Below, piece after piece: positions 1-64,000 of a DNA stretch of 64,000 nucleotides (within the stretch, counting starts at the first letter, position 1; every line of letters begins with the position of its first letter). The DNA is from Archaeoglobaceae archaeon (GTDB lineage: Archaea; Halobacteriota; Archaeoglobi; Archaeoglobales; Archaeoglobaceae): assembly GCA_015520485.1 (NCBI GenBank), contig WAPX01000035.1:1-64000 (forward strand), in the 5' to 3' direction. The notes beneath the pieces were generated by a model. That model was not told the DNA's origin. It ran no database searches and was given only the letters and a program-made list of their open reading frames with translations. The position numbers were made by a program, and so were the translations under genes.

Positions 1-1
1 C

Positions 2-316
2 GGATATATACTGGGAGTTGTTATTTCAGTATACTCTCCATATCTTGGAATCGAGAAACTGTTACTATTAATCCTCCCACACGGCATCTTCGAAATCCCC
101 GCCATTATTATAGCTGGAGCAGCAGGCTTTAAGATTCCCTACGAAATCGTTAGATATTTAGCGGGCAAGAAAGAACAACCGCTAACGAAGGAAGACGTAA
201 AAGAATATCTAACGCTTGCATTAATTTCGATAATTCTGATAGTAATAGCGGCGTGGATAGAAGCGAACGTAACGCTGAAGATAGCTAGGGCAATGCTTAA
301 GTCAAAAGGTATTTGA
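2..316 (+). CDS. SpoIIM/DUF95-family membrane protein, 3' part only
   Basis: The window opens inside this gene; only the last 104 residues are present. The segment 'LPHGIFEIPAIIIAGAAGF' is the signature of the stage II sporulation protein M (DUF95) family, polytopic membrane proteins of unknown function in archaea. It ends with another hydrophobic helix (about 'LALISIILIVIAAWI') and a short basic tail. A second, full-length family member lies at 53144-53791 and carries the near-identical 'LLPHGIIEIPAIL' segment, which supports the call. The upstream start lies outside the window. Function cannot be inferred beyond membrane location. Confidence 0.85.
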   Translation, partial: GYILGVVISVYSPYLGIEKLLLLILPHGIFEIPAIIIAGAAGFKIPYEIVRYLAGKKEQPLTKEDVKEYLTLALISIILIVIAAWIEANVTLKIARAMLKSKGI

Positions 317-338
317 AGACTTTAGAAGAGTAAAATTT

Positions 339-560
339 ATGGGAAAGGTTATAGAAGTCATATATGAGAACGGAGTATTTAAACCCGTAAAAAGGGCAAC
401 TTTACCGGAAAAGACACGGGGAAAGGTGATAATAGAAGAAAAGTTAATGGGTGATATTGAAGAGATATCCAAGAAAGTAGAGGAAGTTCTAAAAGAAACA
501 AAGATTGAAGGAGATCCTTTAGAAATTTTGCTCGAAATGAGGAAAAGACCATGGGATTGA
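339..560 (+). CDS. AF2212-like (DUF104) antitoxin
   Basis: A 73-residue protein starting 'MGKVIEVIYENGVFKPVK', the typical N-terminus of the AF2212-like/DUF104 family, small proteins encoded directly upstream of PIN-domain toxins in archaea. The N-terminal half is predicted beta-hairpin; the C-terminal half, rich in E and K, should be helical and bind the toxin. Its stop overlaps the start of the PIN gene by 10 nt, the usual arrangement for a VapBC-type pair. The toxin reading frame is broken (see next entry), so the antitoxin may now be an orphan unless the breaks are sequence errors. The family call is by recall of the N-terminal motif. Confidence 0.85.
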   Translation: MGKVIEVIYENGVFKPVKRATLPEKTRGKVIIEEKLMGDIEEISKKVEEVLKETKIEGDPLEILLEMRKRPWD

Positions 561-971
561 CGATCGACACAACCATTTTAGTTGATTTTTTCACGAAAAG
601 GTATGCTGAAAGATACGAGAAATCCAAAGCGTCGTTAAAGGAAGCTAAAGGTAACCAGTATACTGCCCAAAACTGATTTTAGCTGAAATTTCCGGCGTCC
701 TCGTTAGATACAATGTCAAATTGGCAGATCTCGGCTACGATTTTGTTCTTAAAAATTTTAATCTGATCAGGGAGGACGAAATATTCGACGTCGTCCTCGA
801 AATTTGTAAAAATACGGGATCGAGGGCTGTAGATGGATATTTCATAGCCACAGCAAAGCTAACGAACTCTATTCTAATAACGAACGATAGGGTTATGGTA
901 AAAACGCCAAGAAAGCTGGTATTGAGGCTTATTATCTCATCGAAGAGTTTAATGAGGCTGTAAACAGATGA
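551..971 (+). pseudogene. PIN-domain (VapC-like) toxin with two frameshifts
   Basis: The gene starts at ATG 551 with 'MGLTIDTTILVDFF' (first PIN aspartate) and stops early at 'AQN'. Near 650 the frame must shift to continue with 'VYCPKLILAEISGVLVRYN', and again near 902 to end with 'KNAKKAGIEAYYLIEEFN' and a TGA at 969-971. The middle part keeps the acidic PIN motifs 'AVDGYFIATA' and 'ILITNDRVM'. Both breaks are explained by one missing base in a short homopolymer (CC for CCC near 654; AAAAA for six A near 900). The full product would be about 140 residues, normal for a VapC ribonuclease. Either the toxin is truly inactivated or there are two homopolymer errors in the assembly. Confidence 0.8.
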
Positions 972-1058
972 GAGAATTACAACGGTGGAGAAAACAGACG
1001 AAGGTAGAAAGCAGATATACTGCTGGCTAACAGAGATAAGGAAAGAATGTTTTGAATC

Positions 1059-1407
1059 CTGAAAATAAAACTGATCCTTCTCCTGTCCATAGCAAGCTTT
1101 GCTTGTGTACTGATCGAGCTATACTGGTTTGTTTCATCTACAGATATAAACCGCCAGCACCGATTTCAGTCCCAGCTCCTACAGAGGTTTCCCTGAGACT
1201 ACATCAAATCCTGCACCAGTATCCAGCAGCTCGGGAGCTGTCACATGCAGCCCGGTTCATTTATTGATTAGCACGGTTTTAATTCTGATTGGATTATTTT
1301 TGCTGTATTGTATACGATCAATACCTTTTGCTATTTGCAGTACTCAGCGTAACTCTGTACTTTACTGTCTGCAGAATGTAAACAGCAAAACGTTAAATAG
1401 TCCTTAA
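1059..1407 (+). pseudogene. Possible decayed secreted/surface protein fragment
   Basis: The 450 nt between the PIN gene and leuC hold no intact gene. One frame (1059-1196) encodes a signal-peptide-like stretch, 'KIKLILLLSIASFACVLIEL', without a good start codon. The next frame (1150-1407) encodes a Pro/Ser/Thr-rich linker, 'PETTSNPAPVSSSSG', followed by a strongly hydrophobic helix, 'HLLISTVLILIGLFLLYCI'. The order signal peptide, PST linker, transmembrane anchor is that of a small cell-surface protein, joined here by a +1 shift. It could be a relic, a frameshifted real gene or chance. Codon quality after the second helix is poor. Confidence 0.3.
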
Positions 1408-1421
1408 CTTTTCCGGCACTT

Positions 1422-2684
1422 ATGGAGTTCTCCCGCGGAAAGACTATCGCCGAAAAGATTCTCTCAATCGCATCAGGAAAAGACGTTAAAGCTGGCGATT
1501 TCGTGCTCGCAGAGATAGATAGGGCGATGGTACATGACATAACAGCTCCTCTCGCAATAAAGGCCCTCGAAAGGATTACCGGAAACAGGAGGGTAAAATG
1601 CCCGGAAAGAGTTGTAATGGCATTCGACCATCAGGTTCCGGCAGACAGCGTTAACGCTGCTGAAACCCACAAAATGCTCAGACGTTTTGCTGACGAAAAC
1701 GGCATCCTGAACTACGACGTCAGGGAGGGTATAGCCCACCAGATTATGGTTGAAAAAGGACATGCCTTACCCGGACAGCTGATAGTGGGAGCTGACAGCC
1801 ACACGTGCATGTACGGAGCTCTGAACTGCTTCTCAACTGGAATAGGATCAACCGACATGGGATTCGTTTTTGCGACCATGAAGCTCTGGTTTAAAGTCCC
1901 TGAGACGATATACTTCGAGGTAAGTGGAAAGCTCGACAGGTACGTGTGTGGTAAGGATGTCATACTCAAACTCATAGGCATGGTCGGAGCTGACGGAGCA
2001 AACTACAAAGCGTGCGTTTACGGTGGGAAAACTGTAAGAAAAATGGGGATGAGCGACAGACTCACGATGTGCAACATGGCAATAGAAATGGGCGGTAAGG
2101 CTGGAATTGTCGAATTCGACTCCGTTACGGAAAGATACCTGAAGGAAATAGGAGTCGAGGAGTACAGCCCCGTTCAGATGGACGAAGATGCGAAGTACGA
2201 TAGAGTCGAACTTGACGTAACGGGAATGGAACCACAGGTGGCCAAGCCTCACAGAGTTGACAACGTTTGTGGCGTTTCCGAAGTCGAAGGGACGAAAGTC
2301 AATCAAGTCTTCATAGGTTCATGCACCAACGGCAGGTACGAGGATCTGAAGGTGGCTGCTGAGCTGCTTGAAGGTGAGAGCGTTGCGAGAGGCGTCAGGC
2401 TGATAGTCATACCTGCTTCGAGGAGCATATACAGGAAAGCTTTAAAGGATGGGCTGATCGACGTTTTCGTCGATGCAGGAGCTCTCGTCGAATTCCCCTG
2501 CTGCGGTCCGTGCATGGGCGGCAGTTTTGGCCTCATAGCGAGTGGAGAGGTGAGCGTTTCAACGTCAAACAGAAACTTTATAGGAAGACAGGGAAGCCCG
2601 GAAGGGTTGATATACCTAGTTTCGCCAGCCACAGCCGCTGCAACGGCAATATATGGAGAGATAACAGATCCGAGAAAGATTTGA
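1422..2684 (+). CDS. leuC: 3-isopropylmalate dehydratase large subunit (LeuC/HacA family)
   Basis: A 420-residue aconitase-superfamily subunit, the usual length for archaeal LeuC. The conserved 'FDHQVPADS' (about 69-76) and '[12 protein letters not shown]' (123-134) are present. The three [4Fe-4S] ligands are C301 ('GSCTNGR') and C361/C364 ('PCCGPCMGG'). With the small subunit it isomerises 2- to 3-isopropylmalate in leucine synthesis; members of this archaeal group may also act on homocitrate or methyl-malate-type substrates, which sequence alone cannot settle. The small subunit candidate lies at 11773-12270 and the dehydrogenase partner at 57823-58824. The gene is a single transcription unit on the plus strand with the start at the first ATG. 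Confidence 0.9.
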
Positions 2685-2903
2685 CGGGCAATGCTGAACT
2701 CGACAAAAGTATTCGAAGAACTGGAATAACTCGGCGTCATGATAAGATAAAAACAGTATACGAAGCTTTTGAGTCTACATTATGTTAATGTTTATAAGGA
2801 AGTGGAAATAAAAGAGCGTTTCCAGCCTCTCTCAGTTTTTCGAAGGTTGTCTTTTTGGGTTTCTGAGGTTGTAAACAACCCTTAGCGCCTCATCTAAGAA
2901 GTG

Positions 2904-2976
2904 GGCCCGGAGGGATTCGAACCCCCGACCGTCCGGTTATGAGCCGGACGCTCTAACCTGGCTAAGCTACGGGCCC
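2904..2976 (-). tRNA. tRNA with CAU anticodon (elongator Met, possibly Ile2)
   Basis: On the minus strand the sequence folds as a full cloverleaf. The acceptor stem is GGGCCCG/CGGGCCC, the D-arm begins GCTTAGCC, the anticodon stem TCCGG/CCGGA encloses loop CTCATAA, and the T-arm is GGGGGTTCGAATCCCTC. The anticodon is CAT. It lacks the typical AGC start of the archaeal initiator, so it should be elongator tRNA-Met or the Ile2 tRNA that carries agmatidine; these are hard to separate by eye. No intron is seen and CCA is not encoded. Ends may be off by one or two bases. TmcA, which acetylates C34 of elongator tRNA-Met, is encoded at 18291-20642. Confidence 0.93.
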
Positions 2977-3081
2977 TTGCAGAGATTTTTATAGACCTGA
3001 ATTTAAAATTTGTGGATAACCAGAATTGTAGATGAACACCAAAAGCCAATCAATTTATATCCAGAGGATAGCTGAAAAAAT

Positions 3082-4008
3082 ATGGACAGAATCTCTGAAC
3101 TGACAGAGCAGATTGTGGAGAGGTTTAAAACTTCAGGCTACGACGTAAATTCAAAGGAAATTTACAAACGTCTCAAGCTTTTGATTGACGAATTCAAGGT
3201 TCCCGAAGGTGAAGCTGTAAGAACTGTGACGAACTACCTGATGAAAGAGCTTGACGTGCCAAGAGAGCAGCTCGTCGCTGTGGAAAGCCCGCTTACCAAA
3301 ATAGCTGAGATAAAAACACCGGGAGAGTGGATCAGCCTCAAAGCCAGAGTTGTCCAGCTCTGGGACTCCTCAAGCCCGAACGTTTCTCAGGTTGGTTTAA
3401 TCGGGGACGAAACTGGCATAATCAAGTTCGTCGTCTGGTCCAAGGCTAACAAGCCCCCGGTCGAGGAGGGAAAGTGCTACCTCTTCGCAAACGTTGTAAC
3501 CGACAGTTTTGGAGGAAGAATGCAGGTGAACGTTAACAGAAACAGCAGAATAGAGGAGCTGGACGAGGACATACAGCTACCCCCGAGAGAACTGGAAGTG
3601 GTTGGAGCTTTGATTGCAATTCAGCAAAACAGCGGACTTATAAGAAGGTGCAGGATCTGCAACAGAGTTTTAACAAAGGACGTCTGCCCAATTCACGGGA
3701 AAACGGAGGCTTACGACGATCTGAGAATTAAGGGAGTTGTTGACGACGGAGAAAACTACTACGAGGTCATACTCAACGAGGAAAACGTGAGGGAGCTGAC
3801 CGGAATAGGAATTGAGGAGGCAAAAGCAATAGCAATGGAGAATCTGGACAGAAATTCGGTTCTCTCAGAGCTGAAAAGCAGGCTCCTTGGAAGGTACTAC
3901 AGACTCAAAGGCAACAGAGGAGAGAGGTACCTGATCGTCAACGACATCGAATTCCTGAACATGGACCTCGAAAAAGAAGCTGGTAGTCTGCTGGGGAGGT
4001 TTGAATGA
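3082..4008 (+). CDS. Replication protein A (single-stranded DNA-binding, OB fold + zinc finger)
   Basis: A 308-residue archaeal RPA homologue. Residues 1-65 form a helical region, about 72-160 an OB fold ('KTPGEWISLKARVVQLWD' start), and 190-205 a zinc finger of the form C-x2-C-x8-C-x2-H ('CRICN...CPIH'). A second nucleic-acid-binding region follows. It should coat single-stranded DNA in replication and repair. A TATA-like TTTATAT lies near 3054, about 27 nt before ATG 3082, suggesting a leaderless message. The next gene overlaps by 4 nt (ATGA) and encodes the RPA-associated protein, so the two are co-translated. Confidence 0.9.
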   Translation: MDRISELTEQIVERFKTSGYDVNSKEIYKRLKLLIDEFKVPEGEAVRTVTNYLMKELDVPREQLVAVESPLTKIAEIKTPGEWISLKARVVQLWDSSSPNVSQVGLIGDETGIIKFVVWSKANKPPVEEGKCYLFANVVTDSFGGRMQVNVNRNSRIEELDEDIQLPPRELEVVGALIAIQQNSGLIRRCRICNRVLTKDVCPIHGKTEAYDDLRIKGVVDDGENYYEVILNEENVRELTGIGIEEAKAIAMENLDRNSVLSELKSRLLGRYYRLKGNRGERYLIVNDIEFLNMDLEKEAGSLLGRFE

Positions 4009-4748
4009 TGAATGAGCAGAGCAGAAGCTTTAGAAGAGCTGTAGCAAGGAGAGTTTTTGCTTTTGAGCTGAACGAGGCAACGCACAGGCTGGAGAGCGGT
4101 GACAAAACTATACAGGTTTTGCTTCCGACGGGAGAAGCCTGCAGCAGAATCTTTTTCGTGGGAGTTCTGCTCGACAGAGAGGAGACGAGACCGGATTCAG
4201 ACTTCTGGAGGGTTAGAATTAGCGACCCCACTGGAGTGCTCAGAGGTTTCGTCGGCAGGTTTCAGCCAGACGCTCTGGAAAGTTTGCTGAAGATTGAGCC
4301 TCCCGAAATAGTGGCTGTCGTGTCCAAGATAAGGCTTTTCGAAGGGGAAAGAGGGACTCTAATAACTCTGAGACCTGAAAACATAGTTCCTGTTGAAAGA
4401 GAGGTAAGGGACTACTGGGTCGTTGAGACGGCTAAGCGCACACTTGACAGAATAGAGAACATGAGGCGTGGTGGCGAGGAGCTGGTTGAACTGGCCTGGC
4501 AGGTTTACAATCCGGATCTCGACTCCTATGAGGAAAGGGTTAAGGAGGCCGTAAAAACGATACTCGACCAGCACTCCGCTATTGAGGCTGCCAGAAAAGA
4601 GATTGAAGAGGAAGAAGAGGAGCAGGAAGGAGAAGAAGAAAAGGAATTTGAAGCCGAAGAACCCGGAGAGGAACTGGAAATTCCAGACCTCGAAGATCTG
4701 GAGTTTGAAGAGGAGGAGTGGGATTTATCGGACATATTAGGAGAGTAG
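4005..4748 (+). CDS. RPA-associated protein (COG3390 type)
   Basis: A 247-residue partner of the preceding RPA; the start overlaps its stop by 4 nt. Residues about 35-130 look like an OB fold ('TIQVLLPTGEACSRIFFVG', then 'DPTGVLRGFVGRFQP'). A helical segment follows, and the C-terminal 50 residues are almost all E and D, ending 'EEEEWDLSDILGE'. Such an acidic tail is common in single-strand-binding partners that recruit other proteins or mimic DNA. Archaeal genomes repeatedly pair this gene with RPA. The tail is longer than I would expect, but the family is variable there. Confidence 0.88.
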   Translation: MMNEQSRSFRRAVARRVFAFELNEATHRLESGDKTIQVLLPTGEACSRIFFVGVLLDREETRPDSDFWRVRISDPTGVLRGFVGRFQPDALESLLKIEPPEIVAVVSKIRLFEGERGTLITLRPENIVPVEREVRDYWVVETAKRTLDRIENMRRGGEELVELAWQVYNPDLDSYEERVKEAVKTILDQHSAIEAARKEIEEEEEEQEGEEEKEFEAEEPGEELEIPDLEDLEFEEEEWDLSDILGE

Positions 4749-4784
4749 CGTTATGGAATAACGTTACGATAAAAAGGTGAAAAC

Positions 4785-5918
4785 ATGCAGGAGGCTGCGA
4801 GGGTCAGGGACATTTCAACGTCCCTGATAAGAAGGATGTTCGAGGTTGTTGTTGAAGCCAAGAAGAGGGGAGTAGACGTAATCAATCTCGGTATCGGAGA
4901 ACCTGACTTTGATACCGACGAGAGAATAATCGAGCTCGCCTGCAAAGCTAAAAAAGAAGGCTACACGCACTACACCTCAAACCTCGGAATAGAAGAGCTG
5001 AGGGAAGCTATAGCGGAAAGATACGGTGTAGAGGCCAATGAAGTTATGATTACTGCTGGAGGAAGCGAGGCTTTGATGAACGCATCCCTTTCTTTTGTGG
5101 AGAGGGGAAGTAAGGTCGTAATACCGTCCCCGAACTTTCTCTCCTATTTCGTCTACGCAAAGCTGTGCGAGGCAAAAACCGTTCAGGTGCTAACGCATCC
5201 GGATTTCAGCCTCAGCGTTAAAGATATCGGCGAGGCGGTGGATGAGAACACGTCGCTTCTGTTTCTTAACTATCCGAACAACCCCACGGGAGCTGTGGAG
5301 GATTCCAGAAAGCTGAAAGAGGTCGTGGAGATAGCTGAAGATTCGGGAGCACTTGTCGTAAGCGATGAAATATACGACTGCATCTACTACGACAGAAAAC
5401 CCGCAAATCTCGTAAACCACGAAAACGTTGTGGTCGTTAACGGTTTCTCGAAATCCCTCGCCATGACGGGGTGGAGAGTGGGCTTCGTAATAGCGAGAAA
5501 AGAGCTGATAAATTCGATGCTCAAGGTTCATCAGGTAAATGGAGTCTGTGCACCGAGTTTTGCCCAGAAAGCCGTGGCTGATGCTTTTGCAGAGGGTATT
5601 TTTGACGATGTTACCGAAAAAATGAGGAGTGCTTTCAGAGAGAGGAGGGACTACATCTACCCGGCTCTCAAAAAACTCGGATTTGAAGTCGTGAAACCGG
5701 AAGGGGCTTTCTACGTTTTCCCGAGAATTCCCGAAAACGTTGACCTAAACTGCGTCGATTTTACAGAAAGGCTCGTCATGAAGGGCGTTGCTGTAACTCC
5801 CGGAGTGGCCTTTGGCGATGGAAACGAGAGGTACATCAGGATTTCCTATGCGGCATCTCTTGACTCTCTAAAGCGGGCAGTGGAGAGAATGAAGGAATTT
5901 TTAGAAGAGTTTTCCTGA
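4785..5918 (+). CDS. Class I/II PLP aminotransferase (aspartate/aromatic type)
   Basis: A 377-residue fold-type I aminotransferase. Clear family marks are 'LGIGEPDFDTDE' at the N-terminus, 'NYPNNPTGA' (PLP-side asparagine), 'SDEIYDCIYYD', and the Schiff-base lysine in 'GFSKSLAMTGWRVGF'. The C-terminal arginine that holds the substrate carboxylate is in 'RYIRISYAAS'. It moves amino groups between 2-oxoglutarate and aspartate or aromatic amino acids; the exact substrate is not readable. A ribosome-binding site AGGTGA lies 5 nt before ATG 4785. The gene sits alone between the RPA pair and the inositol-phosphate gene. Confidence 0.88.
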   Translation: MQEAARVRDISTSLIRRMFEVVVEAKKRGVDVINLGIGEPDFDTDERIIELACKAKKEGYTHYTSNLGIEELREAIAERYGVEANEVMITAGGSEALMNASLSFVERGSKVVIPSPNFLSYFVYAKLCEAKTVQVLTHPDFSLSVKDIGEAVDENTSLLFLNYPNNPTGAVEDSRKLKEVVEIAEDSGALVVSDEIYDCIYYDRKPANLVNHENVVVVNGFSKSLAMTGWRVGFVIARKELINSMLKVHQVNGVCAPSFAQKAVADAFAEGIFDDVTEKMRSAFRERRDYIYPALKKLGFEVVKPEGAFYVFPRIPENVDLNCVDFTERLVMKGVAVTPGVAFGDGNERYIRISYAASLDSLKRAVERMKEFLEEFS

Positions 5919-5941
5919 CTTTTGATTTTTGATTTTTTTAC
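5919..5941 (+). terminator. T-rich stretch after the aminotransferase
   Basis: Directly after the stop at 5916-5918 comes a run of T tracts separated by GA (TTTTGATTTTTGATTTTTTT). Oligo-T tracts of this kind are typical intrinsic termination signals in archaea. No hairpin is needed and none is evident. Confidence 0.5.
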
Positions 5942-6057
5942 CGTTTAAAGTTGCATATTTTCCGTAATTGTTCGCAACTGTCAGCTTTTATTAACCTTAA
6001 AACCCGTATGTTACAGGCACAGAAAACGCAAAAAACAAACAGGTGGTGTCAGAAATC

Positions 6058-7353
6058 ATGAAAGCCGTAATCCTCGCTTCCGGGCAGGGGTCGAGAATGG
6101 GATACAGGTCAAAACCTCTGCTTAAAGTTGCCGGAAGGAGGATTGTAGACAGGACGATTATCCTGTTAAAACCACACGTTGACGAGTTCGTGTTCGTCGT
6201 CAGAAGCGATAACAGGGAAATTGAGGATTACTTAGAAAAAAACTGGAAGGGAAAGGTGAAATACAGAGTGGTGAAGAATCCCGTACCCGAAAGGGGAAAC
6301 GGATACACTTTTTTGCTCGCTTCTGAGGCTGTGGGAAAAGAGCGCTTTATTCTGACAATGGGCGACCATGTTTACTCAAAGGAGTTTGTGGAAAAAGCCG
6401 TTAAAATGAGGGGGCTGATCGGAGATTTCAGACCCAGATACATAGACGTTGATGAGGCTACGAAGGTCAGGGTTAAGGACGGTAGAGTTTACGACATCGG
6501 TAAAAAGCTCAAAGACTTCGATTGCGTTGATACCGGATTTTTTGTCCTCGACTACAGGGCTTTCGAGGCGGCTGAGAGGGTTGCTGAAAGAAAAGAAGTC
6601 GTGGAACTTTCGGATGTGATAAGAGAGCTGAAGCCCGAAGTCAGTGAGGTATCCGGGGAGTTCTGGATGGACGTTGACACACCTGAAGAACTGAAGAGGG
6701 CAAAAAAACTGCTTATCAGGCTGAGCGTGAAGGGGAGGGGAGATGGCTTTATTTCGAGACACCTGAACAGGAAAATTTCGACGAGAATTTCCGAGCTCCT
6801 CGTTGACCACCTGACACCGGATCAGGCAACGCTTCTTGCGTTTTTCGTCGGGATCGCTTCAGCCCTTCTCGTGTTCCGAAACCTCGCAGTTGCGGGAATT
6901 GTGTACCAGCTAAGCTCGGTACTCGACGGAATAGACGGGGAAATTGCGAGAGCCTCACTCAGAACCTCGAAATTTGGAGAGTGGATGGACTCAGTACTGG
7001 ACAGGTATGTGGACTTCTCGTTTTTGCTTGCAGTTGCTGTGCGGTATTTCAGCTTCTACCAGAAATACGGGCTTGGGGAAAAGGGGATGGTTGCGCTTGT
7101 GATGTTTGCCCTGATGGGGTGCGTGATGGTGAGCTACTCGACTGAGAAGTTCAAAGCTTCTTACAGAAAAAGCGCCTACGAGTGCATAAACGTTTTGAAC
7201 TGCATTCCGGGAAAGAGGGATGAAAGAATTTTCGTGGAAATGATTCTGTGCCTTCTCAACCTGCCCGTACTGCTGTTAGCGGTTATAGCTATGCTGGGTA
7301 ATGCGAGAGTTGCCGCAACCATAGTTGCCGTCAGGGCGTGGGACGTCAGGTAG
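6058..7353 (+). CDS. Bifunctional inositol-1-P cytidylyltransferase / di-myo-inositol-phosphate-phosphate synthase
   Basis: Residues 1 to about 225 form a nucleotidyltransferase domain ('MKAVILASGQGSRMG', then 'KPLLKVAGRRI'). The rest is a membrane CDP-alcohol phosphotransferase with the D-x2-DG-x2-AR-x8-G-x3-D-x3-D signature ('DGIDGEIARAS', 'FGEWMDSVLDRYVD') and several hydrophobic helices. This fusion makes CDP-inositol and then di-myo-inositol-phosphate-phosphate, the precursor of the heat-induced solute DIP in Archaeoglobus and other hyperthermophiles. Two in-frame GTG codons occur 12-15 nt upstream, but ATG 6058 is preceded by AGGTGG at 6041-6046 and matches the natural start of the first domain. 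The gene stands alone. Confidence 0.9.
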   Translation: MKAVILASGQGSRMGYRSKPLLKVAGRRIVDRTIILLKPHVDEFVFVVRSDNREIEDYLEKNWKGKVKYRVVKNPVPERGNGYTFLLASEAVGKERFILTMGDHVYSKEFVEKAVKMRGLIGDFRPRYIDVDEATKVRVKDGRVYDIGKKLKDFDCVDTGFFVLDYRAFEAAERVAERKEVVELSDVIRELKPEVSEVSGEFWMDVDTPEELKRAKKLLIRLSVKGRGDGFISRHLNRKISTRISELLVDHLTPDQATLLAFFVGIASALLVFRNLAVAGIVYQLSSVLDGIDGEIARASLRTSKFGEWMDSVLDRYVDFSFLLAVAVRYFSFYQKYGLGEKGMVALVMFALMGCVMVSYSTEKFKASYRKSAYECINVLNCIPGKRDERIFVEMILCLLNLPVLLLAVIAMLGNARVAATIVAVRAWDVR

Positions 7354-7541
7354 TTTTTACTTATTTATTTATAAGTATTTAAATTTTAATTAAATTTTGA
7401 TGAACTGCATTTTGCGCAGAATACTGGTCTGTAGTCTCAGCGCGCACAGCACTAAAAATTACGGCAACAGTACTGGAAAACACTGAAAATTCTCAAAAAA
7501 GCTTAAAAAAAATTTAATACCTCGAAAATTCATTGAAGTTT

Positions 7542-8360
7542 ATGTGCTTCAAAAAAGTGATGATGGCCATAGACTTCTCGGAATGCTCGCTATCAATGCT
7601 CAAATGCATCGACGAGCTCGAAAAAGCCGGACTGGAGGAGATCGTTTTTATCAGGGTTATAAACATCGCAAAATTCGGAGCAGTTGCTGGATTTGACATA
7701 GATGCGTGGGTGGAAGCTCAGGAAGAGGAAACCGTAGAAAAGCTCGAGGAGCTGGTAAAAAAAGTTGAAAAATACGGAGTAAAGGCAAAATTCGTGTACC
7801 CCATTCCAGCGGGAGATCCCGTGGTCGAAATAGTGGAGGCGGCAAAGAGGGAAAACGTGTCTTCAATAATGGTGGCTTCGAGGGGTAAGAGCAGGTTAAA
7901 GGAGATACTTCTGGGCAGTGTCAGCGAGGGCGTGATAAGAAAAGCCGAAACTCCAGTTCTTCTGATAAAGGAAAAGTACTCGGGAAAGCTGTTTAAAAAA
8001 ATACTTTACGCTCACGACCTCTCCGAGCACTCGTCCAGAGCAATAGACTGCGTAAAGAGTGCCGCTATTGCCGGAGGGAGAGATGTTGTACTGCTGCACG
8101 TGCTGGAGGAGCAGGATGAAGAAAAACTGAAAGTGCTCGAAGACGTGGAGAGAGAACTGAGGAGTGCGGACATAGACGTTAAGGTGCTCGTGAAGAAAGG
8201 GGTGCCCCACAAGGTAATACTGAAGACGGCAGAGGAGGAGGAAGTCACTATGATAGTCATGGCGTCGAGAGGTCTCGGCTTCATAGAGGGTTTACTCCTC
8301 GGCAGCACCACGGATGTTGTGACGAGGAGGTCAAAGGTTCCGGTTCTCGTACACAAGTAA
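7542..8360 (+). CDS. Tandem universal stress protein (two Usp domains)
   Basis: About 272 residues forming two UspA folds in a row. Each half starts with a beta strand and short acidic turn ('MMAIDFSE', 'ILYAHDLSE') and ends with the ATP-binding motif G-x2-G-x9-G-[ST]: 'RGKSRLKEILLGSVSE' and 'RGLGFIEGLLLGSTTD'. Tandem Usp proteins bind ATP and accumulate in starvation or stress; the precise role is unknown. ATG 7542 is chosen; a TTG at 7533 is also in frame. An AT-rich promoter region lies just upstream. The gene is followed closely by the Brix gene in the same direction. Confidence 0.88.
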   Translation: MCFKKVMMAIDFSECSLSMLKCIDELEKAGLEEIVFIRVINIAKFGAVAGFDIDAWVEAQEEETVEKLEELVKKVEKYGVKAKFVYPIPAGDPVVEIVEAAKRENVSSIMVASRGKSRLKEILLGSVSEGVIRKAETPVLLIKEKYSGKLFKKILYAHDLSEHSSRAIDCVKSAAIAGGRDVVLLHVLEEQDEEKLKVLEDVERELRSADIDVKVLVKKGVPHKVILKTAEEEEVTMIVMASRGLGFIEGLLLGSTTDVVTRRSKVPVLVHK

Positions 8361-8402
8361 CCGTGCGTTCTTTGAAGTTGAGTAATTGAGGTAAAAAGAA
8401 TC

Positions 8403-8882
8403 ATGATACTGACCACGTCAAGAAAACCCGGAAGAAAAACGAGGAGACTTGCCAAGGTTCTGGCGAGGTTTTTTAACTGGTACTACGTGCAGAGAGGGAA
8501 GTCACCCATAAGCGAGTTCGGAAGCTCTTTTGCCATCATTCAGGAAATAAAAGGAAATCCGGCAATCCTGAAGATATACGATAAAAAGGAAGTTTTTTCC
8601 ATGATTTTCAACGCCGGAGAAATAAACAAGGTAAAAATGGGAAGAGAAACGCCGGTTTTCTTCGGTAAACTGCCCTTTGACGTTTCCTGTCTGAGGTACT
8701 TCAACTCCCTCAGCGCGAGTGAGAAGTTTTCAAAAAAGGTGGCTGCATCCATTTCGAGCCCCAAGTGCGTTTTCGTCAGGAGAAAAGAGAGGTTAATTTT
8801 TGAACTCAGGTACGATGATAAACTCGTAGCGAGGTTGATAACCAATGAGAGGCGGATTCAGTGTAAAACTAAGGCTAAATGA
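8403..8882 (+). CDS. Archaeal Brix-domain ribosome-biogenesis protein
   Basis: A 159-residue single Brix domain protein. The start 'MILTTSRKPGRKTRRLAKVL' is the family hallmark shared with eukaryotic Imp4 and Brx1, which bind rRNA during ribosome assembly. Archaeal versions consist of the domain alone, as here. The 3' end overlaps the Pcc1 gene by 38 nt and the prefoldin gene follows, forming a compact cluster for RNA and protein maturation. The start ATG 8403 puts the conserved motif at the very N-terminus. Confidence 0.88.
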   Translation: MILTTSRKPGRKTRRLAKVLARFFNWYYVQRGKSPISEFGSSFAIIQEIKGNPAILKIYDKKEVFSMIFNAGEINKVKMGRETPVFFGKLPFDVSCLRYFNSLSASEKFSKKVAASISSPKCVFVRRKERLIFELRYDDKLVARLITNERRIQCKTKAK

Positions 8883-9066
8883 GGATGCTGAAATCGTTTA
8901 TAAAGCTCTAAGCGTCGACGCGGGAGATGCAAAACTTTATTTAGATGGTGGCACGCTCACCCTAATGTTTCAGGCGGAGAGTCTTTCATCCCTGAGAGCA
9001 GGGGTGAATTCCTGGCTCAGGTTAATAAAGGTGTGTAAAGACGTGCTGAAACTGTGTGAGAGGTGA
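8845..9066 (+). CDS. pcc1: KEOPS complex subunit Pcc1
   Basis: A 73-residue protein with the Pcc1 pattern: 'AEIVYKALSVDAGDAKLYLD' then 'AESLSSLRAGVNSWLRLI'. Pcc1 is the dimerising subunit of KEOPS, which with Kae1, Bud32 and Cgi121 adds the threonyl-carbamoyl group (t6A) to A37 of ANN-decoding tRNAs. The start lies inside the Brix gene, with GAGGTTGA 6 nt before ATG 8845. The stop is 4 nt before the prefoldin start, so the three genes are very likely one operon. Other KEOPS subunits are not in the window. Confidence 0.85.
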   Translation: MRGGFSVKLRLNEDAEIVYKALSVDAGDAKLYLDGGTLTLMFQAESLSSLRAGVNSWLRLIKVCKDVLKLCER

Positions 9067-9070
9067 TATT

Positions 9071-9421
9071 ATGGGCGAACTTCCACCACAGGTTCAGAAT
9101 ATGGTAGCTCAGATGCAGCAGGTTCAGCAGCAGTTGCAGGCCGTGATAGCTCAGAGAATGCAGGTAGAGGCATTGCTTAAGGAGACGAATGAAGCTCTTG
9201 AAGAGGTCAAAAAAGTGGCAGAAGACACGCCGGTGTTCAGAGTCGTGGGCAACATACTCGTTAAGTCTAAAAAAGAAGAAGTCGTGAAGGAACTCGAAGA
9301 GAAAAAAGAAACGTACGAGGTCAGAATAAACACTCTCAAGAGACAGGAAGACAGGTTAAAGGAGAGACTGTCCGAGATCCAGAGCAAGCTTCAGTCCATG
9401 CTTTCTCCTCAGGCTGGTTGA
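9071..9421 (+). CDS. pfdB: Prefoldin beta subunit
   Basis: A 116-residue coiled-coil chaperone subunit. It starts 'MGELPPQVQNMVAQMQQ', has a long helix rich in Q and K, the beta-hairpin 'TPVFRVVGNILVKS', and a second helix. Archaeal prefoldin is a hexamer of two alpha and four beta subunits that passes unfolded proteins to the thermosome. ATG 9071 is preceded at 4 nt by GAGGTGAT, a near-perfect ribosome-binding site, so the upstream ATG at 9056 is rejected. The position behind Pcc1 is common in Euryarchaeota. Confidence 0.92.
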   Translation: MGELPPQVQNMVAQMQQVQQQLQAVIAQRMQVEALLKETNEALEEVKKVAEDTPVFRVVGNILVKSKKEEVVKELEEKKETYEVRINTLKRQEDRLKERLSEIQSKLQSMLSPQAG

Positions 9422-9453
9422 TTTCTTCAATTTTTAATTAATTACGAACAGTT

Positions 9454-9672
9454 ATGTCCGATACGAACTTAGAATCAGAAAAAATTGAAGTGTTTATGTG
9501 CTATTTGGCATTTCACGTAGCTTTGTTCTTTCTCGCAGTAGTTTTACTTGCCTCGTACTTCGTAAACGGCTTTTTTCTGCTTGCCGCTCCCTGTTTGATT
9601 CTGGTAATGTACCTGAGCTACAGAAAGGGAAAAGGAGAAAAAATCAGTATCAGGTCGCGTCAGGTGTTTTAG
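9454..9672 (+). CDS. Small membrane protein, two helices
   Basis: A 72-residue protein of unknown function. After a polar N-terminus of about 12 residues come two hydrophobic helices (about 13-33 'VFMCYLAFHVALFFLAVVLL' and 36-53 'VNGFFLLAAPCLILVMYL') and a basic tail, 'YRKGKGEKISIRSR', predicted to be cytoplasmic. Its stop at 9670-9672 directly abuts the purH-like start at 9673, so it is probably translated with that gene. No family recognised. Confidence 0.6.
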   Translation: MSDTNLESEKIEVFMCYLAFHVALFFLAVVLLASYFVNGFFLLAAPCLILVMYLSYRKGKGEKISIRSRQVF

Positions 9673-10167
9673 ATGTGTAAGCCCGTATACGCTCTGTTCA
9701 GTCTCAGCATGAAAAAAGGTGCTGAAAAACTGGCCAAAGTCGTTGCGGAACACAGGAAGATTCTCGCAACGTCAGGCACGGCAAAGTACCTCAGAGAACA
9801 CGGAATAGATGTAATTAACCTGTCCGAAATAACTGGAATAGAGGAGAGTAAAACTTTAAAAACGCTTCATCCAAAAGTTTTTGAGATGATAAATACAGGA
9901 GAAATAGATATAGTTGTCGTAAATTTATATCCATTTAAAGAGAAACCGTGCGTGGATAACATTGACATCGGAGGAGTTACGCTTTTGAGGGCAGCTGCAA
10001 AAAACTTTGAAAGGGTTCTTGCCGTCTGCAAACCTGATCAATACAGCGAGGTTGTGGCGTGCTTTCCAGACATAGAAAGGCTAAGGAAAAAGTTTGCTTG
10101 CACGGCCTTCAGAGTTACTTCGGAGTACGACAGGGCTATAGGCGAGTGGATTTGTGCGGGGTGGTAG
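9673..10167 (+). CDS. purH: Stand-alone IMP cyclohydrolase domain (PurH N-terminal type)
   Basis: A 164-residue protein that matches only the N-terminal half of bacterial PurH. The MGS-like fold starts 'ALFSLSMKKGAEKLAKVVAE', then 'ILATSGTAKYLREHGI', 'KTLHPKVFEMI' and 'VVVNLYPFKEKP', and ends 'DIGGVTLLRAAAKNFERV'. These are the IMP cyclohydrolase marks. The AICAR formyltransferase half is missing; in archaea this step is done by a separate enzyme such as PurP. It should close the ring of FAICAR to give IMP. The stop overlaps the shikimate kinase start by 7 nt. purE is 2 kb downstream on the other strand. Confidence 0.85.
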   Translation: MCKPVYALFSLSMKKGAEKLAKVVAEHRKILATSGTAKYLREHGIDVINLSEITGIEESKTLKTLHPKVFEMINTGEIDIVVVNLYPFKEKPCVDNIDIGGVTLLRAAAKNFERVLAVCKPDQYSEVVACFPDIERLRKKFACTAFRVTSEYDRAIGEWICAGW

Positions 10168-11003
10168 AACTGAGAGAACGGAAAGCCTGTGCTGAGGCTT
10201 ACGCAGCCGGAACGGTTATAAACGCTTTGAGCACAGGAAAAGGCTCAGCCTTCGCCCTGAACATCAGAACGAGAGTTGAGGTGAGGGAGAGCGGAGAAAA
10301 CCTGCTGATCAGCGATGGGAAAAAGTCAGGGTCGCAGGTAGTGGAGGAAGTTCTGAACGTACTTGGAATTGAAAGGAATTTTGAAGTAAGGGCGGAAAGC
10401 GATATACCGAGAGGGAGCGGTCTTGGAAGCAGCAGTGCCTTTGTAAACGCTCTAATACTCGCTCTGTGCAGGGCAGAAGGTATAGAGCTCGAACCAGCTG
10501 AAGTGCTCAGACTGAATGCTAAGGTATCCCTGAAATGCGGAATAAGCTACACCGGAGCGATGGACGATGCTGCTGCTTCACTGCTCGGAGGGTTTGTCGT
10601 TACGGACAACGAAAAAATGGAGCTGTTAAGGCACGACATCGACTTTAACGAGAGCAGGGCGATAATTCTGATACCAAACTGGAGCAGAAAAAACGTGAGC
10701 CTAGAAATCATGAGGAAGGGAAACCTGAATACTGTAAGGCTCGCTTTCGAGCTTGCTGTGAAGGGCCATTACTGCGAGGCCATGAAGTTAAACACGGAGT
10801 ACTGCTGTTCTCTGCTGAACTACAGCACAAAACCGGTCGAGATAGCAGAAAAAGCCGGTCTATGTGCTGGTTTATCCGGAAACGGTCCAGCGTACGTCGC
10901 GTATGGAAATCCTGAGGGAATGAAAAAGATAATAAAAGAATGGTCTGATTTCGGCAGGGTTGTTCTGACAACAATTCCGAAAAAGCCGTGCTTTGGAATC
11001 TGA
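10161..11003 (+). CDS. aroK: Archaeal shikimate kinase (GHMP family)
   Basis: About 280 residues. The protein has 'AAGTVINALSTGKGSAF', the GHMP ATP-loop 'IPRGSGLGSSSAFVNALILA', and a C-terminal glycine loop 'GLCAGLSGNGPAYVA'. This is the archaeal shikimate kinase, related to homoserine kinase and unrelated to bacterial AroK; it phosphorylates shikimate in aromatic amino-acid synthesis. GTG 10161 is chosen because family members begin shortly before the 'AAGT' strand. An upstream in-frame extension to 10059 would lie wholly inside purH and is unlikely. The pair purH-aroK overlaps and is co-transcribed. Confidence 0.87.
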   Translation: MVELRERKACAEAYAAGTVINALSTGKGSAFALNIRTRVEVRESGENLLISDGKKSGSQVVEEVLNVLGIERNFEVRAESDIPRGSGLGSSSAFVNALILALCRAEGIELEPAEVLRLNAKVSLKCGISYTGAMDDAAASLLGGFVVTDNEKMELLRHDIDFNESRAIILIPNWSRKNVSLEIMRKGNLNTVRLAFELAVKGHYCEAMKLNTEYCCSLLNYSTKPVEIAEKAGLCAGLSGNGPAYVAYGNPEGMKKIIKEWSDFGRVVLTTIPKKPCFGI

Positions 11004-11039
11004 GTCTGAATCAGTTGTTTAAATCAAGCTCTGCATCCA

Positions 11040-11606
11040 TTATCTCCGAATACTTTTTAACGAACTCTTTAGAAAATCCACAATTTTTTCCACGTTTTCT
11101 AAACTGCTCCCGTAATCGACGTAGTATTCTGTGGTAGGATATGGGTATAACTGGCTCGAAATATTTATTCTGGTTCCGCCATCAAGCTTTTGAAGTTCAA
11201 TTGTGATCAGGTCCTGATTGAACAACCAGTCCAGCGGAACTTTCGTCGGTTTTATCGCTATGATTTTGCCGAGTTTACGGTTCGCCTCTCTGATCTTACA
11301 TTTCATAGATTTAACGGCTTTGAGGCACAGATCGAACGCTTCGTCGTAAGGGATATCGATTTCGATCTCTCTCGTGTGGTAACATTTCAACAGCTCGGAT
11401 GATTTGCCGTATTTGCGCTCCATTCTTTTCAGGTATATTAAATCCGTCAGGAGTAAAAACGATCCGAATGCTAAACCTATTCCCAGAGAAACGAGCAGAC
11501 TCTCCAGTAAGGATTTATAGATCGGACATACCAGTAACGTTATGAATAGTCCTAAGAGAGCTCCGCTGAGGATGGGTTTCAGGATCAGGCGAGTTCTCAT
11601 GTCCAT
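11040..11606 (-). CDS. Membrane protein with a C-terminal soluble domain, unknown
   Basis: A 188-residue protein. Two hydrophobic helices (about residues 9-28 and 31-58) are followed by a soluble domain beginning near 'EIEIDIPYDEAFDLCLKAVK' with alternating strands and ending 'SLENVEKIVDFLKSSLKSI'. The soluble part resembles the strand-helix layout of SRPBCC/START-like lipid-binding folds, but that is an impression only. It is convergent with aroK and divergent from leuD. No family name can be given. Confidence 0.6.
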   Translation of the reverse strand: MDMRTRLILKPILSGALLGLFITLLVCPIYKSLLESLLVSLGIGLAFGSFLLLTDLIYLKRMERKYGKSSELLKCYHTREIEIDIPYDEAFDLCLKAVKSMKCKIREANRKLGKIIAIKPTKVPLDWLFNQDLITIELQKLDGGTRINISSQLYPYPTTEYYVDYGSSLENVEKIVDFLKSSLKSIRR

Positions 11607-11772
11607 GAAGGTGGTGGAACGATAAGGTATATATTTTATGCGAAAAGCCTGTTCTGCTTAATAGGTAATAATTGGTTCTGTAAACTGTTCTGTGAAATGT
11701 GATTGCTGGCATTTCAGATGCGCTTTGGTTGAAATCCGGAAAAAACTAAAAACTTCCACCCGACTTCACACC

Positions 11773-12270
11773 ATGATTCTCAAAGGGAGAGCGTGGAAGT
11801 TTGGAGACGACATTTCAACAGACCACATAACGCCGGGAAGGTACTACCACCTCAGGAGTAATTTGCCTGAACTTGCGAAGCATGTAATGGAGGACGCAAA
11901 TCCCGAATTTGCCTCAAAGGTAAAAAAAGGAGACTTCATCGTTGCTGGAAAAAACTTTGGATGTGGTAGCAGCAGAGAGCACGCTCCAGCAGTCATAAAG
12001 CTTGCAGGCGTTTCTGCTGTAATAGCAAAATCCTTTGCGAGAATATTTTACAGAAACGCAATAAACATCGGATTGCCCGTTCTGATTGCTGACACTGACC
12101 TAATAGACGACGGAGATGAACTGGAAGTTGACGTATCGAGCGGCACGATAAGGGATTTAACAAAGGGCGTTGAGTTAAAAGCGAGACCCCTACCGGACGT
12201 AATGATAAAAATACTGGAAAACGGCGGGCTGGTAGAGTATATCAAAAAGCACGGAGACATAGTGGTTTAA
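11773..12270 (+). CDS. leuD: 3-isopropylmalate dehydratase small subunit (LeuD/HacB family)
   Basis: A 165-residue swivel domain. The protein starts '[19 protein letters not shown]', has the diagnostic '[14 protein letters not shown]' and '[15 protein letters not shown]', and ends after '[10 protein letters not shown]'. It forms the active site with LeuC. In this family the loop after 'PGR/PAR' sets substrate choice (YLVYT-type in isopropylmalate isomerase, YLRT-type in homoaconitase); here it reads 'YYHLRSN' (24-30), a form that fits neither exactly. ATG 11773 is used; an upstream ATG at 11692 would add 27 residues that do not fit the family. The gene is 9 kb from leuC. Its stop touches that of purE on the other strand. 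Confidence 0.88.
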
Positions 12271-12738
12271 TCAGACAGATATTTCTCTGTCCGCCTCTTC
12301 AACCTCCCTCTTCTTTTCGTTCTGGTAATCCACGACTTTCTTCTTCAACCTTTCGTCTCTCAGAGCGAGAATTTTAACTGCGGCGAGGGCAGCGTTTTCA
12401 GGATCCAGCACCACGAGCGGTGCCACGCCGGAAGGCATCCTGAGCGATGAAAGAATGTCCATTCCGGCAAAGCTGCTGCTGTAAGGAGGACACGCTATAA
12501 CCGGATTTGGCGTGTTTGCGTCGGCAAAGCCGCTCAGTGCATTACTTCTGCCAGCCACCGTTATGAATACTGCATCCGGATACTCTCTAAGTATTTCAAG
12601 AACTTTTTCCGGTGTTTTGTGGGCAGAAGCAATCCTCATAACGTAGCTCACACCAAACCTTTCAAGAGCGTTCGCTATTCTACTGGAAAAATCCACGTCA
12701 GCCTTTGACCCCATTACTATTACGACGTCCACGCTCAT
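12271..12738 (-). CDS. purE: PurE, class II-like AIR carboxylase
   Basis: A 155-residue PurE fold. The N-terminus 'VDVVIVMGSKADVDFSSRIA' and the phosphate loop 'ASAHKTPEKVLEI' are present. The region 'VAGRSNALSGFADANTPNPV' and 'CPPYSS' resembles class II enzymes, which carboxylate AIR with CO2 directly, rather than class I mutases, which have 'SAHRTP' and need PurK. No purK is seen nearby. The gene ends head-to-head with leuD with no intergenic gap, so terminators must overlap coding sequence. The class assignment is an inference from a few residues. Confidence 0.87.
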   Translation of the reverse strand: MSVDVVIVMGSKADVDFSSRIANALERFGVSYVMRIASAHKTPEKVLEILREYPDAVFITVAGRSNALSGFADANTPNPVIACPPYSSSFAGMDILSSLRMPSGVAPLVVLDPENAALAAVKILALRDERLKKKVVDYQNEKKREVEEADREISV

Positions 12739-12775
12739 GTTTTATCAAAACTGTTTTGCCGTATTAACTCTTTTC

Positions 12776-12799
12776 TACCTGCTGATTGACCGGCAGGTA
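12776..12799. repeat. Hairpin between purE and an unknown membrane gene
   Basis: A perfect 7-bp inverted repeat, TACCTGC-N10-GCAGGTA, sits 38 nt upstream of purE and about 150 nt upstream of the gene at 12946. Given its place between divergent genes it might be an operator or an RNA hairpin in the purE leader. No regulator is known to match it. Confidence 0.4.
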
Positions 12800-12945
12800 A
12801 CTGGATCGTTAACGGTGTAACTGCTGAGAATGCAGGCAAGCAATCCCGGCAACCATTGAATTATATATAAAATTAAAATATCAGCTAAAATGTCAAACTG
12901 AAAAACAGGAATAAAACGACTGCAAAATTTGGAAAAGGTTAAGAA

Positions 12946-13482
12946 ATGGAAAAGTCAGGCTTTTCCGTGAGGTTTCTGCTTGAAGCTGATTACGAAAAAG
13001 TAGCAGAAGAAGTGGAAAAATACCTGAAACTGAAGGAGAGGAACTACAGCGTTAAGAGATACGCCCGTCCGAGAATGGTGAAGTTCAAACTCGGCTTCAT
13101 GAAGAGCGTGACGATAGCTCAGGCTGGAAGGAACACTTTCGTTAAAGCTCCAGCCGAATTTTACGATGTGCTTGTACAGTTTAAAACAAAAGAAGTATTC
13201 GGCAAGATACCGGACGCCGCCGGGCTGGAGGTTGAAAAAACCATACTCGCCGCTCAGGAGGATGCTGCGAAGAAAACGCTGATACTCGTGATCGCTCTCT
13301 CTGCCTTTGCGGCTCCCGCAATGATTCTGAAAAACCTGCCTCCTTACTCTCTGGGTCTTCTGCTGTTCACACTGCTTCCCGTAAAAGTAAAGGTTTCAGG
13401 GTTCGATCTGGAAGTGAGTGTTTTTCCAGTTCTCTACCCGTACTACGCTCTGAAGAAGAGAAAGCTGGAAAAATCGAGCTGA
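12946..13482 (+). CDS. Unknown protein with soluble head and two C-terminal membrane helices
   Basis: A 178-residue protein. The first 110 residues are polar and mixed alpha/beta ('FSVRFLLEADYEKVAEEVEK', 'MVKFKLGFMKSVTIAQ'). Two hydrophobic stretches follow (about 118-135 'LILVIALSAFAAPAMIL' and 140-157 'PYSLGLLLFTLLPVKV'), then 'PVLYPYYALKKRKLEKSS'. A good TATA box, TTATATATAAAAT, lies near 12857, some 90 nt upstream. It runs convergent with mfnA with only 4 nt between stops. Family not recognised. Confidence 0.6.
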   Translation: MEKSGFSVRFLLEADYEKVAEEVEKYLKLKERNYSVKRYARPRMVKFKLGFMKSVTIAQAGRNTFVKAPAEFYDVLVQFKTKEVFGKIPDAAGLEVEKTILAAQEDAAKKTLILVIALSAFAAPAMILKNLPPYSLGLLLFTLLPVKVKVSGFDLEVSVFPVLYPYYALKKRKLEKSS

Positions 13483-13486
13483 CAAG

Positions 13487-14587
13487 TTAAAGATTTCTGA
13501 CGACCTGCTTCAAAGCTTCCACGAACTCGAAGGCTAAGCTTTCAGTTATGTGGGGCATGACCACGCACCTTATAGCTTCCGGTCTTCTTATCGTGGACAC
13601 AATCCAGCCCATCTTTTTCAGCTCTTCTCTGACTTTTTCAGCCCTGCACCTGAAACATACCACGTTTGTAACGGGCTCTATTACTGCTTCGAGACCTGTG
13701 GCTTCTACCTCGTCTTTTATCAGGCGGGTAATCCTCATGCACTCCAAAACTACTTTTTTCATCCCCTCAAAACCGAGGTACCTTAGAACGGCGTAAGCAG
13801 AAGCAACTCCGGTACCCGGTCTCGTTCCGGTAAGCGTGTACTGCTTTGCTGATGTTAAATAAGGAGTTTCCACGTTCAGAGCTTCCAGATATTCCTCCTC
13901 TCTGAACAGAATTGCACTTGAAGGTATCGTTGCCATGCCCATCTTGTGAGGATCCGCAGTAAGCGAGCAGACGCCTTCAACTCTAAAGTCGAAATCTCTG
14001 ATACCCAGAAAAGGAAGAACGAATCCGCCGAAGGCCGCATCTACGTGCAGAAACACGTCGTTCTCTAAGGCAATATCAGATAAAGCCCTGATGTCGTCAA
14101 CCTGTCCGAGCTCTGTAGTTCCGGCAATTCCAACGATGGCGAAAGTGTCGTCGTCAATCAGCCTTTCAACGTCTCCAGTATCAACTCTGTACTCCCCATC
14201 GAGCTTTGCCCTTCTCACCTCAACGCCAATTAAATCCCCTATTTTTGCAAATGAGAAGTGAGCGGACTCCGGGACAACTATGTTTCCTTTCTTCCCCGTT
14301 ACGTTTTTTGCCGCTCTGATCGCCTGTATATTCCCTTCAGTACCACCAGAACCTATGTAACCGGAAACGTCCTTTTTTCCGAAGAGTTTTCCAAGTTCTG
14401 AAATCAGCTTTCTCTCCAGCTCGGCCGTTCCGGGAAAAAGTCCCGGATCTCCGAGGTTCGTTCTGATGAACATCGTGTGAGCTTTCACGGCTACTGGATG
14501 AGGGTTTGTGCACATGGAGCTTAAAATCCTCGAGTACTGCAAATCCTTAGATAGATAGCTCTCCAACTCTTTCAGCACCTGATGCAT
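13487..14587 (-). CDS. mfnA: MfnA-type L-tyrosine/L-aspartate decarboxylase
   Basis: A PLP group II decarboxylase of about 366 residues. Marks are 'RILSSMCTNPHPVAV', 'GYIGSGGTEGNIQAI', 'HVDAAFGGFVLPF' (PLP aspartate) and the Schiff-base lysine in 'ADPHKMGMATIPSS'. MfnA makes tyramine for methanofuran, or beta-alanine for coenzyme A in some archaea; Archaeoglobales need methanofuran for reverse methanogenesis. A GTG at 14626 would add 13 residues, 'AKTVITPSQSGV', that do not fit the family, so ATG 14587 ('MHQVLKELE') is preferred; this is not certain. The gene is divergent from mobA. Confidence 0.86.
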   Translation of the reverse strand: MHQVLKELESYLSKDLQYSRILSSMCTNPHPVAVKAHTMFIRTNLGDPGLFPGTAELERKLISELGKLFGKKDVSGYIGSGGTEGNIQAIRAAKNVTGKKGNIVVPESAHFSFAKIGDLIGVEVRRAKLDGEYRVDTGDVERLIDDDTFAIVGIAGTTELGQVDDIRALSDIALENDVFLHVDAAFGGFVLPFLGIRDFDFRVEGVCSLTADPHKMGMATIPSSAILFREEEYLEALNVETPYLTSAKQYTLTGTRPGTGVASAYAVLRYLGFEGMKKVVLECMRITRLIKDEVEATGLEAVIEPVTNVVCFRCRAEKVREELKKMGWIVSTIRRPEAIRCVVMPHITESLAFEFVEALKQVVRNL

Positions 14588-14709
14588 AACACCGGATTGA
14601 CTGGGAGTTATTACTGTTTTCGCCACATTTTATTCAGCTTTCCTCTTCAGCTTTTACACCCAGAAGTCAAGAAGTCAAAATATATATCCAGTAACAACGG
14701 TATTGATGT

Positions 14710-15336
14710 GTGAGGTGTGCTCTGCTCGCCGGAGGTAAAGGTACGAGGCTGAACTTTGCTGAAAAGCCTCTGTTAAGGGTCTGTGGAAAAAGGATAATCG
14801 AGCTCGTAATTACAGAACTCAGAATACCCACTTTAATCGTTTGCAGCGAGGAGAAAGCCAAACTCTACAGGAAAGTTGCTGAGGAATTGGACTCACTCGC
14901 TGAAGTTGAAGTTGTTCCCGATAAAATACCCGATTTCGGGCCGTCCGGTGGCATATACACGGCTCTGCTGGAGTGGGGAGATGTGGTTGTAATCGCCGGG
15001 GACATGCCATTCGTCAGGAAAGAAGTCGTCAGGCTGCTCTGGAATGAGGGCAGAATTGGATACGATGCAGTTATTCCCATGTGGAGTGACGGAAAAAAAG
15101 AACCTCTATTGGCTTACTACTCTTCGAAATCTCTGAAGGCTTTTGAGAGAGCAATAGAACTTAAAGAGAGAAAAATAATGAAAGCTGTGGAAAAAATGTC
15201 AAAAGTTAAATTTTTGGATGTTGATATTATCAAAAATTTTGATAAGGATCTTGTGTCTTTTTTTAACGTGAACACCCCCGAAGACCTGAGAAGGGCTGAT
15301 GAGTTATGCTCATCGATAGATTTGGCAGGAGAATAA
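14710..15336 (+). CDS. mobA: Molybdenum cofactor guanylyltransferase-like protein (MobA)
   Basis: A 208-residue nucleotidyltransferase. It has the GTP-binding loop 'ALLAGGKGTRLNFAEKPLL' at the N-terminus, 'FGPSGGIYTAL' and the metal-binding 'IAGDMPFVRKEV'. MobA attaches GMP to molybdopterin. The GTG start at 14710 is supported by a TATA box (ATATATAT at about 14680-14687) 26 nt before it, which fits a leaderless message. The gene overlaps moaA by 31 nt, so both act in one Mo/W cofactor operon. A wider role as a generic sugar nucleotidyltransferase cannot be excluded, but the moaA link favours MobA. Confidence 0.85.
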   Translation: MRCALLAGGKGTRLNFAEKPLLRVCGKRIIELVITELRIPTLIVCSEEKAKLYRKVAEELDSLAEVEVVPDKIPDFGPSGGIYTALLEWGDVVVIAGDMPFVRKEVVRLLWNEGRIGYDAVIPMWSDGKKEPLLAYYSSKSLKAFERAIELKERKIMKAVEKMSKVKFLDVDIIKNFDKDLVSFFNVNTPEDLRRADELCSSIDLAGE

Positions 15337-16211
15337 CTAATCTGAGAATTGCCGTTACGATGAAGTGCAACCTCAGGTGCTTCTACTGTCACAGAGAAGG
15401 TCAGGCTAACGGTGAGGAGAGCGAGCTAAGCGTCAGCGAAATAGCAGAGATAGCCAGAGCTTTTTACGATCTGGGAATAAAGAAAGTCAAGATTACAGGC
15501 GGAGAGCCCCTGCTGAGAAAAGACATATGCGACATAATTTCCTCCATGCCCCCCTTTCAAGAAATATCCATAACGACAAACGGAACGCTGCTCGCCGAAA
15601 AAGCTGAAGAGCTCAGGGAATCGGGATTAGACAGAGTTAACGTGAGCCTCGATTCTCTCAGACCGGAAACGTACAGGCGCATCACGGGTGGGGATGTGGA
15701 GAAAGTCGTGGATGGAATAAAAACAGCCTGTGAAATCGGTTTAACCCCCGTAAAGGTAAACATGGTTGTTATGAAGGGAATTAACGACGATCAGGTTGAA
15801 GAAATGGTCGAATTCGTTTCATCCATGAACAGGGATGGAATAAGGGCGATACTCCAGCTTATAGAGGTGCTGAAACTCCCCGGACTTGAAAGGTACCACC
15901 TCGACATCTCCGGGATAGAGAGGAAAATAGCGTCTAAAGCGGAGGCGGTGCTTCTCAGGGGCATGCACTTCAGGAGGCAGTACTCCTTTGAAACGGCATC
16001 CGGAAACGCCGTCGTGGAGTTCGTGAAGCCGGTCGACAACTCGGAGTTCTGCGCTCATTGCAACAGGATAAGGGTAACTTCAGATGGCAGAGTAAAGCCG
16101 TGCCTTCTGAGAGAAGACAACACCGTTAACGTTAGAGGTCTTAAAGGAGAAGAGCTGCTTGAAGCCATAAAAAAAGCCGTGGAGCTGAGAGAGCCCTACT
16201 TCAGGGACTGA
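15306..16211 (+). CDS. moaA: GTP 3',8-cyclase MoaA (radical SAM)
   Basis: A 301-residue radical SAM enzyme for the first step of molybdopterin synthesis. The SAM cluster cysteines are C21, C25 and C28 ('KCNLRCFYCHREG'). 'KITGGEPLLRKDI' is the GGE motif that binds SAM. The second cluster, which binds GTP, uses the C-terminal cysteines in 'FCAHCNRIRVTSDGRVKPCL'. The product is cyclic pyranopterin precursor after MoaC. The start overlaps mobA. A short hairpin, CCGTAT-N8-ATACGG at 16236-16255, follows the gene and could be part of a terminator or of the gyrB leader. Confidence 0.92.
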   Translation: MLIDRFGRRITNLRIAVTMKCNLRCFYCHREGQANGEESELSVSEIAEIARAFYDLGIKKVKITGGEPLLRKDICDIISSMPPFQEISITTNGTLLAEKAEELRESGLDRVNVSLDSLRPETYRRITGGDVEKVVDGIKTACEIGLTPVKVNMVVMKGINDDQVEEMVEFVSSMNRDGIRAILQLIEVLKLPGLERYHLDISGIERKIASKAEAVLLRGMHFRRQYSFETASGNAVVEFVKPVDNSEFCAHCNRIRVTSDGRVKPCLLREDNTVNVRGLKGEELLEAIKKAVELREPYFRD

Positions 16212-16314
16212 GAGTTACGAAACGTCTGGAATAACCCGTATTGCCTCTGATACGGCCTGTGATTACACTTCGAAGCTCAGAAAGTTTATCTACCCGCCTG
16301 ACAGACTCCCGTTA

Positions 16315-18294
16315 ATGAAAACGAGTTCAAGGACTGCGAAGAAGTCAGAAGTTGGTTTGGACGAATTCGCTGCAAAATCTGAAAGGAAATCAGAAAAAGA
16401 GGATAAAGAAAATGACGTAGAAAGCAAGGAGAGTGATTACACCGCCGGTCAGATAGAGGTTCTTGGCGACATAGAAGCCGTGAGAAAAAGGCCGGGAATG
16501 TACATAGGCAGCGTGGGTATAAGGGGTCTTCACCACCTGCTCTGGGAAATAGTCGACAACTCGATAGACGAAGCTCTCGCAGGTTACTGCAGGCGTATTA
16601 AGGTAACCCTCCACAGAGATGGTTCTGCAAGCGTGGAGGACGACGGAAGGGGGATTCCAACAGAAATGCACGAGCTCGGAAAGCCCGCACTTGAAATAGT
16701 TCTGACGAAGTTACACGCCGGAGGAAAGTTCGACAGAAAGGCGTACAGGGTTTCAGGGGGGCTGCACGGAGTTGGCCTCTCCGTTGTGAACGCTCTGTCC
16801 GAGTGGCTCGAGGTCAGAGTCTGGAGAAGCAAGGAGTACTACCAGAAGTACAGAAGAGGGAAGCCCGTAGAACCGTTAAAGGTCGTGGGAGAGGCCGACA
16901 GAACGGGAACCTATATCAGGTTCAAGCCGGATGAGGAAATATTTGAGGTTACGGAGTTCAGCTGGGAAATAGTTTCCCAGAGACTCAGAGAGCTTGCGTA
17001 CCTTAACAGGGGTATTAAACTCGAGCTTTACGATGAAAGAAAGGGAGAAAAAAGAACTTACTGTTACGAGGATGGAATAGCCGGTTTTGTTAAGAAGCTG
17101 AACACCGGAAAACCGACTCTGCACGACGTTATTTACCTGAGCGGTGAAAAAAACGGCGTTATCGTTGAGGTAGCCGTTCAGTTTACGGACACGGAGATAG
17201 AGAAAGTTCTCTACTTCGCCAACAACATAAACACTGTTGAAGGTGGTACGCACGCATCCGGATTCAAGGCTGGAATTACGAGAGCCATAAACGAATTCGG
17301 AAAAAAGCACCTGAAAAAGTTCAAACCACTGAGCGGAGCCGACATAAGGGAAGGGCTGACGGCAGTTGTGTCGGTCAAGGTTCCGGAGCCGCAGTTTGAA
17401 GGGCAGACGAAGACGAAGCTCACGAACAGCGAAGTGAGAACTGCTGTCGATTCAATCGTTTACTCCGGAATGCTCGAATGGCTTGAAGAACATACAGGAG
17501 AGGCTATGAAAATCATAGAAAAGTGCATAATGGCGAGAAAAGCAAGAGAAGCAGCCAGAAGAGCGAGAGAGCTCGTAAAGAAGAAGAGGGAAGGAATAAC
17601 TCTGCCCGGAAAACTTGCTGACTGTTCCTCCAGAAGGCCTGAGGAGAGAGAGCTGTTCATAGTCGAGGGAGAGTCTGCCGGAGGCTCAGCCAAGCAGGCA
17701 AGAGACAGGAGATTTCAGGCAATACTGCCGATAAGGGGTAAAATCATAAACGTCGAAAAAGCGGGGATGAACAAAGCCATGAAAAACGAGGAAATAAAAG
17801 CCATAGTGGCCGCTATAGGTGCGGGAATCAGCAGGGACTTCGACATAACCAAGGTCAGGTACAGAAGGGTCATAATAATGACGGACGCCGACGTTGACGG
17901 AGCGCACATAAGGACTCTGCTTCTAACTTTCTTTTACCGCTACATGAGACCGCTGATAGAGAGCGGATACCTGTACATAGCACAGCCCCCGCTCTACAGA
18001 ATAAAGAAGGGTAAGAAAGTTTACTACGCCTACTCGGACAGGGAGCTCGAGGACTGCCTGAACAGACTTGGTGACAAGGTCGAAATTCAGAGGTACAAGG
18101 GTCTCGGAGAGATGAACCCCGAACAGCTCTGGGAAACGACGATGAATCCGGAAAACAGGTACCTGATTCAGGTTACTGTGGAGGACGCAAAGAAGGCAGA
18201 CGAGCTGTTCTCGATACTGATGGGAGAGGACGTCGAGGCGAGAAGGAAGTTCATAATCGAGCATTCAAGGGAAGTAAAGAACCTCGACATCTAA
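16315..18294 (+). CDS. gyrB: DNA gyrase subunit B
   Basis: A 659-residue bacterial-type GyrB. After a charged N-terminal extension of about 45 residues comes the GHKL ATPase ('RKRPGMYIGS', 'IVDNSIDEALAGY', 'GGLHGVGLSVVNAL'). The transducer domain carries the 'QTKTKLTNSEV' lysine loop. The TOPRIM domain shows 'VEGESAGGSAKQARD' and 'DADVDGAHIRTLLL', and the tail domain ends 'RRKFIIEHSREVKNLDI'. Gyrase was acquired from bacteria by Archaeoglobales and others and introduces negative supercoils. gyrA is not in the window. A TATA-like TTTATC about 27 nt before ATG 16315 suggests a leaderless message. The 3' end overlaps tmcA by 4 nt. Confidence 0.95.
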   Translation: MKTSSRTAKKSEVGLDEFAAKSERKSEKEDKENDVESKESDYTAGQIEVLGDIEAVRKRPGMYIGSVGIRGLHHLLWEIVDNSIDEALAGYCRRIKVTLHRDGSASVEDDGRGIPTEMHELGKPALEIVLTKLHAGGKFDRKAYRVSGGLHGVGLSVVNALSEWLEVRVWRSKEYYQKYRRGKPVEPLKVVGEADRTGTYIRFKPDEEIFEVTEFSWEIVSQRLRELAYLNRGIKLELYDERKGEKRTYCYEDGIAGFVKKLNTGKPTLHDVIYLSGEKNGVIVEVAVQFTDTEIEKVLYFANNINTVEGGTHASGFKAGITRAINEFGKKHLKKFKPLSGADIREGLTAVVSVKVPEPQFEGQTKTKLTNSEVRTAVDSIVYSGMLEWLEEHTGEAMKIIEKCIMARKAREAARRARELVKKKREGITLPGKLADCSSRRPEERELFIVEGESAGGSAKQARDRRFQAILPIRGKIINVEKAGMNKAMKNEEIKAIVAAIGAGISRDFDITKVRYRRVIIMTDADVDGAHIRTLLLTFFYRYMRPLIESGYLYIAQPPLYRIKKGKKVYYAYSDRELEDCLNRLGDKVEIQRYKGLGEMNPEQLWETTMNPENRYLIQVTVEDAKKADELFSILMGEDVEARRKFIIEHSREVKNLDI

Positions 18295-20642
18295 ACGCCC
18301 GAATCCGTTTCTGCGTACCACTTCCAAACTTTTTTCAGAGCTGAGAGCAGGGTTTTGTAAGGTCTCATCCCTTTCTCTCCTATACACTCTCCAGCGTATT
18401 TCCAGTCTCTGAGCTGCAGTGTTTTTGCTATGAGGACTTTTTCCTCCTTCTCGTCGAGTTCGGCTCTGTCAGTTTTCGAGTACATGTACCTGACGAGGGG
18501 CCTCAGAGCGTCAGATGCGTACTCGTAAAGGCTAACTCCCTGAAAGTACTTCTTTATTCTCTTTTTGTTTACGTAGTCTATTTCCGGAAGGGGATAGCTG
18601 AAATCCCTCGAAAGAGAGTGCAGGAGCTGAATGGCCGTTTCCACCTCCAGATCCGAGAGCTCATCTCCAAACCACTCCAGAAGCCTCTTCACGAAGTTCG
18701 AGTTCAGTTTCTCCACGACCTCTTCAACGTGCATTTTCAGAGCTTTCAACACAACCACTGTGTGCTCCCCCGATACCTCGTTTCTCTGGGGAGTTATGTG
18801 AACGGGCAGAAAACCGTTTTTGAGCCAGAATCTGAGCAGCTCCGGGGAAACACCAAAACCGGATCCAATCCAGTCGTAGTAGTTACCACAGCTCCAGTCA
18901 ATCAACCTTTTGAGCGCAAAACTGCCGATACCCATGTTCATAACGCTCGGATGAGTTGCTATTCTCACTATCCTGACTCCTAGAAGTTCTGGAAACCCGT
19001 AATCCCAGTGGTGTTTTAGAATAAGATCCGGAATTATCTGACCCTTGGGCTTGTAGCCCTCAGCCATCTCTTCTACCGTCCTCTCGTCTATTCCTCCTTC
19101 CACTGCCACGTGCAGCGAACAAACGGTCTTTCCATTAACCTTAACCCTGAAGGCGAGGTGGTTTGGCATGTCGAGAAGAATCACAACGTCTGACGGCCTG
19201 TTTCTGTAATGCGCCAAGACGTATATACCGAAGAACTCTCTCAGCAGCTCCTCATTTTTCACGAGCTCGTCCTTGTCTATCATTTCGAACTCCAGATTAC
19301 CCTGCCTAATTGCCTCAAGATCTTCCTCGCTGAGCTCTGCGGGCTGAGCGTCGAGCAGCAGCACGTCGTACAGCCACTTCTCGATTGGATCTCCTTTCCC
19401 GTACCTGACAGGCTCTTCAAGATGTATTTTCTCTATTTCCGTGTTCTCGTCCTGTTCCAGCTTTTTCAGAAATCTTATGCTGAATCCCCTTCCCGCCCCC
19501 TCGTATCCGTGTATTGTTGTGGAGAATATTACGTAGCGAACGTTTTTCACTATCTCCCACAGAACTGGCACGTCTATTCCAGCCGCCTCGTCCACTATCA
19601 CTATGTCCGCGTAATCGCTTTCGAGAATTGCTCTCCTCGGCACGACGTATTCGATCCTCGCGTACTTGCTGTTCAGAACCGTTATCATGCCGTTGTTCTC
19701 CTTTAACCTGAAGTCCTTCATTCCTTGCCTCACCATGGCTCTTTTGAGGAACTTGAAGTAAGTCTGAACCGCCTGAGGCGTGGGGGCAACGACCATTATC
19801 CTGACAGCTCTCTTCAGAATTCTCTGCATTCTCGACACGAGATATGGGGTTACTATTCCGAGAACTGCAGTTTTACCCCTGCCCCTGTCTGCAGTGATCA
19901 CGACCGCCTTTCTTTCCCTTTTTCTATCGAAGAAGTGCTCGAAAAGCTGAAGAACCCTCACCTGATCCTGCGTTGCACAGAGTTTGTAGAGTTTTTTCTT
20001 GATTTCTCTTTTTTCCGGAATTACGATTTCTTCCCTGCTTTCCTCTCCCTCGCTCGCCTCGTAGTGCTTTACAATCTTCCTCCTGTCGGCGTTGAAGACG
20101 ACGATTCCCTCAGCCTTCAGCGTTTTGTCTATGAACCTCCTGTAAAAACGCGGGGTAATCTGATCGACGCTGTAGGGTTCGCTTATAAGCTCTTCGTGCC
20201 ACTTACCTATCAGGTTTTTCCACTCTTCGGGTCTGGGAGAAACGGCTATTATTATTCCCCCTTCCTCTACAGTCTCAATTATTATTCCCAAGTCGTTCGG
20301 GTGGAATCCTTCGGTCAGGTCTATCAGCAGAGATTGGTGCGTTTCTCCAAGGATGTTCGGGGAGTCCCTGTAGTGTATTATCTTTACCCTGTTCTTCGCG
20401 TTCTTTTTCTTTCTGGAGCTTTTTTTGAAGTACTCCTCAGCCATCTCAACGAATTTACTTCTTCCAACAATTATCAGCTCTCTCTCGCCAGCAACCTCGC
20501 AATACGCTTTCAGTATTTTTTTTATGAGCTTGAACGTTCTCGGTTCAAGGGATGAGCAGAGGAAAACCATAAAACGGTGCCTTCTCTCCTTAGCCTGATG
20601 AGCTGCTTTCTGAACTTCAGATAACAACTCTTTAACCGTCAT
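18291..20642 (-). CDS. tmcA: tRNA(Met) cytidine acetyltransferase TmcA
   Basis: A 783-residue protein with the TmcA architecture. An N-terminal DUF1726 region leads to a RecD-like helicase with Walker A 'TADRGRGKTAVLG' and Walker B 'IVIVDEAAGIDVP', then a GNAT domain with the acetyl-CoA loop 'RIATHPSVMNMGIGSFAL', and a C-terminal tail. It uses ATP and acetyl-CoA to form N4-acetylcytidine, in bacteria at C34 of elongator tRNA-Met and in heat-loving archaea also widely in rRNA and tRNA. A CAU tRNA is encoded at 2904-2976. The gene is convergent with gyrB. Confidence 0.92.
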   Translation of the reverse strand: MTVKELLSEVQKAAHQAKERRHRFMVFLCSSLEPRTFKLIKKILKAYCEVAGERELIIVGRSKFVEMAEEYFKKSSRKKKNAKNRVKIIHYRDSPNILGETHQSLLIDLTEGFHPNDLGIIIETVEEGGIIIAVSPRPEEWKNLIGKWHEELISEPYSVDQITPRFYRRFIDKTLKAEGIVVFNADRRKIVKHYEASEGEESREEIVIPEKREIKKKLYKLCATQDQVRVLQLFEHFFDRKRERKAVVITADRGRGKTAVLGIVTPYLVSRMQRILKRAVRIMVVAPTPQAVQTYFKFLKRAMVRQGMKDFRLKENNGMITVLNSKYARIEYVVPRRAILESDYADIVIVDEAAGIDVPVLWEIVKNVRYVIFSTTIHGYEGAGRGFSIRFLKKLEQDENTEIEKIHLEEPVRYGKGDPIEKWLYDVLLLDAQPAELSEEDLEAIRQGNLEFEMIDKDELVKNEELLREFFGIYVLAHYRNRPSDVVILLDMPNHLAFRVKVNGKTVCSLHVAVEGGIDERTVEEMAEGYKPKGQIIPDLILKHHWDYGFPELLGVRIVRIATHPSVMNMGIGSFALKRLIDWSCGNYYDWIGSGFGVSPELLRFWLKNGFLPVHITPQRNEVSGEHTVVVLKALKMHVEEVVEKLNSNFVKRLLEWFGDELSDLEVETAIQLLHSLSRDFSYPLPEIDYVNKKRIKKYFQGVSLYEYASDALRPLVRYMYSKTDRAELDEKEEKVLIAKTLQLRDWKYAGECIGEKGMRPYKTLLSALKKVWKWYAETDSGV

Positions 20643-20691
20643 CAGCCCTGTTTTTCAGCATGCCTGTAAAAAAGGTTACGCCACCGGATTT

Positions 20692-21576
20692 TCAGTTTTT
20701 AGCAGTAGAATTTTTCGATTGAGCCTTTCGCTTAACCTGCTGAGCCTTTTGAACCTTTCTATCGTAGCAGATAACGTAAAAAGCGAGCAGACTCTTCCAC
20801 TTTCCGAATGGTTCTATCAGCTCTCTGACGTCTTTTTCCCTTACCTCCTTTACTCTCTTACCAAAAATAGTGGCAATACCCCTTCTTATTCCGAGGTCGC
20901 CTGCAGGATACGTGTTCTTTCTGAAGGCGTACGTGAGAAAAAGCTCCGCACTCCACCTTCCAATTCCCCTGAAATTCATCATGTACTTTACTGCTTCGTC
21001 CTCGTCCATCTTCTCAACTCTGCCAAAGTCAAGGTTTCCTCTCTTCACCTCTCTGCTGAGATCAATAATGTAATTCGCTCTGTATCCGAGTTTTGCCTCT
21101 TTTATTCTCTCCCCGACTTTCAGAACGTCCTCGACGTCCGGAAACCTGTACAGCGCGATTCTGCTCACTTTTTTTCCTGCTATTTTTACGAGAGCTTCTA
21201 TCGTCTTCATCGCAAATTCGAAACTCACCTGCTGCTGGGCAACTGTTTCCACCAGACCCTGATAGGGCGTTACAGCTGCTGGACATCTCAATCCGTACAG
21301 CTCGTCTATCAGGAACGAGAACTTTGAATCCGAAATTTCCGAGTAGAAATCGTCGAGGTTTAAACCGGATCCGAGCACGAATTCGATCCTCTTTCTGACC
21401 ATTTTTTTATCTCTATCTTTTACATATTCCGGAAAAATGTAATTTTCTCCGTCAAAACCGGCAACTCCTTCCGGCAAACAGATGTAGAATGTGCCGTTCC
21501 TGAAAGTCCAGGTGCCGTTTTTTATCATCTCGTGCACCGTTCTTCTCAGCGACAGTTCATCCATGCAGACAGCCAA
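20692..21576 (-). CDS. HhH-GPD DNA glycosylase (AlkA/OGG type)
   Basis: A 294-residue base-excision repair glycosylase. The helix-hairpin-helix is 'MNFRGIGRWSAELFLTYAF', and the catalytic aspartate follows in 'TYPAGDLGIRRGI'. The upstream 'QGLVETVAQQQVSFEFAM' is typical of AlkA-like proteins. Length and order fit the A. fulgidus AlkA enzyme, which removes alkylated and deaminated purines; an 8-oxoguanine activity cannot be excluded. The C-terminal 20 residues are very basic and may hold DNA. It follows tmcA on the minus strand with a 49 nt gap. Confidence 0.85.
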   Translation of the reverse strand: MAVCMDELSLRRTVHEMIKNGTWTFRNGTFYICLPEGVAGFDGENYIFPEYVKDRDKKMVRKRIEFVLGSGLNLDDFYSEISDSKFSFLIDELYGLRCPAAVTPYQGLVETVAQQQVSFEFAMKTIEALVKIAGKKVSRIALYRFPDVEDVLKVGERIKEAKLGYRANYIIDLSREVKRGNLDFGRVEKMDEDEAVKYMMNFRGIGRWSAELFLTYAFRKNTYPAGDLGIRRGIATIFGKRVKEVREKDVRELIEPFGKWKSLLAFYVICYDRKVQKAQQVKRKAQSKNSTAKN

Positions 21577-21672
21577 AAGTTCCGGTATTTCAGCTTTTCA
21601 AAATCCAGAAGCTCAGAAGCCTTCAGGAAAACTTTCAGGAAAGTTTATTAAAAAATCAACGCAAGGAGGGAC

Positions 21673-23127
21673 ATGCCCTATGAAGACCTCAGAGAATTCA
21701 TGGAGAGACTTGAAAGCGAGGGAGAACTCGCCAGAATTAAGCAGGAAGTAAGCCCCGTTCTGGAAATGACTGAAATTGCAGAGAGAGCAGTAAAATCAGG
21801 TGGAAAGGCAATTCTCTTCGAAAACCCAAAAGGCTACAACATACCCGTCCTGATGAACGCTTTTGGAACCGAGAAGAGGATGAAAATGGCTCTCGAAGTT
21901 GACAGACTGGAGGAAATAGGGGAAAGACTTGTGGAGTTAACCAGATTTCGCCCGTCATCAATTCTCGACGGAATAAAAAACTTAGGAGCGATAAAGGATG
22001 TAACTGCGTTTATACCAAAGACTGTCAAGTCAAAAAAAGCTCCGTGCAAGGAAGTTGTGGAGGAACCCGATCTTAATAAGTTTCCGATTTTGAAGTGCTG
22101 GCCGAAAGATGCGGGAAGGTTCATAACACTTCCGGTAGTTGTAACGAAAGACCCGGATACCGGGGAGTTAAACGCAGGCATGTACAGAATGCAGGTTTTC
22201 GACTCCAGAACTACAGGAATGCACTGGCAAATTCACAAACATGGAGCCCTGCACCTCAAAAAGCTTGCGGAGAGGGGAGATGGAAGGCTGGAGGTTGCCG
22301 TCGCCATAGGAGTTGACCCTGCAATTCTCTACGCATCCACCGCCCCACTCCCGGAAAACATGAGCGAGTTCATGTTTGCAGGATTCATAAGGAGGGAGAG
22401 AGTTAAGCTCGTCGAATGCGAAACCGTCGATCTCAAGGTGCCCGCCACAGCGGAAATAGTTCTGGAGGGCTACGTCAGGCCGGACGAGCTCAGGATTGAA
22501 GGGCCTTTTGGAGACCACACAGGTTACTACACGCCACCTGAACCCTATCCGGTGTTTCACGTCGAGTGCGTTACGAGGAGGGAGGATCCGATTTACCACG
22601 CCACCGTCGTTGGAAAACCACCCATGGAAGATGCGTGGCTCGGAAAGGCTACGGAAAGAATATTCCTTCCAATAATAAAAATGATTCACCCCGACATAGT
22701 AGATATGAATTTGCCTGTGGAGGCAGCCTTTCACAACCTGGCGGTGGTTTCGATAAAGAAGAGGTATCCCGGGCACGCAAAAAAGGTCATGTTCGCTCTG
22801 TGGAGCATGGGTATGCTCTCGCTAACCAAAATAGTAATCGTTGTCGATGATGATGTCAACGTTCAAAACCTGAAAGAGGTTTTATGGGCTGTAACGAGTC
22901 GCTTCGATCCGGCGAAGGACGTGGTTGTAATTCCGGACTGCCCGATAGACAGTCTGGATCACTCCACGTACAGACCAAACGTTGGAGGAAAGCTGGGGAT
23001 AGATGCCACTAAAAAGTGGAAGGAAGAAGGGTTCACGAGAGAGTGGCCGGACGTCGTTGAAATGAGTGAGGACGTAAAGCTGAAAGTTGACAGGATGTGG
23101 GAGGAGCTGAAAAAAGTTGTGCTCTGA
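21673..23127 (+). CDS. UbiD-family decarboxylase (possible anhydromevalonate-phosphate decarboxylase)
   Basis: A 484-residue UbiD-fold enzyme that uses prenylated FMN. It contains the family marks 'YRMQVFDSRTTGMHWQIHKH' and 'EGPFGDHTGYYTPPEPYPVF', the catalytic E-x-R region, and 'PMEDAWLGKATERIFLP'. Archaea use such enzymes either in quinone synthesis or in the archaeal mevalonate pathway to decarboxylate trans-anhydromevalonate phosphate. The only nearby prenyl gene is a UbiA homologue at 29072-29977, so the choice is open. A strong ribosome-binding site, AAGGAGGG, lies just before ATG 21673. It is divergent from the glycosylase. Confidence 0.85.
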   Translation: MPYEDLREFMERLESEGELARIKQEVSPVLEMTEIAERAVKSGGKAILFENPKGYNIPVLMNAFGTEKRMKMALEVDRLEEIGERLVELTRFRPSSILDGIKNLGAIKDVTAFIPKTVKSKKAPCKEVVEEPDLNKFPILKCWPKDAGRFITLPVVVTKDPDTGELNAGMYRMQVFDSRTTGMHWQIHKHGALHLKKLAERGDGRLEVAVAIGVDPAILYASTAPLPENMSEFMFAGFIRRERVKLVECETVDLKVPATAEIVLEGYVRPDELRIEGPFGDHTGYYTPPEPYPVFHVECVTRREDPIYHATVVGKPPMEDAWLGKATERIFLPIIKMIHPDIVDMNLPVEAAFHNLAVVSIKKRYPGHAKKVMFALWSMGMLSLTKIVIVVDDDVNVQNLKEVLWAVTSRFDPAKDVVVIPDCPIDSLDHSTYRPNVGGKLGIDATKKWKEEGFTREWPDVVEMSEDVKLKVDRMWEELKKVVL

Positions 23128-23411
23128 TTTCCGGTATTGGCTATACAGCTCGAGCCGTCTGGAACGTTAATTCGTGCTAAAATTCGCTTTTAGCTCTCCG
23201 CTTTTTGGATCGAGTATATAATATTGGTACAGAGTATTGATACAGGATACACTGTTTACGCTCCATTGCTCACTATTATCATGTTAATGGAAAGTGATGT
23301 AAGACTTATCAATACAAATGATAAAAATAAAATTTAAAATTACTGGTAGAGTAAAAAAGTACTGTAAATTATTACAAAAGATTAATATTTTTTCAGACCA
23401 ACGAAAATCCG

Positions 23412-24203
23412 ATGGAACTGCTCAGGCTTCTTTCGTCCCCAAGGATAATGGAAGTCCTTTTTGAGCTTTCGTTGAAACCCAGAACAAAATCTGAGCTCAT
23501 GGAAAGGTTAAACATCTCGATGCCCCACGTAACCCAGATTCTTAACAAAACGATGAACCTGGAGTTGCTGGAAAAAGTGGACGACAGGTACTGCATAACC
23601 GAGAAAGGACTGATAGTTCTCAAGACGTACGATGTCGTGAGGAATTTTAACATGTTTCTCGAAAAATTCACGATAATAAACGATTACTGCCTGGAGGACA
23701 TTCCTCCATACCTCATTGAAAGAATGCACCAGCTCAGCGAGGCAAAACTCATTGAAAAAAAGGAGGACACCTTTCGACCGCACGAAGAGTTCGTGGATGC
23801 GGTCATTGAGGCAAGGTACATAAAAGGGTACACCAGCATCTTTTTTCCCGAGCACGTGACTCTCTTCTCGAGCGTGGTGGATAAAAAGGATTCCATAGAG
23901 CTTGTTGTGAGCAGGTACGTCATGAAGGAAATACTCACCAATTACAGAGAGGAGCTGAAGTGGGGGCTGTCCAAACCAAACATTAAATTTTACGTTGCCA
24001 GAAAAAATTATAAAATAAGTTTTATTATTACCGATAAAATAGTGATGTTATTTTTCTACCTGAAAAACGGCTTCTTCGATTACAAGAGGGAGGTTCTGTG
24101 TTACACAGACACCTGCAGGGACTGGGGAAACAGTCTGTACAGCTACATCGTTGAGAATGCAGTAATTGTCAGGCCTGAGGATGTGGACTCCTTAAAACTG
24201 TAG
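23412..24203 (+). CDS. Winged-helix regulator with FilR1-type C-terminal domain
   Basis: A 263-residue regulator. The first 80 residues form an ArsR-like winged helix ('LLRLLSSPRIMEVLFELSLK', 'ISMPHVTQILNKTMNLELL'). The rest matches the FilR1/DUF1724 ligand domain common in methanogens and Archaeoglobales, with 'YIKGYTSIFFPEHVTLFSSV', 'IELVVSRYVMKEIL' and 'ISFIITDKIVMLFFYLKNG'. The ligand is unknown. It stands alone, preceded by 284 nt of very AT-rich DNA in which I see no other gene; the message probably starts close to the ATG. Confidence 0.8.
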   Translation: MELLRLLSSPRIMEVLFELSLKPRTKSELMERLNISMPHVTQILNKTMNLELLEKVDDRYCITEKGLIVLKTYDVVRNFNMFLEKFTIINDYCLEDIPPYLIERMHQLSEAKLIEKKEDTFRPHEEFVDAVIEARYIKGYTSIFFPEHVTLFSSVVDKKDSIELVVSRYVMKEILTNYREELKWGLSKPNIKFYVARKNYKISFIITDKIVMLFFYLKNGFFDYKREVLCYTDTCRDWGNSLYSYIVENAVIVRPEDVDSLKL

Positions 24204-24246
24204 CAAAAAACCGTAGCAAAGCATAAAAATAAAAATAGATTTGTTC

Positions 24247-24981
24247 TTAAACTCCGTGGTAGAGGAAATCCAGAAGTTTGTCGAGCTCCGGGGGTTTCAG
24301 TTCTCTGAGTCTGTCTTCGACCTCTTTTCTCGCGTAATCAAACTCGTGGAAGGACACGTCAAGGCTTGCGGTGTCTATAACGGCAAAACTCGGCTTCATG
24401 TTTTTCTTGTGTATTCCAGCGCCACCCGGACAGACAATTTTCCCGTAAACCGTTTCTGCGAGCAGTGGCTCGTAACCGGCAACCACGAGCATTTCGTACT
24501 TCTTTATAGAGGACATTATGCTTTCGTAGTACGAGAGTGGCATTTTCGGCCTGACCTCTGAATGTATGTTAAACGGCTTCCCATACGAGAACGCAAACTC
24601 GTTGTCACCAAACTTCTCGAACAGGAGAGCGGGAACATCGTTTCTTATCCACTTTCTCGCTTCTCTTCCCATTTCCTCCCAGTTCCACTCGACTATTTTT
24701 GCCAGAAACGGTTCTTCAGCTTTAAACTCCTCTTTTTCTTCCTCGCTCATGTCGCTCCACTTGGCTATCATGTGGTCGATTCTGCCCCTCACGCAGAGGA
24801 TGTTTGATGCCTGACTGAGCAGTTTGTAGACTTCTCTCGGATACGGCATGCATCCGAAAACCCCTATTACCACTACCTTCTCTATGTCCTTTCCGCGCTC
24901 TTTCATCTTTTCGATTTCGCCCAGTGCCGTGGCTATGGCCTTCAGGTTACCATGAATGTTTGAAAGTGCCGCTATCTTCAT
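24247..24981 (-). CDS. Metallophosphoesterase-like protein lacking most metal ligands
   Basis: A 244-residue protein with the fold of YfcE/MJ0936-type phosphodiesterases, but the ligands are gone. 'SNIHGN' (7-12) has N8 for the first Asp. 'VVVIGVFGCMPYPRE' (37-50) has Val for the Asp of the GD motif. 'VRGRIDHM' (64-71) replaces GNHD. 'VVAGYEP' stands where GHTH is expected. Only H10 remains of the classic set. It is likely a binding or scaffold protein derived from the phosphoesterase family, or it has a changed metal site. Long acidic insert 'SEEEKEEFKAEEPF' around 79-92. It is downstream of the coiled-coil gene on the same strand. Confidence 0.75.
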   Translation of the reverse strand: MKIAALSNIHGNLKAIATALGEIEKMKERGKDIEKVVVIGVFGCMPYPREVYKLLSQASNILCVRGRIDHMIAKWSDMSEEEKEEFKAEEPFLAKIVEWNWEEMGREARKWIRNDVPALLFEKFGDNEFAFSYGKPFNIHSEVRPKMPLSYYESIMSSIKKYEMLVVAGYEPLLAETVYGKIVCPGGAGIHKKNMKPSFAVIDTASLDVSFHEFDYARKEVEDRLRELKPPELDKLLDFLYHGV

Positions 24982-25124
24982 GTTCAGTGTTATAAAGAGC
25001 CGATATATTAAACCTGTGATGAAACTGCGGTGAATGTTATTCTTAAGAGTATCAAGGTTGGAGCGTTTAAACTACAATTGCGTGCTACAGCGATGCAGAT
25101 ATAGCAAATAAACAAAATAAAAAA

Positions 25125-25985
25125 TTATATTAATCCAGCTCTCTGTAAAAGCAGAATATCTTCAGTTTCAAGCTTTTCTCCTCTCTTGAACATCTCGTAG
25201 ACCTTTCTCGCCTTCTTTATGAGCTCTTCTCTTTCTCTTTCTTCCTTGCTCTTTACCTGCTTCGCTTTCAGAGCTTTGATTATTTTGTCTAAATCCCTTA
25301 TGTCTTTTCTTATCTTCCCTATTTTAATGTGGTACTGATCGGCCTCTTTCTTGCTCTTTATGAAGTTCTCATGCATTTCGTCGGCAAGTACTCTCTTTTC
25401 ATCGACCTGTTTGAAAATCGAGAGCATTTCCTCGTGGTAAACGTCAGCTTTACCAACGTATTCGAGCATTTGCTGATGTACGTTCTTTGCCTCGGCCTTA
25501 AGCTCCTTTATTTTTGCTATCAGTCTCTTGAATTCCTCGTGCTTTTCGAGCTGTTCTTTCCTTCTCTCAAGCTCCCTTTTTAATCTGGCAATTCTCTCCA
25601 CGAGCGCTCTTTCCTTTTCTATTGTCAGCACACTTGTTTGCTGTTTGAATTCGAGCCTTCTGATCTCCTTTTCAATTTCTCCAAGCGGCCTTCCACCCTT
25701 ATCTATGTCCTTTCTCAGTTTGTCAAGCTCCCTGTACAGCCTGTCTATTTCTCTGTGCAGCTTGCTTCTCTTGGCCTTCAGTTCCCTCGCTTTTTCGTTA
25801 AGTTCGTCTCTTTTCTCCTTGCACTCCTTTGCCTTAACCAGCAGCTCTTTCACTTCTTTATTGAGCTGGTCTCTCTTGTCCGCGTACTCCCTTGCAAGTT
25901 TGTTCAGTTCGTCCCTTTTTTCTGTGCATTCCTGCAATTCTCTTTCGAGCTGCTCTTTTCTTTCAACCAATTTCTCCAGCATCAT
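25125..25985 (-). CDS. Archaeal coiled-coil protein (COG1340 type)
   Basis: A 286-residue protein that is almost entirely predicted coiled coil, rich in K, E, R and L, with repeated 'KRDELN' heptad-like units ('CTEKRDELNK', 'KCKEKRDELN'). The C-terminal 40 residues are a shorter helix ending 'ETEDILLLQRAGLI'. It matches the archaeal COG1340 group, whose function is unknown; a structural role is all that can be said. The opposite strand has a long open frame that is only the mirror of the K/E-rich codons. The 143 nt to the metallophosphoesterase-like gene may hold its own promoter. Confidence 0.78.
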   Translation of the reverse strand: MMLEKLVERKEQLERELQECTEKRDELNKLAREYADKRDQLNKEVKELLVKAKECKEKRDELNEKARELKAKRSKLHREIDRLYRELDKLRKDIDKGGRPLGEIEKEIRRLEFKQQTSVLTIEKERALVERIARLKRELERRKEQLEKHEEFKRLIAKIKELKAEAKNVHQQMLEYVGKADVYHEEMLSIFKQVDEKRVLADEMHENFIKSKKEADQYHIKIGKIRKDIRDLDKIIKALKAKQVKSKEEREREELIKKARKVYEMFKRGEKLETEDILLLQRAGLI

Positions 25986-26090
25986 GCTCTCACAACAGCC
26001 TCGTTGTTTCGTGAGCTGTGGAAAGTATGTGCCCGGAAGGGCACGAATCGTTTGCCTCAGGCTAACTGGTGTGGGGATTTAAAAGTTTCT

Positions 26091-27380
26091 CTAAAGCCCG
26101 TTTAAAAAGCTTTCTACAATGGCGTAAGCTTCGCTCTCCTCAAACGCATATTTAATCGTTGTAAATTCCTTCTTCAATTCTACGACTTCACTTCTCAGCT
26201 CGTCCTCGCTTCTCTTACCATTAACGGCGTTCCACATTATTTCCGCAAGCGCTTCCATTTCTCCTTCCTTCATACCGAGTCTCGTTACCTCCTGAACACC
26301 TATTCTGATCCCGGATGGGTTTTCAGTCTTAGAAAGGTCGTCCCACGGCAGGAGGTTCTTGTTCAGGACTATGTTTATCCTTTCAAACATTTTTGCCACT
26401 GGATCTCCTCCACCAAATTCGCTTACGTCAACTGCTACCTGATGAGATTGCGTAAACCCCACATTTTCGCCGACAACATTAAAGCCAAGTTCGTGGAGTT
26501 TTTCAGCTAAAGCCTTTGCATTCTTCACTATTTGCTTAGCGTAGCTTTTTCCAAACTCCATCATCTCCATACAGGCCACCACGTAAGCTGCGAGGCTGTG
26601 AAGGTGGTGATTGCTGACAACGCCGGGAAATACTGCGCTGTCAACTTTTTTTGCCAGACTTCTCTCGCTCAAAATAATGGCTCTCTGAGGGCCGGGAAAA
26701 GTCTTGTGCGTTGAAGCGGTAACCACGTTGGCTCCTTCTTTAATTGGATCGTGAAATTCTCCACCGGCAATTAACCCGAGAACGTGACTTGCATCGTACA
26801 TAACCTTTCCATCGACTTCCTCAGCTATTTCAACTATTTCCTTAACGGGATGTGGAAACAAGTAAAGGCTTGCTCCAAGCACAAAAACTTTTGGTTTTTC
26901 TTTTAAAGCAAGCTTTCTCGTTTTGTCAATATCGATGTTCAAACTTTCATTATCAAACGGATAGTCGGTCACGTTTACACCCCTTATTCCAGCAGCCGAA
27001 AAGCGATGGTGAGAGATGTGGCCGCCACAGGGAACGGATAGGGAAAACGCCTTATCTCCCGGTTTTGCAAGGGCGAAAAAAGCTGCTATGTTAGCAGTAA
27101 CTCCGGAAATTGGCTGAACGTTGGCGTGTTCAGCCCCGAATATTTTCTTCGTAAGCTTTACTGCGACATCCTCAACAACGTCAATGTACTGGCATCCCTG
27201 ATAAAACCTCTTACCAACCTTACCTTCAGCGTACCTACACCCGAAATCTGAGAGGTAAAACCTTCTTACAGCCATGCTCGTAACGTTCTCACTTGCAATC
27301 AGAGGTATGGAATTCTTGAAAAATTCGTGATGCTCGACCACAGCCCGCTTGAAGTCTTCAAAAAGCTTTTTTTCGTCCAT
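26091..27380 (-). CDS. glyA: Serine hydroxymethyltransferase
   Basis: A 429-residue archaeal-type SHMT. It shows 'SIPLIASENVTSMAVRR', 'YAEGKVGKRFYQGCQYID', 'YDASHVLGLIAGGEF' (PLP Asp/His) and the Schiff-base lysine in 'VTASTHKTFPGPQRAII'. It interconverts serine and glycine with a one-carbon carrier, which in Archaeoglobales is tetrahydromethanopterin rather than folate. It is divergent from lysC, with 195 nt between the starts. The start ATG gives the normal N-terminus. Confidence 0.93.
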   Translation of the reverse strand: MDEKKLFEDFKRAVVEHHEFFKNSIPLIASENVTSMAVRRFYLSDFGCRYAEGKVGKRFYQGCQYIDVVEDVAVKLTKKIFGAEHANVQPISGVTANIAAFFALAKPGDKAFSLSVPCGGHISHHRFSAAGIRGVNVTDYPFDNESLNIDIDKTRKLALKEKPKVFVLGASLYLFPHPVKEIVEIAEEVDGKVMYDASHVLGLIAGGEFHDPIKEGANVVTASTHKTFPGPQRAIILSERSLAKKVDSAVFPGVVSNHHLHSLAAYVVACMEMMEFGKSYAKQIVKNAKALAEKLHELGFNVVGENVGFTQSHQVAVDVSEFGGGDPVAKMFERINIVLNKNLLPWDDLSKTENPSGIRIGVQEVTRLGMKEGEMEALAEIMWNAVNGKRSEDELRSEVVELKKEFTTIKYAFEESEAYAIVESFLNGL

Positions 27381-27575
27381 TCAACCCTCCTCCCGATTAA
27401 CGAGCATTAACAACGCCCAGTGGAATTCAGGTTTTTTAAGTTTTTTTGCTTTGAAAAGCAACTCCGGTAAGTTTGCCAGAGTTCGACAATCAGCAACCTT
27501 TATATTACCTCCTTTTATTTCGAGTTTTCAGTCCATCTGCGTTCAGACTCATTCAAAACTCGCAAGGTGGTTACT

Positions 27576-28988
27576 ATGAGAATTATTATGAAATTCGGCG
27601 GTACCAGCGTAAAGGACGGCAGGAGTATCAGGCACTGCGCAAATCTTGTAAAGAAGTACTCGGACAACGAGGTCGTTGTCGTCGTCTCCGCCATGGCCGG
27701 AGTAACGGATTCCCTGACGAATGCGGCAAAAAAATGCTACACCGAGCAGTCAACGGGCTTCATAAAGATGTTCGTTGCTGAACTTGCCAAGAAGCACTAC
27801 GATGCTGTGAGGGATGCTGTTGACGAACCCTACAGGTCAAGAGTTATGGAATACATAGACAGGCTTATCGACGAACTTGAAAAGGTTTTACTCGGTATAA
27901 GCTATCTGGGAGAACTAACAAAGAGGAGTGAAGACTACATACTGTCATTTGGAGAGAGGCTTTCCGCTCCCATACTCTCATCAGCCCTGCTTTCACTCGG
28001 AGTAGATTCCTTAGCTCTTAGCGGGGGAGATGCGGGCATAATCACCAACGCCAATTTCGGCAGGGCAAAGCCCCTCAACACGTCTTACGAGCTTATAAAA
28101 AGCAGAATAGAGCCGCTGATAAAGCTCAGAGGTTGCGTTCCCGTCGTTACCGGATTCATAGGAGCGACTGAAGACGGAAACATAACGACTCTCGGCAGAG
28201 GTGGAAGCGACCTGACAGCGACTTTAATTGCCGCTGCAATAGACGCTGATGAGGTTTGGCTGTGGAAAGAGGTTGACGGCGTTTTAACAGCGGATCCCAA
28301 GATAGTTCCAGAGGCGAGGCTCATTCCGGAAATCAGCTATCAGGAAGCCATGGAACTCGCCCACTTCGGTGCCAAAATCCTGCATCCGAGAGCTTTAGAA
28401 CCGCTGATAAGGAAGAAGATTCCGGTCAGAATAAAGAATACGTTCAATCCAGATACTCCCGGGACGGTCATAACCGATAGCTGCAACTCGAAAACGGGAA
28501 TAGTCAAGGCTCTGAGCCTCATAGACAGAGTGGCTATAGTGAACGTGAGCGGTGCAGGCTTCGACTTCGCAGAGATAATGTCCGAGGTGTTCAGAAGGTT
28601 TGCCGAGGAGAGAGTGAACGTTATAATGATAAGCCAGAGCTCCTCGGAGCTCAACCTCTCAATGGTCATAGACAGGGGAGACCTCGGAAGGGCGATGAAG
28701 ACGTTAACCAACGTTGACGGCTGGAACGGAAACGTTAACGTTTCGAAGCTCGACGACATAGCTGTTGTCAGCGCTGTTGGAGCTGGTATGGCTGGAACTC
28801 CTGGAGTTGCCGGGAGAATTTTCTCCGCACTTGGAAAGGCGGGAATAAACGTGATCATGATAAGCCAGAGCTGCAGCGAGTTCAACATCAGCTTTGCTGT
28901 TTCAAGAGAGGACGGGAGTAAAGCCGTTAAAATCCTGCACGACGAGTTTTGTTTATCCAGAGGTGTGGAGCAGGAAATAAAGTGCTGA
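27576..28988 (+). CDS. lysC: Aspartate kinase with two ACT domains
   Basis: A 470-residue aspartokinase. The kinase part begins '[18 protein letters not shown]' and includes '[18 protein letters not shown]' and '[15 protein letters not shown]'. Two C-terminal ACT domains ('[17 protein letters not shown]...' and '[17 protein letters not shown]...') bind feedback inhibitors such as lysine or threonine. It commits aspartate to lysine, threonine and methionine. AGGTGG lies 5 nt before ATG 27576; a GTG at 27567 overlaps this site and is rejected. A TATA-like TTTATATT sits near 27500. Confidence 0.93.
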
Positions 28989-29071
28989 GGTGTGAAGCAC
29001 GAATTACTGCTTGCCGGCATGCGGACAGGCGTAAAGAGGTAATAAATTTAAATTTCAAAAATTTATGTAAA

Positions 29072-29977
29072 ATGAGTGAAAAAGTGAAGAGAGAAAAAAC
29101 GCACAGACTGAAAACTTACTTGGAGTTCGTAAAAATAGAGCACACACTGTTCGCCTTACCCTTCGCTTACGCTGGAGCGGTGCTTGCCGCTCACGGAATT
29201 CCGTCCCTCAGGCTGATCGTGCTGATTGCTACTGCATTTACAGGAATGAGAACTGCTGCAATGACTCTTAACAGGATAATAGACCGGGAAATAGACGCTT
29301 TAAATCCGAGAACTGCAGACAGACACCTTCCTTCCGGTAAAATGAGTTTAAAAGAAGCTTACTCCCTGCTGATACTGGCACTTCTCATCTACTTCGTTTC
29401 AGCTTACCTGATAAACGAGACTGCTTTCATTCTCTCCCCGATTCCCGTGGCAATAGCGTGGATATACCCGTATCTGAAGAGGTACACCTGTTTATCTCAC
29501 TTTGTTCTGGGGTTTACTCTCGCCTTCGCTCCAATAGGTGGCTGGGTGTCGGTAACCAACTCCTTCAATCCGTTTGGAAGTGAGTTCGTTCCGTGCGTTA
29601 TGGGTATTGCAGTTGCTTTCTGGGTTGCAGGTTTTGACATAATATACGCCCTGCAAGACGTTGAGTTTGACAGAAGTCACGGTCTGTACTCAGCCGGAGC
29701 GAGATTTGGAGTTAAAAAAGCGTTAATCGTTTCCTGTCTCTGTCACGTCGCCTTTTTCGTTCTGCTTTGCTATTCTCTCTGGATTTACGGACTTAACTGG
29801 GGTGCCATTCCCGGACTGGCGGTCATAGCTTTCCTGCTCGTTTACCAGCACCTGATAGTCACGCCAAAAAAGTTTGACGAGAAAAGAGTTCAGATAGCGT
29901 TTTTCAAAGCAAACGCTGCAGTAAGCTCGATTTTCTTTCTGACGTCTGCGGGCGTTGTTTTGTTTGGATACTGGTGA
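29072..29977 (+). CDS. UbiA-family prenyltransferase
   Basis: A 301-residue polytopic membrane enzyme with about eight helices. The two aspartate motifs that bind prenyl diphosphate are 'NRIIDREIDALNPRTADR' and 'DIIYALQDVEFDRSHG'. The 'PRTADRHLPSGKMS' loop is typical of the 4-hydroxybenzoate/MenA-like branch. It should attach a polyprenyl chain to an aromatic ring for a respiratory quinone. Start ATG 29072 is chosen; an in-frame extension to 28949 would lie within lysC. The gene follows lysC by 83 nt on the same strand. Confidence 0.85.
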   Translation: MSEKVKREKTHRLKTYLEFVKIEHTLFALPFAYAGAVLAAHGIPSLRLIVLIATAFTGMRTAAMTLNRIIDREIDALNPRTADRHLPSGKMSLKEAYSLLILALLIYFVSAYLINETAFILSPIPVAIAWIYPYLKRYTCLSHFVLGFTLAFAPIGGWVSVTNSFNPFGSEFVPCVMGIAVAFWVAGFDIIYALQDVEFDRSHGLYSAGARFGVKKALIVSCLCHVAFFVLLCYSLWIYGLNWGAIPGLAVIAFLLVYQHLIVTPKKFDEKRVQIAFFKANAAVSSIFFLTSAGVVLFGYW

Positions 29978-29998
29978 GTGTAAACAGCTTTGCAAAGC

Positions 29999-30193
29999 CT
30001 AAACCATTTTCAACGCCTCCTCGAGCAGTTTTTCTCCTTCTCTGAACTTTTCCACCGCTTCTCTGAGGAGTTTTGCCACTTCCGGCTTCTCCTCTTCAAG
30101 CTTTTCCGCCCACTCCTCGTACTTTGCCGTGTGTTCCCTGCTGTGCTCGAGCCAGTGCGAGAACAGGTGTTTCACCTTTTCGGGTTCCAACAT
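29999..30193 (-). CDS. Small His/Glu-rich helical protein
   Basis: A 64-residue, wholly helical protein. Its N-terminal half has the pattern 'HLFSHWLEHSREHTAKYEEW', with five His and several Glu that could hold a metal. The second half is a heptad helix, 'LLREAVEKFREGEKLLEEAL'. Similar short proteins with an H-W-x2-H-x3-H core occur in anaerobic bacteria and archaea, as far as I recall without known function. It is convergent with ubiA. A ribosome-binding site, GGAGGTGG, lies 6 nt before the start. Confidence 0.65.
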   Translation of the reverse strand: MLEPEKVKHLFSHWLEHSREHTAKYEEWAEKLEEEKPEVAKLLREAVEKFREGEKLLEEALKMV

Positions 30194-30335
30194 ACCACCT
30201 CCGTTTTAGCTTTGCCGTTTATCCAGAATTACGTTAATAATTTATAATTATTAATACTTTCCGGGCTATCGTGAATAACGGTACAGCGTGAGGCTGCAGC
30301 ATACCATTGCACACTATCGCTCAAACTGAACCTGT

Positions 30336-30824
30336 TTAAATCAGGTCATGCTTTTTCAGGAACTTTACCATATTCTTCCAGTGTCCCCCAACCCAGTACA
30401 GTTTTTTGCAGTTTTCACAGTACCACAGGTCTTTTTTCAGTATGTGTTCTCCCAGGTTTTCCCTCTCTGCAACTTCCAAGATTTCCTCTTCGGTCGGTTT
30501 TCTAAGCTCAGAGTTGCATACTGTGCATCTCTTCATTACGGGAAATATTCTGATTCCGAGTTCTGAAACTTCCTTTAGCTGTTCTCCCACGTTGCTAGAC
30601 TTTACCAGCTTTACAGGCATGCCCTTCAGCTTTCTCCTCTCGTAAAGCTCCCTGTCTCTCGTTAGCAAAATTCTGTCTGCAAAGTTTTCAACGAGGTACG
30701 TGTCCTCCTTTCTCGGATTTACGCGCTCCAGAACTTCGTCGCATAGCGTGTCGTAACCCGAAAGCCTGAGCCAGACAGCAAGTCTTTTCAGCATTCTGTC
30801 GCAGATGAATTTTTTATCGCTCAT
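30336..30824 (-). CDS. Mut7-C RNase-fold protein with zinc ribbon
   Basis: A 162-residue protein. The first 90 residues fit the Mut7-C PIN-like domain ('FICDRMLKRLAVWLRLSGYD' and 'ILLTRDRELYERR'). The C-terminal part has a four-cysteine zinc ribbon, 'RCTVCNSELRKP' and 'WYCENCKKLYWVGGHW'. Proteins of this group (COG1656) are thought to be ribonucleases or RNA-binding factors. The aspartates expected for catalysis are present (D9 and the TRDREL cluster). Target unknown. Downstream of the HD-domain gene on the same strand with a 53 nt gap. Confidence 0.85.
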   Translation of the reverse strand: MSDKKFICDRMLKRLAVWLRLSGYDTLCDEVLERVNPRKEDTYLVENFADRILLTRDRELYERRKLKGMPVKLVKSSNVGEQLKEVSELGIRIFPVMKRCTVCNSELRKPTEEEILEVAERENLGEHILKKDLWYCENCKKLYWVGGHWKNMVKFLKKHDLI

Positions 30825-30877
30825 TGCTCCAAGCTGTTTAATTGCATATTCCAGCTATTCCGGTTAATCGTCCCAGG

Positions 30878-31489
30878 TTAATCATCCCACCACTTCAGTC
30901 CAACTCTTTTCAGTGCCGAATGCATGATTTTTCCGGCTCTGGTTTTGAGCTTGCCTTCATCAACCTCAAAGTTCCCGGCAAGGTTCGTCAGCATACTGTA
31001 CTCCCTTGCCTGAATTAGCAATTCCAAGTTGTCCGCATCTTTTACGTAATTTTCAGCTTCGTCTTTGCTTATTCCGGATTTTTCGAGTTTGCAGAACAGT
31101 TCTTCGATGCCGAGTTCGGAAAGCTGTTCTCTCTTAGCCCTCTCCTCATCGATTCTGGCGTATTTCTTTGCCAGCCTGTGGAGGTCCAGAGTTCTCGCTT
31201 CGTGGGAGTCGTGCAGCAGGGCTAAAAACGCTATCGTGCACGCCTCCTTAACGTCTATCCCGTCCAGCCTTGCGAGAATGTAAGCTATTACTGCCGTTCT
31301 GAAAGAGTGTTCGGCGACGCTTTCGGGGTGCTTTATCCCAATTTTGAGCCAGCCAGACCTTGGAATCAGCTTTAGAGTTCCGAGTTCCACCAGCAGTTTT
31401 GCAAGAGCTTTAGCTTTATCGCTACGGCTTTTATCCTCACTCATGCACATGCAGTAAACACAGGCAGGTTTATCAATAATTCTGATCAT
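30878..31489 (-). CDS. HD-domain phosphohydrolase (YfbR/HDDC2-like 5'-nucleotidase type)
   Basis: About 203 residues. The HD fold starts near 'LGTLKLIPRSGWLKIGIKHP', with 'SVAEHSFRTAVIAYILA', the metal-binding 'LALLHDSHEARTLDLHR' (HD) and a distal 'YVKDADNLELLIQAREY'. These are marks of the YfbR/HDDC2 group, which removes phosphate from deoxynucleotides. The start is uncertain: TTG 31510, ATG 31489 and ATG 31444 are all in frame. The stop of ccmB lies immediately upstream at 31511, so the gene is likely translationally linked with ccmBA, though a shared function is not obvious. Confidence 0.8.
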   Translation of the reverse strand: MIRIIDKPACVYCMCMSEDKSRSDKAKALAKLLVELGTLKLIPRSGWLKIGIKHPESVAEHSFRTAVIAYILARLDGIDVKEACTIAFLALLHDSHEARTLDLHRLAKKYARIDEERAKREQLSELGIEELFCKLEKSGISKDEAENYVKDADNLELLIQAREYSMLTNLAGNFEVDEGKLKTRAGKIMHSALKRVGLKWWDD

Positions 31490-31510
31490 TTCAATCCTAT
31501 CTGGTTCCAA

Positions 31511-32170
31511 TCAATCCATGAACACGTATTCAGAGGTCAGAAACGCAAGAGTCAGCAGTATTACCGCGAAGGAGACCACGAGTTTAAGCGGGGAAGCTAT
31601 ACCCTGAATTCTTCCGCTAACAGTCATGTTCAGGGCGAAAACGGTTGAAGAAACGACCGGGAATATTACGGGAAAAGCTATAACCGGCAGTAAAAGCTCC
31701 TTGGAACGGGATTTTATTACCAGTACGGCGAGAGATGACATCGTTACGGCAAAAGCAGCATTTCCGAGAGTTAACACTCCAAAAAACAGCAGAGGCTTTG
31801 CTATGCTCATGTTGAACACGCCCACAAATACCGGGACGACGACGAGTTCCATCAGAAACATCAGCACTATGTTGTAAATCATTTTTCCAGCCAGAATGCT
31901 TGCCGGATGAACCGGAGCGAGTTTCAACCCTTCAAGCGTTTCGAGTTCAACTTCCCTTATGAAGGCTCTCGCGTAGCCGAGCATTCCCACGAATATGAAT
32001 ATCAGCCAGAGAAGAGAAGCTCCTATGCTCTGTGCGTAAGCAACCGGAACAGTTATGCTGAAGAGCATCGAGGTTACCAGTGAAAAGAGAACCATCAGGC
32101 TGATCGTGGACTTGCTCCTGAACTCAATTATCAGGTCTTTCCACGCTATTTCGAGGAATTTAGGTTTCAT
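31511..32170 (-). CDS. ccmB: Haem exporter permease CcmB
   Basis: A 219-residue ABC-2 type permease with six hydrophobic helices. The N-terminus 'FLEIAWKDLIIEFRSKSTIS' and the segment 'EVELETLEGLKLAPVHPASI' match CcmB of cytochrome c maturation system I. With CcmA it forms the ABC unit that releases haem from its chaperone outside the membrane. CcmA is encoded directly upstream (30 nt). CcmC, CcmE and CcmF are not nearby. Iron- and nitrate-respiring Archaeoglobales have many c-type cytochromes, which fits. Confidence 0.88.
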   Translation of the reverse strand: MKPKFLEIAWKDLIIEFRSKSTISLMVLFSLVTSMLFSITVPVAYAQSIGASLLWLIFIFVGMLGYARAFIREVELETLEGLKLAPVHPASILAGKMIYNIVLMFLMELVVVPVFVGVFNMSIAKPLLFFGVLTLGNAAFAVTMSSLAVLVIKSRSKELLLPVIAFPVIFPVVSSTVFALNMTVSGRIQGIASPLKLVVSFAVILLTLAFLTSEYVFMD

Positions 32171-32200
32171 CCGTTCACCCGTTACGATACTTAATAACGC

Positions 32201-32887
32201 CTACAACCGGCAGTGTTTAAGGTAAACGCTCTCAGCTTCATTTATTCCACACTCCGCAACTATTTTCCCGTTCATCAGTATAACCGCTCTATTACACAGC
32301 CTTTCTGCCTCGGAGAGGTTGTGAGTCGTGAGCAGTACTGTCTTCTCGAGCGTGCTCAGGTTCATCAACAGCTCCAGCCTTCCCTCGATGTCAAGTCCAG
32401 ACGTTGGTTCGTCGAGTATCAGTATTTCCGGGTCGTGAAGTAAAGCCCTCGCAATTGCGAGTCTCTGTTTCATTCCTCTCGAGAAGGTTTTAACTCTGCT
32501 GTGCCTCCTTCCGTAAAGCCTGAGTTTTTTCAGGAGTTCTTCGATTCTGTCCCCGCTTTCAACGTCGTAAAGGTTTGCGTAGAACTTCAGGTTTTCGTAA
32601 GCCGTGAGCTCATCGTAGAGCATTGGATTGTGAGAAACGAAGCCCATGTTCTTTCTCAGCTCTCTGCTGAATTCTGCCGGATTTTTACCCATAACTTCAA
32701 CCCTTCCCGATGTCGCCCTTATCTGACCGCTTATGACTTTGACGAGAGTTGTCTTCCCCGCTCCGTTCGGGCCTAAAATGGCAACTTTTTCCCCTCTCTC
32801 AATCGAAAGACTGATTCTGTCCAGAGCTTTGAAACGACCGTAAGTTTTCACAACGTCCCTGAGGAATATCTGGGGTTTCATTTCCAT
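32201..32887 (-). CDS. ccmA: Haem exporter ATPase CcmA
   Basis: A 228-residue ABC ATPase. Walker A is 'GPNGAGKTT' (39-47), the signature is 'FSRGMKQRLAIARALL' (the SRG form is typical of the CcmA/ABC-2 group), and Walker B is 'EILILDEPTSGLD'. It energises CcmB, encoded 30 nt downstream. An SD-like GAGGAAAGGG precedes the ATG. The oxidoreductase and ferredoxin genes lie upstream on the same strand, with 18 nt between, so all may be one operon from the promoter near 34300. Confidence 0.88.
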   Translation of the reverse strand: MEMKPQIFLRDVVKTYGRFKALDRISLSIERGEKVAILGPNGAGKTTLVKVISGQIRATSGRVEVMGKNPAEFSRELRKNMGFVSHNPMLYDELTAYENLKFYANLYDVESGDRIEELLKKLRLYGRRHSRVKTFSRGMKQRLAIARALLHDPEILILDEPTSGLDIEGRLELLMNLSTLEKTVLLTTHNLSEAERLCNRAVILMNGKIVAECGINEAESVYLKHCRL

Positions 32888-32905
32888 ACCCTTTCCTCCT
32901 CAAAC

Positions 32906-34084
32906 TTAAAGTGTTTTTCTGATTTCCTCCACCACTTCTTCGACTCCGAGAGCTATTCCGTCTACCTCTATGTCATGGCCTTTGGCTCCATCGCCCACAA
33001 CGTAAAGTCCGTTAACAGGAGTTTTGAATCCTATATCACTCCCGGCCAAGGCTCTGTTGACAGGCCACCCGTCACTGAAGCTCTGTACGGCGAGTATCTC
33101 GTAGTCGTATCCCTTAAGCAACTCTTTCAGATCCTTCAAACCTTCCGAAATTTCAAACCTGACGTTGGTGGTCAGCATTGGCTGATGAGCCATCAGGAAG
33201 TTTTGTTTTCCCAGATTCGGGTCTGCATTCGTAACCTGATTCATACCGCTTATCCTTCTCGTATTCAGAGTGAAGAGAACTCCCGTATGGTCTATAAACG
33301 ATTGTTTAACAGCTATTGAGTACTTTATGCCTCTGCTCGGTTCGAGTTTTGCATAGCTTTTTAAGCCGGAAAGTTTAGCTGTTTCCTCGTGTCCAATGTC
33401 CGAGATTACGGCGTCAAACCTTTTTGCGGTTCTGTTTTCAAGGTGAACGCTGAAGCCGTACCCCTCCTTTCTTATCGCTGAAACTTTCTGCCTGTTTATC
33501 TCGCAGTCGTTACTCCTTATAACTTCCACCAAAGCCTCTACTACAGATCTGCATCCACCCACAGGAACTCCCGGACCTCCAAGCTCTAAAATAGACCTGT
33601 AAACGGGATAGATTTTGCTCAGCGTCGTCTGTTCCGGAGTTATGCTGAATGACCACCCCAGAAACGCTCTCAGGTATCTGGCACTGAAGTCGTCCAGCTT
33701 CTTTTCGAGCTCGGACAGTTTAACTTCCTTAAACCAGTTTTTCACGCAGTGAGCCAGAAAAGCTATTCGGGAACGGAGAGGTATTCTTTTTCTGCTTATT
33801 TTTACCTCTTCTCCATTGTAAAGGGCGGTTCCTTCAGGCTTTGAATCGACAATTTCCACTTTAGCTCCAGCTTTTTTCAGCATTCTGGCAAGAGGTCCCC
33901 TGCTTCCGTGAGGAATCATGTGAAGGGCTCCGGTTGTTATCTCGTATCCTCTGTAGTTGAAGTTCGTAAACCTGCCACCAAGAAAAGGTAGCTTTTCAAA
34001 AACCTCCACTCTGTATCCCATTTCGGAGAGTAGAGAGGCTGAGAGAAGTCCTCCGAGTCCCGCTCCAATCACGCCAATTCTCAT
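32906..34084 (-). CDS. FAD-dependent oxidoreductase, CrtI/phytoene-desaturase-like
   Basis: About 392 residues with an N-terminal dinucleotide fold, 'MRIGVIGAGLGGLLSASLLS', followed by 'VEVFEKLPFLGGRFTNFNYR'. The C-terminal FAD motif reads 'GLYVVGDGAKGHDIEVDGIA'. The group includes carotenoid desaturases, retinol saturases and amine oxidases. The gene directly follows a 2[4Fe-4S] ferredoxin, which suggests that the enzyme takes electrons from ferredoxin, perhaps to saturate isoprenoid double bonds; this is inference. ATG 34084 is preferred over GTG 34090. The ferredoxin stop is 19 nt upstream. Confidence 0.78.
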   Translation of the reverse strand: MRIGVIGAGLGGLLSASLLSEMGYRVEVFEKLPFLGGRFTNFNYRGYEITTGALHMIPHGSRGPLARMLKKAGAKVEIVDSKPEGTALYNGEEVKISRKRIPLRSRIAFLAHCVKNWFKEVKLSELEKKLDDFSARYLRAFLGWSFSITPEQTTLSKIYPVYRSILELGGPGVPVGGCRSVVEALVEVIRSNDCEINRQKVSAIRKEGYGFSVHLENRTAKRFDAVISDIGHEETAKLSGLKSYAKLEPSRGIKYSIAVKQSFIDHTGVLFTLNTRRISGMNQVTNADPNLGKQNFLMAHQPMLTTNVRFEISEGLKDLKELLKGYDYEILAVQSFSDGWPVNRALAGSDIGFKTPVNGLYVVGDGAKGHDIEVDGIALGVEEVVEEIRKTL

Positions 34085-34103
34085 GCTCACAACTCTCCGA
34101 CTT

Positions 34104-34274
34104 TTACGTTTTTAAGAAATTTATCGCTTCAACCGGGCAGTAATTTATGCACTTCCTGCAGTTCTCGCACAGCTCATGGTTTATCTCCGCCTTTCCCTCA
34201 ACAGTTATTGCGTCTTTTGGACACACAAGCATGCAAGTGGCGCAACCCACACACTTTTCGGTAACCACTATCAT
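34104..34274 (-). CDS. 2[4Fe-4S] ferredoxin, 56 residues
   Basis: A short gene easily missed because of its size. Translating the minus strand from ATG 34274 gives 'MIVVTEKCVGCATCMLVCPK' at the start and 'CENCRKCINYCPVEAI' near the end. The eight cysteines are C8, C11, C14, C18 and C36, C39, C42, C46, two perfect C-x2-C-x2-C-x3-C-P clusters. The linker between clusters is short, as in clostridial-type ferredoxins. It should carry low-potential electrons in the cytoplasm. The CrtI-like oxidoreductase starts 19 nt downstream, so that enzyme is its probable partner. The start lies about 29 nt from a palindromic TATA box. Confidence 0.93.
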   Translation of the reverse strand: MIVVTEKCVGCATCMLVCPKDAITVEGKAEINHELCENCRKCINYCPVEAINFLKT

Positions 34275-34298
34275 GTTCTCAGAAATTACTCCCGACCT

Positions 34299-34308
34299 CT
34301 TTATAAAG
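34299..34308. promoter_or_regulatory. Palindromic TATA box between ferredoxin and pelota genes
   Basis: CTTTATAAAG reads the same on both strands. Its centre is 26 nt from the pelota ATG at 34330 (plus) and 29 nt from the ferredoxin ATG at 34274 (minus). Both distances fit leaderless archaeal transcripts. It may therefore serve both genes. No other TATA-like element is seen in the 55 nt gap. Confidence 0.6.
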
Positions 34309-34329
34309 TAGTTTGTGCCTCTTGGTTTA

Positions 34330-35370
34330 ATGAAGCTGATTGAAGAGAAGTTAAAGGAATCCAGAGGCAGGGTAGAGGGAGAATTAAAGCTCGTACCCGA
34401 GAGCCTGGACGACCTGTGGCACCTGAAGTACGTAATTGAACCGGGAGACGTCGTTTATTCACTGAGCAAAAGGGTGTGCGAGAGCAGCGATAAGCTCAGG
34501 AGCGACAAAGAAATGGTTACGGTAAGAATAGGGGTTGAGGTCGAAAGGGTTGAATTTCACAAATTCGCAAACAGGCTCAGAATTTCCGGTAAAATAGTTG
34601 GGGGAATTGAGGATTCGGGGTACCACACGCTCAACATTGGAGTTGGGAAGGAGCTGAGCATAATCAAGGAGTGGAAGAAGGAACAGCTGGACAGAATCAG
34701 AAACGCTGTAAAGGCGAGTTCTCAGCCCGAAATAGTAATAGTTACAATTGAGGAGGGAGACGCAATCATAGGCGTTTTGAGGCAGTGGGGTGTTGAGGAG
34801 GTAACCTCAATAAGAAAAAGCTACGGAAAGGAGAGCTCTTCGAGGACTGAGTTTTTTTCCGAAGTTCTCTCAGCTCTCAGGAACATGGAGTTCATGTACC
34901 TCGTGGTTGCCGGTCCGGGATTTACAAAGGAGGATTTTCTGAAGTTTCTGAAGGAGAGAGATCCCGAGATCGCTAAAAAGTGTATTTTAGCCAACTGCTC
35001 TACAATAGGTGTCAGGGGTTTTGTGGAGGTTTTGAGGAGGGGCGTTATTTCCAGAATTGCTAAAGACGTGAGAATAATTGAGGAAGCTGAATACATGGAA
35101 AGGTTGCTCGAAGGAGTTGCAAAGGAGGAAAAAGTTGCTTACGGACTGGAAGAAGTTAAAAAAGCCTATGAGTATGGAGCTATCGACGTTTTACTTGTCG
35201 CTGATGAATTTCTCAGAGAGGAAAGGGAGAGGTGGGACATTGATTCACTTCTGGAAAGAGTGGAGGAAATGGGAGGAAAGGTTGTCATAATGAGTACAGA
35301 ATTTGAACCGGGAAAAAGGTTGATGGCTCTGGGCGGGATTGCCGCTCTGCTCAGGTTCGATGTAACGTGA
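34330..35370 (+). CDS. pelA: Pelota (Dom34) mRNA surveillance factor
   Basis: A 346-residue Pelota homologue with three domains. The N-terminal Sm-like domain contains 'LKLVPESLDDLWHLKYVIEP'. The central domain (about 130-260) has 'VVAGPGFTKEDFLKFL', and the C-terminal domain has 'KKAYEYGAIDVLLVADEFL' and 'VIMSTEFEPGKRLMALGGIA'. It resembles eRF1 but lacks the GGQ motif, as expected. With an aEF1A-type partner it rescues ribosomes stalled on broken messages. A GTG at 34315 is in frame, but the TATA box position favours ATG 34330 as a leaderless start. Confidence 0.93.
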   Translation: MKLIEEKLKESRGRVEGELKLVPESLDDLWHLKYVIEPGDVVYSLSKRVCESSDKLRSDKEMVTVRIGVEVERVEFHKFANRLRISGKIVGGIEDSGYHTLNIGVGKELSIIKEWKKEQLDRIRNAVKASSQPEIVIVTIEEGDAIIGVLRQWGVEEVTSIRKSYGKESSSRTEFFSEVLSALRNMEFMYLVVAGPGFTKEDFLKFLKERDPEIAKKCILANCSTIGVRGFVEVLRRGVISRIAKDVRIIEEAEYMERLLEGVAKEEKVAYGLEEVKKAYEYGAIDVLLVADEFLREERERWDIDSLLERVEEMGGKVVIMSTEFEPGKRLMALGGIAALLRFDVT

Positions 35371-35401
35371 GACGTTTTATTTCACCCGTACCCCTTTGTT
35401 T

Positions 35402-35893
35402 CTACTGGAAATCGTTTTTCATCTTTACCAATCTCTCAGCAATTTCTATTAGTTCTTTAATCAGTTTAACTTCCTTTTCTATTGGAGAAATCTCATTTTC
35501 TTCCTCCATTTTCCTACAGAGTTTTAAAATTGTAAGCTGAATTGATTTTAAAGCGGAATCGACGGGTTTTTCTCCGGTACCCGACCCCCTTATTTCCTGT
35601 GGAACGTCCAGTTCGACATTTCTTTTCCCCACACCTTCTGCATCAGCTGAAGTGTCGAGCTTGGCTTCCGCACCTGCGTTTTCTTTTCCCGTTTCTTCAG
35701 CTGTCCTCTCCAGATCGTCTCCCGTTACCTTTTCGAGCTCGCTTTCAAAAATTGCCTCTCTCCCGCAAACAGGGCAGAATATCCTGTCACCGTTACTGAA
35801 GAGAGGAACGTTACATTCAGGGCAGTGGTACGACAGCATTTTTACACCTTTACAGAGAAGTTCGGCCATCTCCGAAATTTTTTTATCCTCCAT
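35402..35893 (-). CDS. Zinc-ribbon protein, Sjogren/ZNRD2 autoantigen-like family
   Basis: A 163-residue protein. Residues 1-50 match the archaeal homologues of the human p27 autoantigen: 'KKISEMAELLCKGVKMLSYH', then the zinc ribbon 'CPECNVPLFSNGDRIFCPVC'. A low-complexity acidic and Ala-rich middle (about 60-115) and a helical C-terminus follow ('LIKELIEIAERLVKMKND'). The family function is unknown. It is convergent with pelota and divergent from the UPF0147 gene. In other archaea it also lies beside translation genes. Confidence 0.8.
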   Translation of the reverse strand: MEDKKISEMAELLCKGVKMLSYHCPECNVPLFSNGDRIFCPVCGREAIFESELEKVTGDDLERTAEETGKENAGAEAKLDTSADAEGVGKRNVELDVPQEIRGSGTGEKPVDSALKSIQLTILKLCRKMEEENEISPIEKEVKLIKELIEIAERLVKMKNDFQ

Positions 35894-35946
35894 GTAACCT
35901 CATTATTTGAGCTGAACTTAAAGCTTCACTTCTCGGGGGTGGTACA

Positions 35947-36207
35947 GTGGCTAAAGAAGTTCCAGATAGTGTGCTGGAAGTTCTTGATAGAATAATTCAG
36001 GACGATACCGTTCCAAGAAATATTAGAAAAGTTGCGGGAGAAATTAAGGAGAGTTTGCTGCACGGAGAGGGTAGTTTAGCCGTTAGAGCTGCATCTGCCA
36101 TATCCATACTTGAAGATATAGCAGCCGATCCGAACATACCTATGCACGTGAGAACTCTGATATGGAACGTTTCGAGCCAGCTTGAAAGGATATCTGTGGA
36201 AGACTGA
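35947..36207 (+). CDS. UPF0147 family protein
   Basis: An 86-residue helical protein with 'VLDRIIQDDTVPRNIRKVAG' and 'ILEDIAADPNIPMHVRTLIW', the conserved halves of UPF0147, found throughout Archaea with no known function. The two halves look like an internal repeat (D-x-T/N-V/I-P-x-N/H-I/V-R), suggesting a HEAT-like hairpin pair. GTG 35947 is the start, with a GGGGGTGG site just before it. It ends 9 nt from the convergent PAS/GAF gene. Confidence 0.88.
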   Translation: MAKEVPDSVLEVLDRIIQDDTVPRNIRKVAGEIKESLLHGEGSLAVRAASAISILEDIAADPNIPMHVRTLIWNVSSQLERISVED

Positions 36208-36215
36208 AAGGGAGC

Positions 36216-38000
36216 TTAAAATTTTTCTATTCTCTTCAGCAGTCCCTCTTCGATCTCTCTTATGAGTTCTGTAGATTTACTGAGCTTTTTTAGCTGTTCG
36301 TAACACATTTCTATTTTTTCCTTAATTTCTTCCCTGCTCAAATCGTCAAATTCTTCTATTAAACCCTCAAGAAGTAAAGTCGCTCCGGAAACGGGATTTA
36401 CCAGCTTGTCGCAGATTGTTCTTACTTTAAGTACCTCGTCCTGAATTCCGGAAATCAGGTAGTCCACACCTCTACCGAGCTCTATGCACCTCGCTGCAAA
36501 TCCTATGGTGTTTATTATGTTTTTCAGTGTTTTCAATTTCATTTCGTCAGGTCTTGTTTTAAATACAATTCCAAAGATTCCATAGACTTTTCCTCTGTAA
36601 GCTGCTGGAAAGCAATAATAATATCCATCTCTATATAAATTATAAATATAACAACTTTTACAATTCCTTAGTATAACATTAAATTTATAATATCTCAATT
36701 TATATAAGCACTTAATTAACTGTCTGTTGTTTTTCAAACTTCTCTCTATTCTCCTTTTTGGGGAGTATATTTTTGGATTTTCGAGCTTAATACAGCACCA
36801 TGTAAGTGCTATACTGGGAAAAACTTTCTCTAAAACTTTACAGAATTTGGCAAAAAGGGACGTATAGCTTTTTTCTGTAAGAATTAAATTAAAAATCTGC
36901 TCATATAATTTTAATATATCTTCAACATCAGCTCTTGAAATTGAGCAGCAAAACAGAGGGTATCCTTCCAGAATGATTGATACCACTCTAAGGTTGCAGA
37001 ATACACATTCTCCATTCTTTTTAATCAGCACTGTTCTACATGTACCTCTACCATCTATTAACGCCTGTTTGATTGCAAAATCCACTTGCTTTAGATTTGG
37101 TATAACACTTTCAATTTTCAGACCTAAAACTTCTTTACCATAACCTGTTAATTCCTCAAAAAATTTATTAAAATAAATAATTCTTAAATCTTTATCAATA
37201 AAAGCGATTCCTTCATAACATGTTTCAAGTGCACATTTTAACCACTGAGTTTTTTCTTCAAGTTTGTATTCCATGTGTAAATATTTAAGTATGATACATA
37301 ACAAATTTTTCCAAATATTAGAAATTCTGCTCTCAAACTTTCTTTCCGGCGCGAGGCATATCTGTGAAAAACCAACAATTTCATCCCTGAACCTCAGTGG
37401 AACGATATAACACAAGTCTTTAAACTCTGAAGTGAAGACATTCCCTTCTTTGACCTGAATGAGATTTGAACATTGATTTACTGTTTTTGCGAGTGGATGC
37501 TTGAAATTTATTATTTCATCACCTTCAATGCTGGGATTTCTAGCTATGAGTTTGTAACCTTCTCCTATTTTCATGTATATTTCAAAATACTTTATTCCAG
37601 TTAGGTCTACGGTTAATTTTTTGAGAATTAATTCCAAGTCCTTTAAATTGTCTTTAAGGTTCAGCAGATAGCTTACAGCCCTTTCAAAAACATCATCAAC
37701 TTCAATCGCTATTTCCACTACGAGGTCTTTAAACTTGAACGCCGTAACTCTGTATTTTTTATTTTTAAATAAAATTTCTTCTTCAATTTGATTTTTGTTA
37801 CTCTTTAAAAGTTTAATTGCTGGTGTATCATTTTTCTCTTCAAAATACAGTTTCCAGCAGTCAAAAGTGTTGATTACCTCACTGCGGGAAACTTTTGAAA
37901 TTCTCTCACATGCTTTATTCCATAATTTTACCTTCCCATTCCTATCCAATGCATAAACTGGATATGGAAATGAATCGAGCAGATTTTCAATATCGCTCAT
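36216..38000 (-). CDS. PAS/GAF sensor protein without a catalytic kinase domain
   Basis: About 594 residues, last gene of an AT-rich signalling operon. Order: PAS (about 5-100, 'FPYPVYALDRNGKVKLWNKA'), GAF-like (105-240), a second PAS (255-365, 'EGIAFIDKDLRIIYFNKFFE'), a Cys-rich GAF-like domain (380-510, with 'NCKSCYIYNLYRDGYYYCF'), then a helical tail. The tail ('DKLVNPVSGATLLLEGLI') looks like a histidine kinase dimerisation domain, but no His stands at the phospho-acceptor site and no ATPase domain follows. ATG 38000 has a GTGAGG site 9 nt before it; GTG 38021 is also in frame. It probably modulates the kinase encoded upstream. Confidence 0.8.
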   Translation of the reverse strand: MSDIENLLDSFPYPVYALDRNGKVKLWNKACERISKVSRSEVINTFDCWKLYFEEKNDTPAIKLLKSNKNQIEEEILFKNKKYRVTAFKFKDLVVEIAIEVDDVFERAVSYLLNLKDNLKDLELILKKLTVDLTGIKYFEIYMKIGEGYKLIARNPSIEGDEIINFKHPLAKTVNQCSNLIQVKEGNVFTSEFKDLCYIVPLRFRDEIVGFSQICLAPERKFESRISNIWKNLLCIILKYLHMEYKLEEKTQWLKCALETCYEGIAFIDKDLRIIYFNKFFEELTGYGKEVLGLKIESVIPNLKQVDFAIKQALIDGRGTCRTVLIKKNGECVFCNLRVVSIILEGYPLFCCSISRADVEDILKLYEQIFNLILTEKSYTSLFAKFCKVLEKVFPSIALTWCCIKLENPKIYSPKRRIERSLKNNRQLIKCLYKLRYYKFNVILRNCKSCYIYNLYRDGYYYCFPAAYRGKVYGIFGIVFKTRPDEMKLKTLKNIINTIGFAARCIELGRGVDYLISGIQDEVLKVRTICDKLVNPVSGATLLLEGLIEEFDDLSREEIKEKIEMCYEQLKKLSKSTELIREIEEGLLKRIEKF

Positions 38001-38100
38001 TTTACTGTCCTCACTCTGCACGCAGTTTCAATCACAGCATCACATTAGTTTACATGAATTGTCCTACTTAAATTTTATTATAAAGCATTAAGTTAGGTGT

Positions 38101-40170
38101 TCACTGACTGTCCGAGTAAGAATTGCGTATACTGTTATCCACATCACATCTTTTAAACTTCAAAACAAATAAGCACCCCTCTGGTTTGTTATCTTTTACT
38201 TCAACAGTTCCACCGTATTTTTCCATTAAAGATTTAACAAGGTACAGTCCAATTCCCGTCCTGCCAGTAACTCCAAATTTAAATCCTTTCTTAAATACTT
38301 CCTCTCTTATCTCCGCAGGTATTCCGGGACCGTTATCAGCGATTTTAACCTCGACCCATTTGTCGTTACATTTAACGTCAATAAAGATTTTTTTCTCTTC
38401 TTTATCGTTGTGAATAACTGCATTGCTAAGCAAGTTCTCGAAAACTGAATATACAAATTCATCAGCTATAACGGAGCATTCGTCAACGTTCATAGTAATC
38501 GATACATTTTTATCTTTAATTGTTTCTACAATATTGTGAATTGTGTCTTTTATATTTATACAAGTTAACTCGTTATTATCATGGAGTGCAAGTTCAATTT
38601 TTTTTATACTGTTTATAAGTTCAATACAATTATCAAGTATTTTTTCGATTTTGTTTATGTACTCAGCTTCTCCCGTTTCTTTGTACATTTCGAGATAGCC
38701 TGCTATTGCAGTTATGCTGTTGCTTATGTCATGTCTGAGTAAGCTATTCATGAACTTTAACTGTTCGTACATATCTCTTATCTTCTCCTGAGCTTTCTTT
38801 AAATCGGTGATATCTTTGGCTGTTACAATTCTGTACAACTGGTTCCCGAAAGCTGCAGATTTTACATTTACCAGTACTTTTCTCCCGCTTTCAGCTACAG
38901 TCCCTTCAAATACTTCGCTGTTCCAGTTCCCTCTGATTACCTCGTATATTTTATTACATTCATTTTTGTGTTTTCTACATTCACAAATCCACTTTTTCGC
39001 TTCTTTATTTATATCTACAATTTTTCCATTTTCATCAATAATAAATATAGCATCAGTAGAGTAGTTGAGCAATGTTTTAAACCTCTTCAACTCTTCTACA
39101 AGTTTTCTTTCAGTAACATCTCTAATAACCCCTACAATGCTTGTAACTTCGTTACCTTTAACCACAGGAACTTTATATCCTTCAAAAAACAGAGTTTTAC
39201 CTTGGTATTTTACGCTAACTTCAAACCTCCTGAAGCTCTTGCTCTTTAGTATTTCCATGTCTGTTTTTCTGCAAATTTCAGCAAGCTCTGGCGGCAATAC
39301 GTCTTCGTCTCTTTTACCGATTATTTCCTCTTTCGGTAAATTGACAAAGCGAGCAAAAGCATCGTTTACAAGAACATATCTAAGATTTTTATCTTTCATA
39401 AAAATAAAATTTCTTAAACAATCTACAAGGGTTTGAAGTTTTTTATTCATAACTTCCAATTCTGTTATATCTCTCAACACAAGTACAAATTTATCGGTAT
39501 TATATATTTTTGCAGAATTTACCTCGAAGTACATACTGTTAATTACAAGTCTTATTTTCTTACAGTTGCCGGCTTTCCAGTAACGTATATTCTCCTTAAG
39601 TTTTTCTCGATCTTCTTTGTTAAAACAAGCCAAATCGTAAATTTTTCTTCCCACTACATCTGAAGGGGATAGATTTGATAATTTTATAAAACAATTATTA
39701 ACGTCGACAATTTCTCCTGTCTCACTTATTACTATAACAGCATCTGGTATTGAGTGTATTAAAACTTTCAATTTTTCCAATTCAACTTTTTTACATTCTG
39801 CAGCAATTTTATCTACAACCTCTTTAATCCTTTTGGAGAAAGAATATATTATTCTTTTCCAGTCACAATCAATTCTCTCAATGGTTTCAATGTAAAATAA
39901 TCCATGGTCAAATTTACATATATACGCGTTACCCTTTGGATTATTCTTTGCATCTTTTATAACCTTTTCTGCTTCTGGCCAGTTCTTAAAACCAAGTGGA
40001 AAGTGCTTAGAGATACATCCCTGTACATCTATTCTCAGATATGCTCTCTTAGCTTTTAACAATCTCGAACACTTATCCAATACTTCTTCTCCAAAGTCGT
40101 CCACGTTTTCCGGTATTTTCAGGTTCAGGACTTCATAAAGCAGTGCTGGGTTGTTTACGGATATGCTCAT
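38101..40170 (-). CDS. PAS sensor histidine kinase
   Basis: About 689 residues. A GAF-like N-terminal part is followed by three PAS domains ('IPDAVIVISETGEIVDVNN', 'FIFMKDKNLRYVLVNDAF', 'TDAIFIIDENGKIVDINKEA'), a HisKA domain with the acceptor His in 'LLRHDISNSITAIAGYLEMY', and an ATPase domain with the N box 'FENLLSNAVIHND', G1 'IADNGPGIP' and G2 'GRTGIGLYLVKSLMEKYGG'. The third PAS has four close cysteines ('WICECRKHKNEC'). No membrane helix is seen, so the sensor is cytoplasmic. GGAGGTG sits 5 nt before ATG 40170, inside the end of the FIST gene. The response regulator is two genes upstream. Confidence 0.9.
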   Translation of the reverse strand: MSISVNNPALLYEVLNLKIPENVDDFGEEVLDKCSRLLKAKRAYLRIDVQGCISKHFPLGFKNWPEAEKVIKDAKNNPKGNAYICKFDHGLFYIETIERIDCDWKRIIYSFSKRIKEVVDKIAAECKKVELEKLKVLIHSIPDAVIVISETGEIVDVNNCFIKLSNLSPSDVVGRKIYDLACFNKEDREKLKENIRYWKAGNCKKIRLVINSMYFEVNSAKIYNTDKFVLVLRDITELEVMNKKLQTLVDCLRNFIFMKDKNLRYVLVNDAFARFVNLPKEEIIGKRDEDVLPPELAEICRKTDMEILKSKSFRRFEVSVKYQGKTLFFEGYKVPVVKGNEVTSIVGVIRDVTERKLVEELKRFKTLLNYSTDAIFIIDENGKIVDINKEAKKWICECRKHKNECNKIYEVIRGNWNSEVFEGTVAESGRKVLVNVKSAAFGNQLYRIVTAKDITDLKKAQEKIRDMYEQLKFMNSLLRHDISNSITAIAGYLEMYKETGEAEYINKIEKILDNCIELINSIKKIELALHDNNELTCINIKDTIHNIVETIKDKNVSITMNVDECSVIADEFVYSVFENLLSNAVIHNDKEEKKIFIDVKCNDKWVEVKIADNGPGIPAEIREEVFKKGFKFGVTGRTGIGLYLVKSLMEKYGGTVEVKDNKPEGCLFVLKFKRCDVDNSIRNSYSDSQ

Positions 40171-40171
40171 T

Positions 40172-41245
40172 TTAAACACCTCCGACAGCAACAACAACGG
40201 TTTTGTTATGGAAACTTGGAATATAATTTTTTTGTGTAGAAACTATTTCTCCTATACTTAGCATTCCAATGTACGGTATATTTATAATTTCATCAATTCT
40301 TTTCAATTCTTTACGAAATTTTTTTCTGAGCAGTTGTTTTCTCGAGAGGCAGTCAAACACAACCGCAAACTTGGCGTTACCGCCGTAATTTGTGATAGCC
40401 TCCCTTACAGCATTTTCGGCTGCATTTAGAACGTCTTCTTCTTCACACTCCATTACGTACGTAACGGAGCTGTAAGGCAATTCACTCAAAACTTCAATTG
40501 AACCATCATCACTGTACGATACCGGACTTCTGAGCTTGTACTTTCCACAGGCGCAAAGAAAGCCAAGGGGATACAGTTTTCTACACTCATCAAAATCATC
40601 TTTGCAACATCCCGCAAGTTTGCAGTAAACATCTATTGCTTTCTTTCCATCGAGCTCGTAAATTTTATTTCCAGAATACTTCGACATTATAAGAGGTCCT
40701 TTCATTACCTCCCAGCCATGATCAAAGGACACACTCATCTTAATGTTAATTCCCGCAGAACAAATCTGATCTCCAACACCTTTTTCTGTAAATTGAAGAC
40801 TTCTCTTTTCATAAAAATTTCCTGCACACCCTCCTGTATATGAGAAGCTGTAACTCAGATAATTGTATAAACCTCTTAAGATTGTTGAAATTTTTCTGGT
40901 TAGCCAGCTCATAAATGTTATTATGCTACCACTGTTAAGGATATTTAACTTTTCACCTATTTCCTTAGGTGAATTTGAAATTTCTGTTATCGCTTTAACT
41001 CCACTGATAGCAATGGCACCGGCACCGTTAATGAGCTTTCCACCGTGTATTATTCCTTCAGTGTAACTTCCTATAAATGGACACCCTAATATAGATCTAA
41101 TTTCTCCCACAATTTCGTTATTTACGGGTGTTGTAGTGTATAAAATTGAAAAATCTGGATTTTCCAGCTCACTTGCAATTCTTTCCGCTACTTTCATCAA
41201 ATTTTTACTGTCTCGACCACTTAACGCTGCTGTACTCACTTTCAT
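40172..41245 (-). CDS. FIST-domain sensory protein
   Basis: A 357-residue protein with FIST_N and FIST_C domains. FIST_N starts 'STAALSGRDSKNLMKVAERI' and includes 'PFIGSYTEGIIHGGKLINGA'; FIST_C includes 'AKFAVVFDCLSRKQLL' and ends 'IPYIGMLSIGEIV'. FIST domains are thought to bind small ligands such as amino acids and often accompany two-component systems. A segment with six or seven cysteines ('CKLAGCCKDDFDECRKL' and 'FLCACGK') is unusual and could bind metal or sense redox state. The gene lies between the receiver gene and the kinase gene, with only 1 nt to the kinase start. Confidence 0.88.
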   Translation of the reverse strand: MKVSTAALSGRDSKNLMKVAERIASELENPDFSILYTTTPVNNEIVGEIRSILGCPFIGSYTEGIIHGGKLINGAGAIAISGVKAITEISNSPKEIGEKLNILNSGSIITFMSWLTRKISTILRGLYNYLSYSFSYTGGCAGNFYEKRSLQFTEKGVGDQICSAGINIKMSVSFDHGWEVMKGPLIMSKYSGNKIYELDGKKAIDVYCKLAGCCKDDFDECRKLYPLGFLCACGKYKLRSPVSYSDDGSIEVLSELPYSSVTYVMECEEEDVLNAAENAVREAITNYGGNAKFAVVFDCLSRKQLLRKKFRKELKRIDEIINIPYIGMLSIGEIVSTQKNYIPSFHNKTVVVAVGGV

Positions 41246-41287
41246 CCAAACACCATCCCCAGCTCCACAGGAAATAAAGGGGTCTCT

Positions 41288-41680
41288 CTATTTTTTGTGC
41301 TCGTTTAAGTGTTGATTTATAAACTCAACAAGTTCAGCTCTCTTGAAGGGTTTGGGAAGAATGCCTTTTGCACCCGCTTCAAGCATCTCTTTACCTTTTT
41401 TCGAAGAATAGGCGGTTATTGCAAGTATTAAAGCATCCGGATTTTCTTTCAAAAGTAACTTTGTGCTTTCAATTCCATTCATTATCGGCATCATTATATC
41501 CATTAAAACAACATCGGGCTTGTACTTCTCGTACATCTGAACAGCTTCAAGACCGTTTGAGGCTTCAATAACGTCAAAGTTCTTGCATAGTATAAGCTTC
41601 ATAGCTTCTCTCATTGTTGGCTCATCGTCCACAATGAGAACAACTGGCTTTTTTCTACCATCACGCTCTGAATCATGCAT
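41288..41680 (-). CDS. CheY-like response regulator receiver
   Basis: A 130-residue single receiver domain. The acidic pocket is in 'VVLIVDDEPTMREAM', the phospho-acceptor Asp (about residue 61) in 'VVLMDIMMPIMNG', the conserved Thr in 'ILAITAYSS', and the Lys in 'GILPKPFKRAEL'. There is no output domain, so it acts through partner proteins or as a phosphate relay. AGAGGTGA lies 5 nt before ATG 41680; the GTG at 41689 is part of that site. It is the first gene of the operon with the FIST protein, kinase and PAS/GAF protein. Confidence 0.9.
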   Translation of the reverse strand: MHDSERDGRKKPVVLIVDDEPTMREAMKLILCKNFDVIEASNGLEAVQMYEKYKPDVVLMDIMMPIMNGIESTKLLLKENPDALILAITAYSSKKGKEMLEAGAKGILPKPFKRAELVEFINQHLNEHKK

Positions 41681-41894
41681 TGGATTCACCTCTTGTGAGT
41701 ATCATAATTCTCATTTTTGACTCGCTATTCGAGTATTTAAAACTTTCTGAAATTTTTTAAAATTTTTTAATAAATTATTATAATACATTAATATTTGTAA
41801 CATTAAGAATAATTTGAACTAATTTATTGCTGTGCAGTTTTTAACTCCTGACAACCCAAAACATTTTTAAAACACGCAAAATTAACGTGGTCTC

Positions 41895-42077
41895 ATGGGG
41901 AAAACTGGTACAACCACGTGGATTAAGATAAAGAACAGGAAGGGGAAAACAAGGTTAGTTCCGGGTAAATACCAGCAGTACAAGAAACCGGGGCCAAACC
42001 AGAAGTACACATCGGATGGAAAGAGAAGAAGAAGAATTGCGAGATCGCCAAAATCAGTGCTCGGTGTTAAACAGTGA
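41895..42077 (+). CDS. Small basic conserved archaeal protein (DUF5350-like)
   Basis: A 60-residue, strongly basic protein: 'MGKTGTTTWIKIKNRKGKTR' then 'KKPGPNQKYTSDGKRRRRI'. It resembles a family of short proteins known from methanogens (DUF5350 as I recall) with a conserved 'KKPGPNQ' core. The charge suggests binding to RNA or the ribosome, but nothing is known. A TATA-like TTTTTAAAA near 41866 is about 28 nt from the ATG, so the message is probably leaderless. It overlaps the membrane protein that follows. Confidence 0.7.
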   Translation: MGKTGTTTWIKIKNRKGKTRLVPGKYQQYKKPGPNQKYTSDGKRRRRIARSPKSVLGVKQ

Positions 42078-42705
42078 TTTGACGATTTTAATATTTATAG
42101 CAGTTGCAGCTTTTGCAATACTTCTTGAAGGTTTTGTTAAATTTATTGAGCTTTCCGGTTTATCCAAGGAAGATTCCCTGATAATTGTCGTTTTATCTTT
42201 ATTTGCCTGGGCATACTTGCCTCCGGTAGAACTGGGTGAGGTTGGAAATCTCACGCTGTATCTGAGCTTTTCCGGATTTATACTGCCTGCAGTGGTGGCT
42301 TTAAAACAGATCGTTGCCGGTAACGTTTCGCTGAAAAAAGCAGTTTCCGGAACACTTCTTCTGACGGCTGCGTGCTATTTAACTTCCCGCCCGGTAGAGG
42401 GGGGAGTGGGAATAGTGTATCCGCAGTTACCGATAATCACGGCAGTTGTTTACTCCTTTCTGGTGGAACGGGATAAGCCAGCACCTCTTGCCTACACGTG
42501 TGCAGTTCTCGGCATGTCTACAGGAGCTGATGCGTTAAACATACCCAAGCTGTGCAGCAGGTCGATAAACATAACCGTAGGAGGTGCCGGAATATTTGAC
42601 GCAATATATTTAACTGGAATTGTTTCTTTGATTATAAGTACAGATTTTTATTTAATTAAAAATTTTGCTAAAAAGAATAATATAATAAATATACGAAAAT
42701 ATTAA
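42064..42705 (+). CDS. DUF1614-family membrane protein
   Basis: A membrane protein of about 213 residues with six or seven hydrophobic segments. 'LFAWAYLPPVELGEVGNLTL', 'YPQLPIITAVVYSFL' and the end 'TVGGAGIFDAIYLTGIVSLI' are typical of the DUF1614 group. Its conserved 'GGAGIFDAIYLTG' loop near the C-terminus may be functional, but no activity is known. The start is uncertain: GTG 42064 and an upstream ATG at 42016, which overlaps the basic protein for 60 nt, are both possible. Confidence 0.75.
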   Translation: MLNSDLTILIFIAVAAFAILLEGFVKFIELSGLSKEDSLIIVVLSLFAWAYLPPVELGEVGNLTLYLSFSGFILPAVVALKQIVAGNVSLKKAVSGTLLLTAACYLTSRPVEGGVGIVYPQLPIITAVVYSFLVERDKPAPLAYTCAVLGMSTGADALNIPKLCSRSINITVGGAGIFDAIYLTGIVSLIISTDFYLIKNFAKKNNIINIRKY

Positions 42706-42822
42706 TTGACCAAAAACGCAGAAACTCTGCTAATTGAAAAATCGAGTCTCAGAGCGATTTAAGTAAAGAAAAGCTTTAAAAAGCAGAATATCAGCAATCA
42801 GCAAATCAAAAGGGTGAAAATT

Positions 42823-44115
42823 ATGGAGATCGCAGCCTTCGCGATAACTCATAAAAAAGCCACGATAAAAGAAATAGAAACAGCATGGCATGGAGATTTA
42901 AAAACTCTAATTGATAAAATTTTAAACAATCCATATATATATGAATGTGCAATTTTAATGACCTGTAACAGAGTGGAGGTTTACGTCGTAGGAAAAAATA
43001 CCGAGGAAATACTCAGAAAAATTGCGGGTAAAATGCACGTTTCTGACAGGATTGTGGACTACTACAAAAACAGCAAATGCGTTGAACACCTGTTCAGAGT
43101 GGCATCGGGACTCGAATCGATGATTGTTGGAGAGGATCAGATACTCGGGCAGGTAAAGGAATTCTACAACTTGTGCAAGGAATACGGTGGTATTGGCAGA
43201 ACGCTGGATCTTGTATTTTCCAAAGCAATCCACGTTGGAACAAAAGTAAGAAAACTTACAAATATAAATAAAGGCTCTGTATCTATAGGCTCTGCTGCTG
43301 TAGAGCTTGCAGAGAAAAAGCTTGGAAGCCTGAAGAACAAAAGGATACTGATAGTGGGTGCCGGGGAAATGGCAAAAATTGTTGCAAAAAACCTCGCCTG
43401 CAAGCAGTGTGAAATAGCGATAGCGAACAGAACTGTTGAGAATGCTGAGAAACTGGTGAGAGAAATCGGAGGAAAAGCGTATCCGCTTTCGGAACTTGAA
43501 AGCCTTATTGAGAGGAGCGACATAATAATATCTGCTACATCAGCAAAAGGTTATATAATAACCAGAGACATTGTAAAAAAAGCTAATGGGAAAAAATTGT
43601 TTATAGACATAGCCCTTCCAAGGGACATAGACCCGGGAGTAAAAGAGCTTGGATTTGAACTCTATACAATTGAGGATTTGAGAGAAATCAGTGAAGAAAA
43701 CCTCAAAAAAAGACTTAACGAGGCGAAAAAAGCCGAGAAAATAATAGAAGAAGAGTTAAAGCATTTTGATTTGATGCTGAAAGATTTGAAAGCAAATTCG
43801 GCTATATCAGCAATGTACACGAGAGCTGAGGACATAAAGAAAGACGAGATAATTGAGTTTTACAACAAACTTTCCGCCAAATACAATGTGGATGAGAGCG
43901 TTTTGCCTGTTATAGAAGAGTTCATATCTTCATTCGTCAAAAAGTTTTTGAGACTACCAACTGTGAGGCTGAGAAAGGCGGCAAGGGAAGGGAGAGATGA
44001 TGTCCTCAATGCTGTTGAATACGTTTTTGGAGGTGAAAACCTTGTACCCTGTTTCGAGGATGAGAAGGCTCAGGAAGGACAGTATAAGACCGCTTGTGCA
44101 GGAAAACAGACTTAG
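42823..44115 (+). CDS. hemA: Glutamyl-tRNA reductase
   Basis: About 430 residues. The catalytic cysteine is C48 in '[13 protein letters not shown]'. Other marks are '[20 protein letters not shown]', the NADPH fold '[17 protein letters not shown]' and '[10 protein letters not shown]', and the C-terminal dimerisation helix '[18 protein letters not shown]'. It reduces glutamyl-tRNA to glutamate semialdehyde, the first step of tetrapyrrole synthesis. AGGGTGA lies before ATG 42823; a GTG at 42814 is part of that site and is rejected. A TATA-like CTTTAAAAAG is near 42775. The C-terminal 20 residues overlap hemB. Confidence 0.95.
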
Positions 44116-45016
44116 CCTTAACGACCTAATAACTCCCGTATTCGTTGATGAGAGAATAGATTCCCGGGTAGAAATACCTTCCATGCCGGGATACTACAGG
44201 TACTCTCTTGGAGAAGTGGCTGAAGAAGTGGGAAAGGCAATGGAAATGGGGTTAAAAGCGTTCATAATTTTCGGGATACCCTCGGTAAAAGACGAAACGG
44301 GAAGTTCAGCTTTCGGGAAGGGAGATGTCGTTCAGAAAGCTGTCAGGAAAATAAAGGAGGAGTACGAGGACGCTGTTGTTATAACTGACGTGTGCTTATG
44401 CGAGTACACAACGCACGGACACTGTGGAATTATTAGGGGAAGGAAGATCCTCAACGACGAAACACTTCCGGTTATAGCGAAAACAGCCGTCAGCCACGCT
44501 GAAGCCGGAGCTGATATCGTGGCTCCATCAGGCATGATGGATGGGATGGTGGGAGCAATCAGAAAAGCTCTTGACGGGGAAGGATTCGAAGACGTTGCAG
44601 TAATGAGCTATTCGGCAAAATACGCATCTTCGTTTTACGGTCCGTTCAGAGAGGCTGCTGAAAGTGGATTCTCTTTTGGAGACAGGAAAAGTTATCAGAT
44701 GGATTTCCACAACAGCAGAGAGGCGATAAGGGAAATAGAGCTCGACATAATGGAAGGGGCTGACATAGTTATGGTAAAGCCAGCTCTCGCATACCTCGAC
44801 GTTATAAGAATGGCCAGAGAGAGGTTTAACCATCCCATATCAGCTTACAACGTGAGTGGAGAGTACTCCATGGTTAAAGCAGCTGAAAAACTCGGGTGGA
44901 TGGACGGTAAAAGCTTGGCATATGAAATACTCGTATCCATAAAAAGAGCCGGAGCGGACCTAATAATAACGTACCACTCTTACGAGATTGCCGAAATGCT
45001 GCAGAATTTGAAATAA
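44042..45016 (+). CDS. hemB: Porphobilinogen synthase (delta-aminolevulinate dehydratase)
   Basis: A 324-residue ALA dehydratase. It contains the zinc site '[15 protein letters not shown]', the first lysine in '[16 protein letters not shown]', and the Schiff-base lysine in '[15 protein letters not shown]'. It joins two aminolevulinate molecules. The start is most likely TTG 44042 ('[18 protein letters not shown]'): a perfect GGAGGTGA at 44029-44036 lies 5 nt upstream and family members begin at this point. This gives a 74 nt overlap with hemA, so translation is coupled. Confidence 0.93.
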
Positions 45017-45213
45017 TATATATTTTAAAATCTTTCGTAAGATCACTTCTTCGCGAATCGTTGATTACATGTTTTGTTTTTTTGCAGTGTGCGCTAGGTA
45101 ATATATAAATAATTCTACGCATATTTGATAAAATCTGTTTTTTTACACTCTAACAATAAGAGCAATAGGAGTCGGGAGAACAAAGCTTTATACAGACGCT
45201 CACTGGTCGGAAC

Positions 45214-46170
45214 ATGAAATTCGATCCCGGTAAGGCTAAACCCGTGAAAGATATAGCGCTCGAAAAGTCGATGAAGGTTTCAGAGTTAATCGAGCAGTTC
45301 TCTTCCACAGGAGGCTTTACGGCGAAAAAACTCGCTGATGCTGTGGACATCGTGGAGGAAATGGTAAGGGACGAGAAAACGACAGTTTTTCTCTCTTACC
45401 CGGCAGCGATAATATCCACTGGCGTCAGAGGTGTCGTCAAAGAGCTTGCAAGGAGAAAACTCGTTGATGTAATGATAACGACATGCGGAACTCTCGACCA
45501 CGATCTGGCGAGAGTGTGGAGGGACTACTACCACGGCTCATTCATGCTGGACGATGCTGAGCTGCACAGACTTGGAGTAAACAGAATAGGGAACGTCATA
45601 ACTCCCAATGAATGCTACGGCATAATAATAGAGGAGAAAATCCTCCCGATGCTCGAAGACATATACAGGGAAAAGAAAAGACTCTCCACGAGAGAGTTAA
45701 TCTGGGAAGTGGGAAAGAGACTGGAGGGAGAGGAAAACGCAGAAAGCTCAATAATCTACTGGTGCTGGAAAAACAGAATTCCAGTCTTCGTCCCCGGAAT
45801 TACAGACGGTGCTTTCGGAAGCCAGCTGTGGATTTTCTACCAGCAGCACAAGGATTTTACAGTTGACGTGTTAAAAGACGAGTGCGAGCTCAGCGACATA
45901 GTTTATTCGTCTGAGAAAACCGGAGCTCTGATAATTGGAGGTGGTATAAGCAAACACCACACCATCTGGTGGAATCAGTTTAAAGACGGCCTTGATTATG
46001 CCGTTTACGTGACAACTGCGGTTGAGTGGGACGGCAGCCTTTCGGGTGCGAGACCGAGAGAGGCTGTTTCGTGGGGTAAAATAAACGAAAAAGCCAGAAA
46101 AGTAACTGTCGAAGGAGACGCAACGGTTATACTTCCCCTGATGGTATGTGCTCTGCTGGACAGGCTGTAA
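45214..46170 (+). CDS. dys: Deoxyhypusine synthase
   Basis: A 318-residue enzyme. It has 'TVFLSYPAAIISTGVRG', 'DVMITTCGTLDHDLAR', 'VFVPGITDGAFGSQLW' and the catalytic lysine K247 in 'IIGGGISKHHTIWWNQF'. It moves an aminobutyl group from spermidine to a lysine of aIF5A. A TATA box (CTTTATAC near 45185) is about 25 nt before ATG 45214, indicating a leaderless message. The 197 nt between hemB and this gene contain a second TATA-like tract but no gene that I can see. Confidence 0.93.
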   Translation: MKFDPGKAKPVKDIALEKSMKVSELIEQFSSTGGFTAKKLADAVDIVEEMVRDEKTTVFLSYPAAIISTGVRGVVKELARRKLVDVMITTCGTLDHDLARVWRDYYHGSFMLDDAELHRLGVNRIGNVITPNECYGIIIEEKILPMLEDIYREKKRLSTRELIWEVGKRLEGEENAESSIIYWCWKNRIPVFVPGITDGAFGSQLWIFYQQHKDFTVDVLKDECELSDIVYSSEKTGALIIGGGISKHHTIWWNQFKDGLDYAVYVTTAVEWDGSLSGARPREAVSWGKINEKARKVTVEGDATVILPLMVCALLDRL

Positions 46171-46265
46171 GAGTAAATTTACCGTAATTTTTATCTTTTC
46201 AATTTGTATTTTCCATATGTGGTGTTTTAAAGAACTTTAATTGAACTTTAATTAAGAGGTCGAGC

Positions 46266-46521
46266 TTGGCGGTTGTAGAGATACCGAAAGAGTTGGAGTT
46301 AGGCTTGGAGACGAGAGAATTGTTGAGATTTATCGTGGAACAATTTCCTCTTCATCAACATACAATAAAACGGAAGTTGGTTACCGTTTTTGCAGGGTAA
46401 AGCAGAAATTGAAAACTATCTAATCCTACACCCACTACTCGAAGAAAAAAAGCAAATTGCCAAAACCCTCGATGGAACCCTAGAACTCAAGAAAAAGAAG
46501 AAAGACAAACTCGAAAAATAA
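46266..46521 (+). pseudogene. Remnant of an unidentified small gene
   Basis: Between dys and 46608 no intact gene exists. From TTG 46266 a frame reads 'VEIPKELELGLETRELLRF' and stops at 46400. A second frame ending at 46521 reads 'KAEIENYLILHPLLEEKKQI' and finishes with a lysine-rich tail. The composition looks coding and the pieces could join by frameshifts near 46345 and 46400. The start resembles small antitoxins ('VEIPKEL'), but no family can be named. Probably a decayed gene. Confidence 0.3.
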
Positions 46522-46607
46522 AAAAGCAGTAATGGACGAGCCTCTGATGGGAAAAGTTAGATTCAGGTGAATGAAAACTTTCATATATTTTTCCCCACTG
46601 AAGGCGT

Positions 46608-46799
46608 ATGCTCGCTAGGGTCGACTCGAAGGGAATACTTTACATCCCAAAAAGATTTATCTCGTCGAAATGGATGATGGATTCATTGTTATTCTTGGCT
46701 AAACGCTACAACCTCGATCCGGTTAAAATAGCTGCAAATGCTATGGCAATTTGCAACATCGACAACTCTTTCGTGCAGTTCATTGCAGTAGAACCATAA
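46608..46799 (+). CDS. Short protein with AbrB-like start, unknown
   Basis: A 63-residue frame starting 'MLARVDSKGILYIPKRF', which resembles the swapped-hairpin strand of AbrB/SpoVT-type antitoxins, followed by 'FLAKRYNLDPVKIAANAMAI'. It stops with TAA 46797-46799; the same frame stays open again from 46818 to 47087, so a single in-frame stop may have split a longer gene. It could be a remnant. A TATA-like tract, TTTCATATATTT, lies about 27 nt before the start. Confidence 0.4.
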   Translation: MLARVDSKGILYIPKRFISSKWMMDSLLFLAKRYNLDPVKIAANAMAICNIDNSFVQFIAVEP

Positions 46800-46862
46800 T
46801 CAGTTTTAACTCCGTTTTTGATAAGCTCGGAATTAAAAGGATCAGGCTTGAGGAACGATAGT

Positions 46863-47087
46863 ATGCTCATCCTAAAGGGTATTGTTCACGAAGAAATAAA
46901 GAGAGAAAAATTTTTTGTGTGTCTCTTTCAAGGAGAGCGGGAGAATACGGGAAAGGTAAAAATATTGTGGAATCTCGTTGATATTGCTATTTCGATAGAT
47001 CACATTTACTTTTCCCCAAATTCGTGGACGGTTACAATACCTAAAAAAGCAAAAACAAAAATAAGCACGGATGTTGTTCAGTCATGA
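46863..47087 (+). CDS. Unknown small protein translationally coupled to the ROK kinase
   Basis: About 74 residues from ATG 46863 ('MLILKGIVHEEIKREKFFV'); a TTG at 46818 is also in frame. The predicted content is mostly beta ('KVKILWNLVDIAISIDHIYF', 'WTVTIPKKAKTKIS'). Its stop overlaps the ROK kinase start by 4 nt (ATGA), which argues that it is or was a real gene. The same frame upstream contains the AbrB-like fragment ending at 46799. No family recognised. Confidence 0.45.
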   Translation: MLILKGIVHEEIKREKFFVCLFQGERENTGKVKILWNLVDIAISIDHIYFSPNSWTVTIPKKAKTKISTDVVQS

Positions 47088-47893
47088 AAGTACTGGGAGT
47101 TGATGTTGGAGGAACTAACGTTGACGTCGTGATTTTCGACTCAGATACCGGTGAATTTCGTCATGTGGATACCATAAAAACATCTGAAGTCATCTCCGAC
47201 TTCTCCGCCTACGTCTGCAGAATTGCGGGAAAGCTGGGTGTCAGGTCCATTGGAATCGGTGCGGCTGTGTGGATAAGAAATTCAAAGCCCGTTTTTGCAC
47301 CAAACCTTTCGGAATTCAGCCAGCTCGGTAAAGAGCTCGATTGCTTAAACAAAAACGTTAAAGTCGTTTTAGAGAACGACGCAAACTGTTTTGCCCTATT
47401 CGCCTCCCGCACCCTTAAGGTGAAAAACCTGCTCGGCATCACTGTTGGCACGGGAGTTGGCAGCGGGATAGTTGCTGAAGGAAAAATTTACAGGGGTATG
47501 GGGATGGCCGGGGAGATTGGACATGTCGTCGTTTCTGAGGGTGGCAGGCAGTGCGGCTGCGGGGAGAGGGGACATCTGGAAGCCTATTTTGGCGGCAGAG
47601 CTTTCACCTATGAGGGGAAAGATGTGAAGGAGCTCGTGAAAACGGGAGCAATATACGTCACTGAGGGATTTCGCTACTTCTGCATTGCAGTTGCCAACGC
47701 TGTGAGGCTGCTCGATCCAGAGGTAGTCGCTCTGGGCGGTAGAATCGGCATGAACCTCGATACCGAAATCGTAAAGACCGGTATTAACAGATACCTGCCC
47801 GGGTACTACAGCACTGAAGTTGTAGCTGTAAAAGACGAGCTTGCCGTTGCCAAGGGTGCGTGTTTTGCGTGTCTCGAACGTTCTCTGGAATAA
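47084..47893 (+). CDS. ROK-family sugar kinase
   Basis: A 269-residue ROK protein. The ATP loop is 'LGVDVGGTNVDVVIFDSD', the substrate region 'VVLENDANCFALFASRT', the second phosphate loop 'LLGITVGTGVGSGIVAEGKI', and the zinc motif 'GRQCGCGERGHLEAYFGG'. It phosphorylates glucose, N-acetylmannosamine or a related sugar; which one is not readable. It is somewhat shorter than typical ROK kinases (about 300), with a reduced segment after 'GRAFTYEGKDVKELV'. It overlaps the small upstream gene and is followed by an ABC ATPase. Confidence 0.88.
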   Translation: MKVLGVDVGGTNVDVVIFDSDTGEFRHVDTIKTSEVISDFSAYVCRIAGKLGVRSIGIGAAVWIRNSKPVFAPNLSEFSQLGKELDCLNKNVKVVLENDANCFALFASRTLKVKNLLGITVGTGVGSGIVAEGKIYRGMGMAGEIGHVVVSEGGRQCGCGERGHLEAYFGGRAFTYEGKDVKELVKTGAIYVTEGFRYFCIAVANAVRLLDPEVVALGGRIGMNLDTEIVKTGINRYLPGYYSTEVVAVKDELAVAKGACFACLERSLE

Positions 47894-47920
47894 GGGCTGA
47901 AAACGTGTGGGTGGTAAATC

Positions 47921-48547
47921 ATGTCCGCTTTAAAGGTGGAGAACCTGTGGCTCAGGCTTAAGGATTTCTCCCTGAAAGGCGTGAGCTTTGAAGTTCACGA
48001 GAACGAGCACTTTGCCATAATCGGCCCAACCGGTAGCGGAAAGTCCCTTCTGCTCGAGACGATAGCGGGTGTGTACACTCCCGATTCCGGCAGGATAACT
48101 CTCATGGGAAAGGATATAACCTTCACACCTCCCGAAAAAAGGGGTGTTGGTATTGTCTATCAGGACTGTGCTCTCTTTCCACACATGAGCGTTTACGACA
48201 ACATAGCGTATGGTCTGAGGATAAGGGGGAAGAAAAACGTGCGTGATGAAGTGCTTAAGCTCGCAGAAATGCTGGAAATAGAGCATCTGCTCAACAGGAA
48301 GCCTTCAACTCTCAGCGGTGGAGAAAAGCAGAGAGTTGCAATAGCGAGGGCACTCGCAGTGAAGCCGAAACTGATGCTCCTCGACGAGCCGTTCAGCTCG
48401 CTTGACGCTGAAACGAGGATCAGGCTCAGAAAAGAGATATTCAGAGTGCTGAAAAACGTCACAGTTCTCCATGTCACTCACATCGAAGATGACGCTGAGA
48501 ATGCCGACAGAATCGCGAGAATGAAGGATGGAAGGCTTTACGTCTAA
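47921..48547 (+). CDS. Orphan ABC ATPase, WtpC/ModC-like
   Basis: A 208-residue ABC ATPase. Walker A is 'IIGPTGSGKSLLLETIAG', the Q loop region 'GVGIVYQDCALFPHMSVYDN', the signature 'LSGGEKQRVAIARALAV', Walker B 'LMLLDEPFSSLDAETR', and the switch His is in 'HVTHIEDDA'. The pattern is that of tungstate/molybdate importers. The regulatory C-terminal domain of ModC is absent, and no permease or binding protein lies beside it, so the partner must be elsewhere. A ribosome-binding site GGGTGG is just upstream. mobA and moaA are also in the window. Confidence 0.8.
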   Translation: MSALKVENLWLRLKDFSLKGVSFEVHENEHFAIIGPTGSGKSLLLETIAGVYTPDSGRITLMGKDITFTPPEKRGVGIVYQDCALFPHMSVYDNIAYGLRIRGKKNVRDEVLKLAEMLEIEHLLNRKPSTLSGGEKQRVAIARALAVKPKLMLLDEPFSSLDAETRIRLRKEIFRVLKNVTVLHVTHIEDDAENADRIARMKDGRLYV

Positions 48548-48559
48548 CTTTAAAAATTT

Positions 48560-49810
48560 TTAAGTAGTATACTTTGAATTCAACTCCACGTAGTCGTGGC
48601 TCAGGTCGCATCCGACCACACAGCCTTTACCTTCTCCAATTCCGAGGTCAACATGAAACTCGACAACTTCACTTACCTCCATTATTTTTCTTACCCTTTC
48701 TCTCTCACCGACCTCTCTACCCCGTTCGAGTATTTTAATTTTTGTTTTTGATTCATTTTTTAATTTATTATTTAACTCATCATTTAATTCGTATTCATCG
48801 TAGTTTAAACCAAATGCTTCTTCAGCGCTCCATTTACATCCCGTAACCTCGAGCGTTATTTTTTCGTTCAGCTCCACCCCCGAGTAGCCGAGTGCAGCAA
48901 TTATCCTTCCCCAGTTTGCGTCGCATCCAAAAAGTGCGGTTTTTACGAGAATTGAGCTGGCAATCGTTTTTGCTGCAGTATGAGCTTCATCGTCGTTTCT
49001 GGCACCACTAACGAAGACCCTCATGAGTTTCGTAGCACCCTCACCATCGGCAGCTATCATTTCGGCAAGAACGGAGCAAACACGCATTAAAGCCTTTTTA
49101 ATTCTCTTCTCGTCAGTCTTTTTCTTTCCCGTGGAGACGAACAAAACAGTATCGTTCGTTGAAGTGTCTCCGTCAACAGTTATGGCGTTAAACGTCCTGG
49201 CTACAGCATTTCCAAGCATTTCGTCCAGTTCTTCAACTTTAGCGTCCGTAAACACGTAAGCAAGCATGGTTGCCATGTTCGGTGCTATCATTCCCGCACC
49301 CTTGGCAACTCCAGCAACAACAGCATCGCCAACCTTCAAACCCCACTGCTTCTCAAAAGCGTCTGTGGTAGTTATCGACTTCGCAAACTTCCAGGAGGAA
49401 TCCTCGCTGTTATCAATGGCTGGATAGACTTTTTCGAACATCTCCTCTATCCACCCCATGTCGAGCTGCAATCCTATAACACCGGTGGAGGATACAGCAA
49501 CATCTTTCGGATCGCACCTGAGCTTCTCCGCAAACATTTCAGCCATTCTTTTCGCATTTTTTATACCCTCATCTCCCGTACAGGCGTTGGCGTTCCCGCT
49601 GTTTACGATTATACCCTCCAGAACGCCATCTGCTATGTGTTCTTCCGTAACCGTTACGGGAGCAGCTCTGAATTTGTTCTTCGTAAAAACGCCTGCAACT
49701 CTACCGCTGCATTTTACAAGTCCAAGTCCACCTTTTTCACACTTCAAACCGGAGCATTCCACACCTTCAACACTGGTAACGAGTCTTGGCGGGTTGTACG
49801 ACAGTTTCAT
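48560..49810 (-). CDS. argJ: Glutamate N-acetyltransferase / ornithine acetyltransferase ArgJ
   Basis: A 416-residue Ntn-hydrolase-fold enzyme. The precursor is cut before T181 in 'GMIAPNMATMLAYVFTDA', giving alpha and beta chains, with the Thr as nucleophile. 'TFNAITVDGDTSTNDTVLF' and 'KTALFGCDANWGRIIAALGY' are conserved. It recycles the acetyl group in arginine synthesis and may also acetylate glutamate from acetyl-CoA. A charged insert of about 20 residues ('NDELNNKLKNESKTKIK') lies near 350 and is encoded by noticeably AT-rich DNA. The gene is convergent with the ABC ATPase, 12 nt apart. Confidence 0.93.
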   Translation of the reverse strand: MKLSYNPPRLVTSVEGVECSGLKCEKGGLGLVKCSGRVAGVFTKNKFRAAPVTVTEEHIADGVLEGIIVNSGNANACTGDEGIKNAKRMAEMFAEKLRCDPKDVAVSSTGVIGLQLDMGWIEEMFEKVYPAIDNSEDSSWKFAKSITTTDAFEKQWGLKVGDAVVAGVAKGAGMIAPNMATMLAYVFTDAKVEELDEMLGNAVARTFNAITVDGDTSTNDTVLFVSTGKKKTDEKRIKKALMRVCSVLAEMIAADGEGATKLMRVFVSGARNDDEAHTAAKTIASSILVKTALFGCDANWGRIIAALGYSGVELNEKITLEVTGCKWSAEEAFGLNYDEYELNDELNNKLKNESKTKIKILERGREVGERERVRKIMEVSEVVEFHVDLGIGEGKGCVVGCDLSHDYVELNSKYTT

Positions 49811-49897
49811 GCTAAGCTATAGACGGCTGTGTATTTGGATTTTGTCTTACCGATTGATCTTGCTGATTGTTTTACTGGTACATGTTTTGTCATCCAA

Positions 49898-50746
49898 CTA
49901 CAAAATAGCAGCCGGTATTTGCAGGAGCTCTTCTCCGTCTTTGTATATCGTTATATCTCCGCCGCTCTGGGAAACCACTATAGCTATTGCGTTCGTCTCT
50001 CTCGATATTGCGGCACACGCGAGATGTCTTCCGCCCAGCCCGTGTCTTATTTTTACATCCTTTGCCTGAACCTCTATGTACCTCCCGGCAGAGACTATGT
50101 ACCCCTTCTCGTCGACCACAAACACACCGTCAAGCTGGGCTATCTCCCTTATACTCTCCCAGTTTGCCGGATCCTTTACGTCTCTGACAGACTCCGGATG
50201 ACCCTTGTACGGGTTAATGATCAGCTGTCTGCTCCTCTTCAGAACTTCCTCAACATCTCCAACGACAAAAGCTGTTCCTATGGGCTTCCCCTCCCTGCCC
50301 TTGTGAGCTATGCTGAGGGAAACGGACAGAAGAGCCCTGATTATCCTTGGTTCAACTCTCTCAGCACACTCTTCGAGAGCTGACTGTATCTTTCCCTTCT
50401 CAAAGTCCAGAAGCACTATACCCTTCAGCGAGTCTATACACGTTACAGCTACCGCTCTATCGAGACCCGTTCCTCGAAGGTACAGCATTAAAGAGAGGTA
50501 ATCCTTCGACTGAGAAATCAGAAGCAGTTTTTCAGATATTTCTCTGCCAAAAAGAATATCTATATCAACAGTTTCGAGAGAGCTTATAGCACTTTCAAGA
50601 AGTGTCGTGTACTTTTTTGGGGCTGGAAGCACCATTATGCCGTCAACTACCTTCTCAGCGACTTCCTCATCTGAAATAACCACAACTGCCTTGGCGTTGA
50701 TACTTTTTGCGAGCTTCAGCCCCTGTTCGAGTAAAAAATCAAGCAT
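49898..50746 (-). CDS. dacZ: Archaeal diadenylate cyclase (DacZ)
   Basis: A 282-residue protein. Residues 1-115 are a pyruvate-kinase-C-like domain ('AKAVVVISDEEVAEKVVDGI'). The C-terminal DisA_N/DAC domain contains 'LDGVFVVDEKGYIVSAGRYI' (equivalent of the DGA motif) and 'GLGGRHLACAAISRETNAIA' (equivalent of RHR), followed by 'VVSQSGGDITIYKDGEEL'. It makes c-di-AMP from two ATP. The motif positions are archaeal-type, with some residues differing from bacterial DisA. It lies upstream of argJ on the same strand with an 87 nt gap. Confidence 0.87.
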   Translation of the reverse strand: MLDFLLEQGLKLAKSINAKAVVVISDEEVAEKVVDGIMVLPAPKKYTTLLESAISSLETVDIDILFGREISEKLLLISQSKDYLSLMLYLRGTGLDRAVAVTCIDSLKGIVLLDFEKGKIQSALEECAERVEPRIIRALLSVSLSIAHKGREGKPIGTAFVVGDVEEVLKRSRQLIINPYKGHPESVRDVKDPANWESIREIAQLDGVFVVDEKGYIVSAGRYIEVQAKDVKIRHGLGGRHLACAAISRETNAIAIVVSQSGGDITIYKDGEELLQIPAAIL

Positions 50747-50869
50747 TAATTCTGGTTATTTAAACAGTTTTTTAAAATTTGCTGATTACCAATATAGTTG
50801 AAAGTAAAACTGAATACCGGTTAAATCTGATACAGTCAAGAACAGAGAACAAAAATAAGTAAACTGGAA

Positions 50870-51440
50870 TAAATGTACAACCGCACAACTACCAAAAGTT
50901 TCAGAGGAACGGGAAAGGTTTAGATCTGAAGACATAACGCCGTTACACTTGGTATCCGAGAAAAGCAAATGAATATTTACCTCTTTTCGAAGAAATAAGT
51001 CACGAATCGGTTATCACAGGATTAAGAAAGTCTTAAAGCAACCGGGAAAAAGGAAGAGAAGGTTAATAGCGATAGATGAAACAAAAATAAAGCTTGAGAA
51101 AAGCTAACTTGCTGGCTGCAATAGACGTTGATTCGAAGGAATGCTTAACCGTGGGCGTCCGAAGGTAGAGGGAGCTTCGAAGCTTACGTTTTGAAAGAAG
51201 TCCTTAAACACTGTGAAAACGGGCCAGAAGTGGTTGTTGACGGGGGATTCTGTACAGAGGCTTGAGATGCAGAACGTTTGATGATAGAAATGCTGTTGAG
51301 GAGACTCTTCTTTAAGCTTAAGGAGAGAGCTACGAGGTTCTGGAATGGATTTCCTTTTAACAGTTCTTGTGAGTCGGTTCAGAGCTGATCAGAGTTTTAT
51401 GGCTTTCTATAATTACTGGAGGTCGTTATCTTGACAATCC
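50870..51440 (+). mobile_element. Degraded IS transposase relic
   Basis: The 810 nt between dacZ and the pilin-like gene hold a decayed transposase. Joining frames gives 'KRKRRLIAIDETKIKLEK' (first catalytic Asp region), 'LLAAIDVDSKECL', then 'GSFEAYVLKEVLKHCENG', 'EVVVDGG', 'CRTFDDRNAVEETLFFKLKE' and 'SFMAFYNYW'. This is the order of an IS6-like DDE transposase with the D, D and E regions. At least five frameshifts or stops interrupt it, and no clear terminal inverted repeats are seen. The exact ends are estimates. It marks the left flank of the surface-protein gene. Confidence 0.75.
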
Positions 51441-51556
51441 CCTATTAAAGTATTGTTATTTTTACATATCATTTAAATTTAAATTTTTTCAAAGTTCAAT
51501 TATCAGAACCGAATATAATTCGTAAAATTGATATATCATCTATATCTTGTAGAAGT

Positions 51557-53086
51557 ATGCTTAACAAAAAAGCAGTTTCACCAGTAGTGGGATTCGTACT
51601 CGTTCTTGCGGTAATATCCCTGTCTATGGCTTTGCTTCAGGTCCAGTTCCTTCCTGCGTGGGAAAAACGGAGCGAGGCAAAAAGCTCATCCAGACTGCTT
51701 TCGGAAGTTTCGAAAATCCCCGAGATCTTAACTCAGTCCTCTTCAACTGTCCTCAAGCTCGATCTCGGTGTGAGGTACACGAAATACCCTCTTCTGGTAT
51801 CTCCTCCTTCAACAGCAGGTTACGTAAGGTTTATACCGGAAAACGTGACGATAAACGCGACAATAGCCGGAACGACCACGCCCTACAACAGGAGCTATAA
51901 AACCGACGCAATCCTCGTTCACCCCTTTTACGTATATCTGTCAGACAGAATGTACCTGTACGAGTACGGTGCTGTTTTTGAGAACGGGAGCAACTACTAC
52001 AGGCCTGTACCGGTAGTAAATCAAATTTCTTTCTACAAAAATACTATTTGCATACCAATTTTAAATTCGACTGAAAGAGAGGTTGCGGGAACGAACATAC
52101 CTCTGAACTTTTTCCTTGTGAGCAAAAGCACGGGAATTCCCTTAGAGAACGTCAACATAACGGTGGAAACAAAAAACGTAAACTACTGGAACCACACCCT
52201 GCGTGCGATTTACGGGGCGTCAAACGTCAGCGTTAGAGGAAATGACGTTACAGTCCATGTCAGGAGCATAACCCTCTACACACCTTCTTGGGTCGTGAGC
52301 TCCCAAAAGGTGTCCTCCAACATGACGAGAGCGGTTTCCAAGATTGTACCTCTGAGCGGGGTCGTTTACGTAAGCGATAACAGCGTAACTCCCGTCAGCG
52401 TCGTTGTAGTGGACCAGTTTGGCAACCCGTATCCCGGAGTTATGGTGAACGCCACAGTGAAATACGGAGCGACAAATGCAAGCATTAGCCCGGCAAGACT
52501 TGAAACGAACATTCAGGGTGAGGTAACTTTCTACGTTTACGGGCTTAACGCCGGTAATGCAACGTTAAACTTCACGGCCGGTAGCGCTAACGCCAGCGTC
52601 GAGGTTAGAGTTCTGGCAACACCGGTTCCAACGCCAGTTCCCACGGTTTCGAGCATAGATCTGAAAGGAAATCTAACTCTGTGGAATTACAGCTCTACAA
52701 CATCTTCATATACCGGTAGCCTGAACGCCACCGCCAAGGTTCTGGACATTAACGGAAATCCCGTCAGTGGAGTTCCAGTTACCATAACCCTGTCAGTCTT
52801 ATACTACAAGGGAGGTGGCGGTGGTACGACCTGGTTGGTTAGCACCACTACTGTGTATACGAACACGAGCACTACAGACAGCAGTGGAGTGGTAAAGCTC
52901 AGCGACGTTAGCGTTAACGTTTCTTTGAGTGCAACTATTTCGTACAAGTATGCATATACTGAGCTCTCTGCCTCCTGCTATGGAGTAACAACTTCTTATA
53001 CGAATTACTCGTCTATTGCCAGTGCAACAGGAGGAGGAGTGTCCTCTGCGATACCGACATACCCGTATACTATTTGCTATCCGTAA
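51557..53086 (+). CDS. Large pilin-like surface protein with Ig-like domains
   Basis: A 509-residue protein. It starts 'MLNKKAVSPVVGFVLVLAV', a class III prepilin signal: short basic leader, a 'KKAVSPVVG' processing site, then a 20-residue hydrophobic helix. About 270-360 is an invasin (Big-1)-like Ig domain ('VVVVDQFGNPYPGVMVNATV' and 'QGEVTFYVYGLNAGNATLNF'). A Pro/Thr linker, 'TPVPTPVPTV', and a second Ig-like domain ('AKVLDINGNPVSGVPVTITL') follow, with a Gly run and a Ser/Thr/Tyr-rich tail. Many N-x-S/T sites suggest glycosylation. It is far longer than a normal pilin and may be an adhesive tip. A TATA-like TTGATATATC lies about 27 nt before the ATG. Confidence 0.82.
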   Translation: MLNKKAVSPVVGFVLVLAVISLSMALLQVQFLPAWEKRSEAKSSSRLLSEVSKIPEILTQSSSTVLKLDLGVRYTKYPLLVSPPSTAGYVRFIPENVTINATIAGTTTPYNRSYKTDAILVHPFYVYLSDRMYLYEYGAVFENGSNYYRPVPVVNQISFYKNTICIPILNSTEREVAGTNIPLNFFLVSKSTGIPLENVNITVETKNVNYWNHTLRAIYGASNVSVRGNDVTVHVRSITLYTPSWVVSSQKVSSNMTRAVSKIVPLSGVVYVSDNSVTPVSVVVVDQFGNPYPGVMVNATVKYGATNASISPARLETNIQGEVTFYVYGLNAGNATLNFTAGSANASVEVRVLATPVPTPVPTVSSIDLKGNLTLWNYSSTTSSYTGSLNATAKVLDINGNPVSGVPVTITLSVLYYKGGGGGTTWLVSTTTVYTNTSTTDSSGVVKLSDVSVNVSLSATISYKYAYTELSASCYGVTTSYTNYSSIASATGGGVSSAIPTYPYTICYP

Positions 53087-53143
53087 CTTGAGTTTTTTCC
53101 TTTAAACTTAAGTTTTTAAAATCATAAACTCAAAAATAAAAAA

Positions 53144-53791
53144 TCAAACAAGCCTAACCACCACCGGCGTAATGAAGGTTTCGACGAAAGCAGCCACGAG
53201 AAGCATCGGTATAACAATCCTCAGGCACGCCTTCAGTGCGAGCACGAAATCCTCTTTTAGGTTAACTCCTCCTCCTCTGACCTTCTTTATAAACCTGAGA
53301 CCGAGCCAGCTTCCGTAACTGCATGCTAAAAGTATGGCTGGAATCTCAATTATTCCGTGCGGGAGCAGGTACATCAAAGCCTTGAAGTACCCGAGCTGGG
53401 AACCCTTCACGTAGTAAACAACCCCCACTATGTAACCGTTTACAAACACGAAGCAGGCCGGGAAGATTCCAGCAAACACTCCCGATACGGTGGATATTAC
53501 TGCTTTAATCGAGTTGTTCAGAAAAATCAGCAGGAAAATCTCCGGAGGAGAGAGGTGCCTGACAAAAGAGAAAAACCTGCCCAGCTGATTCACCTGTTTT
53601 CCGGCGATAAACGGGTCTGTCTGAGCCTGGTAAAATCCCATAGCCGCAGCTGAGAAGAAGAGAAAGAGCATGAACGCAAAGTGATATGCGAGCCCTTCGA
53701 ACTTTTTCATCAAATGGTGTTTGTTATCTCGCAATTTAACGATTTTTGATGCGTCCATCATGAGTTTACAACGCTGGCATTCTGATCTCAT
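53144..53791 (-). CDS. SpoIIM/DUF95-family membrane protein
   Basis: A 215-residue membrane protein with five or six helices. The N-terminus has a CxxC ('RSECQRCKLM'). The family marks are 'IFLLIFLNNSIKAVISTVSG', 'VNGYIVGVVYYV' and 'YLLPHGIIEIPAILLACSYG'. It is the complete paralogue of the fragment at 2-316. Members of the family are widespread in archaea; no function is established there. It is convergent with the pilin-like gene with 57 nt between. Start choice between M1 and M11/M12 is open; 53791 keeps the CxxC. Confidence 0.87.
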   Translation of the reverse strand: MRSECQRCKLMMDASKIVKLRDNKHHLMKKFEGLAYHFAFMLFLFFSAAAMGFYQAQTDPFIAGKQVNQLGRFFSFVRHLSPPEIFLLIFLNNSIKAVISTVSGVFAGIFPACFVFVNGYIVGVVYYVKGSQLGYFKALMYLLPHGIIEIPAILLACSYGSWLGLRFIKKVRGGGVNLKEDFVLALKACLRIVIPMLLVAAFVETFITPVVVRLV

Positions 53792-53854
53792 TTGTTTTTT
53801 GTTGATTTAGTCCAAACTATTCAGTAAGTACATCACAAGTAAACTAATTTTAGC

Positions 53855-54517
53855 TTAAATTAGTTTTAACAGCTTCAAAGCCTGTTCAACTCCTTCACCG
53901 TCGCTTCCAGAAACTATCACATCGGCAGCAGCCTTTAATTTTTCATCTGCGTTGGCGACAGCTATGCCAATTCCAGCAACTTCTATCATTTCTACGTCGT
54001 TCTCCGAATCACCTATCGCGGCGAAGTCTTTAACGTCTATACTAATTTTTCTGGCCATGTAAACGAGGGCTTTTCCCTTGCTGACGTTTTCGTCAACTAT
54101 ATGATAAGCATAGCCGGAATCGAGCAGTTTAACGCCCATACCCTTAAGAATTTCTCTCGCCCTGTCTGCTGGAAAACTTCTCCTGACGCAGACTTCGGAT
54201 TTTCTGTACTCCTCATCGAGAAATTCGAGGTCAAAGTACTCAGCGAGCTTATCGGCAGCTCTCAGACACTTCTTTTTGTCTCCCAGAACTATGTCCTCAC
54301 CGTCGTAGTCAAACCTGACGACACCTCCGTTTTCGCATATCACCATGTCCGATACCCCTATCAGTTTGGCAGCAGTTCTGGCGAAGCAGGAGATGTTGCC
54401 CGTTGAAAGAATAACCGGAACCTCAAGCCTCCTCAAAGCTTTAACGGCTCTGCAGCTTATGCTTCTATCCTTATGAGTTATCGTACCGTCTATGTCAACC
54501 GCAACAGCGAGAACCAT
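53855..54517 (-). CDS. HAD phosphatase, archaeal phosphoglycolate phosphatase type
   Basis: A 220-residue HAD IIB enzyme. Motif I is 'VAVDIDGTITHKDRSI' (nucleophile D8), motif II 'VILSTGN', the lysine 'VSKGKALVYMARKI', and motif IV 'AAIGDSENDVEMIEVAG'. Length and pattern fit the archaeal phosphoglycolate phosphatase (as in Thermoplasma), but sugar-phosphate or mannosyl-phosphate substrates are also possible in this group. It stands alone between the SpoIIM gene and the GH130-like gene. Confidence 0.85.
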   Translation of the reverse strand: MVLAVAVDIDGTITHKDRSISCRAVKALRRLEVPVILSTGNISCFARTAAKLIGVSDMVICENGGVVRFDYDGEDIVLGDKKKCLRAADKLAEYFDLEFLDEEYRKSEVCVRRSFPADRAREILKGMGVKLLDSGYAYHIVDENVSKGKALVYMARKISIDVKDFAAIGDSENDVEMIEVAGIGIAVANADEKLKAAADVIVSGSDGEGVEQALKLLKLI

Positions 54518-54719
54518 AGGTGCACAGGGATAAGGCTGTTTATTGGTTTTCTGATTCTGGGTATCTTGCGTGTATCAGAGTTTTAACTGTATAACTGGTG
54601 TAACGTAGTGTGTGGATGGAAAATTACTAAAACTGTAGGGTAAAAGCGAAGACGGTAAAGGCGAGGTAAAGCGAGAAAAGGTATACACTCCAAGCAAAAA
54701 TAGCTAAACAGCTAAAGCG

Positions 54720-55763
54720 TTAACCGCTCTCGAGCCTGCCCTTATCGAGCATACCCATGATTTCGCTTATGTCTACCGTGCCAAAGCCTATTGCAGAATC
54801 AGAGGCTCCGTAAGATATCAGCAGGTAATCGTCAACGATAACCGCACCGCACGGAAAGACTGTAAAAGGTCTATCTCCAAACACTTCGTAACACTCCCTT
54901 GGCTCCATTATGTAGTGGGGAGTTATTGCGGTAACATTGCTGTCTTTGTCCATTAGCATCGCAAAAACTCTGTACGCTTTAGTTTCTGCATCCACAGCGT
55001 GAAGCAGGAGCAAATACTCTCCGTCCACCTTTACAGGAGGCGTGTTCCAGCCGAGCTTGTCCTCGTACTTTGCAGGTTCGAGAACTGTTTCAGTATCTAC
55101 GACGCTTATATCACGGAGTTTTTCAGTTTGAAATATGTCACACTCAATTACGCTTTTCACTAAATAAAAGTTTTCATCTTTCATGTGCAACCTGTGAAAC
55201 AGATAACATCTGTCCATCTCCACAACAAACGAGTCCTTGTCACTTATGACGAAGCCTCTGAACTCCTCCGGAACTCTGAACGCACAGAGTTTTTTCCACC
55301 TTCCGTTTTCGTAAACTGCCGTTACAGGTAAGGTTCTCTCAGTCCTTACAGATGGATCGAAGTAGTGAACTGTTCTTCCGCAGTAAGTCATAACCCTCCT
55401 GCTGTCTATTTTGTAAACCCTTGGATCTTCAACACCCCACAGGTCGTATTTGCTGTCGGGATAAACGCAGATGTCTGCCGTGTAATGTCCGGGGATGAAT
55501 TCATTGGCGAGCACATCGTTAATGGGAAGCCTGAATTCCGCAACTGCACTCGCGTACGTGAAGTATCCGAGAACGATTCTGCCGTAAACGAGGAGTTCGT
55601 CTCCTTCAACGTCTATGGATGCGTTAAAAATCGTAACGGGATTGTCAACGGGGTACTTCTTCAGGTGTATGTTTTTGGCAGTTATAACGCCTTTTCTGTT
55701 TACAATATCCGTTGTTTTGTTTTCTCTTTTTGCCTTGATACCATCTCTGAGCTTGAACACCAT
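54720..55763 (-). CDS. GH130-like glycoside phosphorylase/hydrolase
   Basis: A 347-residue five-bladed beta-propeller protein. The conserved blocks are 'NPVTIFNASIDVEGDELLVY', 'DLWGVEDPRVYKIDSR' (catalytic Asp region) and 'KLGWNTPPVKVDGEYLLLLH', with 'CGAVIVDDYLLISYGASDSA' near the end. GH130 enzymes phosphorolyse or hydrolyse beta-1,2- or beta-1,4-mannosides. The substrate cannot be read. The start is preceded by a 12-nt palindrome between TATA box and ATG, so the gene may be under specific control. Confidence 0.83.
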   Translation of the reverse strand: MVFKLRDGIKAKRENKTTDIVNRKGVITAKNIHLKKYPVDNPVTIFNASIDVEGDELLVYGRIVLGYFTYASAVAEFRLPINDVLANEFIPGHYTADICVYPDSKYDLWGVEDPRVYKIDSRRVMTYCGRTVHYFDPSVRTERTLPVTAVYENGRWKKLCAFRVPEEFRGFVISDKDSFVVEMDRCYLFHRLHMKDENFYLVKSVIECDIFQTEKLRDISVVDTETVLEPAKYEDKLGWNTPPVKVDGEYLLLLHAVDAETKAYRVFAMLMDKDSNVTAITPHYIMEPRECYEVFGDRPFTVFPCGAVIVDDYLLISYGASDSAIGFGTVDISEIMGMLDKGRLESG

Positions 55764-55766
55764 TAA

Positions 55767-55778
55767 TGCTGTACAGCA
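55767..55778. promoter_or_regulatory. 12-nt palindrome at the GH130-like promoter
   Basis: TGCTGTACAGCA is a perfect palindrome. On the minus strand it lies between a TATA-like TTTTAAAATA (55784-55793) and ATG 55763, where the message should start. This is the position where a repressor would block initiation. The regulator is unknown. Confidence 0.5.
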
Positions 55779-55816
55779 TACAGTATTTTAAAACGTTTTC
55801 TGATTTTGTCTCATGC

Positions 55817-55842
55817 TGTTAAATCGACTTGTTAAATCGACG
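55817..55842. repeat. Tandem 13-nt direct repeat
   Basis: TGTTAAATCGAC[TG] occurs twice head to tail (55817-55829 and 55830-55842) between the end of the AK6-type kinase gene and the promoter of the GH130-like gene. It is followed by ACGTTTCGTCGT-like sequence within the kinase 3' end. It may be slippage or a binding site upstream of the promoter. Confidence 0.55.
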
Positions 55843-55851
55843 TTTCGTCGT

Positions 55852-56394
55852 TCAGAGCCTGATAACTTCGTCAATTCTCTCTCCGAGCTCGGAAATCCAG
55901 TCCACACTTCCAGGTCTGTAGTCCTTACACATTCCGGATATTATGGACTTAACTACCTCAACCACCTCATCGACGCTCATTTCAGTCGTGTCTATCTCGT
56001 AAACTTCTCTGCAGGTTTCTAAGCTTTCAACCAGTATTTCGTCTATCAGCTCAGCCTCGACGTTTTCCATCACCTTGTCTTCGCTCCATCCTCTGCTGAG
56101 CAACCTCTCCTTGAGAGTTAAGGGGTTGCACCTGAGAACAATAGCTGTATCTGCGAGGTGGTGAGACAGGTGTCCCTCAACGACAACGAGTTCTCCCCCC
56201 GGCATTGAAAGAAATCTCTTTTTTAGCTTTTCGACGTCAACAACAGCGCAGTCGTCTTCGTAGTCCATTATGCAGTCAAGTTTTTCTGCAAGCTCGTTGA
56301 CTGCGTAAACTTCATAGCCCAGATCTTTCAGCTTTTCAGCCACACTCGTCTTTCCAACTCCCGGAGTGCCGGTTATCGCAATAACCTTCTTCAA
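55852..56394 (-). CDS. AK6/Fap7-type adenylate kinase-like NTPase
   Basis: A 180-residue P-loop kinase. Walker A is 'AITGTPGVGKTSVAEKL'. The NMP region has 'CIMDYEDDCAVVDVEKL', then 'LVVVEGHLSHHLADTAIVLR' and the lid 'LKERLLSRGWSEDKVMENVE', all typical of the AK6/Fap7 family. In eukaryotes and archaea it acts in maturation of the small ribosomal subunit and can also phosphorylate AMP. It starts 3 nt after hisC ends, so it is co-transcribed with hisC. A short tail, 'RPGSVDWISELGERIDEVIR', is added at the C-terminus. Confidence 0.88.
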   Translation of the reverse strand: MKKVIAITGTPGVGKTSVAEKLKDLGYEVYAVNELAEKLDCIMDYEDDCAVVDVEKLKKRFLSMPGGELVVVEGHLSHHLADTAIVLRCNPLTLKERLLSRGWSEDKVMENVEAELIDEILVESLETCREVYEIDTTEMSVDEVVEVVKSIISGMCKDYRPGSVDWISELGERIDEVIRL

Positions 56395-56397
56395 TCC

Positions 56398-57528
56398 TCA
56401 ACCTCCGCCGATGTTATTTACAACCCCTCTCACAGCTTTTATTAAGAAGTCGTTGTCTTCCCTCTTTCCGACCGTTATCCTGACGTTACCGATTCCGCAA
56501 CCGGGAAAGCCCGAACAGTCCCTGACTATAACACCCCTTTTCATCAGCTCCTCGACAAAGTTTTTAGCATTGCAGTGCACGTCCACAAACAGAAAATTTG
56601 CGGAACTGTCGTAAACCTTTATTCCCAGCTTTTCCAGTTCTTTTTGCAGTCTTTTCCTCTCCTCAGCTGTGCTCCTCAAAACGAAGTTCAGGTATTCTCT
56701 ATCTCTGAGCGCTGCTGAAGCTGCAAGAGTAGATGGTGTGGATACGGGAAACGGCGTTGTCGCTTTCAGGTATTCCCTTCTCAGCTCCTCGCTCATCACC
56801 GCATAACCCACTCTCAGGTTTGCGAGGCCAAAAGCCTTGGAGAGAGTTCTGCCTATAACGACGTTCTCGTAGCTGTGCAGTTTCTTCAGGGACTTTTTCT
56901 CGAAGTCTGCAAACTCCCCGTAAGCCTCATCTATGAAAACAACGCTCTTCTCGCAGGCTTCAATAACCTCTCTTACTTTTTTTTCATCTTCAGCGTTACC
57001 CGTCGGGTTGTTGGGAGAGCAGATGATTATGAGTTTTGGCTTTTCTTTCCTGTAGGCCTCGATTAAGTTGTTCACGTCTATGCTGTAGTCTTCTTTTCTG
57101 CCCGTGAATACGCTTCTGGCTCCAAAAACGTCAATCACGGTGTGGTAGTAAGGATAAGTCGGAAGGGGCAGAAGGACTTTGTCTCCCGGATCTACAAGCA
57201 ACCTGAACAGCGTTTCCATGACTCCATCAAGTCCAGCTCCTGTCACGACTCTTTCTCTTTCCCAGCCAGTGTGCTCTTCAATTGCCGAGAGAAGTTCAGA
57301 AGGAAACGTTTCCGGGTAAACGCTCAGCTTTTCGGCCTCGACACTTTTTAAAGCGTTCACAGCTTTCGGGCTTGGCCCGTAGGGGTTTTCGTTGGAAGCG
57401 AGTTTCACAACCCTGTCAACGCCGTACTTCTTTCTCACGTACTCGACGCTCTTTCCCGGAACGTAAGGTTTCATCCTCTTTATGCACTCTCTAACAGCGT
57501 CCAGCACGTTTACGCTTGTATCCGGCAT
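56398..57528 (-). CDS. hisC: Histidinol-phosphate aminotransferase
   Basis: A 376-residue PLP aminotransferase of the HisC branch. It shows 'VKLASNENPYGPSPKAV', 'YPYYHTVIDVFGA', 'IICSPNNPTGNAEDEKKV', 'VFIDEAYGEFADFE', and the Schiff-base lysine in 'IGRTLSKAFGLANLRVGYAV'. The C-terminal arginine is in 'GIGNVRITVGKREDN'. It converts imidazole-acetol phosphate to histidinol phosphate. No other his genes are nearby. It shares a transcription unit with the downstream AK6-type kinase, a combination I would not link by function. Confidence 0.92.
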   Translation of the reverse strand: MPDTSVNVLDAVRECIKRMKPYVPGKSVEYVRKKYGVDRVVKLASNENPYGPSPKAVNALKSVEAEKLSVYPETFPSELLSAIEEHTGWERERVVTGAGLDGVMETLFRLLVDPGDKVLLPLPTYPYYHTVIDVFGARSVFTGRKEDYSIDVNNLIEAYRKEKPKLIIICSPNNPTGNAEDEKKVREVIEACEKSVVFIDEAYGEFADFEKKSLKKLHSYENVVIGRTLSKAFGLANLRVGYAVMSEELRREYLKATTPFPVSTPSTLAASAALRDREYLNFVLRSTAEERKRLQKELEKLGIKVYDSSANFLFVDVHCNAKNFVEELMKRGVIVRDCSGFPGCGIGNVRITVGKREDNDFLIKAVRGVVNNIGGG

Positions 57529-57565
57529 AACGGAGCCCCGACAGACTTTCCACTATACACCTATG

Positions 57566-57721
57566 CTATCTCCTGACCTTTATCTCGACATCTTTCCAGT
57601 CTTCATCTATTCCCTTCAAAGTGGATACGAGGGCTGCAACAACTCTGAAAAACACGTTCCTGACGTATGAGTTCATCGGCACTTTTTCGCCATCGACAAG
57701 TAACTCAACTTCGGGTTCCAT
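57566..57721 (-). CDS. Small conserved archaeal protein
   Basis: A 51-residue protein: 'MEPEVELLVDGEKVPMNSYV' then 'ALVSTLKGIDEDWKDVEIKV'. I recall similar short archaeal proteins with the same pattern (V-E-V-x-G-K-x-V-P-M-N-x-F-V ... L-V-S-x-L-K-G-V-D), annotated as conserved hypothetical. ATG 57721 gives the family-like N-terminus; an upstream in-frame start at 57775 adds 18 residues that do not fit. It lies between hisC and the divergent leuB. Confidence 0.7.
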   Translation of the reverse strand: MEPEVELLVDGEKVPMNSYVRNVFFRVVAALVSTLKGIDEDWKDVEIKVRR

Positions 57722-57822
57722 GTGTAGACATTCATTCCAGAGTATTTTAGCTTGTCGTGCCCTGTCGTGCAGCATAAACAGTTAGTAGAAACAGTTTTTA
57801 ACGATTAATCAACTGTGCTGTT

Positions 57823-58824
57823 ATGCGAATTACTGTCATTCCCGGAGACGGAATAGGCAGGGAAGTTATGGACGCTGCGATGCTGATTCTCGAGAAGCTA
57901 AACCTGCCCTTCGAATTCGTGTGGATGGAAGCGGGAGATGAAGCTCTCAAAAAGTACGGAAAAGCTCTTCCCGATGAGACGCTTGAGGAGTGTCTGAAAA
58001 GCGACGCCGTTCTGTTTGGTGCTGCCGGAGAAACAGCGGCTGACGTCATAGTCAGGCTCAGGTTTGAACTCGAAACCTTTGCAAACGTCAGACCTGCAAA
58101 GTCGTACAGGGGCGTTAACTGCCTCTACGAAGACGTGGACATAATTATAGTCAGGGAGAACACTGAATGTTTGTACAAGGGTCTGGAATTCGAGGTTGCA
58201 GAAGGCGTAACTCAGGGAATAAGAGTTATAACGGAAAAGGGGAGCAGGAGGATTGCAGAATTTGCCTTTGAGCTTGCGAGGAGGGAGGGAAGGAAGAGAG
58301 TTACGGCACTGCACAAGGCCAACGTCATGAAGAAGACATGCGGACTCTTCAGAGATGTGTGCAGAAAGGTGGCAGAAGGTTATCCGGACATAGAGTTCAA
58401 CGACTACTACATCGATGCCGCATGCATGTACCTCGTGATGGATCCAAAGAGGTTCGACGTCATACTCACGACAAACATGTTCGGAGACATAGTCAGCGAC
58501 CTTGCAGCGGGCCTCGTGGGTGGACTCGGTCTCGCACCCTCAGCGAACATAGGTGAAAAACACGCAATATTTGAGCCCGTTCACGGTTCAGCTCCCGATA
58601 TAGCTGGAAAAGGTATAGCAAACCCGTCTGCAATGATTCTGACCGCCTGCATGATGCTCAGACACTTCGGTTACATCGACGAAGCTAACAGAGTCGAAAA
58701 AGCCCTAGAGGAAGTATTAGCTGAGGGCAAGACGACTCCAGATCTGGGAGGTAATCTCAGGACAATGGAGATGGCGGAGGAGGTTGCGAGAAGGCTTAAT
58801 CGAGCTGACATAAAGAAAGGATAA
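57823..58824 (+). CDS. leuB: 3-isopropylmalate dehydrogenase (isocitrate dehydrogenase family)
   Basis: A 333-residue beta-decarboxylating dehydrogenase. It has 'ITVIPGDGIGREVMDAAM', the substrate arginines in 'RLRFELETFANVRPAKSYRG', 'VRENTECLYKGLE', the catalytic lysine in 'TALHKANVMKKTCGLF', the metal Asp pair in 'TTNMFGDIVSDLAAGL', and 'EPVHGSAPDIAGKGIANPSA' for NAD. Length fits LeuB or homoisocitrate dehydrogenase; with leuC and leuD in the same window LeuB is the first choice, but a homologue acting on homoisocitrate or malate-type substrates is possible. It may be leaderless: AACGATTAATCAAC precedes. Confidence 0.88.
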   Translation: MRITVIPGDGIGREVMDAAMLILEKLNLPFEFVWMEAGDEALKKYGKALPDETLEECLKSDAVLFGAAGETAADVIVRLRFELETFANVRPAKSYRGVNCLYEDVDIIIVRENTECLYKGLEFEVAEGVTQGIRVITEKGSRRIAEFAFELARREGRKRVTALHKANVMKKTCGLFRDVCRKVAEGYPDIEFNDYYIDAACMYLVMDPKRFDVILTTNMFGDIVSDLAAGLVGGLGLAPSANIGEKHAIFEPVHGSAPDIAGKGIANPSAMILTACMMLRHFGYIDEANRVEKALEEVLAEGKTTPDLGGNLRTMEMAEEVARRLNRADIKKG

Positions 58825-58870
58825 AGAGCGTAAAAACGGCAAAATTTATCAAAATATAATAAAAATCGAA

Positions 58871-59407
58871 TTACTCAATTTTTATCTTCTTTCTGTCCTC
58901 TTTCTTCGGATACTTCTTCTTGAAGACAACCTCTAACACTCCGTTGTTGTACCTTGCCTTTGCTGACTCCGGTATTACCTCACATGGTAAATCGACGACC
59001 TCGTAGTACTTTCTGTTCTCTCCCTCAGCCTTTATTTCAACAGACCTCTCAGAAGCGCTGACGTCTATGTCCTCCTTGTTTACTCCTGGCATCTCGGCTA
59101 TTATCTGAACCTCATCGTCAGTTTCCATTACGTCGACGAGTGGTTTTCTCTCCTCAACACCCTGACTTATCATATCCTTCGTTCCGAATTCTCTGATTTC
59201 CGGCTTTCCGTCAGGCCCTATTCTTATAGAGAATCCCCTGACTATTGGCTTTATTTCCCCGCTTGTGGCTTTTCTGAATATTTCGTCGAAGTCCCTCATC
59301 ATTTTCTCAAATATGTCATCAAATATGTCGAAGTCTCTGAATCCAAATCCAAACCAGTCCATATCATCCTCTCTATCTCTCTCCCTTCTTCTCCTCCACC
59401 AAGTCAT
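58871..59407 (-). CDS. Small heat-shock protein Hsp20
   Basis: A 178-residue alpha-crystallin chaperone. The N-terminal part is rich in W, R, D and F ('DMDWFGFGFRDFDIFDDIFE'). The crystallin domain covers about 85-165 ('KPLVDVMETDDEVQIIAEMP', 'ARYNNGVLEVVFKKK'), and the C-terminus ends 'DRKKIKIE' with an I-x-I motif for oligomer contact. It holds unfolding proteins during heat shock. The order HSR1, CDC48, Hsp20 matches the A. fulgidus operon AF1298-AF1297-AF1296. GGAGGTGA lies before the ATG. The 66 nt behind CDC48 is AT-rich and may also promote transcription. Confidence 0.93.
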   Translation of the reverse strand: MTWWRRRRERDREDDMDWFGFGFRDFDIFDDIFEKMMRDFDEIFRKATSGEIKPIVRGFSIRIGPDGKPEIREFGTKDMISQGVEERKPLVDVMETDDEVQIIAEMPGVNKEDIDVSASERSVEIKAEGENRKYYEVVDLPCEVIPESAKARYNNGVLEVVFKKKYPKKEDRKKIKIE

Positions 59408-59473
59408 ATTACATCACCTCCCGTTAAAAAAAATTAAATTTAAATAATAATTAATTTAACCAATTTTCCACAA

Positions 59474-61675
<2,202 letters not shown>

Positions 61676-61818
61676 TTAACAACACCTCTCCTTAAATTAT
61701 TTTTTTATATTACTACAATTTTATTCCCAAACTTTATTAACTTTATCCCACTTTAACTTTTATTTTACCTCCTACTTTAGTTTTACTTTAACACTATAAT
61801 CATGATAGTCCATTTAAT

Positions 61819-62496
61819 TCATTTCAGCCTCCACACAATCCCATTTTTTGTTTCAGACCTTCTGATCACGCCTCTCTTTTCCAGATTTTTCAGAGCAACC
61901 TCTACTTCTCTGTAAGGCAATCCGAACTGCTCTGCTATTTCAGCAGCGGTCCTTACACCTTTCGCTATCCCTATCATCACGATTCTCTCAACCTCTCCAT
62001 TTATGCAGGCGTTGATTTCCCTTGTTATTCTCTCAAATGCTTCGTTTATTTTCGAATTGATCATTCCCTGCAGTCTGGACATGTTTTGCTGGATTTTTTC
62101 TATCTCCCTTACAGCATCGCTGAGCTCAAACACTCCCGCCTTTTCGAATTCGAGGTCGAGCATTTTTTTTGCTTCTCTGACTGCTTTTTCCACGTCCAGA
62201 TCGTTCGTTCCGTTAATCACTGATGTTTCAAACAGGTGTGGCGCTATTGTAATCTCTATTCTCAGACTTTTGTTTATGTGGTAGTACCTCCTTCTGCCCT
62301 CCTCGAAACTCCTGATTATTCCAGCTTTTTCCAGTTTCTCGAGATGCTCCAGTACTGCTTTGGGTGCCATTTTGAGGGAGTACGAGATTTCACTGATGTA
62401 ACATGGTTTTTTCGAGAGTAGAGCGAGTATCCTCCTTCTGCTCTCATTACCGAGCACTTCAAGTAAAGTCTCAGCGACCTCTGAGTTCTCTGGCAT
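61819..62496 (-). CDS. hsr1: HSR1-type heat-shock repressor (winged helix)
   Basis: About 225 residues. The N-terminal ArsR-like winged helix ('LLEVLGNESRRRILALLSKK' and 'MAPKAVLEHLEKLEKAGIIR') is followed by a helical middle and a second helix-turn-helix at the C-terminus ('GVRTAAEIAEQFGLPYREVE'). It heads the CDC48-Hsp20 operon, and its promoter carries CTAAC-N5-GTTAG, the site bound by HSR1 of A. fulgidus (AF1298). It should repress its own operon and release it on heat shock. ATG 62496 has GGAGGGT 8 nt upstream; a GTG at 62514 also is in frame. Confidence 0.9.
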   Translation of the reverse strand: MPENSEVAETLLEVLGNESRRRILALLSKKPCYISEISYSLKMAPKAVLEHLEKLEKAGIIRSFEEGRRRYYHINKSLRIEITIAPHLFETSVINGTNDLDVEKAVREAKKMLDLEFEKAGVFELSDAVREIEKIQQNMSRLQGMINSKINEAFERITREINACINGEVERIVMIGIAKGVRTAAEIAEQFGLPYREVEVALKNLEKRGVIRRSETKNGIVWRLK

Positions 62497-62535
62497 CTCA
62501 CAACCCTCCAGCACCCTATTTTACCTGATATGTTA

Positions 62536-62550
62536 CTAACCTTAGGTTAG
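62536..62550. promoter_or_regulatory. HSR1 operator CTAAC-N5-GTTAG
   Basis: CTAACCTTAGGTTAG is a 15-nt near-perfect palindrome that fits the published HSR1 motif exactly. It lies 40 nt upstream of the hsr1 ATG and centres 19 nt downstream of the TATA box, so it covers the expected transcription start. Binding there would block the polymerase. Confidence 0.88.
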
Positions 62551-62556
62551 TATAAC

Positions 62557-62566
62557 GGTATATAAG
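62557..62566 (-). promoter_or_regulatory. TATA box of the heat-shock operon
   Basis: On the minus strand CTTATATACC, preceded by an A-rich ACCAAAATT that could serve as BRE. It is 61-70 nt before the hsr1 start codon and immediately upstream of the operator, giving a message with a leader of roughly 40 nt. Confidence 0.7.
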
Positions 62567-62610
62567 AATTTTGGTCGGGTAATTGAGGGCGTCATGATTG
62601 CTTTCCGTAG

Positions 62611-62736
62611 TTATAGAATAACAGCAAAGCCTCTTTCCTTGCAGTAGACAAAACTTCTGCCTGCGCGTAGTATTTTATCTTTTAATTTCAGTCTTTTCTT
62701 TTTAATTGTTTTCTTTAGGACTTTAAAATTCTTCAT
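62611..62736 (-). CDS. Possible very basic 41-residue protein
   Basis: In the 310 nt between the heat-shock operon and the gene at 62805 the minus strand has an open frame from ATG 62736: 'MKNFKVLKKTIKKKRLKLKD' then 'GRSFVYCKERGFAVIL'. It carries 14 lysines and arginines in the first 28 residues, like small ribosomal or nucleic-acid-binding proteins. No clear ribosome-binding site is seen. It may be chance in AT-rich DNA. Confidence 0.3.
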   Translation of the reverse strand: MKNFKVLKKTIKKKRLKLKDKILRAGRSFVYCKERGFAVIL

Positions 62737-62804
62737 CGCTCAGCTCGATACGGCTTACTTTTTTGTAAAGATTTTAATAACCGAGAACGCCCTAATTTCA
62801 AAAG

Positions 62805-63308
62805 TTACTGGCCGTTACGCACATCACAGCGAAGGGGATAATCCTTAAGACTGTAAACCCTTCCAATTTGGTAAAGACTCCAGTTTTTATAGCTCTCATT
62901 AACAACTGGTTTGACCACTATAACACCTCCCCAGGAGAGGTTTACCAGCAAAAACGTTTTGTTTGCGGTTGTGTTGTAGCAAACGTCAACACTAGTAACT
63001 CTTTCTCCATCACTCCATTTATAACTCTCCAAAATTGGCTTGAGTTTTAGGGCAGCCGTTCTTTCATCCCACTTAAATGGATCTTCATTGGGATAGTAAA
63101 AGCTCCAGTTCGAGTTTTGGAGAGCATCAGCAAGCCCGGTTATTCTTACCTGTTTTTTGAAATCTGCATTCTCTGGAGTTTGAGTTATAGTAGCTGGAGA
63201 TTCAAAAGGAGTTGGTGATGGTAAATTGGAGTTTCTTTCACTTAAGCACATTGCAGAAAAGCCAGCTACTAAAATAACTATAAAAATTAAAATTTGAGTT
63301 TTTCTCAT
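62805..63308 (-). CDS. Secreted or lipid-anchored protein, unknown
   Basis: A 167-residue protein with a signal peptide, 'TQILIFIVILVAGFSAMCLS'; the cysteine at about residue 21 could be lipid-modified. A Pro/Ser/Thr linker, 'SNLPSPTPFESPATITQTPE', leads to a globular domain with 'SNWSFYYPNEDPFKWDERTA' and 'TTANKTFLLVNLSWGGVIVV'. It has two distal cysteines and several N-x-S/T sites. It is 12 nt downstream of the next gene on the same strand, so both are probably co-transcribed. No family recognised. Confidence 0.65.
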   Translation of the reverse strand: MRKTQILIFIVILVAGFSAMCLSERNSNLPSPTPFESPATITQTPENADFKKQVRITGLADALQNSNWSFYYPNEDPFKWDERTAALKLKPILESYKWSDGERVTSVDVCYNTTANKTFLLVNLSWGGVIVVKPVVNESYKNWSLYQIGRVYSLKDYPLRCDVRNGQ

Positions 63309-63320
63309 ACTTCAAGCACC

Positions 63321-63795
63321 TCATTTTTCTATCCAGTGGTAGAACCAAAACCTCCCCCAATCGTCTACACCCCACCATATTCTCGCGTAAGTTCCCTGCT
63401 GTTCACCCCTCTTCGTAAGACATTCACTTGGCCTTAACCAGCCCTGATTTGTTTTAACATAATTAAGTTTGTTATAAGTCCAGTCAAATGCTGGCAGATC
63501 CATTACGTTGTACTGTATTTCTGTCATAAAATCAGCATGGATGATTTCATTTTCGGTCACATTGCTACATTCTCCAAGTAGCTTCCAGTTATTGTCAGTA
63601 TCTTTTACCCAACCTTTAAATTTATCTAAATCTGTGAGCAGTTCTATCCTCCTCTCTCCATTGGTTTTTCGCAACAGTGATATGCGAATCATATCCAGCG
63701 CAGTCTGTAAAATAGTTACTTGACACCTCATACTTGCCATTAGTTTCTGCGCGGTGAGTGATTGCTCCTTCTATGGTCTGTATAGAGGTAGGCAT
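63321..63795 (-). pseudogene. Unknown protein gene with an apparent frameshift
   Basis: The C-terminal frame, open from 63740, encodes 'LLTDLDKFKGWVKDTDNNWK', 'NVMDLPAFDWTYNKLNYVKT' and ends 'DDWGRFWFYHWIEK'. Its first 25 residues look unnatural. A better N-terminus lies in another frame from ATG 63795: 'MPTSIQTIEGAITHRAETNG' then 'SNYFTDCAGYDSHITVAKN'. The two join if a base is added or lost in the T run near 63665. The whole would be about 150 residues, rich in W and Y, perhaps secreted. To the right, 63796-64000 holds only a short frame, 'VKEWYKDIDQAVVEFEAKLG' (63854-63937), of doubtful value. Confidence 0.5.
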
Positions 63796-64000
63796 GGCAT
63801 GGTATAAGTAATATTGCCTTCTCTGTTTTAGGCAACTTGCTCATATTGGCTTCTCAAGACAAAGATAGAATATCATATCCAAGTTTTGCCTCGAATTCTA
63901 CAACTGCTTGATCTATATCTTTATACCACTCTTTCACCTCACGTTTTAAGTTATTTGTTTATCAGTTATATAAAACTACCGAAAATATTAGGTAACAATC

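Follow-up and report, generated by a model that had tools for sequence, protein, structure and literature searches.

To our knowledge, archaeal two-component systems rely mostly on bare receivers without known output or partners, and the many ATPase-less HisKA proteins are without an assigned function. In bacteria, the FIST protein NosP binds heme, senses NO and controls an adjacent kinase (PMC12570481). The ATPase-less HisKA proteins of Archaeoglobi and Methanomicrobia were described in 2018 as 'nonenzymatic HK-like proteins', for which that study already suggested a phosphatase role (Galperin et al., 2018, PMC5847659). In HisKA kinases, the phospho-accepting His and an acidic residue at +1 serve the kinase reaction (an E at +1 the kinase reaction only), an Asn or Thr at +4 serves only the phosphatase reaction, and the dimerization hairpin (DHp) by itself suffices as a phosphatase in EnvZ and NtrB; D-x-x-x-Q is the motif of CheZ and NarX (PMC3510030).

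Here we describe a four-gene archaeal operon that combines these elements. Neither FIST-kinase pairs (NosP-NosK) nor HisKA proteins without ATPase are new in themselves. The new points are an invariant Asp/Asn signature, a fixed set of four genes and a genome in which a single such system is detected. An earlier note on this DNA had called the operon an undescribed system, which is too strong given the published operons of FIST (NosP), kinase and regulator (PMC12570481) and the ATPase-less HisKA proteins of the 2018 study (PMC5847659).

Layout of the locus

The window analyzed is a stretch of 64,000 nucleotides from an Archaeoglobaceae archaeon. According to the earlier note, positions 36216-41680 hold four minus-strand genes, arranged as receiver, FIST, PAS kinase and PAS/GAF; our reading of the open reading frames and Pfam matches confirmed this arrangement (Table 1). 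The intergenic gaps measure 42 nt between receiver and FIST, 1 nt (base 40171) between FIST and kinase, and 100 nt between the kinase and the fourth gene, which encodes a pseudo-histidine kinase (pseudokinase). Both the 1-nt gap and a Shine-Dalgarno sequence for the kinase (GGAGGTG) inside the FIST gene are as first claimed. The genes had also been called tightly packed, which holds for the first three and not for the fourth, because the 100-nt gap before it contains the TATA-like element TTTAAGTA. Since a similar element, weaker than the one before the receiver, precedes the fourth gene in most of the genomes compared, TTTAAGTA is a possible second promoter and the pseudokinase gene may have a promoter of its own. 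Upstream of the receiver gene, the element TTTAAATA is conserved in an alignment of five genomes. The proteins of the operon contain no DNA-binding or enzymatic output domain, as had been noted, and output would probably run through protein contact.

Table 1. Features of the locus, in window coordinates.
Feature	Position	Strand	Description
Receiver gene	41288..41680	(-)	130 aa, ATG 41680; stand-alone CheY-like receiver; Pfam Response_reg 5.4e-28
FIST gene	40172..41245	(-)	357 aa, FIST_N-FIST_C; Pfam FIST_C 1.4e-22, FIST 2.9e-17
PAS histidine kinase gene	38101..40170	(-)	689 aa, ATG 40170; soluble
Pseudo-histidine kinase gene (fourth gene, PAS/GAF)	36216..38000	(-)	594 aa, ATG 38000; Pfam PAS domains
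DHp-like helical hairpin of pseudokinase	36222..36545	(-)	Residues 486-593; predicted structure and profile match
D531-K-L-V-N535 of pseudokinase	36396..36410	(-)	Asp at phospho-His position, Asn at +4; ortholog alignment
TATA-like element TTTTAAATA	41734..41742	(-)	~54 nt before receiver ATG; kept in 5/5 genomes compared (alignment)
TATA-like element TTTAAGTA	38065..38072	(-)	Kinase-pseudokinase gap; similar element in ~4/6 genomes (alignment)

The only two-component system detected in the genome

The window genome (G000) is 1.57 Mb in size and 99.96% complete. It produced a single match to Pfam Response_reg (PF00072), and four relatives (G001, G002, G003 and G005) produced one each. HATPase_c matched three of its proteins: the operon kinase, GyrB (the DNA gyrase subunit B gene lies at window positions 16315-18294) and a protein that, from its sequence, reads as topoisomerase VI-B. 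One copy each of FIST and the pseudokinase was detected. With the sole receiver, histidine kinase, FIST protein and pseudokinase found, the operon is the only two-component system detected in G000. A genus in which a four-gene operon is the sole two-component system detected is a new point, and in a genome with one kinase, one receiver and one pseudokinase, cross-talk no longer complicates the assignment of partners, as it usually does. In a genome from a second genus (G010), the other receivers adjoin one another, and an HATPase protein of CheA size lies near them. This points to chemotaxis, so that the operon receiver is probably the only non-chemotaxis receiver there.

The operon receiver carries the full DD / D / T / K phosphorylation set, and these motif columns are conserved in relatives. 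The kinase consists of an unassigned N-terminal domain of ~125 aa, three PAS domains, a HisKA domain with HDxxN and a complete HATPase_c domain; its H, N, G1 and G2 boxes are intact and conserved in relatives. Because all catalytic residues are kept and each protein is the sole one of its kind detected in G000, we strongly infer that this kinase phosphorylates the operon receiver.

Conservation and composition of the locus

A search for the four-gene order in relatives, proposed in the earlier note, found it at the same locus in congeners. The order is complete in G000 and three congeners (G001-G003); in G005 contig ends divide the operon, and the G004 contig extends only as far as the last gene. 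Throughout the genus, UPF0147 lies beside the fourth gene, as do p27 and eRF1-like genes where the contig is long enough. At this UPF0147/p27 site, the G010 genome has receiver-kinase2-FIST-kinase-pseudokinase, with an extra kinase. Compared with the window copies, UPF0147 is ~97% identical, FIST and the kinase are 50-67% identical within the genus, and the PAS/GAF protein is 30-71% identical. Upstream of the operon and on the same strand, three congeners carry an aldehyde ferredoxin oxidoreductase gene (L039 5563-7344, L040 11346-13091, L041 2515-4248); in the window, DUF1614 and HemA, divergent, occupy that place.

The operon is indeed richer in A and T than the window, with a GC of 0.344 versus 0.447 on average (sd 0.034) across window stretches of equal size. 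The recent horizontal transfer suggested on this ground is not supported by location and composition in relatives, because the operon occupies the same locus throughout the genus and in the second genus, and its genes are AT-richer than their neighbors in every relative yet track the GC of the host genome (0.19-0.29 in G003, 0.43-0.48 in G002). We read the locus as old and fast-evolving, and not as a recent import.

The fourth protein is a truncated pseudo-histidine kinase

The fourth product had been described as a kinase-less PAS/GAF protein. It does have PAS and GAF domains, and no ATPase domain was found in it by Pfam or by the HATPase_c scan of G000, but that description missed a C-terminal DHp-like hairpin in which Asp replaces the phospho-His. 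The AlphaFold2 model (pLDDT 80) reads as PAS-GAF-PAS-GAF followed by this long helical hairpin (Table 1). Our family profile A2, in which the window sequence is one row, matches the hairpin at 6.1e-19. Pfam HisKA matches the window protein weakly (36258-36419, E 0.09) and the G010 relative above the cut-off. A PDB sequence search with the hairpin profile returned weak matches to EnvZ and other DHp domains (best E 0.004), in which the Asp column aligns with the phospho-His of S-H-D/E-L-R-T-P-L once the shared L-R-x-P-L is lined up; the register of Asp and phospho-His rests on these weak alignments and on the Pfam HisKA matches. A fold search with the whole protein found DosP and phytochromes at low TM-scores, as expected for a multi-PAS/GAF protein, and says nothing on the hairpin. 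D531, N535 and P536 are invariant in six orthologs that span the 30-71% identity range given above; the protein is fast-evolving, with ~30% identity to the more distant congeners, and none of the six genomes has a break in its reading frame. The fourth protein is a truncated pseudo-histidine kinase, with a HisKA-type hairpin and no ATPase domain.

An Asp/Asn signature across the pseudokinase family

The hairpin aligns with a family spread over Archaeoglobaceae and methanogens. The family consensus is D-[RKH]-[IL]-R-N-P-L, at the place where HisKA kinases have H-E/D-L-R-T/N-P-L (PMC3510030), and the proteins stop ~55-90 residues further on, ahead of any ATPase domain. Position 0 is Asp in all 128 unique homologs. 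Among the 125 with an observed stop, the +4 residue is N in 118, Q in 4, L in 2 and T in 1 (N or Q in 122), and the +1 residue is H in 44, R in 37, K in 28, Q in 7, E in 4, G in 3 and A in 2 (H, R or K in 109). The profile used to collect the 128 sequences was itself made from sequences of this kind, and genomes of relatives do not count as independent samples; we therefore repeated the test without this profile, using Pfam HisKA on G131 (2178400 bp), which we take to be A. fulgidus. Pfam HisKA matched 23 places in this genome. Twelve are followed by HATPase; the remaining 11 coincide one for one with the 11 members of the family, and every one of these ATPase-less proteins has Asp at the phospho-His position.

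In sequence, D-x-x-x-N resembles the CheZ/NarX phosphatase motif: an acidic residue with an amide at i and i+4 in a helix is found in the family, in the 118 N and 4 Q cases of the 125. At L167 3174-4484, near a pseudokinase-receiver pair, lies a second, more divergent pseudokinase hairpin, ADKIRTPLTAI, whose position 0 is Asp and whose +4 residue is Thr.

Across 55 Archaeoglobaceae genomes, the counts of pseudokinases and receivers correlate (Spearman 0.89), a correlation that could reflect overall signaling content. A receiver is present in 44 of the 45 pseudokinase-bearing genomes, and the exception is 68% complete. Pseudokinases that adjoin a receiver are a minority (2/11 in A. fulgidus, 3/13 in G009). 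One A. fulgidus locus (L164; G131, C1:405000-409000) is an overlapping operon of pseudokinase, receiver and true kinase that offers a compact test case. At three further loci (L165, from A. fulgidus, L166 and L167), a pseudokinase and a receiver are paired with no kinase adjoining, their genes overlapping or 1 nt apart.

The FIST protein as a probable sensor

FIST matches were found in 61 of 394 sampled genomes of the phylum. A kinase lies directly downstream of FIST in ~26 of 30 archaeal FIST loci inspected, and the receiver-FIST-kinase order recurs in another genus (G141). These results support the earlier reading of a single conserved signaling locus in which FIST is the probable sensor partner, that is, an auxiliary sensor, of the adjacent kinase; by analogy, this archaeal operon likely follows the same sensor logic as NosP. 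The predicted FIST model is of low confidence (pLDDT 58, from 7 sequences) and its best PDB match is FBXO22, a FIST-domain protein; together they back the FIST fold only and are too weak to argue for a ligand site. We dropped the idea of a common FIST-docking N-terminal domain in all archaeal FIST-partner kinases: these domains look similar by eye, and the profile matched only this genus and the G010-type genus.

Clustered cysteines in the FIST protein, the third PAS domain of the kinase and the last GAF domain had been proposed as a sign that the system may sense redox state, a metal or NO. All of the clusters are present in the window copy, but their conservation is uneven between proteins. 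In FIST, where support for the proposal is partial, several cysteines are kept within the genus; C213, C267 and C299 do not vary among the 7 aligned sequences, with the rest of the cluster partly kept. The CxxC of the last GAF domain is kept in five of six pseudokinase orthologs, which gives the proposal fair support there. The cluster in the third PAS domain of the kinase is not conserved in the alignment of relatives, and we discarded it as a sensor.

Several other features of FIST loci were seen. FIST-kinase genes have HemA close by both in the window, where a HemB-like gene joins it (42814-45016), and in another genus (G009, L048 1854-3167), possibly by chance and possibly with relevance to a tetrapyrrole ligand. 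One genome of the same phylum (G142, L083) has three tandem FIST-like reading frames, and FIST domains within open frames of ~1000 aa (G296:C1:1193431 and G341:C1:1048837) are possible FIST fusions.

A proposed mechanism and its rivals

Our model starts from four observations: the genes are present, they are conserved, each is the sole one of its kind detected in the genome, and Asp invariably replaces the phospho-His of the pseudokinase. From these we propose a cytoplasmic two-component system in which two sensor arms would act on one stand-alone receiver. FIST would bind a ligand and contact the adjacent kinase, probably at its N-terminal domain, raising or lowering autophosphorylation in the manner of NosP and NosK in bacteria. 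The kinase would phosphorylate the receiver, the sole one available. The pseudokinase would have lost its ATPase domain and exchanged its phospho-His for Asp while keeping the receiver-binding hairpin and the phosphatase +4 Asn, and its PAS/GAF input would most likely control how the D-x-x-x-N pair dephosphorylates the receiver. We put the chance that this whole model is right, with FIST tuning the kinase, the kinase phosphorylating the receiver and the pseudokinase dephosphorylating (most likely) or reading it, at about one half.

For the pseudokinase, we favor a sensor-controlled phosphatase acting on the operon receiver, because the family lacks the His and the acidic +1 residue, has the +4 Asn and co-occurs with receivers; drawn from sequence and analogy, this reading seems to us evenly poised between right and wrong. 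Several points go against it: the operon kinase, which likewise carries N at +4, could itself supply the phosphatase activity, only a minority of pseudokinases adjoin a receiver, and the pseudokinase gene may be separately transcribed. In the HisKA protein CrdS, changing the +4 Asn to Gln abolished phosphatase activity; the four Q cases are therefore weaker for the phosphatase reading, and two sequences have Leu at +4. Somewhat more tentatively, we suggest that the Asp-class truncated kinases of Archaeoglobi and methanogens may generally be sensor-controlled receiver phosphatases, derived from histidine kinases by loss of the ATPase domain and a change from H-E/D to D-H/K/R, with this operon as their simplest natural setting.

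The main rival, which we consider rather unlikely, is that the hairpin binds receiver~P, leaves the phosphate in place and relays the signal to the kinase or another partner, so that the pseudokinase is an output and not an eraser. The precedent is DivL, in which Tyr takes the place of the His: it binds DivK~P, has no phosphatase activity and can dispense with its ATPase domain (PMC4211667). The operon encodes no other output protein, and in many genomes pseudokinases are about as numerous as receivers. DivL nevertheless retains its ATPase domain, and a reader of this kind has no obvious need for an invariant Asp and a +4 amide together. The same two residues weigh against a sensor-controlled inhibitor without chemistry of its own, which would form mixed dimers with the kinase or compete for the receiver: dimerization alone requires neither an invariant Asp nor an invariant Asn, and several pseudokinase-receiver pairs have no adjoining kinase. 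We find this second rival improbable, even though DHp hairpins dimerize, as is established for the family, the pseudokinase gene adjoins the kinase gene, and A. fulgidus has its pseudokinase-receiver-kinase operon. Least probable of all is an ordinary NosP-type NO/heme system in which the fourth gene is the degenerating remnant of a second kinase, as bacterial FIST-kinase-regulator operons that sense NO via heme (PMC12570481) and the fast divergence of the fourth gene might suggest, since its Asp, Asn and Pro are invariant despite that divergence, its frame is open in each of the six genomes, and in other genera the class has many members of uniform type.

Comparison with known systems

Like NosP-NosK-NosR, the archaeal operon encodes a single-domain FIST protein (FIST_N and FIST_C) beside a soluble histidine kinase and with a response regulator, and in both systems the kinase begins with a stretch (~130 residues in NosK) of no recognized sensory family (PMC12570481). 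Unlike NosP systems, where a c-di-GMP output domain is usual, though not universal, the archaeal operon has a bare receiver without one; its kinase has three PAS domains, a pseudokinase is added, and heme or NO binding would be putative.

The pseudokinase resembles DivL of Caulobacter in joining PAS sensors to a DHp domain with a replaced phospho-His, and DivL binds a stand-alone receiver, as the pseudokinase may; DivL, however, has Tyr in place of Asp, keeps its ATPase domain and lacks phosphatase activity (PMC4211667). With CheZ and NarX (HisKA_3), whose motif is D-x-x-x-Q, it shares a helix that pairs an acidic residue with an amide at +4 (PMC3510030), but in the pseudokinase the motif reads D-x-x-x-N, lies on a HisKA-type hairpin and has its Asp where the phospho-His would be, and its phosphatase activity is putative.

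The closest match is the class of Galperin et al., 2018, which also has PAS/GAF sensors and a C-terminal HisKA-like dimerization domain without HATPase and is abundant in the same taxa (PMC5847659). A conserved His is stated there for the class, whereas we found Asp in all 128 sequences of our sample, among them the 11/11 A. fulgidus proteins, often with a His one residue later. The invariant Asp/Asn signature thus disagrees with the conserved His of the published description (PMC5847659), and it gives the ATPase-less HisKA class a concrete, testable activity.
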